A stretch of 40,803 nucleotides of DNA from Phycisphaerales bacterium (lineage in GTDB: Bacteria; Planctomycetota; Phycisphaerae; Phycisphaerales; SM1A02): positions 1 through 40,803 of the forward strand of contig SIAA01000016.1 in the NCBI GenBank assembly GCA_009692045.1, given 5' to 3'. Shown here in pieces: positions 1 to 40,803 of the stretch; the stretch's first letter is position 1; each line of letters begins with the position of its first letter. Below the pieces are notes generated by a model. The model searched no databases. It was not told the origin of the DNA and saw only the letters and a program-made list of their open reading frames with translations. Made by a program: the position numbers and the translations under genes.

Positions 1-1462
1 CTGCCTTACTGCCTGAGCGAGCGGACTTCGTGAGCGCAAGTGCGCTCGGCGGCGGGCGCATGCACCAGCACTGCACGCTCGTTCCATCACTCGACTTGAT
101 CCAACGCGATACTGGTACGGCGAGCTCGAGTCCACCAAGAAGCGCATCATTGAAGTGCGTCAGCCGCGAGACAGGGAACTCCATGCCCTCAATGCGAGCC
201 ACATGAATCTCAGGTAGTTCCGTGGGTGTTGCCCGCAGCAGTGCCAGCACGCTGCCGTTTCTGCTCACGCCACCCAGCCAGTGCTCAGCCGCGCCGAAGC
301 TGTGGAAGGCGACGGCACTCGGCAGCGCTCTCTTCGAAGCGCCCTTGCCAGGATTGGCCTTCGGGCTGGCATCGATAGACGCGATGTGGCCTTCACCGTG
401 CCAGCCGATTCGCGCCAGAAGGGATTGACCATCCGGCATCCACAAGAATGACGCGCCGAAGGAGGGCTCAGCGCTGTCACTGAGAGACGCCGCCATCAGA
501 CAATAGTCCGTCCCAGAGGTCAGGCAGCGAGTTGCTGCTGAGCGCAGGTCATGAACCCACAGCGACAAGTTGTCCGTGGAGTAGAGGCCATCGCGACCGA
601 GGCGGCCCGCGTAGGCGACGCGACTTCCGTCTGGTGAGAAACGCACCGAGGTCTTGGGACCGATCGGGAGGCCGCGTAGCGCGCGAACCGACGCTGGCGA
701 CCCTATGGCTGCAGTTACATCAAGGAGCACGATCTCATCCCGCCACGAGTCGAGCAGGGCACGGGGATGGCGGTTGGTAGAGATGGCCAGCGTTGTTCCA
801 TTGGGCGAGAAGTCGAATGAGAAAGTGCCCAGCGTGTCTTGGGCGTAGACCTCGCGGTCGCGCCCTGTTGCAAGATCGAACACGCGCAGGCGGAATCGAT
901 CAGGGCCGAATACGCCATCGCCATCGAGCCGGTACCACGGATCCGCGACCACGAGGGCGGGCGTGCTCGCGCCAGACTTGGCGCGATCGGCAGCGGCCGC
1001 CTTGGTGCGGTTGTATCCCGTGGCTCGAAAGGAATAGGCAATCATGCGGCCATCGGGCGAGACGCTGATGGCACCGATGGTTCCTTCGGGGAGATTCGTC
1101 AGTGGGCGTACTTTTGCCAGTCGCTTAGAGCTTGCCATGACGAGTTGAGTGGGATTCTTCTTGTGGGCGCGAGCGAACACGATGGCATTGCGACCGGGCA
1201 GGAATCGCGGCATCGAGTCCTTGGGGCCGGAGGTAACCGCAGTTGGGGAGCCCATGCGCTTGGACGCGCCCCGGGCTGTGTCGCGCTGCTGCGAAGTGTC
1301 AGCAGGAACGGGGACAATCCAGATGGATGTCTCATAGGCATTGCGCGCACCGACAGTCTTGCGCACAAAGGCGATGTGCGTCCCCTCGGGTGACATCTGG
1401 GCATCACCGAGCCAGTTGAACTTGAGCAGGTCATCGGCGGTTATCAAACGTTGGCGTGGCAT
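1..1462 (-). CDS. S9 family (prolyl oligopeptidase-type) serine peptidase, N-terminal part, cut by left edge
   Basis: The reading frame is open from an ATG at 1462 down to position 2 without a stop, giving 487 visible codons; the gene continues beyond the window. The first residues (MPRQRLITADDLLKF, then a segment reading QMSPEGTHIAFVRK) match the usual opening of S9 peptidases of the acylaminoacyl-peptidase/dipeptidyl-peptidase type. Several WD40/TolB-like blades follow, with motifs such as SPDGRMIAY, SPNGTTLAI and SPDGSRVAY, which fits the beta-propeller that gates substrate access. Near the cut end the motif SSDGTSVQCW followed by a proline pair matches the linker into the alpha/beta-hydrolase domain, so the catalytic Ser-Asp-His domain should lie just outside. 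No signal peptide is visible, so a cytoplasmic peptidase is likely. It is divergent from the arginase-family gene. Exact substrate unknown. Confidence 0.85.
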   Translation of the reverse strand, partial: MPRQRLITADDLLKFNWLGDAQMSPEGTHIAFVRKTVGARNAYETSIWIVPVPADTSQQRDTARGASKRMGSPTAVTSGPKDSMPRFLPGRNAIVFARAHKKNPTQLVMASSKRLAKVRPLTNLPEGTIGAISVSPDGRMIAYSFRATGYNRTKAAAADRAKSGASTPALVVADPWYRLDGDGVFGPDRFRLRVFDLATGRDREVYAQDTLGTFSFDFSPNGTTLAISTNRHPRALLDSWRDEIVLLDVTAAIGSPASVRALRGLPIGPKTSVRFSPDGSRVAYAGRLGRDGLYSTDNLSLWVHDLRSAATRCLTSGTDYCLMAASLSDSAEPSFGASFLWMPDGQSLLARIGWHGEGHIASIDASPKANPGKGASKRALPSAVAFHSFGAAEHWLGGVSRNGSVLALLRATPTELPEIHVARIEGMEFPVSRLTHFNDALLGGLELAVPVSRWIKSSDGTSVQCWCMRPPPSALALTKSARSGSKA

Positions 1463-1537
1463 ATCTGGAGACTATCGCGGCGGAATAGTCCCCTGAATCG
1501 CGTTGCAGTGGTTGGGTTCATGAGACATTCTCTCGCG

Positions 1538-2722
1538 ATGAACTTCGATGGTGTGGTAAACGAGGCTGATCTGGCCATCTCTCTGTGGCGAGTTCGTACT
1601 CCATTACCATTGCCGGGCGCAATGGATCAGCCAATCTCTAATCGTGAAGTCGAGTCGCTCCTGGTGAGGCGCGCGGGTGAGGTGCGCATCGGGGAGCGGA
1701 TTGGTGATTGGAGCAGGGGCACGCCTGCGCCAGAGGGAGCGCAGTTCGCACTCTTGGGGATCGCCGAGGATCTTGGTGTCGCCGCCAACTTCGGCCGTAG
1801 AGGGGCAGCGGGGTTATGGCGCGCGGCTCTGGAACGATTCGTGAACTTGCCGATATCGTGGGAGATGACCGGTGAGGAGTTTGTGATCGCGGGATCGGTT
1901 GAGTGCCAGGACCTGATGGAGGAGTCCACTGGCTGTGAAGCGAGAATAAATAATGGAGGTGAGCTCGGGCGCGGTGCTGCACTGGCCGCCTTGCGGGCAT
2001 TGGTGGCGACGCTGGATGAAAGGGTCGCGGCAGCGATCGAGGCCATAGTGCGGGCTGGGTTGGTCCCGATTGTCATTGGCGGTGGGCACAACAATGCCTT
2101 GGGGATTCTGCGCGGAGCGGAGCGAGCACTGCGAAAGGGAGGAGCAACAAACGCCCTGAGTTGCATAAACATTGATGCGCATGCCGATCTGCGCGATCTC
2201 GAGGGTCGGCACAGCGGTAACTCGTTCACCGCGGCTATCGCCGAGGGCATCCTCGGACGCTACGCCGTGCTGGGATTGAATGAGTGCGGCACCAACGCGG
2301 CTATAGAGACCCGTCTCGCCTCACCCGATTGTCGAGCGTGGACCCTCGAGTCGCTGCTGCGCGGGGATTTGACGATTGAAACAATGGTGACAGAAGCGGT
2401 GGCACACGCCCGCTCTGAGGCCATCACGCTGGAGATTGACCTCGATTGTGTGGAGGGGATGCCAGCGAGTGCAGTTGCCGCCAGCGGGCTTACCGGCTCG
2501 CAACTCCGCACCATCGTGATGAAAATCTGTGGCAGCTGCGCGCCGATCAGTCTGCACATCTGCGAAGGAGTTCCCAGCACAACGCCATCAGGGCAGCAGG
2601 TGGGTCGCTTGACGGCCGAACTCATCTGCGATTTTGCGATCGCCCAACTGCGTCGTCGCGAATCGCGCGATCCGCCCGGCCAATCCTCGGGTATTGATCA
2701 TGGCCGGATGGGAGTCAACTGA
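1538..2722 (+). CDS. Arginase-family ureohydrolase, formimidoylglutamase-like
   Basis: About 394 residues from the ATG at 1538. The frame stays open upstream to 1451, but that would overlap the divergent peptidase start at 1462, so a later start is preferred; 1520 is an alternative. Binuclear-manganese motifs of the arginase/agmatinase/formimidoylglutamase fold are visible: GGGHNN with His near residue 184, DAHAD near 213-217 and the EIDLD block with Asp near 301 and 303. The stretch EGRHSGNSF after DAHAD resembles formimidoylglutamase-like arginase-family proteins more than true arginases. The likely reaction is hydrolysis of an amidine or guanidino group, perhaps formiminoglutamate to glutamate and formamide in histidine breakdown, but no other hut gene is in the window. 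The ROK kinase starts 2 bp after its stop, so the two are probably co-transcribed. Confidence 0.75.
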   Translation: MNFDGVVNEADLAISLWRVRTPLPLPGAMDQPISNREVESLLVRRAGEVRIGERIGDWSRGTPAPEGAQFALLGIAEDLGVAANFGRRGAAGLWRAALERFVNLPISWEMTGEEFVIAGSVECQDLMEESTGCEARINNGGELGRGAALAALRALVATLDERVAAAIEAIVRAGLVPIVIGGGHNNALGILRGAERALRKGGATNALSCINIDAHADLRDLEGRHSGNSFTAAIAEGILGRYAVLGLNECGTNAAIETRLASPDCRAWTLESLLRGDLTIETMVTEAVAHARSEAITLEIDLDCVEGMPASAVAASGLTGSQLRTIVMKICGSCAPISLHICEGVPSTTPSGQQVGRLTAELICDFAIAQLRRRESRDPPGQSSGIDHGRMGVN

Positions 2723-2724
2723 GG

Positions 2725-3651
2725 ATGGCAGCTGGTCATCGCATCGGAGTCGACCTCGGTGGCACCAAGATCGAAGCTGTTTCGTTGGATGCTGATGGTC
2801 GCGAGGGTCCGCGCGTGCGCGTTCCTACCCCCGGTGGCGACTATCGGGGCACGGTTGCCGCAGTGGTTGATGCCGTCCGGCGCGCTGCTTGCGAAGGAGG
2901 ATGCGGGCAGCTCTCCAACTGCCGGATCGGCCTGGGCCATCCCGGGTCCGTCTCTCCAAGAACTCATCTGCACCGCAATGCCAACTCGCTCTGTCTGAAT
3001 GGGCAGTCGCTGCAACAAGACATCGAGCGGGCGGTGGGACAGCCGATCCGCATGGCAAATGATGCCAATTGCTTCGCGCTGAGTGAGGCGACTGATGGCG
3101 CGGCCGTGGGCGCACGCATGGTGTTCGGAGTCATCATCGGCACCGGAGTCGGCGGTGGAGTTGTGGTTGACGGAACTGTCGTCGCCGGGCACAACGGTAT
3201 CAGCGGTGAGTGGGGGCACTCGCCCCAACCGGGTGTTAGCGATAGTGCGCGTGCGGCGGCCGTCTGCTACTGCGGCCAGCTCGGATGCGTCGAAATGTTT
3301 TGTTCGGGCGGCGCGATTTGTCGAGATCATGGCATCGGCGTCAGCAGCGAGTCGCTGCCGCGAATCGCGGCACTAGCGGAACTCGGTGATCCCCCCTGTG
3401 CCGCGACAATCGATCGGTTTCTAGATCGATTTGCCGCGGCACTCGCTGTGGTAGTGAACATCCTTGATCCCGATGCCGTGGTACTTGGTGGCGGGGTCAG
3501 CAATCTCACCGGGCTCTACACGCCAGCGTTTTCGGCGCGCGTGGGCTCGCGAACCTTCGCCGATGGTTTCACCACCCCCATCCTCCGGGCCAAACATGGC
3601 GATTCCAGCGGAGTCCGTGGCGCGGCGGCCCTGTGGCGTGCGGGGGAGTGA
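2725..3651 (+). CDS. ROK-family sugar kinase
   Basis: 308 residues. The N-terminal phosphate-binding motif DLGGTK (residues 10-15), the proposed catalytic aspartate in NDAN (Asp113), the glycine-rich IIGTGVGGG segment (about 137-145), and the zinc site made of EWGH (His165) with CYCGQLGC (Cys181, 183, 188) and Glu190 are all present. This is the standard architecture of ROK fructokinase/glucokinase/N-acetylglucosamine kinases that phosphorylate a free sugar with ATP. There is no N-terminal helix-turn-helix, so it is a kinase and not a ROK repressor. Sugar specificity cannot be read from the sequence. It follows the arginase-family gene by 2 bp. Confidence 0.9.
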   Translation: MAAGHRIGVDLGGTKIEAVSLDADGREGPRVRVPTPGGDYRGTVAAVVDAVRRAACEGGCGQLSNCRIGLGHPGSVSPRTHLHRNANSLCLNGQSLQQDIERAVGQPIRMANDANCFALSEATDGAAVGARMVFGVIIGTGVGGGVVVDGTVVAGHNGISGEWGHSPQPGVSDSARAAAVCYCGQLGCVEMFCSGGAICRDHGIGVSSESLPRIAALAELGDPPCAATIDRFLDRFAAALAVVVNILDPDAVVLGGGVSNLTGLYTPAFSARVGSRTFADGFTTPILRAKHGDSSGVRGAAALWRAGE

Positions 3652-3693
3652 CGGCAGATGTAGACGCAGAGGCACACACTCGGTCGATGTGAC

Positions 3694-4965
3694 TCAAGCC
3701 CGAGCGCTACTGGACAATCTGTTGGGGCTCACCATTTCGGATTCGATTACCCGTTTCTCTCCGCACATTTCCTGAGCGAGCAGCACACCAGAGATCGGAC
3801 CAAGGGTCATTCCCATCATGGCATGTCCGGTGTTGAGCCAGAGCCCCTTAACCGCGTGCACCCGGCCTACGACTGGCATGCCATCGCTGGTGCAGGGCCG
3901 AAAACCTGACCACTCCTCCACCGCCTTTGCCTGCTCCAGACCGTGGAGATGAGTGCGCGCTACATCCATCAGATGCGCCATCCTTGCCGCTATGGGCGGA
4001 CGACCGGGGGGTGTGATCTCCAGCGTCCCCGCCAACCGAATCTGCTCACCCATGGGAGTGACCACTACTTTGGAGTTGCTCAAGATTGCGGCAGTCCACG
4101 GGGGATTCACCATGCCCTCGACCTGCAGGTGATAGCCGCGCGCCGCCTGCATGGGGAGTGCAATGCCGACTGCTTGCGCGATGGCTCCGCTCCAGAATCC
4201 TGCGGCCAGAACGACCTCGCTTGCTTCGACGACTTCGCCACTGGCGAGTCGAACGCCACTGATGCGCCCCGACTCTTCCTCTGCGCGCACGAGTCCGATC
4301 ACCTCGGCATCGGTTCGTAGCAGAGCCCCCCGCCGAACCGTGGCGCGGGCAAACTGAACCATGAAGTCTCGGGGATGGATGGTGGCGCTGTCAGTCCAGT
4401 GGACCGCGCCCACGATGTGATCGCGGAAGGCCGGGGCGCGGCGGCGCAACTCATTCCCGCTGAGCACCTCATGCCGGTAACCGAAGCGCTCCACGAGTCG
4501 CGCCTCCTCGGTTCCCTGCTGAAGCGCACGATCGGTGTCGCACACATCGAGCCACCCGGCGCGCCGATAGGAGCAGGCGATTGACTCGGCATCTATGTAG
4601 GCCTCCATGCGCGCGAGGGTGAGAAACCCGATGCGGCAGAGAGGTTCCATGCAGCGCTGGAACCAGTCGGAGTTGCACTTGCGGTGAAAGTTCCAGAGCC
4701 AACGGACTAGTTCAGGCGAAAGTGATGGTCTGATGATCAGCGGGCTCGTGCGGGAGAGGAGCCACTTCAGACCCTGCCATGAAACGCCGGGCGCCGTCAG
4801 GGGCGGATGTCCGATTGAGAGCAGGCCGGCATTGCCGCAGCTGGCACTGTCAGAGACCGGCGTTCGGTCAAGAATCGTCACTCTGCGGCCGCGCGCCAGC
4901 AGTTCGTAGGCCGTGCATAGTCCGACAATTCCTGCTCCGACAATCACCACAGGCGCCTTGGACAT
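3694..4965 (-). CDS. FAD-dependent D-amino-acid dehydrogenase-like oxidoreductase (DAO family)
   Basis: 423 residues from the ATG at 4965. The frame remains open further upstream to 5271, but that part lies across the divergent Gfo/Idh/MocA gene and has no family resemblance, while the dinucleotide-binding motif begins right after the chosen start: VVIVGAGIVGL, residues 6-16. The segment GNAGLLSIG followed by APGVSWQGLKW matches the DadA active-site and substrate-entry region, and the C-terminal GHAMMGMTLGP resembles the second FAD contact of DadA proteins. The expected role is oxidative deamination of D-amino acids to keto acids with electrons passed to a quinone or carrier; related DAO-family enzymes act on glycine, sarcosine or hydroxyproline, so the substrate is open. 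The start is 42 bp from the divergent dehydrogenase start, suggesting a shared control region. Confidence 0.85.
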   Translation of the reverse strand: MSKAPVVIVGAGIVGLCTAYELLARGRRVTILDRTPVSDSASCGNAGLLSIGHPPLTAPGVSWQGLKWLLSRTSPLIIRPSLSPELVRWLWNFHRKCNSDWFQRCMEPLCRIGFLTLARMEAYIDAESIACSYRRAGWLDVCDTDRALQQGTEEARLVERFGYRHEVLSGNELRRRAPAFRDHIVGAVHWTDSATIHPRDFMVQFARATVRRGALLRTDAEVIGLVRAEEESGRISGVRLASGEVVEASEVVLAAGFWSGAIAQAVGIALPMQAARGYHLQVEGMVNPPWTAAILSNSKVVVTPMGEQIRLAGTLEITPPGRPPIAARMAHLMDVARTHLHGLEQAKAVEEWSGFRPCTSDGMPVVGRVHAVKGLWLNTGHAMMGMTLGPISGVLLAQEMCGEKRVIESEMVSPNRLSSSARA

Positions 4966-5007
4966 GGAACCGATATGGTACGAATCTGCAAACCCAAGGG
5001 AGGCATC

Positions 5008-6078
5008 ATGGCAATCGGTATGGGAATCATCGGCGCAGGTGCAATCGGCAACATTCATGCCGATGCGGCTATTCGCGCCGGGCTTCGTGTTGTCGGTGCC
5101 TGGGATGTTCGCCCCGAGCGGGGCTCGGCACTGGCCACCAGAGTGGGCGGCAAACCCGCCGCCAGCATTGACGAGCTGCTCGCGATGCCGGAGGTGGATG
5201 CGGTGGCGATCGCGGTCCCCAACGACATGCACTGCGAGTGCGCCTGCCGGGCGCTGGCCGCCCGGAAGCATGTGCTGTTGGAGAAGCCGATGGCACTCGA
5301 CACCGCACAGTGCGATCTAGTTCTAGGGGCGCACCGCGCTTCGGGTTGCGTGCTCCAGATCGGTTTCGTTTGCCGCGGTACGCCCGCCGCGCTCGCGGTG
5401 AAAAAGTTCATCGATGCCGGGCGATTCGGAAACATCCATCACATCAAGGCTGCGATCTACCGCCGCCGAGGAATCCCCGGCCTCGGAGGCTGGTTCACTC
5501 AGAAGAAACACGCGGGCGGAGGATCACTCATCGACCTAGGCGTTCATGTGCTCGATCTTGCCCTTCACCTCGCCGGGCACCCGCGGGTGCGGCGAGCAAG
5601 CGGTGCAGTCTGGAGTGTGTTTGGCAGTCCCATAGATCAGTATCGCTTCACGGAAATGTGGGCGGGGCCGCCGAAGTTGGATGGAGTGTTTGATGTGGAG
5701 GACGGCGCGACGGCGCTGCTGCGCTGTGATGGAGGCCTCACTATCGAGCTGAATGCCACCTGGGCCGCCAACATTCCCGACAATGCTCTGCGAGATGGCA
5801 TTTGTGTTTGGGGAGAGAAGGCGGGTGCTCACTTCGAGGTGTTTGGCAAGTCCGCTTCGATCGCGACAGAGGAGGAGGGAGTGCTGGTGGACATTGCACC
5901 CAAGTTCAACGCCGATGATCCGATTCGTCAGGCATGGGATACCCAGTACGCGCAGTTCATTGCCGCCGTCTCGCGGGGGGAAGCCGAGCATGCAACGGGT
6001 CAATCCGGACGCGACCTGCAGGCAGCGATTGACGCGATCTATCGTTCCGAGCGTGAGAACCAAGAGGTTGCGGTCTAG
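5008..6078 (+). CDS. Gfo/Idh/MocA-family NAD(P)-dependent oxidoreductase
   Basis: 356 residues. The start at 5008 is chosen because it is preceded by a good ribosome binding site (AAGGGAGG at 4996-5003) and because the Rossmann motif IIGAGAIGNIHA begins at residue 7. The conserved EKP motif (residues 92-94) that contacts the nicotinamide is present, as is the C-terminal domain signature GGGSLIDLGVHVLDLAL, whose Asp and His are the usual catalytic pair of myo-inositol dehydrogenase-like enzymes. The family oxidises or reduces sugars, inositols and related polyols, or acts in sugar-amine pathways. Substrate unknown. No Tat or Sec signal is present, in contrast to many planctomycete members, so it should be cytoplasmic. 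Confidence 0.9.
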   Translation: MAIGMGIIGAGAIGNIHADAAIRAGLRVVGAWDVRPERGSALATRVGGKPAASIDELLAMPEVDAVAIAVPNDMHCECACRALAARKHVLLEKPMALDTAQCDLVLGAHRASGCVLQIGFVCRGTPAALAVKKFIDAGRFGNIHHIKAAIYRRRGIPGLGGWFTQKKHAGGGSLIDLGVHVLDLALHLAGHPRVRRASGAVWSVFGSPIDQYRFTEMWAGPPKLDGVFDVEDGATALLRCDGGLTIELNATWAANIPDNALRDGICVWGEKAGAHFEVFGKSASIATEEEGVLVDIAPKFNADDPIRQAWDTQYAQFIAAVSRGEAEHATGQSGRDLQAAIDAIYRSERENQEVAV

Positions 6079-6111
6079 GTTCGACGATCCACCATCAGAT
6101 ACCCTCTACCT

Positions 6112-6957
6112 ATGACAGCATCGATCATCGATGGGAAGGTACTAGGCGCACGCGTGCGAGCCGAGGTTGCCGCGCGAGTGCGCAGTTGTGGGCGCGCTGT
6201 GCGCTTGGACGCAGTCTTGGTGGGCAATGATCGAAGCGCTGAGTTGTACGCGGCTAGTCAGGAGCGCACCTGCGCCGAGGCCGGGATTGCTTATCAGCTC
6301 CATCGGCTGGATGCCGACTCGGGGTATGAGGAGATTGCCGGGCGCGTTCTGCTTCTGAACTCGCAGGAAAGTGTGCGGGCGATCATGATTCACCTGCCCC
6401 TGCCAGCGGGTGTTGACGCGGAGCGCGTGCAGTCTCTGATCGATCCCGACAAGGATGTTGAGGGGGTGAACCCCGCCAATATTGGCAATGTCGTCTACGG
6501 CAGACGGAGCCTCGTGCCCTGCACGGCACTCGCTGTTCTGGAGATGATTGAGTCCACTTCGGTAACGCTGCGTGGGGCGCGCTGCGTGATTGCTGGCGCT
6601 AGCAACATTGTTGGCAAGCCGGTCGCGGTACTGCTCATGCGAGCGGAAGCAACGGTGGTCAGTACCAACAAGTTCACGCCCGATTTAGGCTGCTTGACGC
6701 GGACGGCCGATGTGCTCATCAGCGCTGCTGGAGTCGCTGGACTCATCAAGGCTGAAATGGTGAAGCCCGGTGCAGTTGTCATCGATGTGGGCATCAACCG
6801 CATCAAGAGCGAGACCGGCAAAGTGATAACAGTGGGCGATGTTGCTGCCGCGGAGGTGAGCCAAGTTGCAGGGGCTCTCTCTCCGGTCCCGGGTGGTGTG
6901 GGCCCAATGACCGTTGCCATGCTGCTTCGGAATGTGACCGACGCCGCTCTGCGATGA
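6112..6957 (+). CDS. folD: FolD-type methylenetetrahydrofolate dehydrogenase with altered catalytic residues
   Basis: 281 residues, normal length. The fold and cofactor motifs are clear: VLVGND (36-41), KDVEG (114-118), VPCTALAV (136-143), the nucleotide-binding GASNIVGKP (162-170, same form as E. coli FolD), and the C-terminal PVPGGVGPMTVAM. The normal protein interconverts 5,10-methylene-, 5,10-methenyl- and 10-formyl-tetrahydrofolate. Three of four residues known to matter for catalysis are changed. In the YxxxK motif Tyr46 is kept, but the lysine (human Lys56) is Gln50. The glutamine of VQLPL (human Gln100) is His94. The second Asp of KDVDG (human Asp125) is Glu117. Loss of the lysine is expected to remove the cyclohydrolase step, so this may be a dehydrogenase-only enzyme (inference). 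No obvious ribosome binding site precedes the ATG. Convergent with purC, which uses 10-formyl-THF products. Confidence 0.9.
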   Translation: MTASIIDGKVLGARVRAEVAARVRSCGRAVRLDAVLVGNDRSAELYAASQERTCAEAGIAYQLHRLDADSGYEEIAGRVLLLNSQESVRAIMIHLPLPAGVDAERVQSLIDPDKDVEGVNPANIGNVVYGRRSLVPCTALAVLEMIESTSVTLRGARCVIAGASNIVGKPVAVLLMRAEATVVSTNKFTPDLGCLTRTADVLISAAGVAGLIKAEMVKPGAVVIDVGINRIKSETGKVITVGDVAAAEVSQVAGALSPVPGGVGPMTVAMLLRNVTDAALR

Positions 6958-7036
6958 GGACTTGTGACCTCGCCGCCGACCAGAGATTGCGGATAGGGCG
7001 CACTCGGCGCAGCAGGCACCTGTCAGACCGGCGCTG

Positions 7037-7996
7037 CTAACTGGGGAACAAGAGGCGAGCGCATTCGGAGTATCGATCGCGAGTTGCGGCAACGATGCTG
7101 GGAGGGATCGCCGGCCCTGGGGGTGACTTTGCCCACTTGCCCTGCGCCACCAGCCCGAGCAGGTAGTTGCGCAGAAACTGCTTGTCGAAACTGGGCTGAT
7201 CCCGCCCTGGCTCGTATCCCTCTAGCGGCCAATAGCGGCTCGAGTCGGGCGTGAGGACCTCATCGATCAGCAGCAACTCATCGGTCACTTCGCCCCGGCT
7301 GTCCAGAGCGAAACCAAACTCGAACTTGGTGTCGGCGAGAATCACGCCGCGTTTCAGAGCGTATTTTGCAGCGAGTCCATAGATGTTGAGAGTGATGGTG
7401 CGCAGCCGTTCCATCAGTGGCGTGCTGGTCAACTCGCAGGCATGCTCGAAAGAAATGTTTTCGTCGTGACCGACATCAGCCTTGGTGGATGGGGTGAATA
7501 TCGGTTCCTCGAGACGATCGCATTGCACGAGTCCTGGCCGCAAGCGGACGCCGCACACGCTGGCCGACTGGCGATACTCGTTCCAACCGCTGCCGGCGAG
7601 GTATCCCCGCGCCACGCATTCAATGGGGATCACCTTGGCGGCGCGGCAGACCATCACCCGACCTTCCAGCGATGCGCGCAGACTTTCGGGGGCGTAGGGG
7701 ATCTCCGGAACTTGATCGCTTATCAGGTGATCCTGGGCTACCTGATGAGTTCGCAGGTAGTCGAACCAGCCCATACTGATCGCAGTCAGCAGGCAGCCCT
7801 TGCCGGCAACGGGAGTGGGCATTACCACATCGAAAGCGCTGATGCGGTCTGTCGCCACAATTAGCAGTTGCTGGCCCGATCCCGTGTCAGGCAGCTGGTA
7901 GACATCGCGAACTTTGCCTCGCCTGCGCCCAGCGAATGGCAGCACTGTTTCAAAGACTGCTCTCTCAGCGGGGGCGCGAAGAACAAGGCGGCTCAT
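7037..7996 (-). CDS. purC: Phosphoribosylaminoimidazole-succinocarboxamide synthase (SAICAR synthetase)
   Basis: 319 residues, the longer form of the family (many bacterial PurC are about 240; the yeast-like form is about 300). It ligates aspartate to CAIR with ATP to give SAICAR in purine biosynthesis. Signatures seen: GKVRDVYQL near residue 27, DRISAFDVVMPTPVAGKG, the SAICAR signature around ECVARGYLAGSGW, EPIFTPSTKADVGHDENIS, and ILADTKFEFGF with the following IDEVLTPDSSRYW. The ATG at 7996 is the only start that keeps the family N-terminus. Its 3' end faces folD with 79 bp between the stops and no convincing terminator hairpin with a T-run there. Confidence 0.96.
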   Translation of the reverse strand: MSRLVLRAPAERAVFETVLPFAGRRRGKVRDVYQLPDTGSGQQLLIVATDRISAFDVVMPTPVAGKGCLLTAISMGWFDYLRTHQVAQDHLISDQVPEIPYAPESLRASLEGRVMVCRAAKVIPIECVARGYLAGSGWNEYRQSASVCGVRLRPGLVQCDRLEEPIFTPSTKADVGHDENISFEHACELTSTPLMERLRTITLNIYGLAAKYALKRGVILADTKFEFGFALDSRGEVTDELLLIDEVLTPDSSRYWPLEGYEPGRDQPSFDKQFLRNYLLGLVAQGKWAKSPPGPAIPPSIVAATRDRYSECARLLFPS

Positions 7997-8102
7997 CGCC
8001 GTGAGTGTACGGGGAAGGGGACGACTCCACGAATCGGATTGGCGGAGTGGTTACACTCACAATGCGCACGCTCTCCTCAATAAAGACGGCGCAAGGATGC
8101 CC

Positions 8103-9602
8103 ATGCTTCGTTTCGCGGTGTACGACCAGAGAGGGCCTGCCCGTCAGATGGCATTGCTTCAGGCCCACACGATTGGCGCCAGCGATGTGCCTGTCCGCAG
8201 CGAAATCGTCTTTGACAGTGGGATTGTTGAGTGCCGGTTCAAGGGTGCCGAGGCGGCCGCGCTCGAGTTGGGATATGAAGTCGGTGACGGCGGCAGGCTG
8301 ATGTTGCAAACCTGTCTGCTGGAGCAGCGCTCTGAGCCCTACCACTTGGCTCTGGAAATTGCCCGCAATCGCATAAAGATATTCATCGCTAAAGCGGAGG
8401 AGTGGTTGATGTGGGATCACCCTAGCGCGGTGGATGCCATCGCCGAGTGGGATCAGGCTAGGCAGCACTTCACCCACGCCATGACCGCATCAGATCCACT
8501 TGAGGCCGAGCGTTTCAGCCACAAAGCTCTGATATCGGCAGTGGAAGCGGCGGAGAAACTCGCGGTGGTCCACAGTGAAACCCTGCTTTCCCGCAAGTAC
8601 GGCCGCAAATCTGCGAGCGGGGGAATCATCGGTGTTCGCATCGACCCATCCACCGATCCCGCTAGGGCCGAGCCCTTTCTAGCCAGTTCTGGTTTGCTCA
8701 TCATTCAGACAAAGTGGAGCCAGTTAGAGCCATCCGAGGGCGCGCTCGATACGGCGGGCATCGACAGGTGGATTCACTGGGCAGCGCATAATCAGCGTCG
8801 CATCGTGATCGGGCCACTGATGGATTTCAGCCCGGGTTCCGTGCCGCCGTGGGCCGAGGCGCGCTGTAGTGATTTCGCGGCCTGCCGCGACCTTACATGG
8901 TCTTTCATGGAGCGGCTGGTCAAGCGCTACCACGACACAACCACACTCTGGATCATCGCCAGCGGGCTCAACACCAATGAGCGCTTCGGGTTTTCGCTGG
9001 AGCAGATGGTGGACCTTACTCGGCGTGCCTCCCTACTCGTGCGGCAGTCCCGCAATGGAGCCTGCAGCATCGTGGAAATCATCCAGCCATTCGCGGAGGA
9101 TGTGGCGCTTCGCAAGAATGCCATGACTCCCATTGCCTTTGTTGAGGCACTGCAGCAGGAGGGCATTCGCATTGATGCTCTAGGTGTGCAGTTCATCTTC
9201 GGTGAGAAGGGCCGAGGCCGAGTCGCCCGCGACCTGATGCAGGTGAGCTCGTTCCTCGATCGACTTGTGCCTCTGGATCTGCCGGTGATGGTCACGGGAT
9301 TTGCCGTCCCTAGTGGTGCGGAAGGAACCGGTGGCGGTCGGTGGCATGGGGCATGGTGCCCCGAGCTGCAGGCGAACTGGTGTCAGTCGATGCTGTCGAT
9401 CACTCTCGGCCGACCCTGGGTTGAATCGGCGGTGTGGTCCCAGCTGTTTGACAGCCCGGGAGATGGCCCTCGCTATGGATTGGTGAGCACCTCGGGTACG
9501 CCGCGTCCGGTTTGTGCCGTGCTCGGTCGAGTCCTCGAGCGGCTGCGGAAGCCAGTGAAGCCCGCGGGCAAGTCGACGCATAGCAAGCCTAAGCAGATGT
9601 AG
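8103..9602 (+). CDS. GH10 xylanase-like TIM-barrel protein of a planctomycete family, probable non-hydrolase
   Basis: 499 residues from the ATG at 8103, which has AAGGA at 8093-8097 as a ribosome binding site; an ATG at 8097 overlaps that site and is less likely. There is no signal peptide. Residues 1-170 form a family-specific N-terminal part (opening MLRFAVYDQRGPAR, with RLMLQTCLL near 66-74). From about 175 on, the pattern GIIGVRIDP, WSQLEPSEG and IDRWIHWA follows the first strands of a GH10 barrel. I recall similar proteins annotated as endo-1,4-beta-xylanase in Phycisphaerae. At the strand-4 site, where GH10 has an Asn-Glu acid/base pair, the sequence reads WIIASGLN (283-290); at strand 7, where GH10 has Thr-Glu-Leu, it reads VTGFAV (397-402). 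Both catalytic glutamates are glycine, so ordinary xylan hydrolysis is unlikely. Function unknown. Confidence 0.75.
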   Translation: MLRFAVYDQRGPARQMALLQAHTIGASDVPVRSEIVFDSGIVECRFKGAEAAALELGYEVGDGGRLMLQTCLLEQRSEPYHLALEIARNRIKIFIAKAEEWLMWDHPSAVDAIAEWDQARQHFTHAMTASDPLEAERFSHKALISAVEAAEKLAVVHSETLLSRKYGRKSASGGIIGVRIDPSTDPARAEPFLASSGLLIIQTKWSQLEPSEGALDTAGIDRWIHWAAHNQRRIVIGPLMDFSPGSVPPWAEARCSDFAACRDLTWSFMERLVKRYHDTTTLWIIASGLNTNERFGFSLEQMVDLTRRASLLVRQSRNGACSIVEIIQPFAEDVALRKNAMTPIAFVEALQQEGIRIDALGVQFIFGEKGRGRVARDLMQVSSFLDRLVPLDLPVMVTGFAVPSGAEGTGGGRWHGAWCPELQANWCQSMLSITLGRPWVESAVWSQLFDSPGDGPRYGLVSTSGTPRPVCAVLGRVLERLRKPVKPAGKSTHSKPKQM

Positions 9603-9604
9603 GC

Positions 9605-9994
9605 ATGCGACGACTCGTCATGATTCCTCATCCGGTTGTCATCGGCGTGCTCGGATTGGCGCTCGCGGCCTTGAGCATCATCGGGGTCTGGGAACTCGTG
9701 GGCAAAGAGCTCTGTGACTCTCGCCGCGGTGCAGCTGAGGTGACCCTACTGTTTGCGATGCCCCCCATCGATCTCAACACCGCAACACCTAATGAACTGG
9801 CAATGCTGCCGGGAGTAGGCCCAGCACTCGCAGCGCGCATTGATGCGCATCGGCGTGAGAGGGGGTTGTTCGCCTGTGTTGAGGATGTGGATGCCGTCGA
9901 GGGTATTGGTCCCGTACTTCTGGAGCGAATGCGGCCATTCGTCTGCGTTTCATTGGGGCAAGTCCCGGCGGCGCCGCTAGCACAGCTAGACTGA
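9605..9994 (+). CDS. ComEA-like helix-hairpin-helix protein with membrane anchor
   Basis: 129 residues. One hydrophobic segment (about residues 8-30) after two arginines suggests an N-terminal membrane anchor with the rest outside. Residues 54-112 carry two helix-hairpin-helix motifs: DLNTATPNELAMLPGVGPALAARI, split as a first hairpin around LPGVGPALA, and a second around VEGIGPVLLERM. This is the arrangement of ComEA, the DNA receptor for transformation, and of related small secretion-linked HhH proteins. Only the HhH and membrane anchor are supported; no other competence gene is in the window. It starts 2 bp after the stop of the xylanase-like gene and is followed by mfd 34 bp on, so it is likely part of one rightward transcript. 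Confidence 0.8.
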   Translation: MRRLVMIPHPVVIGVLGLALAALSIIGVWELVGKELCDSRRGAAEVTLLFAMPPIDLNTATPNELAMLPGVGPALAARIDAHRRERGLFACVEDVDAVEGIGPVLLERMRPFVCVSLGQVPAAPLAQLD

Positions 9995-10028
9995 ACTCAC
10001 GCTCTCGACATTGGGTGCGGTCTCTCAG

Positions 10029-13000
10029 ATGGATTGGTTCGATCGAATCCTTGCCAGTGGCACCATGGCGCGTTTGCGGACGCGCGTGGCGGGAGGAGGT
10101 CTGTTCACAGCGGGCCCAATTCACGGCTCAGCGCCCCGCGTGGTGAGTTGCGCGCTGTCGAAGAGCGTGCCCGGCTGCGTCCTGCTGATTGTCGCCCATC
10201 TCGATGAGGCCGATGAAGCCTTGCAGGAGTGCGCCAGTCTTGGTGTTGAGGCTGTTGTGCTCCCTGCTCTGGAAGGGACGGGAGCCACAGAAGCGAGTGT
10301 GCAGCGACTGCTGCTGCAGTCGAGGCTTGCTTCTCCACCGGCGATCATCATCGCATCAATCGCAGCGATCATGCAGAGGATGCCGCCTGCAAGTTCCATC
10401 AAGGACTTGCTGAGGGTGCTGAAGCGGGGAGAGACCTGCCCACCAGCGGCGCTCATGGAGTGGCTCATTGCGGCGGGTTACCTGCGTTCACTTTCGGTTG
10501 AGGAGCAAGGGCAGTTCGCCAGACGAGGGGGCATCATCGATCTCTATCCATTCACGGCATCGACGCCGCTGCGCATCGAGTTTGACGGAGATGAGATAGA
10601 GCGCGTGTGCGAGATCGATCTGGCGACGCAGGCGAGTGATCGTGAGGTTCTCAGCGCAGTCTGCGCCTCAGGCGCGGATGGTGTCGCCATCTCCGAGCAC
10701 GGGTCCAACCTTGCCGAGTTGCTGCCGCGCAACTCCGTGGCAGTAATCGCCGATCTGCATGAGGTAGCGGAGCAGGGGCGTGGTTACTGGGAGCGCGCCA
10801 CAGACGCACGGTGCTTGGAGGATGGTCCAGCGGTGATCGCAGCTCTTACCAAGCACTGCGCTGCGGTAGTCGTGTTCGACGCCACCGATCCCAAGGCTGA
10901 AATATCGCTCCCGACTGGGCCGCTGCCCACGTTCTCTGACGACATTCCCAAGGCGATGTTCGAGATCGCGCAACTCTCCGCAGGCGCGCGCGTCACCATT
11001 CTGTGCGATACATCGGGTGAGAGAACTCGCGCGGACGAGCTGTTGCGGGAACATGCCCCAGGGGCAGAAGTGCGCGCCGTGGAACAGCATCTGCACCGGG
11101 GATTCCGCTGGGAGTTCGAGGATGATGAGCTGGATGCGACTCGATCGGGATCCTCTGGGCAGGTTGCCGCGCTGAGCGAGTTGATTGTGCCCCAACACGA
11201 ACTGCTGCACAAATGGGGAGTGCGCCGCCGCGGCGCCGCCGCGCCATCATCGCGCGCCCGCGAGGCATTCCTCCACTTCGAGCCCGGCGACCATGTAGTG
11301 CACCGCGATCACGGCATCGGCCGTTACACAGGACTCTGCCGACTCCCCGGTGCTGATGGCATCCTGCGGGAGGAGGAGTATCTAAGCATTGAGTATGCCA
11401 GCGGGGCACAGGTGCATGTGCCCCTGGTAAAGGTGGCTCTGGTGCAGAAGTATGTCGGCGCTGGTGCTGCTGGGATCAATCTCTCGACGCTCGGTGGCAA
11501 GCGCTGGAAGGCGCAGAAGGAGGAGGTTGAGTCGGCGGTGCGGGACATGGCTGGGGAGTTGCTGCGTGTACAGGCGGTGCGGGACTCAACTTCCGGATTC
11601 GCGTTCCCAGCGGATCACGCTTGGCAGCAGGAGTTCGAAGCAGAGTTCCCCTTTGAAGAGACACCTGATCAAAAGGTGGCCATCATTGCCACTAAACGGG
11701 ATATGGAACGCCAGCGCCCGATGGATCGTCTGGTGTGCGGCGATGTTGGCTTCGGCAAGACAGAAATCGCCGTGCGCGCCGCCTTCAAGGCTGTTGCTGC
11801 GGGCTGGCAGGTTGCGGTTCTCGTCCCCACCACTATTCTCGCTGAGCAGCACGAACGCACCTTTCGCGATCGCTTTCGAGCCTATCCGTTTCGGATCGAA
11901 TGCCTGAGCAGGTTCCGGTCCACCTCGGAAACGAGGGATGTTCTGGAGCAGACCGCGGCGGGCAAGGTTGATGTGCTGGTAGGGACGCATCGACTGCTGT
12001 CTGCCGATGTCGCCTTCAAGAGTCTGGGCCTAATCGTAGTAGACGAGGAACAGCGCTTCGGTGTGGAGCACAAGCAACGACTGCTGCAGCTGCGGGTGAC
12101 CGCCGATGTGTTGACCCTTTCGGCCACCCCGATTCCCCGCACCCTGCACATGGCCATGCTCGGACTGCGCGATATCTCGAGTCTGACTACGCCGCCTCTG
12201 GATCGGCGCGCTATTGTCACCGAGGTGATTCCCTTCGATGAGGATCGTCTGGCCGCTGCGCTGGCGAGAGAACTCTCGCGCGAAGGACAGGTGTTCTGGG
12301 TGCACAACCGCGTCTATGACATTGACGAGGCTGCAGATCGGGTGCGCCGACTCGCCCCTTCGGCTCGCATTGCGGTTGGTCATGGGCAGATGCCCGATGC
12401 CGAACTTGAGGCGACCATGGTCCGCTTCTTGCGCCGCGAGGCCGACATCCTCGTCTCAACAACAATCATCGAGAGTGGGCTGGACATCGCCACCGCCAAC
12501 ACCATGATCATCGAGCAGGCGAGCCACTTCGGGCTCTCCGAGTTGCACCAGTTGCGCGGTCGGATAGGGCGGGGAAGTAATCGGGCCTATTGCTACATGC
12601 TGCTGCCCGAGGGCAAGCCCATCACCGCTGATGGTCTCAAGCGGCTGCGCGCGATCGAGGATTACAGCATGCTGGGCGCGGGATTCCGCATCGCCGTGCG
12701 TGATCTGGAGATTCGCGGCGCGGGAAACCTGCTGGGCGCAGAGCAGTCGGGGCACATCGCCGCGGTGGGCTACGAGATGTACTGCCAGATGTTGGAAGCT
12801 GCCGTGGGAGATCTGCGCCATGAGGTACGGTTGCAGCCTCTCGACACTGTTGTTGCCATCGGGCTGGGAGGAACAATTCCGCGTTCATGGATTCCCAGCG
12901 ATCGTCGCCGGTTGGAAGCGTGCCGTCGCCTGGGCTGCGCAGCGACGGTCAAGGAAGTGGAGACAATCTCCGCGGAGTTGGAGAGCGCCTACGGTTCAGT

Positions 13001-13283
13001 TCCGGAAGCTGCGACGGAACTGCTGTTGTTGATGAGTGTGCGGATTGCCGCCACCGCGCGCGGGGTCAGATCAATCGTGATCAGAGACAGAGACATCGTG
13101 ATTCGCGCGCGGCGTCCCGCAGAGGTGCTCTGTGCACTCGCCGGAATCCAAGGGGGCGCGCGAGCGGTGGGGCAGCCCGACCAGTCGGGTGAGCAGGACA
13201 TTTATTGGCGAGCGCCCCCGGCATTTCACGAGCCCATGTCTTTGGGTAACGCTCTTAGGCGCCGATTTGACGCCGGGAGTTGA
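10029..13283 (+). CDS. mfd: Transcription-repair coupling factor
   Basis: 1084 residues from the ATG at 10029; a TTG at 10011 in the same frame is an alternative giving 6 more residues. Mfd removes stalled RNA polymerase at DNA lesions and recruits UvrA. Visible parts in order: a UvrB-homology N-terminal region (about 1-330, with ARRGGIIDLYPF near 160), the RNA-polymerase-interacting CarD-like domain (EPGDHVVHRDHGIGRYTGL near 418), the translocase with Walker A CGDVGFGKT near 570, the DEEQ box near 671, SATPIPRT near 697, helicase motifs V/VI around QLRGRIGRG, and a C-terminal TRCF domain. The length is slightly below the usual 1100-1180. The 3' end faces the TSCPD gene with 44 bp between stops. 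Confidence 0.96.
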   Translation: MDWFDRILASGTMARLRTRVAGGGLFTAGPIHGSAPRVVSCALSKSVPGCVLLIVAHLDEADEALQECASLGVEAVVLPALEGTGATEASVQRLLLQSRLASPPAIIIASIAAIMQRMPPASSIKDLLRVLKRGETCPPAALMEWLIAAGYLRSLSVEEQGQFARRGGIIDLYPFTASTPLRIEFDGDEIERVCEIDLATQASDREVLSAVCASGADGVAISEHGSNLAELLPRNSVAVIADLHEVAEQGRGYWERATDARCLEDGPAVIAALTKHCAAVVVFDATDPKAEISLPTGPLPTFSDDIPKAMFEIAQLSAGARVTILCDTSGERTRADELLREHAPGAEVRAVEQHLHRGFRWEFEDDELDATRSGSSGQVAALSELIVPQHELLHKWGVRRRGAAAPSSRAREAFLHFEPGDHVVHRDHGIGRYTGLCRLPGADGILREEEYLSIEYASGAQVHVPLVKVALVQKYVGAGAAGINLSTLGGKRWKAQKEEVESAVRDMAGELLRVQAVRDSTSGFAFPADHAWQQEFEAEFPFEETPDQKVAIIATKRDMERQRPMDRLVCGDVGFGKTEIAVRAAFKAVAAGWQVAVLVPTTILAEQHERTFRDRFRAYPFRIECLSRFRSTSETRDVLEQTAAGKVDVLVGTHRLLSADVAFKSLGLIVVDEEQRFGVEHKQRLLQLRVTADVLTLSATPIPRTLHMAMLGLRDISSLTTPPLDRRAIVTEVIPFDEDRLAAALARELSREGQVFWVHNRVYDIDEAADRVRRLAPSARIAVGHGQMPDAELEATMVRFLRREADILVSTTIIESGLDIATANTMIIEQASHFGLSELHQLRGRIGRGSNRAYCYMLLPEGKPITADGLKRLRAIEDYSMLGAGFRIAVRDLEIRGAGNLLGAEQSGHIAAVGYEMYCQMLEAAVGDLRHEVRLQPLDTVVAIGLGGTIPRSWIPSDRRRLEACRRLGCAATVKEVETISAELESAYGSVPEAATELLLLMSVRIAATARGVRSIVIRDRDIVIRARRPAEVLCALAGIQGGARAVGQPDQSGEQDIYWRAPPAFHEPMSLGNALRRRFDAGS

Positions 13284-13332
13284 CGACTCAGGTGGCCGGC
13301 CTCGCGCTCAAGCAGTCTGTTGACGATTCAGG
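13279..13332. repeat. 14-bp direct repeat spanning the two convergent stop codons
   Basis: The sequence GTTGACGACTCAGG at 13279-13292 recurs as GTTGACGATTCAGG at 13319-13332, 13 of 14 bases identical and 40 bp apart. The first copy contains the mfd stop codon and the second contains the stop of the convergent TSCPD gene. It is probably a local duplication; no regulatory role can be shown. Confidence 0.5.
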
Positions 13333-13765
13333 CCAAAGGCTGAGCGGCTGATCCAAAGTTCATGTCGAGGTAGCGCGCCACATAATCCAGAATGCTGTTG
13401 CACTCGGGGATCAGCGGGTTCGAGGTCATTCCCAGCGGCTCGAAGCGCATGCCATGGAATCTTTCGCAGGCATCGCGCAGGGAGAGACCATGCTGGATAG
13501 AAAGGCTGAAGGCGCGGCAGAAGCCCTGGATCAGTCCGGAGAGGGTTGATCCCTCCTTGCTCATCTTGATGAAGATCTCACCGGGTCGGCCATCGGGGAA
13601 CAGGCCCACCGTGAGATATCCCTCGTGATTGCCGATAGTGAACTTGTGGGTCACCGAGTTTCGCGTCGGTGGCAGAATTTCCCTGTGATGCGCGGTGTTG
13701 GCGTCCATGCGAACAAATCCTCGTGCCTTCTCCAATCGGCCGGAGGAGGCGTAGGGCGTGAACAT
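13328..13765 (-). CDS. Stand-alone TSCPD-type domain, like the C-terminus of B12-dependent ribonucleotide reductase
   Basis: 145 residues from the ATG at 13765. The frame continues to a TTG at 13849, but that part crosses a 17-bp tandem repeat whose unit is not a multiple of three, so it is probably not coding. An ATG at 13708 with GAGGA nine bases before it is a serious alternative (126 residues). The core reads THKFTIGNHEGYLTVG, then DGRPGEIFIKMSKEGSTLSG and MRFEPLGMTSNP. This closely follows the C-terminal extension of class II ribonucleotide reductase NrdJ, normally part of a protein of about 900 residues or more. No catalytic reductase domain is adjacent. It could be a separately encoded NrdJ subunit or an orphan domain; the role is unproven. 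Confidence 0.8.
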   Translation of the reverse strand: MFTPYASSGRLEKARGFVRMDANTAHHREILPPTRNSVTHKFTIGNHEGYLTVGLFPDGRPGEIFIKMSKEGSTLSGLIQGFCRAFSLSIQHGLSLRDACERFHGMRFEPLGMTSNPLIPECNSILDYVARYLDMNFGSAAQPLA

Positions 13766-13779
13766 TACTCCGAGTGAGG

Positions 13780-13880
13780 CAAGACTTCTTGGGGGCCAAG
13801 ACTTTTTGCCACCCAAGACTTCTTGGAGTCCAAACTTCTCGCCAGCCAAGGCGGATTGCCAGTCAAGACCTCACCGCAGC
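13780..13880. repeat. Six-unit 17-bp degenerate tandem repeat with dyad core
   Basis: Units begin with CAA at 13780, 13797, 13814, 13831, 13847 and 13864, with lengths 17, 17, 17, 16, 17 and 17. The first three share CAAGACTT-TTG and are nearly identical; the others are more diverged. The best unit, 13813-13826, reads CCAAGA-CT-TCTTGG, a perfect 6-bp dyad with a 2-base centre. The array ends exactly at the rplI stop codon (13881-13883), and CTTCTTGG-like fragments continue into the lysine-rich 3' end of rplI. It lies in the leftward transcript between rplI and the TSCPD gene. It could be a slippage-derived array or a set of protein-binding sites. Confidence 0.75.
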
Positions 13881-14522
13881 TCAATCCTTCTTGGGGTCAG
13901 CTTTCTTGGTGTGAGGCTTCTTGGATGCCGACTTACCGGAACTCTTCCCCTCGGCAGCATCCTTGCCCTTTGCCCCAGCGTCGGCTGCTGCCTCGGTTGC
14001 TTGGGGAGTTTCCTCAACCTCGACCGGTGCATGGCCGCGGCGGGTCTGCATTTCGATGTCCAGGGCACGGTCCGGGCTCACATCGATAGCCACTTCGACG
14101 CGCAGGTCGCGGCCGAACTGAATCATTGTGGTGTAGTGGCCCACGCGGCGAATGGTCTGGGTGAGGCGAACAGCGCGCATATCGACGGCGAAGCCATCGG
14201 TAACCAGCTGATCGGCGATGTCCCGCTGGGTCACCGCTCCATAGAGGACGCCCTGATCGTTGCAGGAGCGGACTAATTTTACAGACGCGCCTTCCATACG
14301 AGCGATGAGAGACTCGCGCTCCGAGCGGACCCGGGTTAGATCCGCCTGAGCTACGGCGCGCGCGCCCTTGAGAGACTCGATCTTTTCGGGGGTGGGGTGT
14401 TCGGCGATCCCCATTGGCAGCAGGTAGTTACGACCAAACCCGGAGCGCACCTTGACGACATCGCCAACGATGCCGAGGTTCTCGACATTTCGGGTAAGAA
14501 GCAGTTCAGTTTTCTGTGACAT
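13881..14522 (-). CDS. rplI: Large-subunit ribosomal protein bL9 with low-complexity C-terminal tail
   Basis: 213 residues, against about 150 in most bacteria. The N-terminal rRNA-binding domain shows LLLTRNVENLGIVGDVV, VRSGFGRNYLLPMGIA (residues 8-42), followed by a long helix and the C-terminal domain with GVLYGAVTQRDIADQL (near 91-106). Residues after about 155 form an added tail rich in Ala, Glu, Gly and Lys, ending in a lysine cluster (KKPHTKKADPKKD). A good ribosome binding site (AAAGGA, spacing 8) precedes the ATG. The upstream neighbour is ssb, not rpsR, although rpsF-ssb-rpsR-rplI is the common order. bL9 sits near the L1 stalk base and helps maintain reading frame. Confidence 0.96.
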   Translation of the reverse strand: MSQKTELLLTRNVENLGIVGDVVKVRSGFGRNYLLPMGIAEHPTPEKIESLKGARAVAQADLTRVRSERESLIARMEGASVKLVRSCNDQGVLYGAVTQRDIADQLVTDGFAVDMRAVRLTQTIRRVGHYTTMIQFGRDLRVEVAIDVSPDRALDIEMQTRRGHAPVEVEETPQATEAAADAGAKGKDAAEGKSSGKSASKKPHTKKADPKKD

Positions 14523-14733
14523 GATGCTGTCCTTTCTGCTCGCGAGCCATGGGCGCGCGCGCAGTAGTTAGAGGCCCCGCCTAGACCTCAGCGATTAGGG
14601 AGAGCAGCACAGCGCTGACTCCCGACGGGAATCGGGTATTTCTACCAAGACCTGACGGTGCCTGCAACAGCCCAGGCGGCAACAGGATGCCGCGCGCTGG
14701 TGCTGTAGCTGTCTGGGGAGACGCCGCCTGCGA
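14523..14733. other. Gap between ssb and rplI with inverted repeats; no rpsR gene
   Basis: This 211-bp stretch sits where rpsR usually lies, but no frame on either strand shows an S18-like protein. Two inverted repeats are visible. CAGGCGGC (14673-14680) pairs with GCCGCCTG (14723-14730), enclosing 42 nt with a small inner GTCT/AGAC stem; it lies just after the ssb stop. CCCGA (14621-14625) pairs with TCGGG (14632-14636) around a 6-nt loop. Neither is followed by a clear T-run on the leftward strand. They may be transcript structures that separate or stabilise the ssb and rplI messages. Confidence 0.4.
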
Positions 14734-15216
14734 TCAGAAGGGGATTTCTGTCTCACCGACGGGGGTGTGCTCGATCTGAGGGGAGTTCGATCTGCTCGAG
14801 TCGGCACTCCCCGATGAGTAACGACTGCCGGCCTCGCTGCTGCCATGATCTCCACTGCCACCGCCTCCGCCGCTACCCGCGCCCTCGCGGGCACCGACGA
14901 ACTGGAAGTTCTCCACCACGACAAAGAGTTTGGATCGCTTCTGTTGATCCTTGTCCTCCCATTGATCCAACTTGAGGCGTCCTTCAATCAGGACGGGTCG
15001 ACCCTTGGTGAGGTATTGCTTCATCACCTCGGCTTGGCGTCCCCACGCCTCACAGTCGACAAAGGTGACTTCTTCCTTTAGCTCGCCATCTTTTGTCTTG
15101 AACTTATTGTTGACAGCGAGCCCGAACTTGGCGACGGACTGGCCGCTGGCAAGTTGCTTCAGTTCGATGTCCCGGGTGAGATTCCCCATCAAGATTACAC
15201 GGTTGAAACTGGCCAT
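14734..15216 (-). CDS. ssb: Single-stranded DNA-binding protein
   Basis: 160 residues from the ATG at 15216, set by the very strong ribosome binding site AAGGAGGAG (15221-15229). The frame remains open upstream but shows no family similarity there. The OB-fold spans about residues 1-108: FNRVILMGNLTRDIEL, SVAKFGLAVN, EVTFVDCEAWGRQAE, LTKGRPVLIEGRL. A glycine/serine-rich linker follows (about 112-145), and the tail ends in GETEIPF, a variant of the acidic DDDIPF tip that recruits repair and replication proteins. It covers single-stranded DNA in replication, repair and recombination. It follows rpsF by 155 bp. Confidence 0.96.
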   Translation of the reverse strand: MASFNRVILMGNLTRDIELKQLASGQSVAKFGLAVNNKFKTKDGELKEEVTFVDCEAWGRQAEVMKQYLTKGRPVLIEGRLKLDQWEDKDQQKRSKLFVVVENFQFVGAREGAGSGGGGGSGDHGSSEAGSRYSSGSADSSRSNSPQIEHTPVGETEIPF

Positions 15217-15371
15217 GGTGCTCCTCCTTGCGGTGCTAGGCAAGGGCATCTTACCCCTGCCTGCGGACGGCTCCTGAAATAGTTACCGAACTTCCCATCG
15301 GAACTGCCACGATCTCTGCGGCAGTCCCGACAGGCCCGCTCGGGGGACCCGCAGGGGGTGGAGCTAACGGC
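15217..15371. other. rpsF-ssb gap with small inverted repeat
   Basis: This 155-bp gap in a closely packed leftward operon contains a 6-bp inverted repeat, ACTGCC at 15303-15308 and GGCAGT at 15320-15325 with an 11-nt loop. A TAAGAT resembling a -10 box is readable on the leftward strand about 35 nt before the ssb start, but it has no good -35 partner. The gap could hold a separate ssb promoter or an attenuator; the evidence is weak. Confidence 0.3.
15221..15229 (-). promoter_or_regulatory. Strong ribosome binding site of ssb
   Basis: AAGGAGGAG on the leftward strand, ending 4 nt before the ATG at 15216. It decides the start of ssb against the longer open frame. Confidence 0.85.
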
Positions 15372-15779
15372 TCATTCCTCGACTGCTTCGACCTCGACGG
15401 CATCAGGCATGGCCTTGCGCAGGCGCATTTCCATGGCCAGCTTGGCTTGCCCGTCGGCATCCTTCATTTGATCAGGGGTGAGGTGATCAGCGCGCATCAA
15501 TAAAGATCGAAGCAGGCGCTCGCTCAGGTTGCACTCGCGTTCAATCTCGACCAGCGCCGATGACTTGGCATGGAAGTAGGTCAGGATGTAAAGCCCACGC
15601 TTGTTGGCCTTGATGTCGTAGGCCAAGCGTCGCTCATCCCACTTGACGAGGCTGTCAATGGTGGCTCCATGGCGCTCGAGAATCTCAGTCACATACTTGA
15701 CTGAGCCTTCAAGATCGGCCGTGGCGGACTGGGGGAAAAGGAACATGCCTTCATAGGGATAGATTCGGGTTTCTGTCAT
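15372..15779 (-). CDS. rpsF: Small-subunit ribosomal protein bS6
   Basis: 135 residues. The opening YPYEGMFLFP, the segment VKYVTEILERHGATIDSLVKWDERRLAYDIKANKRGLYILTYF (split here only by its family blocks WDERRLAY and GLYILTYF), and IERECNLSERLLRSLLMR are the standard bS6 features. The C-terminal part has an acidic tail (VEVEAVEE). bS6 binds bS18 on the 30S platform, but rpsR is not in this cluster. The start lies 7 bp after the pth stop, so the two are co-transcribed. Confidence 0.96.
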   Translation of the reverse strand: MTETRIYPYEGMFLFPQSATADLEGSVKYVTEILERHGATIDSLVKWDERRLAYDIKANKRGLYILTYFHAKSSALVEIERECNLSERLLRSLLMRADHLTPDQMKDADGQAKLAMEMRLRKAMPDAVEVEAVEE

Positions 15780-15786
15780 GGTGTCT

Positions 15787-16380
15787 TCACTTAGTTGGGG
15801 ATGGATCGGTCTTGCGATTGAATATGTTCATGGCGTTGTTCACGCCCTTAGCTGTCCAGCAGGATGCGGCTGCTACCGCTTGTTCGATACCGCTCTCGAT
15901 GGCCTCTTGCTGATCCGGCCTAAACCGTCCCAGCACGTACGAAGTCTGATCCATTGAGCCCGGGGCATCAATGCCGATACGGCACCGCGCCCAGATCTCT
16001 GTGCCCAGTTTGGCGCAGATGTCCTGCAGCCCATTGTGACCGCCCGCACCGCCATCGGCGCGAATGCGAATGTTGCCACAGGGGAGAGCTAGATCATCGG
16101 CGATCACCAGCACATCATCAGCAGCCAAGAGTTTGTAGAACCCGATGGCCTCGCTGACGCACAGACCAGAAAGATTCATGAAAGTTGTTGGCTTGAGCAG
16201 GAGAACGCGCTCGCCCTCGATGCGCGCCTCCAGCAGCAGTCCGTGGAATCGCGCTTTGGCAGCCCCAGAAGTGGGGTCGCCAAAGCGTCGAGCCAGACGA
16301 TCGACTACTTCGAACCCGACATTGTGTCGAGTTCGGTCGTATTCGAGACCTGGATTTCCGAGTCCAACAATGAGTTTCAT
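15787..16380 (-). CDS. pth: Peptidyl-tRNA hydrolase
   Basis: 197 residues, normal length. It frees tRNA from peptidyl-tRNA that has dropped off ribosomes. Active-site elements are all visible: GLGNPG with Asn9, TRHNVG with catalytic His19, KPTTFMNLSG with Asn69, IADDLALP with Asp95 (which orients the histidine), and GGHNGL with Asn116. The motif usually reading HDELDLP has alanine in place of the first His and of the last Asp, which are not the catalytic positions. No clear ribosome binding site; the start is 20 bp after rplY, so translation may be coupled. Confidence 0.96.
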   Translation of the reverse strand: MKLIVGLGNPGLEYDRTRHNVGFEVVDRLARRFGDPTSGAAKARFHGLLLEARIEGERVLLLKPTTFMNLSGLCVSEAIGFYKLLAADDVLVIADDLALPCGNIRIRADGGAGGHNGLQDICAKLGTEIWARCRIGIDAPGSMDQTSYVLGRFRPDQQEAIESGIEQAVAAASCWTAKGVNNAMNIFNRKTDPSPTK

Positions 16381-16400
16381 GAAAGTGATCGCGCCGGTGC

Positions 16401-17120
16401 CTACTTCTTCTTGTCGCCCGAATCCGCAGCAGGCTTGGCACCCGCAGCAGGCTTGGCACCAGCAGCAGGCTTGGCTCCCGCCTCACCCTCTGCAACATCC
16501 TTGCGAGCTGTGAGAACTTCCGGCTCAATCGCGGTCGCTGCCGTGGTTGCTTCGCCCGCGGCCTCTTCGGCGATTACGACGATGCGCACCACCGCGGCAT
16601 GGGGATCACTCACCAGGGTCACGCCCTCGGGCAGTTTCACCTGCGATGTGGTAAGCACATCTCCCTGCATGTGGGCGAGATCAACGCGGATCGACTCAGG
16701 GATGTTCTTTACCGCGCAACGCAGCTGCAGAGTGGCGGCCTCGTGAGTCACTACCGCGCCCGGCCTCTTAGCGTTCTCGGCGATGCCGATGAAGTGGACG
16801 CTTACGGCGACTTCAACGATTTCATTGAGGTCGACACGAGCAAAGTCGACATGGACAACATTGTCGCCTAGGTAGCCAAACTGCAGGTCTTTCACCAGAC
16901 AGGTCTCAACCTCTCCGCCTTCGACCTGCACCTTGATGACGTGGGCGCCATGCTGCAGAGCCGCGAGCATGGGCTTGCTCTCTACGCTGATGGAGAGGGG
17001 CGCGAGTTTGTGTCCGAAGATGATCGCCGGCGTGCGCCCTGCGGCGCGCAGCCGCTTGGCGTAGCGGGTACCGAGGCGATCCCGCTTGGTTGCATGAAGT
17101 GTGGCTGACTCGTAAGACAT
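16401..17120 (-). CDS. rplY: Large-subunit ribosomal protein bL25/general stress protein CTC type
   Basis: 239 residues, the long two-domain form with the CTC C-terminal domain (E. coli bL25 is about 94). The N-terminal 5S rRNA-binding domain contains RLGTRYAKRLRAAGRTPAIIFG (blocks LGTRYAKRLR and GRTPAIIFG), and the second domain contains VVHVDFARVDLNEIVEV and NIPESIRVDLA. The tail repeats GAKPAA three times before a short DKKK end. The ribosome binding site AAGGAG with spacing 7 precedes the ATG. The order prs-rplY-pth is common in bacteria and supports the calls of all three. Confidence 0.96.
   Translation of the reverse strand: MSYESATLHATKRDRLGTRYAKRLRAAGRTPAIIFGHKLAPLSISVESKPMLAALQHGAHVIKVQVEGGEVETCLVKDLQFGYLGDNVVHVDFARVDLNEIVEVAVSVHFIGIAENAKRPGAVVTHEAATLQLRCAVKNIPESIRVDLAHMQGDVLTTSQVKLPEGVTLVSDPHAAVVRIVVIAEEAAGEATTAATAIEPEVLTARKDVAEGEAGAKPAAGAKPAAGAKPAADSGDKKK
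16426..16479 (-). repeat. Three 18-bp tandem repeats coding for GAKPAA in bL25
   Basis: Units at 16426-16443, 16444-16461 and 16462-16479 are 18 bp long and differ at only a few bases (common core GCAGCAGGCTTGGC). The unit is a multiple of three, so copy-number change keeps the rplY frame and only varies tail length. Confidence 0.8.
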
Positions 17121-17147
17121 GAGAAACTCCTTGCGGATAAGTCCGCT

Positions 17148-18131
17148 CTAACGCTTGGCTCCTACACCACCTCGGAACATTGCCGAGACGGACTGATCGT
17201 GATGAATGCGGTGCACGGCCTCTCCCAGGAGATTCGCGACCGAGAGAACTGAAAGTTTGTTGGCAAGTGGCGCTAGGCGCGGACCATTGGGGATGGTGTC
17301 GCAGCAGACCACTCGGGAAATAGGCGAGTCATTGAGCCGCTGCAGGGCGAGACCCACAAACAGACCGTGAGTGCAAGCGGCCTGAACATCAACGGCACCC
17401 GCGTCCATCACCACGCGCGCCGCTTCGCAAATCGTGCCCGCAGTGGAGATCATGTCATCGAACATCAGCACCGTGCGACCAGCAACATCACCGATAAGGT
17501 TCTTGACCTTTACTTCGGTGCCAGACTGACGGCGCTTATCCACGATGGCAAGATCGGCCTGCAGCAGTTCGGCATACATGTTGGCGACCTTTACATTGCC
17601 GACATCCGGTGAGACGATGGTGAGGTTGCCGAGCGACTCGCGCAGGGCGCTGAAGTGAGCGGCAATTACCGGCGCAGCGGAAAGATGATCGACAGGGATA
17701 TCGAAGAACCCCTGAATCTGGGCGGCGTGCAGATCGATGCAGAGAACGCGGTCAGCGCCGGCATGAGTAATCAGATTGGCCACCAGCTTCGCGGTGATAG
17801 GAACGCGGCCCTCGTCCTTGCGATCTTGGCGGGCATAGCCAAAGTAGGGAATCACAGCAGTGATGCGCTTGGCGCTGGCGCGGCGCAGACAGTCGATGAA
17901 TATCAGCAGCTCCGCCAAGTTCTCATTGACGGGATTAGAGGTTGACTGCACGATGAAGCAGTCGCGACCCCGCACATCCTCTTCGAGTTTCACCAGCAGT
18001 TCGCCATCGGGGAAGCCAATGGTCTGGGCCTGCCCTACGGGTAGTTCGAGGTGATCACACATTGAATGGGCCAGGGCACGACCGGCGGTACCGGCAAAGA
18101 CTTTCAGGTGTTCACGGTCTGATGCGCTCAT
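17148..18131 (-). CDS. prs: Ribose-phosphate pyrophosphokinase (PRPP synthetase)
   Basis: 327 residues. It makes PRPP from ribose 5-phosphate and ATP for purine, pyrimidine, His and Trp synthesis. Seen: the N-terminal FPDGELLVKLEEDVRG block, YFGYARQDRK, the metal and ribose site DLHAAQIQGFF, the flexible-loop segment VSPDVGNVKVA with DKRR, and the PRPP-binding loop MFDDMISTAGT. The ATG overlaps the glmU stop as ATGA, and GGAGG lies 8 nt upstream inside glmU, so translation is coupled to glmU. Both enzymes supply nucleotide-linked sugar or ribose building blocks. Confidence 0.97.
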   Translation of the reverse strand: MSASDREHLKVFAGTAGRALAHSMCDHLELPVGQAQTIGFPDGELLVKLEEDVRGRDCFIVQSTSNPVNENLAELLIFIDCLRRASAKRITAVIPYFGYARQDRKDEGRVPITAKLVANLITHAGADRVLCIDLHAAQIQGFFDIPVDHLSAAPVIAAHFSALRESLGNLTIVSPDVGNVKVANMYAELLQADLAIVDKRRQSGTEVKVKNLIGDVAGRTVLMFDDMISTAGTICEAARVVMDAGAVDVQAACTHGLFVGLALQRLNDSPISRVVCCDTIPNGPRLAPLANKLSVLSVANLLGEAVHRIHHDQSVSAMFRGGVGAKR

Positions 18132-18922
18132 CGGGTTGCCTCCAGCGGCTGCAGAGCACGGGACTTGAGGATCAACGCAACTTCGGCCAACTGCGCCGGA
18201 GTATTGACGGAGAGAACTTCTTCGGGTGGGACGGCATCAACCACATGAACCGCCAGTCCATCCTTGGGAATCAGGTGAAAGAGATCGGTGAGGTAATACT
18301 CACCTGAAGCGTTTCGGTTGTTGATTCGGGATAGGTGGGAGAGGAGAGGGCCGCAGGCGAAACAGTAATAGGAGGGATTGACCTCGCGGATGGAGCGCTG
18401 CGCCGTAGTGGCATCCTTCTGCTCAATGATGCGATCGAAGCGACCGCTGCCATCGCGGACGATGCGGCCGTATGTGTCGGCGTTGGCAATCACGCTAGTA
18501 GCAAGCGTCGCCGCCGCGCCTGACTGGCGGTGGGCCTTGAGCAGAGTGCGGATGGTGCTCGCTCTGATGAGCGGGCCATCTCCGCAGAGAACGAGTACCT
18601 CTTGGTCAGGTGCCAGTGTCGCGAGCAGCGGGCGAGCCTGGTCAACTGCGTGGCCGGTACCCAGCTGCGGCTCCTGCATGACAAACTCGAGGTTGGGCTG
18701 CCCCGCGAAGTGGGCGCGCAGCAGGGCAGCGCCGTGACCGACGACGAGAATGATGCGGGTGCAGTCAGCGGCGCGGCAGGCATCGACGACCCACTCAACC
18801 AGTGGCTTGCCATGTGCGGGGTGCATCACCTTGGGCAGGTCGCTGCCCATGCGCGTGCCCTTGCCGGCGGCGAGAATCACCGCGACGGGAGAGTTGCTGG
18901 AAGATTTGCAGATTGCTGACAT
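18128..18922 (-). CDS. glmU: UDP-N-acetylglucosamine pyrophosphorylase domain of GlmU, lacking the acetyltransferase half
   Basis: 264 residues, whereas bifunctional GlmU has about 450. The N-terminal uridyltransferase is complete: LAAGKGTRM (17-25) with catalytic Lys31 in LPKVMH, EPQLGTGHAV, CGDGPLI, DTYGRIVRD and NASGEYYLTDLF. The usual GDVPLI is GDGPLI and the usual NTG is NPS. The left-handed beta-helix acetyltransferase domain is absent, and the stop is followed directly by prs (ATGA overlap). It should make UDP-GlcNAc from GlcNAc-1-phosphate and UTP, or a related NDP-sugar; GlcN-1-phosphate acetylation must then come from another protein. The ATG is only 12 nt after tRNA-Gln and has no Shine-Dalgarno sequence. 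Confidence 0.85.
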   Translation of the reverse strand: MSAICKSSSNSPVAVILAAGKGTRMGSDLPKVMHPAHGKPLVEWVVDACRAADCTRIILVVGHGAALLRAHFAGQPNLEFVMQEPQLGTGHAVDQARPLLATLAPDQEVLVLCGDGPLIRASTIRTLLKAHRQSGAAATLATSVIANADTYGRIVRDGSGRFDRIIEQKDATTAQRSIREVNPSYYCFACGPLLSHLSRINNRNASGEYYLTDLFHLIPKDGLAVHVVDAVPPEEVLSVNTPAQLAEVALILKSRALQPLEATR

Positions 18923-18934
18923 GGGAGAGTTGAA

Positions 18935-19005
18935 CTGGCCCGCCTAGATTCGAACTAGGACCAGAAGGACCAAAACCTTCTGTGCTACCTTTACACCACG
19001 GGCCA
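18935..19005 (-). tRNA. tRNA-Gln (anticodon TTG)
   Basis: A complete 71-nt cloverleaf reads leftward from 19005. The acceptor stem TGGCCCG (5', 19005-18999) pairs with CGGGCCA (18942-18936). The D arm is GTGT-loop-GCAC. The anticodon stem GAAGG/CCTTC encloses the 7-nt loop TTTTGGT, giving anticodon TTG at 18973-18971. The T arm CCTAG-TTCGAAT-CTAGG is canonical. The U1-A72 pair and G73 discriminator are normal glutamine identity elements. CCA is not encoded (TTC follows G73), so a CCA-adding enzyme is required. It is the first element of the leftward glmU-prs-rplY block. Confidence 0.96.
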
Positions 19006-19383
19006 AATGAATCGAAGGCGGACAATTAATGTGACAGTTAGTGACTGACTTCGAATCGGTGATCTTTTCTCAGTAGAGATGGACTCGCGCGTACTGCGCA
19101 TGGGGACAACAGACTTGCGGCCTGTGTCATCCAGCTTCGCTGGTGGACCCATCCGCGGGCAACTCCTCAAGGCTGGAACGCGCAGACCGCAGTAGCGCGC
19201 CCCATGCGGAGCCAGTCGAACCAAGTGCCGGAGCACCTAGGGACTGTCACCGACGGCCCTCATATGAGGAGGGAGAAGTATATCGGCTTGGCTCCGCCAA
19301 CGCCACCGCAAGGGCATGGACTTTGGGAAGCGCTGCACCCGATTTACGGGACGGTTCATTCGCAGAACGAGCACCCGCACCCC
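19006..19383. other. Noncoding stretch between aldehyde dehydrogenase and tRNA-Gln
   Basis: 378 bp with no gene that I can support. Open frames cross it on both strands but none has family similarity. The part next to the tRNA should hold its leftward promoter: CATTAA with a distant TTCGAA is the best I can see, and it is weak. A perfect hairpin CCAGC-TTC-GCTGG lies at 19131-19143, and a small dyad CAGT-TAGTG-ACTG sits around 19035-19047. The 3' end of the aldehyde dehydrogenase transcript must also end here, but no T-run terminator was found. Confidence 0.4.
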
Positions 19384-20817
19384 TCACCGCGCGCGGCTGA
19401 TTACGCGTACCTGAGCAAACTGGCGGTTGCCCGCCTTGCCCGAGTGGTAACCGTAACCAGATTGCCTCGCGCCGACCCAGGGCGTGCCGCTGGCGCCGCC
19501 GCACCCCTTGTTGATTCCCACCATGGCGGTGTTCAATCGTCTCGCCACGCTTTCGGCATGTTCGACGCTGCCGAACACCGACCCTCCCAATCCATAGGGC
19601 GAATCGTTGGCCAGACGAACCGCTTCGGTGTCACTATCCACGCGCATGATGCAGGCAACGGGTCCAAAAGTTTCCTCACGCATGATGCGCATGGCGTGAG
19701 TGACATCAGCAAGAACTGTCGGGCGGAAATAGTTGTCGCCGCTCGCAGCACCCGTGCCGGCGAGCCGCCTCGCTCCCAGAGCGATCGCTTCGTCAACCAG
19801 TGCCGAGACATGGGCCGACTGCTGCGCGTCCACCATGGGACCAACCTCCGTCGATTCGAGAGAGGGATCACCCTGACGAATCTCCTGCGCCCGCGCCGCT
19901 AAGCGCTCTTCAAACGTATCGGCCACGCGCTGGTGCACATAGATGCGCTCGGTGCTGACGCAGACCTGTCCGGCATTGCGGAAACAGTTGCGCGCGGCAA
20001 ATGCCACGGCGGCATCGATGTCGGCATCGTCGAGAACGATGAGCGCATCCTTGCCACCCAGCTCCAGCACGACTCGCTTGAGCGAACCGGCCGCCTCGCG
20101 CAGGATGTGCGTACCCGCAGCGCGGCTGCCCACGAACGCAATCAGCTGCACATCGCCGGCAACCAGGGCCTTGCCCTGCTGCTCATCACCGTGCACGACT
20201 TGAAGGACATCAGGAGGGAGTGATGCCATGAAACACTCGGCCCAGGCCTGCCCTGACAGCGGCGTCTTCTCACTCGGCTTGAGGATCACCGCGTTGCCGG
20301 CCATCAGGCTGGGAATCACCACATCCTGAGGCATGAGGACGGGGAAGTTCCAGGGCGTAATGCAAGCCGCGACTCCCAGCGGGTCGTAAAGCAAAGTCGA
20401 CGAGACGGATTCGTCAACCATAAGTTCGGGGGCGAGGGCCAGCGCCGATTCTTCAACCGCTTCGGAGAGCGACGCGCCCGCGTGCCGCGCCTCACCGAGG
20501 GCTTCCTTGATGGGCTTGCCCAGTTCATGGGAGATGAGCGTTCCCATTTCCGTGGCGCGCGCATCAAGGCGCTGCTGCGCGGCTCTCAGATGCCGGGCGC
20601 GATCCTCCAGAGAGAGCGCACCCCAGTGGCGCTGCGCTGCGTGGGCGCGGGCAATGATTGCAGGGATTGCTGCAACATCGGTGATGGGCACACTGCCGAC
20701 TACAGCACCCGTCGCCGGGTTGATCGAGCTGAGCAGGGCCGCAGAAGTCTGCCCGTTCTTGAGGCAGGCATCAACGGTGTTGTGGGACGAAGCGGTGGTG
20801 TGTCCTGTGGTACTCAT
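19384..20817 (-). CDS. NAD(P)-dependent aldehyde dehydrogenase, succinate-semialdehyde dehydrogenase-like
   Basis: 477 residues, normal length. Signatures: TPWNFPV with the catalytic-pocket Asn157, KPSEKTP for the nucleotide (near 180), FVGSRAAG near 228, the general base Glu252 in LELGGKD, and the nucleophile Cys286 in NAGQVC, with EETFGPV further on. The overall pattern INPATG...SLEDRARHL and the VLMPQDVV segment fit the succinate-semialdehyde dehydrogenase (GabD/YneI) side of the superfamily, but aldehyde specificity cannot be read reliably. No gabT-like aminotransferase is nearby. Its start is 35 bp from the divergent aat start. Confidence 0.92.
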   Translation of the reverse strand: MSTTGHTTASSHNTVDACLKNGQTSAALLSSINPATGAVVGSVPITDVAAIPAIIARAHAAQRHWGALSLEDRARHLRAAQQRLDARATEMGTLISHELGKPIKEALGEARHAGASLSEAVEESALALAPELMVDESVSSTLLYDPLGVAACITPWNFPVLMPQDVVIPSLMAGNAVILKPSEKTPLSGQAWAECFMASLPPDVLQVVHGDEQQGKALVAGDVQLIAFVGSRAAGTHILREAAGSLKRVVLELGGKDALIVLDDADIDAAVAFAARNCFRNAGQVCVSTERIYVHQRVADTFEERLAARAQEIRQGDPSLESTEVGPMVDAQQSAHVSALVDEAIALGARRLAGTGAASGDNYFRPTVLADVTHAMRIMREETFGPVACIMRVDSDTEAVRLANDSPYGLGGSVFGSVEHAESVARRLNTAMVGINKGCGGASGTPWVGARQSGYGYHSGKAGNRQFAQVRVISRAR

Positions 20818-20852
20818 GGTGGCACAATAGTCTGCCGGACTGCACCGGCGTC

Positions 20853-21443
20853 ATGAGTGCTCTCACCAGCGAATCCCTGCTTGCCGCCTATTCCCAAGGC
20901 GCATTCCCCATGGCTGACCCCGAATCCGGCAAAGTGGAGTTCTTTGCCTGCGATCCCCGCTTTCTTCTCCCGCTAGATGATCGGTTTCACGTTCCGAAGT
21001 CCCTGAAGCGCGTGGTGCGATCCGGTCGATTCGAAGTGCGCCGCGACACCGCATTCGCCGAGGTGGTGAGCCAGTGCGCCCGGGATCGCACCAGCGACAA
21101 TCGAAACTGGATTTCTCCGGCGATGGTGCAGGCCTATGTGAAACTGCATGGCGAGGGATTCGCCCACAGCGTGGAGGCATGGAGCGAGGGCCGCCTGGTG
21201 GGAGGCCTGTATGGTGTCTCAATTGGGCGAGCGTTTTTTGGCGAGAGCATGTTCAGCCGTCCGGATCAGGGCGGCACCGATGCCAGCAAGGTTGCTCTAG
21301 TGCACTTGGTGAGTGACTTGCGACAACGCGACTTTGCCCTGCTCGATAGCCAGTATGACAATGGCCACTTGGCTCGCTTTGGTGGATATGAAGTCAGCGA
21401 GATCGAATACCGCCAGATGCTTGAGAGAGCCTTGGCAGGCTGA
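20853..21443 (+). CDS. aat: Leucyl/phenylalanyl-tRNA--protein transferase
   Basis: 196 residues, slightly short compared with about 230 in E. coli. It adds Leu or Phe from tRNA to N-terminal Arg/Lys of proteins, creating a primary N-degron for the ClpS-ClpAP route. Signatures: AYSQGAFPMAD (residues 12-22), RNWISPAMVQAYVKLH, the GNAT-like block LVGGLYGVSIGRAFFGESMFS, then ASKVALVHL and LLDSQYDNGHLARFGG, where most members have DTQ instead of DSQ. A ClpC-type ATPase is encoded elsewhere in the window; ClpS was not seen. Confidence 0.95.
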   Translation: MSALTSESLLAAYSQGAFPMADPESGKVEFFACDPRFLLPLDDRFHVPKSLKRVVRSGRFEVRRDTAFAEVVSQCARDRTSDNRNWISPAMVQAYVKLHGEGFAHSVEAWSEGRLVGGLYGVSIGRAFFGESMFSRPDQGGTDASKVALVHLVSDLRQRDFALLDSQYDNGHLARFGGYEVSEIEYRQMLERALAG

Positions 21444-21486
21444 TGGCGAAGGCAAACTGTTGGGCGGCCGCGCCGACTTCGAGCCG

Positions 21487-22575
21487 TCAGACATTGAAGA
21501 GGAAGTGGGTGACATCGCCGTCGCGCATCACATACTGCTTCCCTTCGACCCGCATGCGGCCGGCTTCGCGAATGGCTTTTTCGCTACCCAGCTCGGCAAG
21601 ATCACTCACAGAATAAATTTCGGCGCGTATGAAGCCACGCTCGAAGTCGGTGTGGATCACACCCGCTGCCTGCGGGGCTGTGTCACCCTTATGAATCGTC
21701 CATGCCCGCACTTCCTTGGGACCGGCAGTGAAGTAACTCTGAAGTCCCAGCAGTTCATATGCGGCGCGAGCAACGGCGGCCAGCGCCGGCTCGGCCATGC
21801 CGAGGCTGGCTAGCAGTTCGAGTCGATCCGCCTCGGGAAGCTCAGCAAGTTCAGACTCGATCTTGGCACAAACGGGTACGGCTGCTCCGCCTTCGAGCGC
21901 TGCTTGCTTTCGCACCACCTGCGCGTGAGCGCCCTCACCCGCCAGATCATCCTCATCGACATTCATTACATAGAGGGTTCGTTTGGCCGTCATCAAACCT
22001 AGCGAGGCCATCGCCTTGGCATGCACCGCGTCCAGGCCCAGTGATCGCACCGGCTTGCCCGCACCCAGCACCTTGGCGGCCTGCTCAAGCAGCGCCACCA
22101 TGGCAATCGCCTCCTTGTCACCACTGCGGGCGGTGCGTTGCTGCCGCTCCAGCGTGCCTTCCACAACCTGCAGATCCGCGAGCATCAACTCCGTGTCAAT
22201 GGTCTCGATGTCCCGCAGCGGATTGACTCCACCGTCGACATGCACCACATCAGGATCCCCGAAGCAGCGCACCACATGAAGAATGGCATCGACTTCGCGG
22301 ATGTGAGAAAGAAACTTGTTGCCGAGCCCTTCTCCCGTACTTGCTCCCCGCACTAGGCCGGCGATGTCAACCAAGCGCAGCGCCGCGGGAATGATCTTTT
22401 GAGTGTTGATCGACTTGTTAATGACCTGCAAGCGCCCGTCAGGAACCGGCACCACGCCAACATTGGGCTCGATGGTGCAGAAGGGGTAGTTGGCCGCCTC
22501 GATACCCGCCGAGGTCAGGGCGTTGAATAGCGTGCTCTTGCCGACATTCGGTAATCCGACGATTCCACATTCCAT
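21487..22575 (-). CDS. ychF: Ribosome-associated ATPase/GTPase YchF (Obg family)
   Basis: 362 residues from the ATG at 22575, the usual family length. The frame is open to 22764, but the G1 loop GLPNVGKST begins at residue 7 of the chosen start, as in all YchF proteins. The [11 protein letters not shown]3 region, NVDE instead of NKxD at G4 (the change linked to ATP preference in this family), and the C-terminal TGS-like domain ending in [11 protein letters not shown] are present. It binds ribosomes and has been tied to stress responses. Its start region is divergent from mrdA, with 208 bp between. Confidence 0.96.
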
Positions 22576-22718
22576 GGGGGTACTCTCGAAAAGTTTGCTT
22601 TGATTCCCTGGAGGCAGCTCCAAGTGGGGGGCGCATCCTATTGTGAGCCTCCTAAAAATGGGGTGCAGACTGAGCATTTGTGGGACATCGCATCGGGTCC
22701 CCCGCGGTGCCACCGCTC

Positions 22719-22724
22719 TATACT
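22719..22724 (+). promoter_or_regulatory. Candidate -10 box for the mrdA-rodA-rsmG operon
   Basis: TATACT lies 59 bp before the proposed mrdA start in the ychF-mrdA divergent gap. No recognisable -35 box lies 16-18 bp upstream, so the call is tentative. The rest of the 208-bp gap holds a TGGAG-GCAG-CTCCA hairpin at 22609-22622 on the ychF leader side. Confidence 0.3.
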
Positions 22725-22770
22725 CGGACTGCGCGCAGGACGCTGCGCCTTGCAATGTGCCCATCGCGGC

Positions 22771-22776
22771 AGGAGG
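22771..22776 (+). promoter_or_regulatory. Ribosome binding site favouring a TTG start for mrdA
   Basis: AGGAGG at 22771-22776 is 7 nt before an in-frame TTG at 22784. It is the only strong Shine-Dalgarno sequence near the 5' end of mrdA and is 37 nt from the first in-frame ATG near the membrane segment (22814), which has no site of its own. Confidence 0.65.
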
Positions 22777-22783
22777 CCGCAGT

Positions 22784-25138
22784 TTGAGTTCAGACCGCAG
22801 GCTTGACTATGGCATGTTTCACCGGCGCCTCATGGCGCTGACGGTGATCTTTGGCATCACCGTTGCCGCGCTGGGTGCGAGACTCTGGGAACTGACGGTA
22901 GTTGATGGGGCGCGTCACTTGGATGTGGCGGAGTCACGCCTAGACCGGGAGAAGTTGCTGCCTACCTGGCGGGGCACGATCCGAGATCGCAAGGGAAGAG
23001 TGATCGCTCAGGATGTTCCCAGCTATGACCTCGCGGTGCGCTTCACGCTTCTCGATGGGTCATGGGCTCGAGAGCGCGCCCTAGTGAGCGCCCGAACTGA
23101 TGTTGGCCGAAGTGTTTGGGGACGATTGAGCGAGTCGGAGCGAATTGCTGCGATCGCCGCCCGTCAGCCGGCTTGGGAGGCCAAGGCCGATGCTCTGTTG
23201 CAGCAGGCGGCAGATCTCGCGGGAGTACCCCGCGAGGAGTTGGACCGGCGCGTGGCTGAGATCATCACCCGAGTCAACAGAAAGGTGGAGGCGGTGCATG
23301 CGCGGCAGATCGCGGTGCGCAGCGAGCGCTACGGACCCGAGTCCATTGAGAACTTCAAGCCTGAGCCGATTCGCGAGCAACTCGAGGCTCACCTCATTGC
23401 TACCGGGGTGCCCGATGAAATCGCCTTCGCCGCTAGGCGGGTGGCCGATGCCAATCCCAAGACAATCGAGGTGATCGATGCCGCGACCCGCCGTTACCCA
23501 TGGAGCGTGGTCGAGGTGGAGTTGCCGCGCGAGGATCTCCCCAAGCCGCTTCGCAGCTACGAGGTTCAGCGGATCCGCATGGAAGGCGTGGCCGATCATG
23601 TCGTAGGTGGTGTGCGCTTCGATGTTTGGGAGGATGACATCAAGCGCCGGCCCTTTGAGAGTCGTGACGAATCCGGGGCGGAAGTCATCGATTTCGGCGG
23701 CTACCGGCCCGGCCGCGACCAGGTTGGTGTGCGGGGGATCGAGGCAGCATGCGAGGATTTGCTTAGGGGTGCCCGGGGCGAGGTAATTCGCCGCGTCGAC
23801 GACGATGAGGAGGTGCGGCGTGAACCAGTCGCAGGTTCTGACATTCAGTTGTCTCTCGACATCGCTCTGCAGTCGCGCGTGGAGGCTGCCCTCAATCCGC
23901 TGTACGGGCTGACAGTGGTGCAGCCTTGGCACCTGGGATCGGTGGCGGGAGTTCCGAAGCAAGGACCTCTGCCTATGGGGGCACGGCTCGCCGCGGGAGT
24001 TGTGGTGCTCGACATCGTCTCGGGCGAGATTCTCGCGCTGGCATCAGCTCCGACGATCGCGCAGGCTCGGGATATGAGTGATGCAGACCGGGCTCGCCTG
24101 ATTCCTTATATGAATCGCGCCGTTGGGGCGGCGTACGCGCCGGGATCAGTGGTGAAACCGCTGGTGTATGCCGCGGCAGTTGCCGAGGGAGTCTTCGCGC
24201 CTGATGGCACAGTTTCCTGCACCGGGCATTTCTTCAAGGATCGGCAGGATGTGGCTCGGTGCTGGATCTACCGCCCCGAGTACAAGTTCGCCACCCATGA
24301 TCTCAAGGTCGGTGGGCCGCTTGGTATCGAGCAGGCGATCGCCCGCTCTTGCAATATCTTTTTCTACACGCTGGCGTCCAAGCTCGGTGCGGCGCGTCTG
24401 GCGAGTTGGTACCGCGCGTTCGGGCTGGGCGCTCCGCTGGATTGCGGCATCTCCGCGGTGACTCATGCAAATGATGGCCGCCTGCGCCTCGCGGGTGAGG
24501 CCTCCGGATCGCTGCCGAGCGCCGCTGATCTTCAGCTGCTCGAGGACAGGCACGACTCGTTCACGGGAGTCATCATGGGAATCGGGCAAGGGCCGGTTAC
24601 CTGGAGTCCGATTCAGGCGGCGAACGCCTATGCAACCATTGCTCGTGATGGTCTTGCGGTGCAGCCCAGTCTGTTTCGCGGGATTCGGCCCGATGGTCGG
24701 GGGTCGCCCCCAACGCAACTGGGTCTGAATCCTCGCGCGCGCTCTCATCTTCTTGAGGGAATGCGCCGCGCCATCGAGGAGAGCTACGGAACGGGTCACC
24801 ATCTTGCCATCATTGATGGCATAGCTGAGGCGATGATCCACTACGACGGTGTCGAGGTATGGGCCAAGACGGGAACCGCGCAGGCGCCCGGCATCCGCGT
24901 AGACGTTGATGAGGATGGCGTGACCGATCGTTCCATCGATGGGGCCGATCACGCTTGGTTCGTGGGACTGGTCGGTGACCGCGCCACTCACACCCAGCGC
25001 TACGCCATCGCGGTGTTGGTCGAACACGGCGGTCCGGGCGGAAGAGCAGCAGGCCCGATTGCATCGGCGGTGATCCGCGCCCTGATTGATGAGGGGTATC
25101 TCGGTTCGCGCCAGGGAAGTGGAGATGACTCTCTGTGA
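22784..25138 (+). CDS. mrdA: Penicillin-binding protein 2-like peptidoglycan transpeptidase
   Basis: 784 residues from the TTG at 22784; the alternative ATG at 22814 gives 774. One membrane helix (about residues 20-40) follows a short cytoplasmic N-terminus. The PBP dimerisation domain starts with [16 protein letters not shown] helical insertion of roughly 120 residues (DNA about 23080-23450) follows the first strands and is longer than in E. coli PBP2. The transpeptidase has all three motifs: SVVK with nucleophile Ser455 in [12 protein letters not shown] (522-524) and KTGT (695-698). It cross-links peptidoglycan during cell elongation with RodA, encoded next (GTGA overlap). Its presence argues for a peptidoglycan-making rod or elongating cell. 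Confidence 0.92.
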
Positions 25139-26325
25139 ACGGCACACGGGCCAGCGCCGCTGGGGGGCGAAGTAGTGATCGAGACTCGCTGGGCAGTCGA
25201 CTGCGTTTGACCAATGCCGGTTGGATCGTGGTGCTCTCGGCGCTGGGACTTTCGCTGATCGGACTCGAAGCGATCGGTACGACCGAGCCTGCACTTGCCT
25301 ACCGCCAAGCGGGCTTTCTAGTGGTAGGAGTATTTCTGGCGGTGATCCTGGCGCTGCCCAGTTACCGTTGGGCGGAACGATTGGCCTGGCCCATTTATCT
25401 CACTACCTTTGCCCTGTTAGTGCTGGTGTTGTTGCCGGGAGTACCTGATGTCTTGGTGCATCCTCGCAATGGTGCTAGGCGGTGGATCAACGCGGGATTC
25501 ACCCAGCTGCAACCCTCCGAGATTGCCAAGCTCGCCATGATTCTCGTGGTGGCATCTTGGCTGCGAGGCACGGATCGACACCGCACATTCCCCGGGCTGG
25601 CGTTCCCGTTTCTCTTGGCTCTGGTGCCGGCGTTTCTCATTCTTGTTGAGCCTGATCTGGGTACGGCGTTGCTCTTTGGACCAACTCTGCTTGCCATGGT
25701 GATCGCAGCTGGAGCCAAGAAGCGCCACATGGCAGCCATTGTTCTGGGTGCAGTATTGGTGGCGCCACTCTCATATCCGTTTCTCAGACCACATCAGAAG
25801 GGTCGAGTCGACGCGCTGATCGCCCAAGTGCGAGGCGATGATCGCTATGCACGCACCATTGGATTCCAGGGCGGGAGAGCGATGACACTTGTTGGCGCGG
25901 GCGGATTGCTGGGGCAGGGAGAGGAGCGCGCGGGTTCACTGGTGCACCACAACGCGCTACCAGAAGAGCACAATGACATGGTGTTCGCTGTGGTGTGCTG
26001 TCGCTGGGGCATGGTGGGCGGGGCGGTGGTTTGGATTCTGTCCATGGCATTCTCCGGAGGTGGGTTATTGGTTGCATGGAGTTGCCGCGATCCATTTGGT
26101 CGACTCGTTGCCACCGGCATCTCAGCCATGCTGTTCACTCAGATGGCGGTGAATACTGGAATGACCATCGGAGTCCTGCCCATCACCGGAATCACGCTGC
26201 CCTTTATCAGTTATGGAGGCACGAGCCTGCTGGCATGCTGGGCCATGACGGGGCTTGTGTTCGCCATGAGCTCACAGAGCCGCCGCATGTTCGAGCGGGC
26301 CAGCTTTGAGTATGGTGGTGCCTAG
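25135..26325 (+). CDS. rodA: Rod-shape-determining SEDS glycosyltransferase RodA
   Basis: 396 residues, starting at GTG 25135, which overlaps the mrdA stop as GTGA. About ten hydrophobic segments. SEDS signatures: GARRWINAGFTQLQPSEIAKLA, split as ARRWINAG and QPSEIAKL, then VEPDLGTALLF with the conserved Asp, a large extracytoplasmic loop with PEEHNDMVFA, and LPFISYGGTSLL near the end. It polymerises lipid II into glycan strands in partnership with the class B PBP encoded just upstream. The N-terminal 25 residues are polar and variable. Confidence 0.95.
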   Translation: MNGTRASAAGGRSSDRDSLGSRLRLTNAGWIVVLSALGLSLIGLEAIGTTEPALAYRQAGFLVVGVFLAVILALPSYRWAERLAWPIYLTTFALLVLVLLPGVPDVLVHPRNGARRWINAGFTQLQPSEIAKLAMILVVASWLRGTDRHRTFPGLAFPFLLALVPAFLILVEPDLGTALLFGPTLLAMVIAAGAKKRHMAAIVLGAVLVAPLSYPFLRPHQKGRVDALIAQVRGDDRYARTIGFQGGRAMTLVGAGGLLGQGEERAGSLVHHNALPEEHNDMVFAVVCCRWGMVGGAVVWILSMAFSGGGLLVAWSCRDPFGRLVATGISAMLFTQMAVNTGMTIGVLPITGITLPFISYGGTSLLACWAMTGLVFAMSSQSRRMFERASFEYGGA

Positions 26326-27068
26326 TGGAACCAATCCCCGACCTGCAGCATTTCCCCGGACCGCCTCCAGAGTTCGCCAGTGCTCTGGAGCGCATGCATG
26401 TGACGCTTGAGCCACATGAGCTGGAGCGCCTGCGCCAATTCCTTTGGTTGCTCGCCGACTGCAACACCCGATTCAATCTGACTGCAGTCACTGAACCGAG
26501 CCAAATGTGGCTGAAGCATGTGCAGGACAGTCTTACGCTGCTGCCACTATTGAGCGGCGCCGATAAATCCGGCGCGCGGCTGTCAGCCTGCGATGTTGGC
26601 TCTGGTGGAGGAGTGCCGGGAATCGTGTTGGCGGTGGTACTGCCCGCCTGCGACTTCACCCTCATGGAATCGACGGGAAAAAAGGCCAGATTCATAGAGG
26701 ATGCCGCCCGCGAACTGGGGCTCAGCAATGTGAGAGTCTCACACCAGCGAGCCGAAGAGGCAGGTCAGGATCACAAATTGATGCGGGAGAAGTTTGATGT
26801 CGTTATCGCGCGTGCGGTGGCACCAATGAATGTGCTGCTCGAGTTGTGCCTGCCCCTAGTGAGGCAGGGGGGTTCGTTCATTACCATAAAAGGGGAGCGG
26901 GCCAGCGATGAACTGGCGCTGTGCGGCCGGGCTTTCGGGGAGTTGCGAGCGCGGCTGGTGTCGGCAGAGAGATCAGAGACTGGCACGATTGTGGTGATGG
27001 AAAAGACGGGGAAGACTCCCCGCATTTATCCGCGGCTTCCGGGCGAGCCGGGGCGAAGGCCACTCTAA
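26325..27068 (+). CDS. rsmG: 16S rRNA (guanine-527-N7)-methyltransferase
   Basis: 247 residues, starting at GTG 26325 that shares one base with the rodA stop (TAGTG), so translation is probably coupled. Signatures: FNLTAVTEP (50-58) and WLKHVQDSL (62-70), the SAM-binding loop CDVGSGGGVPGI (89-100), ARAVAPMNVLLELC and the IKGERASDE strand. It uses SAM to methylate G527 of 16S rRNA. A C-terminal basic tail follows the core. It sits convergent to the unknown exported protein, with stops adjacent (27068/27069). Confidence 0.95.
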   Translation: MEPIPDLQHFPGPPPEFASALERMHVTLEPHELERLRQFLWLLADCNTRFNLTAVTEPSQMWLKHVQDSLTLLPLLSGADKSGARLSACDVGSGGGVPGIVLAVVLPACDFTLMESTGKKARFIEDAARELGLSNVRVSHQRAEEAGQDHKLMREKFDVVIARAVAPMNVLLELCLPLVRQGGSFITIKGERASDELALCGRAFGELRARLVSAERSETGTIVVMEKTGKTPRIYPRLPGEPGRRPL

Positions 27069-28340
27069 TCAGCGATCATGAGGCGCGGCGTGCTCGCGCC
27101 AGCGGCGCATGCGCTCCGCAGAAACTGCGCGTCGGTAGCGCTCTCGCTCCAGCCTCCAGCGAATCGGATCGTCGTGATTCAGTGAGGCTTCAAACTCACT
27201 TCGAGAACGCGCGAGGTCGCACCCCTCAACCACAGAGGGCGTTGTTCGTGCTGGCCCTTGATCGATCCATAGGCTGGGTGGTCGGTGCCGCCACCAGTGT
27301 CCCCCGCGCACTTCCCAGATTTCTCCGTCTCTGCCTATGTAGCGATCGTTGAACAACACATCTTGGTTGGTATTCGCCGGGGCCGAGTCAGTCCAACGGA
27401 TGGTGAGATCGCGGGGCCACCAGGGCTCGAGTCCGGGAAGTGGATGAGGCAGTGACTCGCTTCGAAGTTGAGTTGGGTTAGCGGGATCGAGCGCGCGCAT
27501 GAAAGCGCCTCCGTAGCGAAACACCACCTGTTTATCGTCACGACTAACAATCTGCACGCCTCCTAGCGCAGCTAGGTCACTCTCGGTTGGAGTATCGGTG
27601 AGCTCATGGGGCACAGATAGACACACGCGCCAGGGAGACTGCGGCGACTCGGACTCGAACCATGCGCCATCTGTGAGGCAGAAGTGTCGCGGCGGGGTGG
27701 GGGCGGTGTCAGCAGCGGCCTTGGCGGCGGGGCTCACTCGCATTACCAATCGATCAGAGTTGGTCGCCCTCTCAGCCTGCAGCTCCTCGCAAGGAGTGAA
27801 AGAGGGAGTCCCCTCCCATGTGACGGAGCACTTGGCCTCCACTGGAACCGGAACCTCAACGCCGAATGACTGCATCAGCCAATCCTCGCGGCCTCCATCT
27901 TTGCCACTTAGTGCCCTAGGGCATCCCGCGAATACTTCGTCAGGGAGCAGTGAGAGAACTAGGTCGAGATCAAGTGATGAGAGTGAGGAGGGAAGAGCTG
28001 ACTCGGCAGCAGCGCGGAACAGGCGAATCCGATTCTCGTCGGCATCGGCGCTGCCGCCTCCGCCAGCGGGCAAAGAAATGGCCGTCACTCGGTGCTCAGA
28101 GAGTTCCACGCGGCGCTGAGCGGGGATGAGCCGTGCCCGGGCTTCGACAGTCGCCGTTCCCAGCAACTCGGGTGTCGCCTGCAACGCCACGCGGAACACG
28201 ATGGAGCCACCCCGAAATGAATCAATCTGCGGAACACTAATGGTGGCATCCGTGGTGGAGGTCATGAAGACTGCTGCGTCTTGCGCGATGCCGAGCAGCA
28301 AGAGCAGCGCAGTCGCAAGACCAGCAGTTTGATTCAGCAC
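27069..28340 (-). CDS. Exported protein of unknown function, coupled to thiolase
   Basis: 423 residues from GTG 28340, which overlaps the thiolase stop by 7 bp; a longer frame to 28391 lies inside the thiolase gene. I do not recognise the family. The N-terminus (LNQTAGLATALLLLLGIAQDA) is a likely signal peptide or membrane anchor. The middle has alternating hydrophobic strands (for example SIVFRVALQATPELLGTATVEARA split over residues 40-70), a GGGGS linker, paired cysteines near residues 145, 175 and 190, and a tryptophan-rich C-terminal portion (LEPWWPRDLTIRW, GGHWWRHRPPSLW) before a very arginine-rich end. No catalytic motif was found. Probably periplasmic or surface-associated; real coding is supported by its codon pattern, length and gene packing. 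Confidence 0.7.
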   Translation of the reverse strand: MLNQTAGLATALLLLLGIAQDAAVFMTSTTDATISVPQIDSFRGGSIVFRVALQATPELLGTATVEARARLIPAQRRVELSEHRVTAISLPAGGGGSADADENRIRLFRAAAESALPSSLSSLDLDLVLSLLPDEVFAGCPRALSGKDGGREDWLMQSFGVEVPVPVEAKCSVTWEGTPSFTPCEELQAERATNSDRLVMRVSPAAKAAADTAPTPPRHFCLTDGAWFESESPQSPWRVCLSVPHELTDTPTESDLAALGGVQIVSRDDKQVVFRYGGAFMRALDPANPTQLRSESLPHPLPGLEPWWPRDLTIRWTDSAPANTNQDVLFNDRYIGRDGEIWEVRGGHWWRHRPPSLWIDQGPARTTPSVVEGCDLARSRSEFEASLNHDDPIRWRLERERYRRAVSAERMRRWREHAAPHDR

Positions 28341-29518
28341 CGCTCGATGACCATGGAAACGGCGTTGCCGCCACCAAGGCACAGGCTGCACATGCCGAGT
28401 CTGCCGCCGGTTCTATGCAATCCGTGCACGAGGGTGGTGAGAATGCGGGCGCCGCTGGCGCCGATGGGGTGGCCGAGAGCGATGCCTCCACCACCCACAT
28501 TCAACTTCGACTCATCAATACCCAGCGGCTTGATGTTGCACAGCACCTGGGCAGCAAAGGCCTCGTTCACCTCGAACAGGTCGATGTCATTGACGGTGAG
28601 TTTCAGGCTCTGCAGCAATGCTTCCATGCCCACCTTGGGGGCAAAGAAGAGATCCTTGGGAGCAACTCCAACCGTGTTGTAGCCGAGGATGCGCGCGAGC
28701 GGTTTGGCTCCGAGCTCGCGGGCGGCAGTCTCACCGGCCACCACGAGTGCAGCCGCGCCCGAGGAAATCTGACTGGCATTGCCGGCGGTTGCCGTGCCGT
28801 CCTTATTGAATGCAGGTCGCAGTTTGGCCAGCCCTTCGATCGATGAGTCCGGACGCACTCCCTCATCGGCATCCAATCCCATTTTTTGCATCGTCTGCTC
28901 AGGAGTGAGAGCGATGATCTCGCTCTTGAACCAACCCTCACGCTGGGCATTGGCGGCGCGTTGATGACTCTGCACACTGAATCGGTCTTGATCCTCACGG
29001 GTGATGGAGTGCACCTTGGCGATGTGGTCGGCGGCGAATCCCATGCCCCACTTTTCGAAGGCGCATGTGAGTCCGTCGGCGGCCATGTGATCGATCAACT
29101 TGCCATCTCCGTAGCGCAGTCCCGAGCGCACATGAGTCAGGTGGGGAGCGAGGTCCATATTCTCCATGCCCCCGGCGACAGCGAGGGCGATGTCACCGGC
29201 GCGGATCGCAGTTGCCGCCTGCATGACGGCCTGAAGCCCCGAGCCACAAACTTTGTTGACGGTGACAGCACTCAGCGTTTCCGGCAAACCGGCGGCGAGT
29301 CCCGCCTGCCGCGCTGGATTCTGTCCCAAGCCGGCCTGAAGTACGCAGCCCATGATGCACTCATCCACGCGCGCTTGGGAGCCTGATGCATCGGCCAATG
29401 CCGCACGAATTGCATAGGACCCCAGCATGGGCGCAGGCACTCGGGCAAGGGTGCCGCCAAATTTACCCACGGGCGTGCGACGGGCGGAAATGATCAATAC
29501 CTGAGTGCTGCTGCTCAA
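28334..29518 (-). CDS. Acetyl-CoA C-acetyltransferase (thiolase)
   Basis: 394 residues, normal for biosynthetic/degradative thiolases. Catalytic residues: Cys91 in NKVCGSGLQ (acyl carrier), His350 in GGGIALGHPIGASGAR, and Cys380 in CSLCLGGG (proton shuttle). The VNEAFAAQ motif with Asn-Glu-Ala-Phe is present. It interconverts two acetyl-CoA with acetoacetyl-CoA, or cleaves longer 3-ketoacyl-CoA. No other beta-oxidation or PHB gene is next to it, so the pathway is open. Its stop overlaps the next gene (unknown exported protein), and it is divergent from fbp. Confidence 0.95.
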   Translation of the reverse strand: MSSSTQVLIISARRTPVGKFGGTLARVPAPMLGSYAIRAALADASGSQARVDECIMGCVLQAGLGQNPARQAGLAAGLPETLSAVTVNKVCGSGLQAVMQAATAIRAGDIALAVAGGMENMDLAPHLTHVRSGLRYGDGKLIDHMAADGLTCAFEKWGMGFAADHIAKVHSITREDQDRFSVQSHQRAANAQREGWFKSEIIALTPEQTMQKMGLDADEGVRPDSSIEGLAKLRPAFNKDGTATAGNASQISSGAAALVVAGETAARELGAKPLARILGYNTVGVAPKDLFFAPKVGMEALLQSLKLTVNDIDLFEVNEAFAAQVLCNIKPLGIDESKLNVGGGGIALGHPIGASGARILTTLVHGLHRTGGRLGMCSLCLGGGNAVSMVIERC

Positions 29519-29569
29519 CTGAACTCTCCTGTTGGGGCGCGGATGATAGCCTCGATATTGGAGTCAACC

Positions 29570-30550
29570 ATGACCATCGCCCGAGACAACCTCATGAGTC
29601 TGCAGAGCCACATTCTCGCGGAGGAGGCCAAGCATCCCAGCGCGACCGGTGACTTTTCCTGGATCATCAGCGCCATCAGCTTGGCGGGAAAGGTGATTGC
29701 GCACAAGGTGAGGCGCGCGCGGCTGGAGGGGGTCTTGGGCGATCAAGGCACGATCAATGTGCAGGGCGAGTCGCAGGTGCGCATGGATGTCATTGCCAAT
29801 GACATCATCATGCGCTGCCTCGGTTCGCGCGCCAGCGTTGCGGTGTTAGCGAGCGAGGAGCAGGAAGAACCCACGATTCTTCGCCGGGGCCGCGAGGGCG
29901 GTAAGTACTGTGTGTTGTTCGACCCATTGGATGGTTCGAGCACCCTCGATACTTGCGGGACGGTGGGGACGATTTTTTCCATCCTGCGCAATGATGCTGA
30001 GGTACCGGATGCGGAGCGAACGGTATGCCAGCCCGGGCGCCAGCAGATCGCGGCTGGATACATCCTCTACGGCCCGAGCACGGTGTTTGTAATCACCACG
30101 GGGTATGGCGTTGACCTCTTTGAACTGGACCCGCACATCGGTTCATTCTTGCTGGTGACCAGCGGCGTTCGCATGCCCCAACGCCAAAAGACTTATTCCG
30201 TGAACGAAGCAAACTCCGCCAGTTTCCCGGCCGAGTATCAGCGCTATCTGAAGTGGGCCCACGGCGAGGGATACTCCTCCCGCTACATCGGCTCGCTAGT
30301 CTCCGACTTCCACCGAACGCTCATGAAGGGTGGTGTCTTCATGTATCCGCCCACTCAGGCCAATCCTTCGGGGAAGCTACGCCTGCTTTACGAGGCTAAT
30401 CCCATCGGATTCATTGCCGAGCAGGCGGGTGGTGTCTCCATGTCGGGTGGTGTCCGAACTCTGGACATCGAGCCAGCCAAACTGCACCAGCGGGTTCCAT
30501 TGGTTGTTGGCAGCGTCGAGGAAGTAGGGCATGTGCTGCGTCACGCATGA
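29570..30550 (+). CDS. fbp: Class I fructose-1,6-bisphosphatase
   Basis: 326 residues from the ATG at 29570, which has GGAG 7 nt upstream; an ATG at 29543 gives 335. It hydrolyses fructose 1,6-bisphosphate in gluconeogenesis. Metal ligands are present: SEEQ (Glu near 96-97), DPLDGSS (Asp118, Asp121) and the glutamate of YEANPIGF. The motif normally reading DGSSN has Thr125 instead of Asn (codon ACC at 29942-29944). The substrate-binding SDFHRTLMKGG and MYPPT segments fit the family. Confidence 0.95.
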   Translation: MTIARDNLMSLQSHILAEEAKHPSATGDFSWIISAISLAGKVIAHKVRRARLEGVLGDQGTINVQGESQVRMDVIANDIIMRCLGSRASVAVLASEEQEEPTILRRGREGGKYCVLFDPLDGSSTLDTCGTVGTIFSILRNDAEVPDAERTVCQPGRQQIAAGYILYGPSTVFVITTGYGVDLFELDPHIGSFLLVTSGVRMPQRQKTYSVNEANSASFPAEYQRYLKWAHGEGYSSRYIGSLVSDFHRTLMKGGVFMYPPTQANPSGKLRLLYEANPIGFIAEQAGGVSMSGGVRTLDIEPAKLHQRVPLVVGSVEEVGHVLRHA

Positions 30551-30560
30551 GGCGGGATCA

Positions 30561-30749
30561 CTAGCAGTGCCGATTCACTAGGCAACGGCCAGCAACGGCC
30601 AGCAGACTCCAGTACCAGCTGCCAGCCACGATCAGCAGAAAGCCGATCGACTCACCGGAAACCAGGGGAACCGACTTTGCAAGCAGCAGGCAGATGCCAG
30701 CCGTGGCGCAAATAGTCAGCGCTAGGGTGATCGTCTGTCCAAGCTTCAT
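30561..30749 (-). CDS. Possible small two-helix membrane protein
   Basis: 62 residues from the ATG at 30749 (the frame is open to 30830, giving 89). Two hydrophobic stretches are clear: LALTICATAGICLLLA and IGFLLIVAGSWYWSLLAV, separated by about 12 polar residues. No family is recognised and no good ribosome binding site is seen. The C-terminal end is encoded by a 10-bp tandem duplication (GCCGTTGCTG/GCCGTTGCCT on the coding strand), which would have shifted the frame when it arose. It fills the gap between fbp and the clpC stop; it may be a real small protein or only an open frame. Confidence 0.35.
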   Translation of the reverse strand: MKLGQTITLALTICATAGICLLLAKSVPLVSGESIGFLLIVAGSWYWSLLAVAGRCLVNRHC

Positions 30750-30865
30750 GTAAGGGATGAGGCGCGAGACTGAAAACAGATACACAAATGATGCCCCCGG
30801 GCGCTGGCAGGCGCTATTCGGGGCGAGCATTATCGCTCGTCGAACGCGTTAGGGAGGACTATCTC

Positions 30866-33385
30866 TCACGCCTGGGCAGGCTCGGCGGGAGCAGCGGGTG
30901 TCTCCGCGTGTTTCGCTTGGAAGGAGAGGTGATCCTTACTCTCTTCGCGCGTTACAGAAATCGCATCACCAGACCGATAGTCACCGAGCAGCAGGTTCTC
31001 AGCCAGAGGATCCTCGATGTAAGTCGAGATGGCGCGGCGCAAGGGGCGTGCACCATAATCGGGGTTATAGCCCTTTTCTATCAGGAAGTCCTTGGCAAGG
31101 GCGTCGAGGGTAAGGCTCAGACCCTTTTCAGTGAGGCGCTTGCGTACCTTGTTGAGTTCGATTTCGATGATGTGCTCGAGATCAGTCTTGATCAGAGGCC
31201 GGAACACGATGATCTCATCGAGTCGGTTGATGAACTCGGGGCGGAAGAACTTTTCGCACTCGCCCAGAAGAGTTTTCTTCAGCCTCTCGTAGTCCTGCAC
31301 CTCCGAACGCTTGGAGAAGCCGAAGTTGGAGCCGCCCTTGATTAGATCAGCACCAATGTTGCTGGTCATGATGATGATGGTGTTCTTGAAATCAATCTGA
31401 CGGCCGAAACTGTCGGTCAACCGGCCCTCTTCCAGAACTTGCAGGAGCATGTTGAACACATCGGAGTGAGCCTTCTCCACCTCATCGAGCAGCAGCACGG
31501 AGTAGGGGCGGCGGCGGATGCGCTCAGTAAGCTGGCCACCCTCTTCGTAACCCACATATCCAGGAGGCGCGCCCACCAAGCGGGAGACCGTGTGCTTCTC
31601 CATGTACTCGCTCATATCGAGATAGACCATGGCATCGGGGTCTCCGAACATGAACTCAGCAATCGCCTTGGCGAGCAGGGTCTTGCCCACGCCGGAGGGA
31701 CCAACAAAGAGGAACGAACCGGTTGGGCGCTTAGGGTCCTTGAGTCCGGCGCGAGCCTTGCGGATGGCGCGGGCCACCGACCTGACCGCTTCATCCTGAC
31801 TGACAACAGACTTATGCAGCTCGGCCTCGAGTTGCATGAGGCGCTCAGACTCCTCCTTGGCCAGACGAGTTAGCGGTACGCCGGTCATCTTGGAAACGAC
31901 CTCGCGAATCACTTCCTCATCGACGGTCGCTTCGATTTCATTCATGCGCTCGCGCCACGCAAGTTGCAGGCGCTCCTTCTCCTTGCGCATCTTTTCGGAC
32001 TGGTCGCGCAGATCGGCGGCGCGCTCATAGTCAGCGCCCTTCACCGCCTCTTCCTTGTCGATATTGAATCGTTCGATTTTCTCCTCGATCTCGGTCAGAT
32101 CAGGTGGTTTCGACATGGTTCGCAGCCGCAGGCGGGCCCCGGCCTCATCGATCACATCGATCGACTTGTCAGGCTGCACTCGTCCGGTGATGTATCGAGC
32201 TGAGAGTTCCACCGCAGCGCGCAGGGCCTCGTCGGTGATCTTGACGCGGTGGTGGCTGGCGTACTTCTCCCGCAATCCCTTGAGGATTTCATAGGTCTCA
32301 TCAGCCGAGGGTGGTTCAACCGCAATGGACTGGAATCGGCGCTCCAGAGCCGCATCCTTCTCGATGTACTTGCGGTACTCATCGAAAGTTGTGGCACCGA
32401 TGCATTGGATTTCTCCCCGGGAAAGAGCGGGCTTGAGAACATTGCTGGCATCGATCGCGCCTTCAGCGCCACCGGCACCAACCAATGTGTGCAACTCATC
32501 GATAAAGAGAATGATGTTCTTGGCGCGGCGCACCTCGTTCATCACGGCCTTGATGCGCTCCTCGAACTGACCGCGATACTTGGTGCCCGCCACCATCATG
32601 GCCAGATCTAGAACGACGAGTCGACGGTCGTGCAGCAGATCGGGCACTTCCTGCTTGACGATCGATTGCGCGAGACCCTCGACGATGGCCGTCTTGCCCA
32701 CGCCAGCCTCACCTAGCAGCACCGGATTATTCTTGGTGCGGCGGCACAGGACTTGAATGAGCCGCTCGATTTCGCTAGCTCGGCCGATCACGGGATCGAG
32801 TTCGCCCGCGCGGGCGAGTTCGGTGAGATCGCGACCAAAGGAGTCGAGAGCAGGGGTCTTGCTCTTGCTGCGGCGAACTGGCTCACCGGCGGCACTGGGT
32901 TCAGCCTGCTGCGACTCCCCAGGAGCCGTGCTCTCATCCTGCTCGGTGCCGGCACCGAGAAGGTTCAGCACCTCGACCCGTACCTCCTCCAGTTTCAGGC
33001 CGAGATTGAGAAGCACTTGAGCCGCGACGCCATCCTGCTCGCGCAGCAGACCCAGCAGGAGATGCTCAGTACCTACATAGTTGTGATTGAGATTTCGGGC
33101 TTCCTCGATGGCAAACTCAACGACCTTCTTGGCACGAGGTGTCTGGGGCAGCTTGCCCATGGTCACCATCTCGGGTCCGCTCTTGACCAGCTTCTCCACT
33201 TCAAGGCGAACCTTGCGCAGATCGATGCCCAGGTTTTTGAGAACACTGGCGCCCACGCCTGAACCCTCCTTCACGAGTCCGAGCAGAATGTGCTCAGTAC
33301 CGATGTACTCATGGTTGAAGCGCTGCGCCTCCTGATTGGCGAGGGCCATTACTTTGCGGGCGCGATCTGTAAGTCTTTCAAACAT
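30866..33385 (-). CDS. clpC: ClpC-type AAA+ unfoldase
   Basis: 839 residues. Two Clp N-domain repeats open the protein (about 1-70 and 78-145, with [12 protein letters not shown] and [12 protein letters not shown]). The first AAA+ module has Walker A GEAGVGKT near 223. A UVR-type coiled segment ([13 protein letters not shown] near 448) in the middle domain marks ClpC rather than ClpA/ClpB. The second AAA+ module has GPSGVGKT near 559, and a [13 protein letters not shown] sensor-2 region follows. It unfolds proteins for ClpP, which is not in the window. The ATG has the ribosome binding site AGGAGG (33393-33398, spacing 7). No CIRCE or clear CtsR box was found upstream; an imperfect inverted repeat sits at 33429-33447. 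Confidence 0.96.
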
Positions 33386-33500
33386 CTAAGTGCCTCCTGA
33401 GGGAACCCTGAATCCTAGGGCTAGCAACGCCTTGTCGCCAACAGGGCAGTCAGCCCGAAGGCGGATGGGGTCTACCCATCGTCACAATCATCGGATACGG

Positions 33501-34880
33501 ATGCGACAGACTGAAATGGCAATGCGTATTCTTGGAGGAATGCACCGCTGGTATGCCTCAATGGCAGTCGTCCTGATGGCAGCGGTTTGTCCGGCATTCC
33601 GCGAGAGTTATGCGATTCTGCCGCAGCAAGGCGATGGGTCTGAATCGCCCCTAGTCTTGGAAAAACCTCTGAAGGTGCGGCTGAGAACTCAGAGTGATGG
33701 AGTCCTAAAGGGCGATCTCTTGACTTGGGATGGAGAGGGCTTTTCTGGCACCTTCACCCCGAAACCTGCCCAGCATCGCTGGGTGGAACTGATCGGTGCG
33801 GATCTGGCTCGCACCTATAAGTTGCTGATGGATCAGCAGAGTGCCGGGCAGTGGATCAACCTCGGCAAGCTCCTGCTGATCGTCCCCGAATCAACAAAGG
33901 CGGCGGAGACTGCCTTCAAGAGTGCACTGGCGCTCGATCGCACGCTGGGTCCGCAAATTGAAACTGCTCGAACCGAAGCTGCTGAGGTGAAGCGGCTAGC
34001 CAGCCACGAGAAACTGTTGGAGACGCTTCCTATCGGGCGGGACTATGGCTCTCAGCGCTGGGAGGTGCTCAGCGCCGAGCAGCAAGTCGAGGCGGTGGCA
34101 CAGATGAGAACCGACGCCGAGCAGGTGTGTCGAGATGTCGGAGCCAGCGTGGAACTTCTGGAGACCGATTTCTTCTTGTGCTACAGCGAACTGCCCCGCT
34201 CCGAAACGCAGCGCTGGGGTAGCGAACTTGACGCTATGTACCGCCGGGTGGCCCGAGATTTTTCCATTCCCCCAGACCTGAATCTTTTCTGGGGCAAGGC
34301 TGTGATCTTCATCTTCCCCAGTCGAGATCGATTTGTAGCAGCCGAGGCGGCGGCATTTCAGCAAGTCCTTCCTCCGGGAGTGATGGGACTCTGTCACATG
34401 CGCGGCCCCAAAGTGTTCGTGAACATGTTTCGCCAGAGCGACGATATGGCCTTTGCGTCGGTGCTGGTGCACGAAACCGTGCACGGAATCATGCATCGAT
34501 TTCTGACCCCGATTCATCTGCCAACATGGGCCGACGAGGGCTTTAGCGAGTATGTCGCCGCCACTAGTTTCAGCGGCTCCCCCACGGATCGCACGCGGCG
34601 GCCACAGGCTCTGGAGTTCATTCGTAGTGGGAATCCCATCGGTCCCATCATGGAGATGGACTATCAGTCAGGCAGTTGGCCGGGGCCAGACGCCATCGGT
34701 TACGCCATCGGATATGTGACAGTCGAGTTGATGATTCGCGATCGACCTACCAAGTTCGGAGACTGGGTGCGGGCGGTGAAGGCGGGCAAGGATTGGCGGC
34801 AGGCGCTCACCGAAGATTTCGGCGCCAAGCCTGCGGATCTTGCCGCCCGAGCTCAGGAGTTTTATCGAACCAACGACTGA
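33501..34880 (+). CDS. Exported zinc metallopeptidase-like protein (gluzincin HExxH)
   Basis: 459 residues from the ATG at 33501. Other ATGs at 33516, 33522 and 33540 fit equally well; the last has GGAGGA too close for a normal site. The N-terminus (MHRWYASMAVVLMAAVC region) is a likely signal peptide. Residues about 60-100 may be a beta domain, and 105-180 look helical, possibly a TPR-like unit (INLGKLLLIVPESTKAAETAFKSAL region). The peptidase site is VHETVHGIMH with His324, Glu325 and His328, and a third ligand Glu346 in WADEGFSEY, the gluzincin pattern. It resembles peptidase MA-like or DUF1570-type planctomycete proteins (recalled). It is probably an extracytoplasmic protease; substrate unknown. 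Confidence 0.75.
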   Translation: MRQTEMAMRILGGMHRWYASMAVVLMAAVCPAFRESYAILPQQGDGSESPLVLEKPLKVRLRTQSDGVLKGDLLTWDGEGFSGTFTPKPAQHRWVELIGADLARTYKLLMDQQSAGQWINLGKLLLIVPESTKAAETAFKSALALDRTLGPQIETARTEAAEVKRLASHEKLLETLPIGRDYGSQRWEVLSAEQQVEAVAQMRTDAEQVCRDVGASVELLETDFFLCYSELPRSETQRWGSELDAMYRRVARDFSIPPDLNLFWGKAVIFIFPSRDRFVAAEAAAFQQVLPPGVMGLCHMRGPKVFVNMFRQSDDMAFASVLVHETVHGIMHRFLTPIHLPTWADEGFSEYVAATSFSGSPTDRTRRPQALEFIRSGNPIGPIMEMDYQSGSWPGPDAIGYAIGYVTVELMIRDRPTKFGDWVRAVKAGKDWRQALTEDFGAKPADLAARAQEFYRTND

Positions 34881-34898
34881 GGGCGCGGTGCTGCGCGA

Positions 34899-35606
34899 TT
34901 ACTGCTCCATGACGCGACCGTCCACAAGACGCACCACTCGGTCGGCTCGCGCCGCAACGGACGCATCGTGAGTGACCATGGCGATGGTCAGACCGGCCTT
35001 GTGACGCTGGGCCAGCACGCCCAGTATTCCATCACCGGTAGCGGCGTCGAGATTGCCCGTGGGTTCATCGGCGAGCAGAACTTCCGGTTCATTCATGAGT
35101 GCGCGCGCAATCGCAACTCGCTGCTTCTCTCCCCCAGAGAGTTGACTCGGCCGGTGATGCAGACGGTGTCCCAGTCCGAAAGACTCGAGCAGAGTGGAGG
35201 CGCGTTGCCTTTCACTTCGCATACCGGTGAACCACTCCAGCTTCGATTTTCCCACCATGGCTGGTAGCAGGGCGTTCTCCAGCGCGTTCAGTTCCGGCAG
35301 CAAGTGATAGAACTGAAACACAAACCCCACTCGCTTGTTACGGTATTGGTCTAAGGAGGCAGTTCGAGCAAAGCTCAGAACTTCCCCTCGGTAGCGCACG
35401 GCTCCCGCCCCGTCATCCGGTCGATCAAGACCGCCAAGAATGTGAAGCAGCGTGCTCTTTCCCGAGCCGCTGTGCCCGAGGATCGCCAACCACTCGCCAT
35501 GCTTCAGCGCGAGGTTTGCGCCGCCGAGGACACTGACCGCAACCTGACCGTCGCGGTAGGTCTTATGGATGTCCCGCGCCTCGATGATGGGCTGTTGCTC
35601 AACCAT
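34899..35606 (-). CDS. lolD: LolD-type ABC transporter ATP-binding protein
   Basis: 235 residues from the ATG at 35606, which overlaps the permease stop by 8 bp; the frame is open further upstream inside the permease gene. Walker A is GHSGSGKST (44-52), the signature [15 protein letters not shown], Walker [13 protein letters not shown], and the H-loop VTHD. The helix opening with the LASLDQYRN-type segment and [19 protein letters not shown] is typical of LolD/MacB-type ATPases. With the permease upstream it probably extracts lipoproteins from the inner membrane for transfer to the outer membrane. Confidence 0.9.
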
Positions 35607-37248
35607 AGCGCAGCGCCTCCACCGGATCGGTGTCCGCGGCCTTTGCCGCAGGGATTGCCGCTCCCAGCACGCTGAACAGGATTCCAAACGACAGAGTCAG
35701 CCAAGCGGTGTTCCAATCAACTTCGTCGGGAACTCGGGGGAAGTAATAGACAGCGGGATCCCAGATGAGCGTGCCTTTGTGCAAGAGCAACCCCGTTCCG
35801 ATTATTGCCAGGGTCATTGCCGAGAGAAGCCACAGAAGAATGGGCAGCAGTTTTGCTCGGCGGGCCGAGGACAGCAATGGAATGAGGCAGGCGGCTGCCA
35901 GCGCGAGCGCCCCGACCCATGACGCAGTGGGGGCATCACGGCCGATCGCCTCGTGTATGGCATTGATGTTTCGCACCACCAGCCAAGCAAGCCCGACACC
36001 TGCCAGAGATCCAAGAGTTCCGATCACTAAGCCGTAGCGGAGAAAAATCCACATGATGCCGGCCCGAGATGCGCCCACGCTGCGAAGGACGCCGATGTCG
36101 CGGGTCTTCTCGATCACGATGGCCCAGAAGATCGAGAGAATCAGCCCGGCGCAGACTATGTAGATGATGGAGAACAACACGCGCATCATCTCCCGCTCTT
36201 TTTCGACGGGACCGATCAGATCGCGCAGTTGCTGTTCCCAGGTCAGGATGGATGGCCGCTGGGGCGGAGCCGCCAGGCGTGCGGGGTCTTTGGTGATCCC
36301 CTCACAAAAGGTCTGGTAAACCACCTCGACCGCGTCGCGCAGGGTGTTGGGATCAATTCCCTCGGCAGCTCGTACGAGTATCCGCGTTGCTCGCGCTGGC
36401 GCCACCCCGATGAGCGGGAAACTGCCCGAGGCATCCGGTGCGGCACTAGTGTCGTACATGGGTGCGTTATCCATACGCAGCATTGACTGAGCGTCGGAGA
36501 GAGGGATGAACACGCGAGACTTGTCCACCTCGAACACTCCGGACATCATTTCATTCACGATGGGGAAACTGCGATCCTTGGGCTCACTGATGCGGCCGCT
36601 CGCCGACACGGGCACCACGGTTAGTGTCACCGTCTCCGCGGGCATGAACCAGCCATAGAGTTGGCGGTAAGAGCCATCATGAGTTCGCTTGTTGGCCGCC
36701 GACACATGCATCCCCAAGACCATGCCGCTGCGGCCGGTGCTGGACTGCTGCAGAGCAAGACCGTTGGCAAAGAGGGAGGCATCAATCTTCAGGCGAGGGT
36801 CATCGGGGAGCATGGCCTCGCGTGCCGCCTCATCACGGGGAGGCTGCCAGTAGAGGCTCTCACTGAAGCGAGTCACCCTAGCGAAAGACGCGGGCTCGAT
36901 CCCCCAGACCTGAACTGGGGAAATCTCCTTCTGTTTGCCCTCGGGGTAGGGCATGCGCAGCAGACCCAGCGTGTCGATCAGAGGCGTCGCCGCCTCCGCC
37001 TCGGGCAAGGCCTCGATCGCAGTGACGAGTTCGGCGTAGTAAGGGATTCCGCCGATACCACTAGTGACGCTTACATCTCCCACTAGGGTGCGGCCCGAGG
37101 CCCGCAGCACATCGAGAAAGCCTGTCATCACGCTCACCACTATCACCACCAGCGCGACACAAAGCGCCACGGCTCCCACTGCGATCAGGGGGATGAGTCG
37201 GGTAGTGAGGTATCGATTCGCTAGCAGTGCCGCGTACACCGAGGGCAC
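35599..37248 (-). CDS. LolC/LolE-like lipoprotein-releasing permease
   Basis: 549 residues from GTG 37248; E. coli LolC and LolE are about 400. An N-terminal membrane helix (about 17-45: LIPLIAVGAVALCVALVVIVVSV region) is followed by a large periplasmic MacB-core-like domain (about 50-370), then three FtsX helices with the IEKTRDIGVLRSVGASRAGI coupling segment, split as EKTRDIGVL and RSVGASRAG. This topology is that of LolC/LolE. Only one permease and one ATPase are in the operon, so a homodimeric LolF-like permease is possible (inference). nnrE lies 6 bp upstream. The protein ends DPVEALRYG, the usual FtsX-type end. Confidence 0.85.
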   Translation of the reverse strand: MPSVYAALLANRYLTTRLIPLIAVGAVALCVALVVIVVSVMTGFLDVLRASGRTLVGDVSVTSGIGGIPYYAELVTAIEALPEAEAATPLIDTLGLLRMPYPEGKQKEISPVQVWGIEPASFARVTRFSESLYWQPPRDEAAREAMLPDDPRLKIDASLFANGLALQQSSTGRSGMVLGMHVSAANKRTHDGSYRQLYGWFMPAETVTLTVVPVSASGRISEPKDRSFPIVNEMMSGVFEVDKSRVFIPLSDAQSMLRMDNAPMYDTSAAPDASGSFPLIGVAPARATRILVRAAEGIDPNTLRDAVEVVYQTFCEGITKDPARLAAPPQRPSILTWEQQLRDLIGPVEKEREMMRVLFSIIYIVCAGLILSIFWAIVIEKTRDIGVLRSVGASRAGIMWIFLRYGLVIGTLGSLAGVGLAWLVVRNINAIHEAIGRDAPTASWVGALALAAACLIPLLSSARRAKLLPILLWLLSAMTLAIIGTGLLLHKGTLIWDPAVYYFPRVPDEVDWNTAWLTLSFGILFSVLGAAIPAAKAADTDPVEALRYG

Positions 37249-37254
37249 TCTACT

Positions 37255-37920
37255 TCAACAAGGCGGTGGCACGCCGATGCTCACGACTGTGACCAGTCCT
37301 GTGAATGCAGCGGCGCCGGCGCAAGCAAACCCGATCTTGGGTGCGACCATCGTGGCAGTCATGGTGGCACGGACCGCATCTCCCAGCGGCAAGCCGCTGT
37401 CGGGATCGAGTCCGGAAGGGAGGTCGATTGATAGGACAGGCACCCCTCCCTGGCGTCGAGCATTGATGGCATTGATGGCTCGGCGCATGTCGCCATCGAC
37501 GGGTCGATCCACACCGGTTCCGAGCAGCGCATCAACTATCAGACGGCAGGGATTCGCGTTGAGGATCCTATCGATTGCCGCTTCTGCTTCTAGCACGATC
37601 TCAACTCCCAGTCGCTTGCAGGTGTTGGCGTTGATCGCGGCAGGGGAGCGATTGCGAGGGGCACCGATGGCAGCGATCTGCGGTCTGTGACCAGCCGCCA
37701 AGAGGTGGCGTGCGAGCGCATAGCCGTCGCCGCCGTTTTGACCAGCGCCGCAGACAATCAGCACGCTTGCCTTGCCGGAAGCAGCGGCAGCAGCAAGCAT
37801 CTCTACCGCGACTTCGGCGCAGCCCCTCGCCGCATTTTCCATAAGAACGATTTCCGGAACTCCCAGATCTCTCACGGCGTGCTGATCAAATGCGCGTGCC
37901 TGCGCTCTGGTGAGTGGCAT
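37255..37920 (-). CDS. nnrE: NAD(P)H-hydrate epimerase (YjeF N-terminal domain)
   Basis: 221 residues from the ATG at 37920; the frame upstream runs into the divergent glycosyltransferase and has no family similarity. It repairs R- to S-forms of damaged NAD(P)H-hydrate. Signatures: MPLTRAQARAFDQHA at the N-terminus, ENAARG, VCGAGQNGGDGYALARHL, VDALLGTGV with Asp, and SIDLPSGLD. Only the epimerase domain is encoded; the ADP-dependent dehydratase (NnrD) domain that is often fused is absent and must be elsewhere or missing. It is followed 6 bp on by the Lol permease. Confidence 0.92.
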   Translation of the reverse strand: MPLTRAQARAFDQHAVRDLGVPEIVLMENAARGCAEVAVEMLAAAAASGKASVLIVCGAGQNGGDGYALARHLLAAGHRPQIAAIGAPRNRSPAAINANTCKRLGVEIVLEAEAAIDRILNANPCRLIVDALLGTGVDRPVDGDMRRAINAINARRQGGVPVLSIDLPSGLDPDSGLPLGDAVRATMTATMVAPKIGFACAGAAAFTGLVTVVSIGVPPPC

Positions 37921-37941
37921 GTCTATCGATGCTAAACGGTG

Positions 37942-39183
37942 ATGGCATCGAGTCGATACCCTTGCAACATCGGCGATCTCGCTCCCATCATGGTGACTGG
38001 TATCGGAATCGCTTCGGCGCTGGCTGGCTACTGGGCGACGGTGGCGGGGCGCGCCTGGTCCGAACTGCGCCGAACTCCACGAATTCGGCAGGGATTGAGC
38101 CTGCCCACTCCCGTGGGGGGATGGCCACGCGTCTCCATCATCGTGCCGGCGCACAACGAGGAGAGTCACGCGCCGCGGTGCGCCCAATCGTTGCTGGCGC
38201 AGGTCTATCCCGGATTGGAAGTGATATTTGTTCTCGATCGCTGCACGGATGGGACGCTGGCGGCCTTGAGCAAGATCGCTGCCACCGATGCGCGGCTCGT
38301 AATAGTTGAGAACCACGATTGCCCGTCGGACTGGGCCGGAAAGTGCAATGCCGCAGCAGTAGGGGCCCGCCACGCAACTGGAGAGATGCTTCTCTTCACC
38401 GATGCTGACACGCTGTTTGACCCGGAACTGGTACGGGCAGCCGTGGCACTAACGCGCCAGCGCGGAGTCGCGTTGATGAGCATCCTCAGCACCCTAACGA
38501 CAGAGCACTGGTTCGAACGAGTTGCGCAGCCGGCGGCGGTGCTGGCGCTGATGCAACAGTATCCAACTGGTCGGGCCAACGACCCGGTGAAGCCGCGCGC
38601 CTTTGCCAACGGTCAGTTCATGCTCTTTGAACGCAGCGCCTACGAGGAACTGGGCGGACATGCAGCCGTGAAGGACGACTTGCTCGAGGACATCGCCTTT
38701 GCCCGCGCCGTTACGGGCCGGCCCGGACGCAAGACGGGTCTATGCCTAGCTGAGGGCATGCTTGTGGTGTCGATGTATGAATCGCTCGGGGCGTTCGAAG
38801 AGGGTTGGAAGCGAATCTTCATTGAGTCCTGCACCAGGCAACCGAGCCGCATGCGACGCAAGGCGGTGGAGCTGTGCATCGTCGGTGTGTTACTGCCCGC
38901 GGCGAATGTGGTGGGTGTGGCCTTGGCGTTCACAGCCACTCGTATATCGCCTGCCAGCGCGTTGGCCTACTGGGCCCTGGGAGCCGGGCTGACGGCGATG
39001 CTCATCCAAGTCTTTGTCCTCAAGTATCTCTACGGGAAGGCATCCAGCCCGGCGAGGGGATTGCCGCTGCACTGGCTGGGTTGCCTAGTCGTGTCGCGCA
39101 TACTTTGGAGGGGTGCTAGTGACCTGCGCGCCAGGCGGCCGGTGCGCTGGGGTGGTCGGGAATACATTCTTGAGCCCAGATGA
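37942..39183 (+). CDS. Membrane-associated family 2 glycosyltransferase
   Basis: 413 residues from the ATG at 37942; a GTG at 37939 adds one residue. One N-terminal hydrophobic segment (about 13-35) precedes the GT-A domain: SIIVPAHNEE near 65-74, VLDRCTDGT near 98-106, and the metal-binding LLFTDADTLF near 150-159. A motif with LLEDIAFARAV fits the later catalytic ED region of processive-type GT2 enzymes. Two or three C-terminal hydrophobic segments follow (VELCIVGVLLPAANVV region onwards). The pattern resembles carotenoid, hopanoid or lipid glycosyltransferases (CrtQ/HpnI/ceramide type). Sugar donor and acceptor are unknown. It is divergent from nnrE, with only about 20 bp between the starts. 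Confidence 0.85.
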   Translation: MASSRYPCNIGDLAPIMVTGIGIASALAGYWATVAGRAWSELRRTPRIRQGLSLPTPVGGWPRVSIIVPAHNEESHAPRCAQSLLAQVYPGLEVIFVLDRCTDGTLAALSKIAATDARLVIVENHDCPSDWAGKCNAAAVGARHATGEMLLFTDADTLFDPELVRAAVALTRQRGVALMSILSTLTTEHWFERVAQPAAVLALMQQYPTGRANDPVKPRAFANGQFMLFERSAYEELGGHAAVKDDLLEDIAFARAVTGRPGRKTGLCLAEGMLVVSMYESLGAFEEGWKRIFIESCTRQPSRMRRKAVELCIVGVLLPAANVVGVALAFTATRISPASALAYWALGAGLTAMLIQVFVLKYLYGKASSPARGLPLHWLGCLVVSRILWRGASDLRARRPVRWGGREYILEPR

Positions 39184-39221
39184 GCGACGAAACTGCAGGT
39201 GGTTAGGATCGTGACGGGCGC

Positions 39222-40034
39222 ATGACCCAGAGCAGCATGAAAATACTTCTTACCAACGATGATGGGATTGAGGCACCGGGGATTGAGGTCCTGCATGCAG
39301 CCATCGTGAGTCTGGGAGAAGTGCTGGTGGTTGCACCCGCATCCGCTCAGAGTGCTAAGAGTCATGGAATCACCTTTCACATTCCCCTGCTCGTGCGCGA
39401 GGTTGAGGTAAATGCGCGAATGCGCGGCATTGCCGTGGAGGGAACTCCTGCAGACTGTGTGAAGCTGGGACTTCGCAGCCTGTGGAGCGAGCGTTTTGGG
39501 GCGGGGACTAGGCCGGATGTGGTGATTAGCGGCATGAACAGCGGCGCCAATGTCGGGATCAACACCATCTATTCGGGGACTGTTGCGGCCGCGATCGAGG
39601 CATCATTTCTTGGTGTGCCCGCCATCGCGGTGAGCCTCTATGTGGGTGACCGATCCAAACTGCAGTGGAAGCGCGCTGCGGAGATTGCTCGGACGGCCAT
39701 CGATCATGTGCTGAAGCAGAAACTGGACGCGCACCGAGTGCTCAACATCAATATCCCCCGCGTAGAGACACCTGATGCGCCGATGCCGCCCATCAAAGTG
39801 GTGAGCATGAATACGGCCGCAGGTGCGGACGGTTACGAGAAGCGCCGCGCCCCCGATGGTCGAACCTACTACTGGCCCGCCGGAAATGGCATGGAGTTTG
39901 TTCACACTTCCGAGGGCACTGATGTGGAGGCTGTCGCTGCGGGATGCGTGACCGTGACTCCTCTCAACTACGACCTCACCGACAAGCCGCGGCTGGGGCA
40001 CTGGCGCGAAGCACTCTCATCCGATCCCCCTTAG
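39222..40034 (+). CDS. surE: 5'-nucleotidase SurE
   Basis: 270 residues from the ATG at 39222; an ATG at 39237 would start at the family motif itself. SurE removes phosphate from nucleoside 5'- (and 3'-) monophosphates and short polyphosphate. Signatures: ILLTNDDGI with the metal-binding Asp pair, VEGTPADCVKLG, VISGMNSGANVG with the metal Asn, and YSGTVAAA. The C-terminal part has the usual oligomerisation arm. It follows the glycosyltransferase by 38 bp and is convergent with the TonB-like gene (15 bp between stops). Confidence 0.95.
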   Translation: MTQSSMKILLTNDDGIEAPGIEVLHAAIVSLGEVLVVAPASAQSAKSHGITFHIPLLVREVEVNARMRGIAVEGTPADCVKLGLRSLWSERFGAGTRPDVVISGMNSGANVGINTIYSGTVAAAIEASFLGVPAIAVSLYVGDRSKLQWKRAAEIARTAIDHVLKQKLDAHRVLNINIPRVETPDAPMPPIKVVSMNTAAGADGYEKRRAPDGRTYYWPAGNGMEFVHTSEGTDVEAVAAGCVTVTPLNYDLTDKPRLGHWREALSSDPP

Positions 40035-40049
40035 CGCACTCTGCGCGTC

Positions 40050-40803
40050 TCACTTGAGGATTACGCGGACACGCATGCGTACGGTCTGACCGGCCGTGAG
40101 TTTTTCGAGTTGCTTTCCACTGGCGCGCCAGCGGAAAAGAGCGTCAACGACAGGCTCATCGATCTCGAGTTGGTAACCACTGGACTCGAGAAGTCGGCAC
40201 TTGACGGCCTTGCCAGACTTATCAAACTCGATCTCAGCGATGGGATTGCGAGGGCTCGTCGTCAGCTGGGTGAGTGTGGGAAAGACCGGGTTTTTCGTCT
40301 TGATGTTGAGTCCCTTGGCCGCCAGCGGTTTGCCCGCCTTCCAGGTTTCAGGGGGCACATCAACGATGCTGGTCGCCTCTGATTCCTTGTCGGACTTCGC
40401 ACCCGTCTTGGCAGGGCCGGGTGTGGGCGAGGGCGGGCCCGGTGTCGGACTGGGGACCGCTTCAGGCTGCGGTGGGGAGGTTGGTGCCGTTGAAGGATTC
40501 GTGGGCGGCTGCTCACTGGCTGCTCCCTCGCGGGGCTTGATCTCGGTCACCGGTGTCGGCGGCAGAACTGGCTGCGGTTCAACAACTGGTTGCTCAGGCG
40601 GCGGAGGCGGCGCCGGCTCGGGGCCGATGATGATTGCTTCGCCGACCGTGGGTGTACGCACCGTCAGATCAGGCGGAGGTTCGGTCGGCGCGGGCTCCGG
40701 CTGCGGCGCGGGCTGTGCAAGAACTGCCTCTGGTACGGCCGCTCCTAATCCGGTCACAGGCGTTCCCTGCGACGACTCGGGTGGCCTCGAAGCTGGCGCG
40801 CCT
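40050..40803 (-). CDS. TonB-like energy transducer, C-terminal part, cut by right edge
   Basis: The frame is open from the stop at 40050 to the right edge, giving about 251 visible residues; the N-terminus is outside. Residues up to about 150 from the edge are a proline-rich spacer with glutamate and glutamine (EPAPPPPPEQPVVEPQPV-type runs), as in TonB, where it spans the periplasm. The end carries a TonB C-terminal domain: PIAEIEFDKSGKAVKCRLLE, then DEPVVDALFRWRASG and TVRMRVRVIL. A GTG at 40757 could be read as a start, but it would lack the membrane helix that TonB needs, so a longer gene is more likely. Expected partners ExbB/ExbD were not seen. Confidence 0.8.
   Translation of the reverse strand, partial: GAPASRPPESSQGTPVTGLGAAVPEAVLAQPAPQPEPAPTEPPPDLTVRTPTVGEAIIIGPEPAPPPPPEQPVVEPQPVLPPTPVTEIKPREGAASEQPPTNPSTAPTSPPQPEAVPSPTPGPPSPTPGPAKTGAKSDKESEATSIVDVPPETWKAGKPLAAKGLNIKTKNPVFPTLTQLTTSPRNPIAEIEFDKSGKAVKCRLLESSGYQLEIDEPVVDALFRWRASGKQLEKLTAGQTVRMRVRVILK

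Follow-up and report, generated by a model that had tools for sequence, protein, structure and literature searches.

Enzymes of glycoside hydrolase family GH10 carry an acid/base glutamate after strand 4 of the barrel, in the motif 'NE', and a nucleophile glutamate on strand 7, in the motif 'TE'. In another glycosidase family, GH1, beta-Klotho is a dead domain that serves as a receptor. Planctomycetes have an unusual cell biology and many conserved genes of unknown role. We describe here a planctomycete protein, encoded in a window of 40,803 nucleotides (the whole stretch of DNA that was analysed), which shares with the GH10 endo-xylanases (PF00331; 8b73, 1vbr, 1ta3) the (beta/alpha)8 barrel, sequence homology and scaffold residues. 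It differs from these enzymes in having lost both glutamates and most sugar-site residues, in lacking a signal peptide, in carrying an extra N-terminal beta and three-helix region, and in being a near-universal core gene. It also matches beta-Klotho structurally (Z 27.1 over 301 residues), and both are clan-A glycosidase barrels, the one turned to binding. However, beta-Klotho belongs to a different GH family and is eukaryotic and extracellular, and the likeness is a parallel in which kinship is not shown by sequence.

A glycosidase fold is used for protein binding in XIP-type xylanase inhibitor proteins as well, according to PMC12329526; these differ from the present protein in being GH18-like, of plant origin and inhibitors of xylanases. 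A search of an open-access library by title or abstract opening found no described dead GH10 family in planctomycetes. Xylan and glycosidases go unmentioned in the available part of the main text of a P. limnophila essential-gene paper (PMC10632474), as do glycosidases in the available part of a pseudoenzyme review (PMC10211241). GH10 counts serve to infer planctomycete ecology, as set out in PMC4807772. Counting the pseudo-GH10 protein as a xylanase inflates inventories of polysaccharide degradation. Nearly all sampled genomes of two classes carry its gene, whose sequence is at odds with the enzyme label under which it goes.

Fold and catalytic positions of the pseudo-GH10 protein

The gene was taken to begin at the ATG at 8103, which the family alignment shows to be the conserved start, most homologues beginning there with ML(R/K/Q)F; an in-frame TTG is also present upstream at 7914. 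An AF2 model built with a 63-sequence alignment as input (pLDDT 94.0, pTM 0.92) resolved a beta domain, three helices and an eight-stranded barrel (Table 1). Membership of GH10 as a fold and sequence family was supported by Pfam, by profile matches to the PDB and by Foldseek/VIA. The Pfam GH10 score of the window protein (22.8 bits) lies just above the cut-off of 22.1, and GH10 was assigned to all 63 members scanned (best E 1.1e-15). A profile of these 63 members matched solved GH10 enzymes, with 1ta3 at E 6.5e-16, and the best solved structural match to the model was the GH10 xylanase 8b73 (8b73_A; Z 30.5, rmsd 3.2, 304 residues aligned, model range 160-486). No solved structure of the pseudo-GH10 family itself was among the PDB matches. 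Assignment to the GH35/GH42 beta-galactosidases was rejected, the window protein scoring far under the cut-offs (NF051902, 11.3 bits against 500; PF02449, 12.6 against 21); the best NCBIfam E values among 18 members were 1e-05 (GH35) and 4.8e-08 (a xylanase/feruloyl esterase model). In its own genome (2.17 Mb), the pseudo-GH10 protein is the only Pfam GH10 match.

Table 1. Features of the pseudo-GH10 gene and its upstream neighbour, in window coordinates.
Feature	Position	Strand	Evidence
Pseudo-GH10 protein, 499 aa	8103..9602	+	Translation, family alignment, Pfam GH10 22.8 bits, AF2 model
N-terminal beta domain, residues 1-70	8103..8312	+	DSSP strands 2-5, 22-24, 33-38, 41-46, 52-59, 64-69
Three-helix domain, residues 82-166	8346..8600	+	Model and conservation
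GH10-type (beta/alpha)8 barrel, residues 176-481	8628..9545	+	Profile and structure matches, model
Gly237; His in 17/18 paralogues (strand 3)	8811..8813	+	Column alignment
Ser287; Asn (N of strand-4 'NE') in 18/18 paralogues	8961..8963	+	Column alignment
Gly288 at acid/base Glu position, end of strand 4	8964..8966	+	Translation, profile, alignments
Gly399 at nucleophile Glu position, strand 7	9297..9299	+	Translation, profile, alignments
purC (SAICAR synthase), recurrent divergent neighbour	7037..7996	-	Pfam SAICAR_synt E 4.8e-71; NCBIfam PRK13961 358.6 bits
Intergenic region of 106 bp between purC and the divergent pseudo-GH10 gene	7997..8102	.	ORF coordinates

The first-pass annotation, made from the DNA letters, had claimed glycine at both catalytic glutamate positions, and the reading frame, its coordinates and the two codons (8964-8966 and 9297-9299) proved correct. 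The protein reads Ser287-Gly288 in 'LWIIASGLN' and Thr398-Gly399 in 'PVMVTGFAV'. Alignment of the 63-member profile with 1vbr set the strand-4 'NE' over Ser287-Gly288 and the strand-7 'TE' over Thr398-Gly399; at strand 4 the printed alignment ends just before 'NE' and was read on by extending its ungapped register. In the model, Gly288 directly follows strand 4 (282-287) and Gly399 lies within strand 7 (395-401). Both placements come from profile and strand register and not from an atom-by-atom overlay.

The replacement extends across the family. After removal of incomplete, identical and near-identical rows, the 185 matched loci gave an alignment of 118 (114 family members and 4 sister proteins). 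None of the 114 has glutamate at position 288, and a single one (L032), which has glycine at 288, has it at 399. Of the 99 members of the type found in the class of the source genome, 91 have Gly and 8 have Ser at position 288, indicating that the loss of glutamate is not due to chance; in those of the other class (n=15) the position holds Arg in 6, Gly in 4 and Ala, Ser, Phe, Pro or Asn in one each. At position 399, Ala, Gly, Ser or a gap predominates; one member (L101) has Asp, and all 15 members of the other class have a gap. A control alignment recovered both glutamates in 18 of 18 planctomycete GH10 paralogues and in three of the four sisters, the fourth having Glu/Lys; the possibility of intact glutamates hidden by misalignment was rejected on the strength of the paralogues. 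The family alignment that the first-pass annotation had proposed as a check thus came out in its favour, and neither outcome that it had named as contrary was encountered: sequence profile and strand register place no intact glutamate at the active site, and no member with demonstrated activity was found in solved structures or in the literature searched. Its warning that an endo-xylanase label would mislead is likewise justified, as Pfam calls GH10 although both catalytic glutamates are gone.

We then consider columns 237, 241, 287, 325, 363, 365, 446 and 453, which form the GH10 sugar subsite and in which the His/Asn/Gln/His/Trp set conserved in GH10 enzymes is not kept. Column 237, His in 17 paralogues, is Gly in 36 and Ser in one of 37 family members, and column 287 changes from Asn in paralogues to Ser, Ala, Gly or Thr. 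The Trp241, Asn325, His365, Trp446 and Trp453 columns are largely lost, and Gln363 is retained in 6 of 37 members, the window protein included. The scaffold residues Gly177, Trp205, Pro248, Trp250, Trp283 and Asp450 are retained. The earlier statement that the surrounding barrel motifs are kept therefore holds for the scaffold but not for most other sugar-site residues. With most of these replaced, the protein is more than a xylanase that has lost its catalysis and kept its xylan cleft; judged from the aligned columns, the cleft is rebuilt and not merely disarmed.

Distribution, selection and ancestry

The family was matched in all 148 sampled genomes of its own class, and in 146 of them the match clearly belongs to the family; the two weak matches (G582, E 1.4e-6; G609, E 5.2e-5) are probably paralogues. 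In a second sampled class, which we infer to be Planctomycetia, it is present in 146 of 148 genomes. Among relatives it was found in 58 of 61, and in 52 of 52 of those at least 90% complete. Phylum-wide, 128 of 294 genomes had a match at E<=0.001, a count that includes weak matches to paralogues. One typical member of this planctomycete family (L113, WYBR01000062.1) comes from a record titled Vicinamibacteraceae. This title may be wrong, since a similar record (L119) bears the title uncultured planctomycete. In 14 close pairs dN/dS was 0.028-0.186, showing that the family is under strong purifying selection. The protein is thus a homologue of an active enzyme family that lacks the catalytic residues and is upheld by selection across species, as expected of a pseudoenzyme.

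No signal peptide was detected in the window protein or in the members tested, using Kyte-Doolittle hydrophobicity over the first 60 residues. The maximum 15-residue mean was 0.81 in the window protein compared to 2.83 in a secreted relative, and the highest value among the 114 family members was 1.85, with no strongly hydrophobic stretch. These data bear out the predictions of a conserved family and of a protein without a signal peptide, which is apparently located inside the cell.

In a midpoint-rooted tree of the barrel, all 37 sampled family members grouped in a single clade with a support of 0.996, separate from the paralogues and sister proteins (22 in all). Given this single clade, the simplest account places the catalytic loss in a common ancestor of both classes. 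The sister GH10 proteins (L050/L185 and L183, and partly L182) resemble the family in their N-terminal beta/helical region, in PWGE-like and RD motifs and in the lack of a strong signal peptide. They differ in that L050/L185 and L183 retain 'NE' and 'TE', with Glu/Lys in L182, that the T70-R76-Y80-R88 motif of the dead family is missing, and that purC adjoins none of three loci. In L182 (G103:C116) the acid/base glutamate is kept ('WEIANEMH') and the nucleophile position holds lysine ('WITKMG'); L183, 61% identical to it, has the nucleophile glutamate, which makes L182 a second, separate loss.

The N-terminal region gave a confident model when residues 1-171 were modelled alone (pLDDT 95), and this model had no PDB match at E<=0.001. 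The VIA structure list for the region consisted mostly of three-helix matches (best Z 10.9, 8s2f), possibly reflecting just a common arrangement. On the basis of these models, the beta and three-helix region (8103-8615) may be an undescribed domain. All 114 members have E85 and R88 in the first helix, and the motif T70..L73..R76..P79-Y80..R88..W101 sets the dead family apart from the sister proteins. The N-terminal domain had been described as the protein's own; the region is indeed present, but it is not unique to the dead family. Since sisters with intact glutamates have a similar N-terminal architecture, this domain order is older than the loss of the catalytic site.

A probable binding role and its alternatives

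We consider it fairly likely that the family is a core, usually single-copy cytosolic pseudo-glycosidase whose site was lost before the two classes split and which acts by binding or scaffolding; it probably does a housekeeping job by binding rather than cutting. This agrees broadly with the first-pass annotation, which had suggested a binding or scaffolding protein, and adds to it the loss of most of the sugar subsite, the near-universal presence in two classes and the recurrence of purC as divergent neighbour. In the proposed sequence of events, an ancestor would have combined the N-terminal beta/helical region with a GH10 barrel and lost its catalytic site before the two planctomycete classes diverged. 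Alignment and tree show that both glutamates and most other sugar-site residues were replaced along this path, and the dead protein was retained under strong purifying selection. Glycoside hydrolysis is most likely gone. Binding of a protein partner or a small cytosolic ligand would fall to the C-terminal face of the barrel, as remodelled, and to the family-specific motif T70-R76-Y80-E85-R88, giving the protein the role of a scaffold or sensor. Confirmation of a binding role would mean that a pseudo-glycosidase derived from GH10 belongs to the core physiology of bacteria, and its link to purine synthesis could be tested.

Conservation within the barrel bears on this proposal in both directions. 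In its favour, a JSD above 0.7 was reached by 17 of 120 columns in C-face loops, as against none of the 33 columns of N-face loops, 6 of 106 helix columns and 4 of 47 strand columns. Against it, the C-face loops (mean conservation 0.418) did not exceed the N-face loops (0.428), and many conserved C-face residues (PWGE, RD, Q..W) also occur in the sister proteins and may therefore be structural. The same face is central to an alternative that we regard as unlikely, in which the protein is a repurposed enzyme with some other activity, its catalytic residues having migrated to the C-terminal face (e.g. E332, D377, D450). At 332, 377 and 450 an acidic residue is kept in at least 80% of both groups, and near-universal conservation is typical of enzymes and scaffolds alike. 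However, most of the four sisters have these residues too, so that they look inherited, which argues against a newly built catalytic pair.

It is very unlikely that the dead enzyme persists as a lectin whose former cleft has kept its affinity for xylan-like oligosaccharides. The GH10 fold is confirmed and the barrel aromatics W205, W250, W283 and W445 are retained, but the sugar-site columns 237, 241, 287, 325, 365, 446 and 453 are mostly replaced and a protein with no signal peptide has no access to extracellular xylan. Still more improbable is an active GH10-like hydrolase of unusual mechanism, with a glutamate supplied elsewhere or by the substrate: the protein does score as a member of Pfam GH10 and L032 has glutamate in the 399 column, yet 113 of 114 members have neither glutamate, L032 itself has glycine at 288, and the sugar-site residues are gone. 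Finally, the window protein does deviate from its relatives at some positions that the family conserves (e.g. S27, T217, A331). A decaying pseudogene or annotation artefact is nonetheless highly improbable, since nearly all genomes have long intact frames, dN/dS is far under 1 and presence is near-universal.

The purC pairing and other neighbouring genes

Turning to the neighbourhood of the pseudo-GH10 gene, purC recurs as a divergent upstream partner. Counts were made in hand-picked representatives of the genomes with matches, not in a random draw. Of 23 loci in the own order, 19 have purC divergent upstream, and in 18 of these the two starts lie within 400 bp of each other. None of five loci from other orders of the own class has this arrangement. 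In the other class it occurs in 18 of 29 loci, at no more than 500 bp in 17; a contig end cuts one of the 29. It is absent from all three sister-protein loci, one of which has only ~1.5 kb of contig upstream. The pairing is therefore not obligatory, being found in 0 of 5 other-order loci and missing in 11 of 29 loci of the other class. Across 15 loci (L036-L050) whose genes were called by a simple longest-ORF procedure, purC occurred anywhere in the locus in 10, compared to at most 2 of 15 for the other gene clusters that were seen in at least 8 loci overall (numbers 2-14).

This recurrent divergent pairing hints that expression or function of the family might be tied to nucleotide supply. A stronger version would make the stripped xylanase barrel a core cytosolic protein that regulates or scaffolds purine synthesis, with PurC as its partner or target. 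This seems to us quite unlikely; were it true, a pseudo-glycosidase would be built into central metabolism. An RNA element between the two genes was also considered and rejected, no Rfam family reaching the gathering threshold in 7997..8102. The single Rfam match of the window is a tRNA at 18935-19005 on the reverse strand. Downstream of the pseudo-GH10 gene, the window encodes a ComEA-like helix-hairpin-helix protein (9605-9994, forward strand) followed by mfd (10011-13283, forward strand), and comEA-like and mfd genes follow it in this order in many loci, all of them from the own class.
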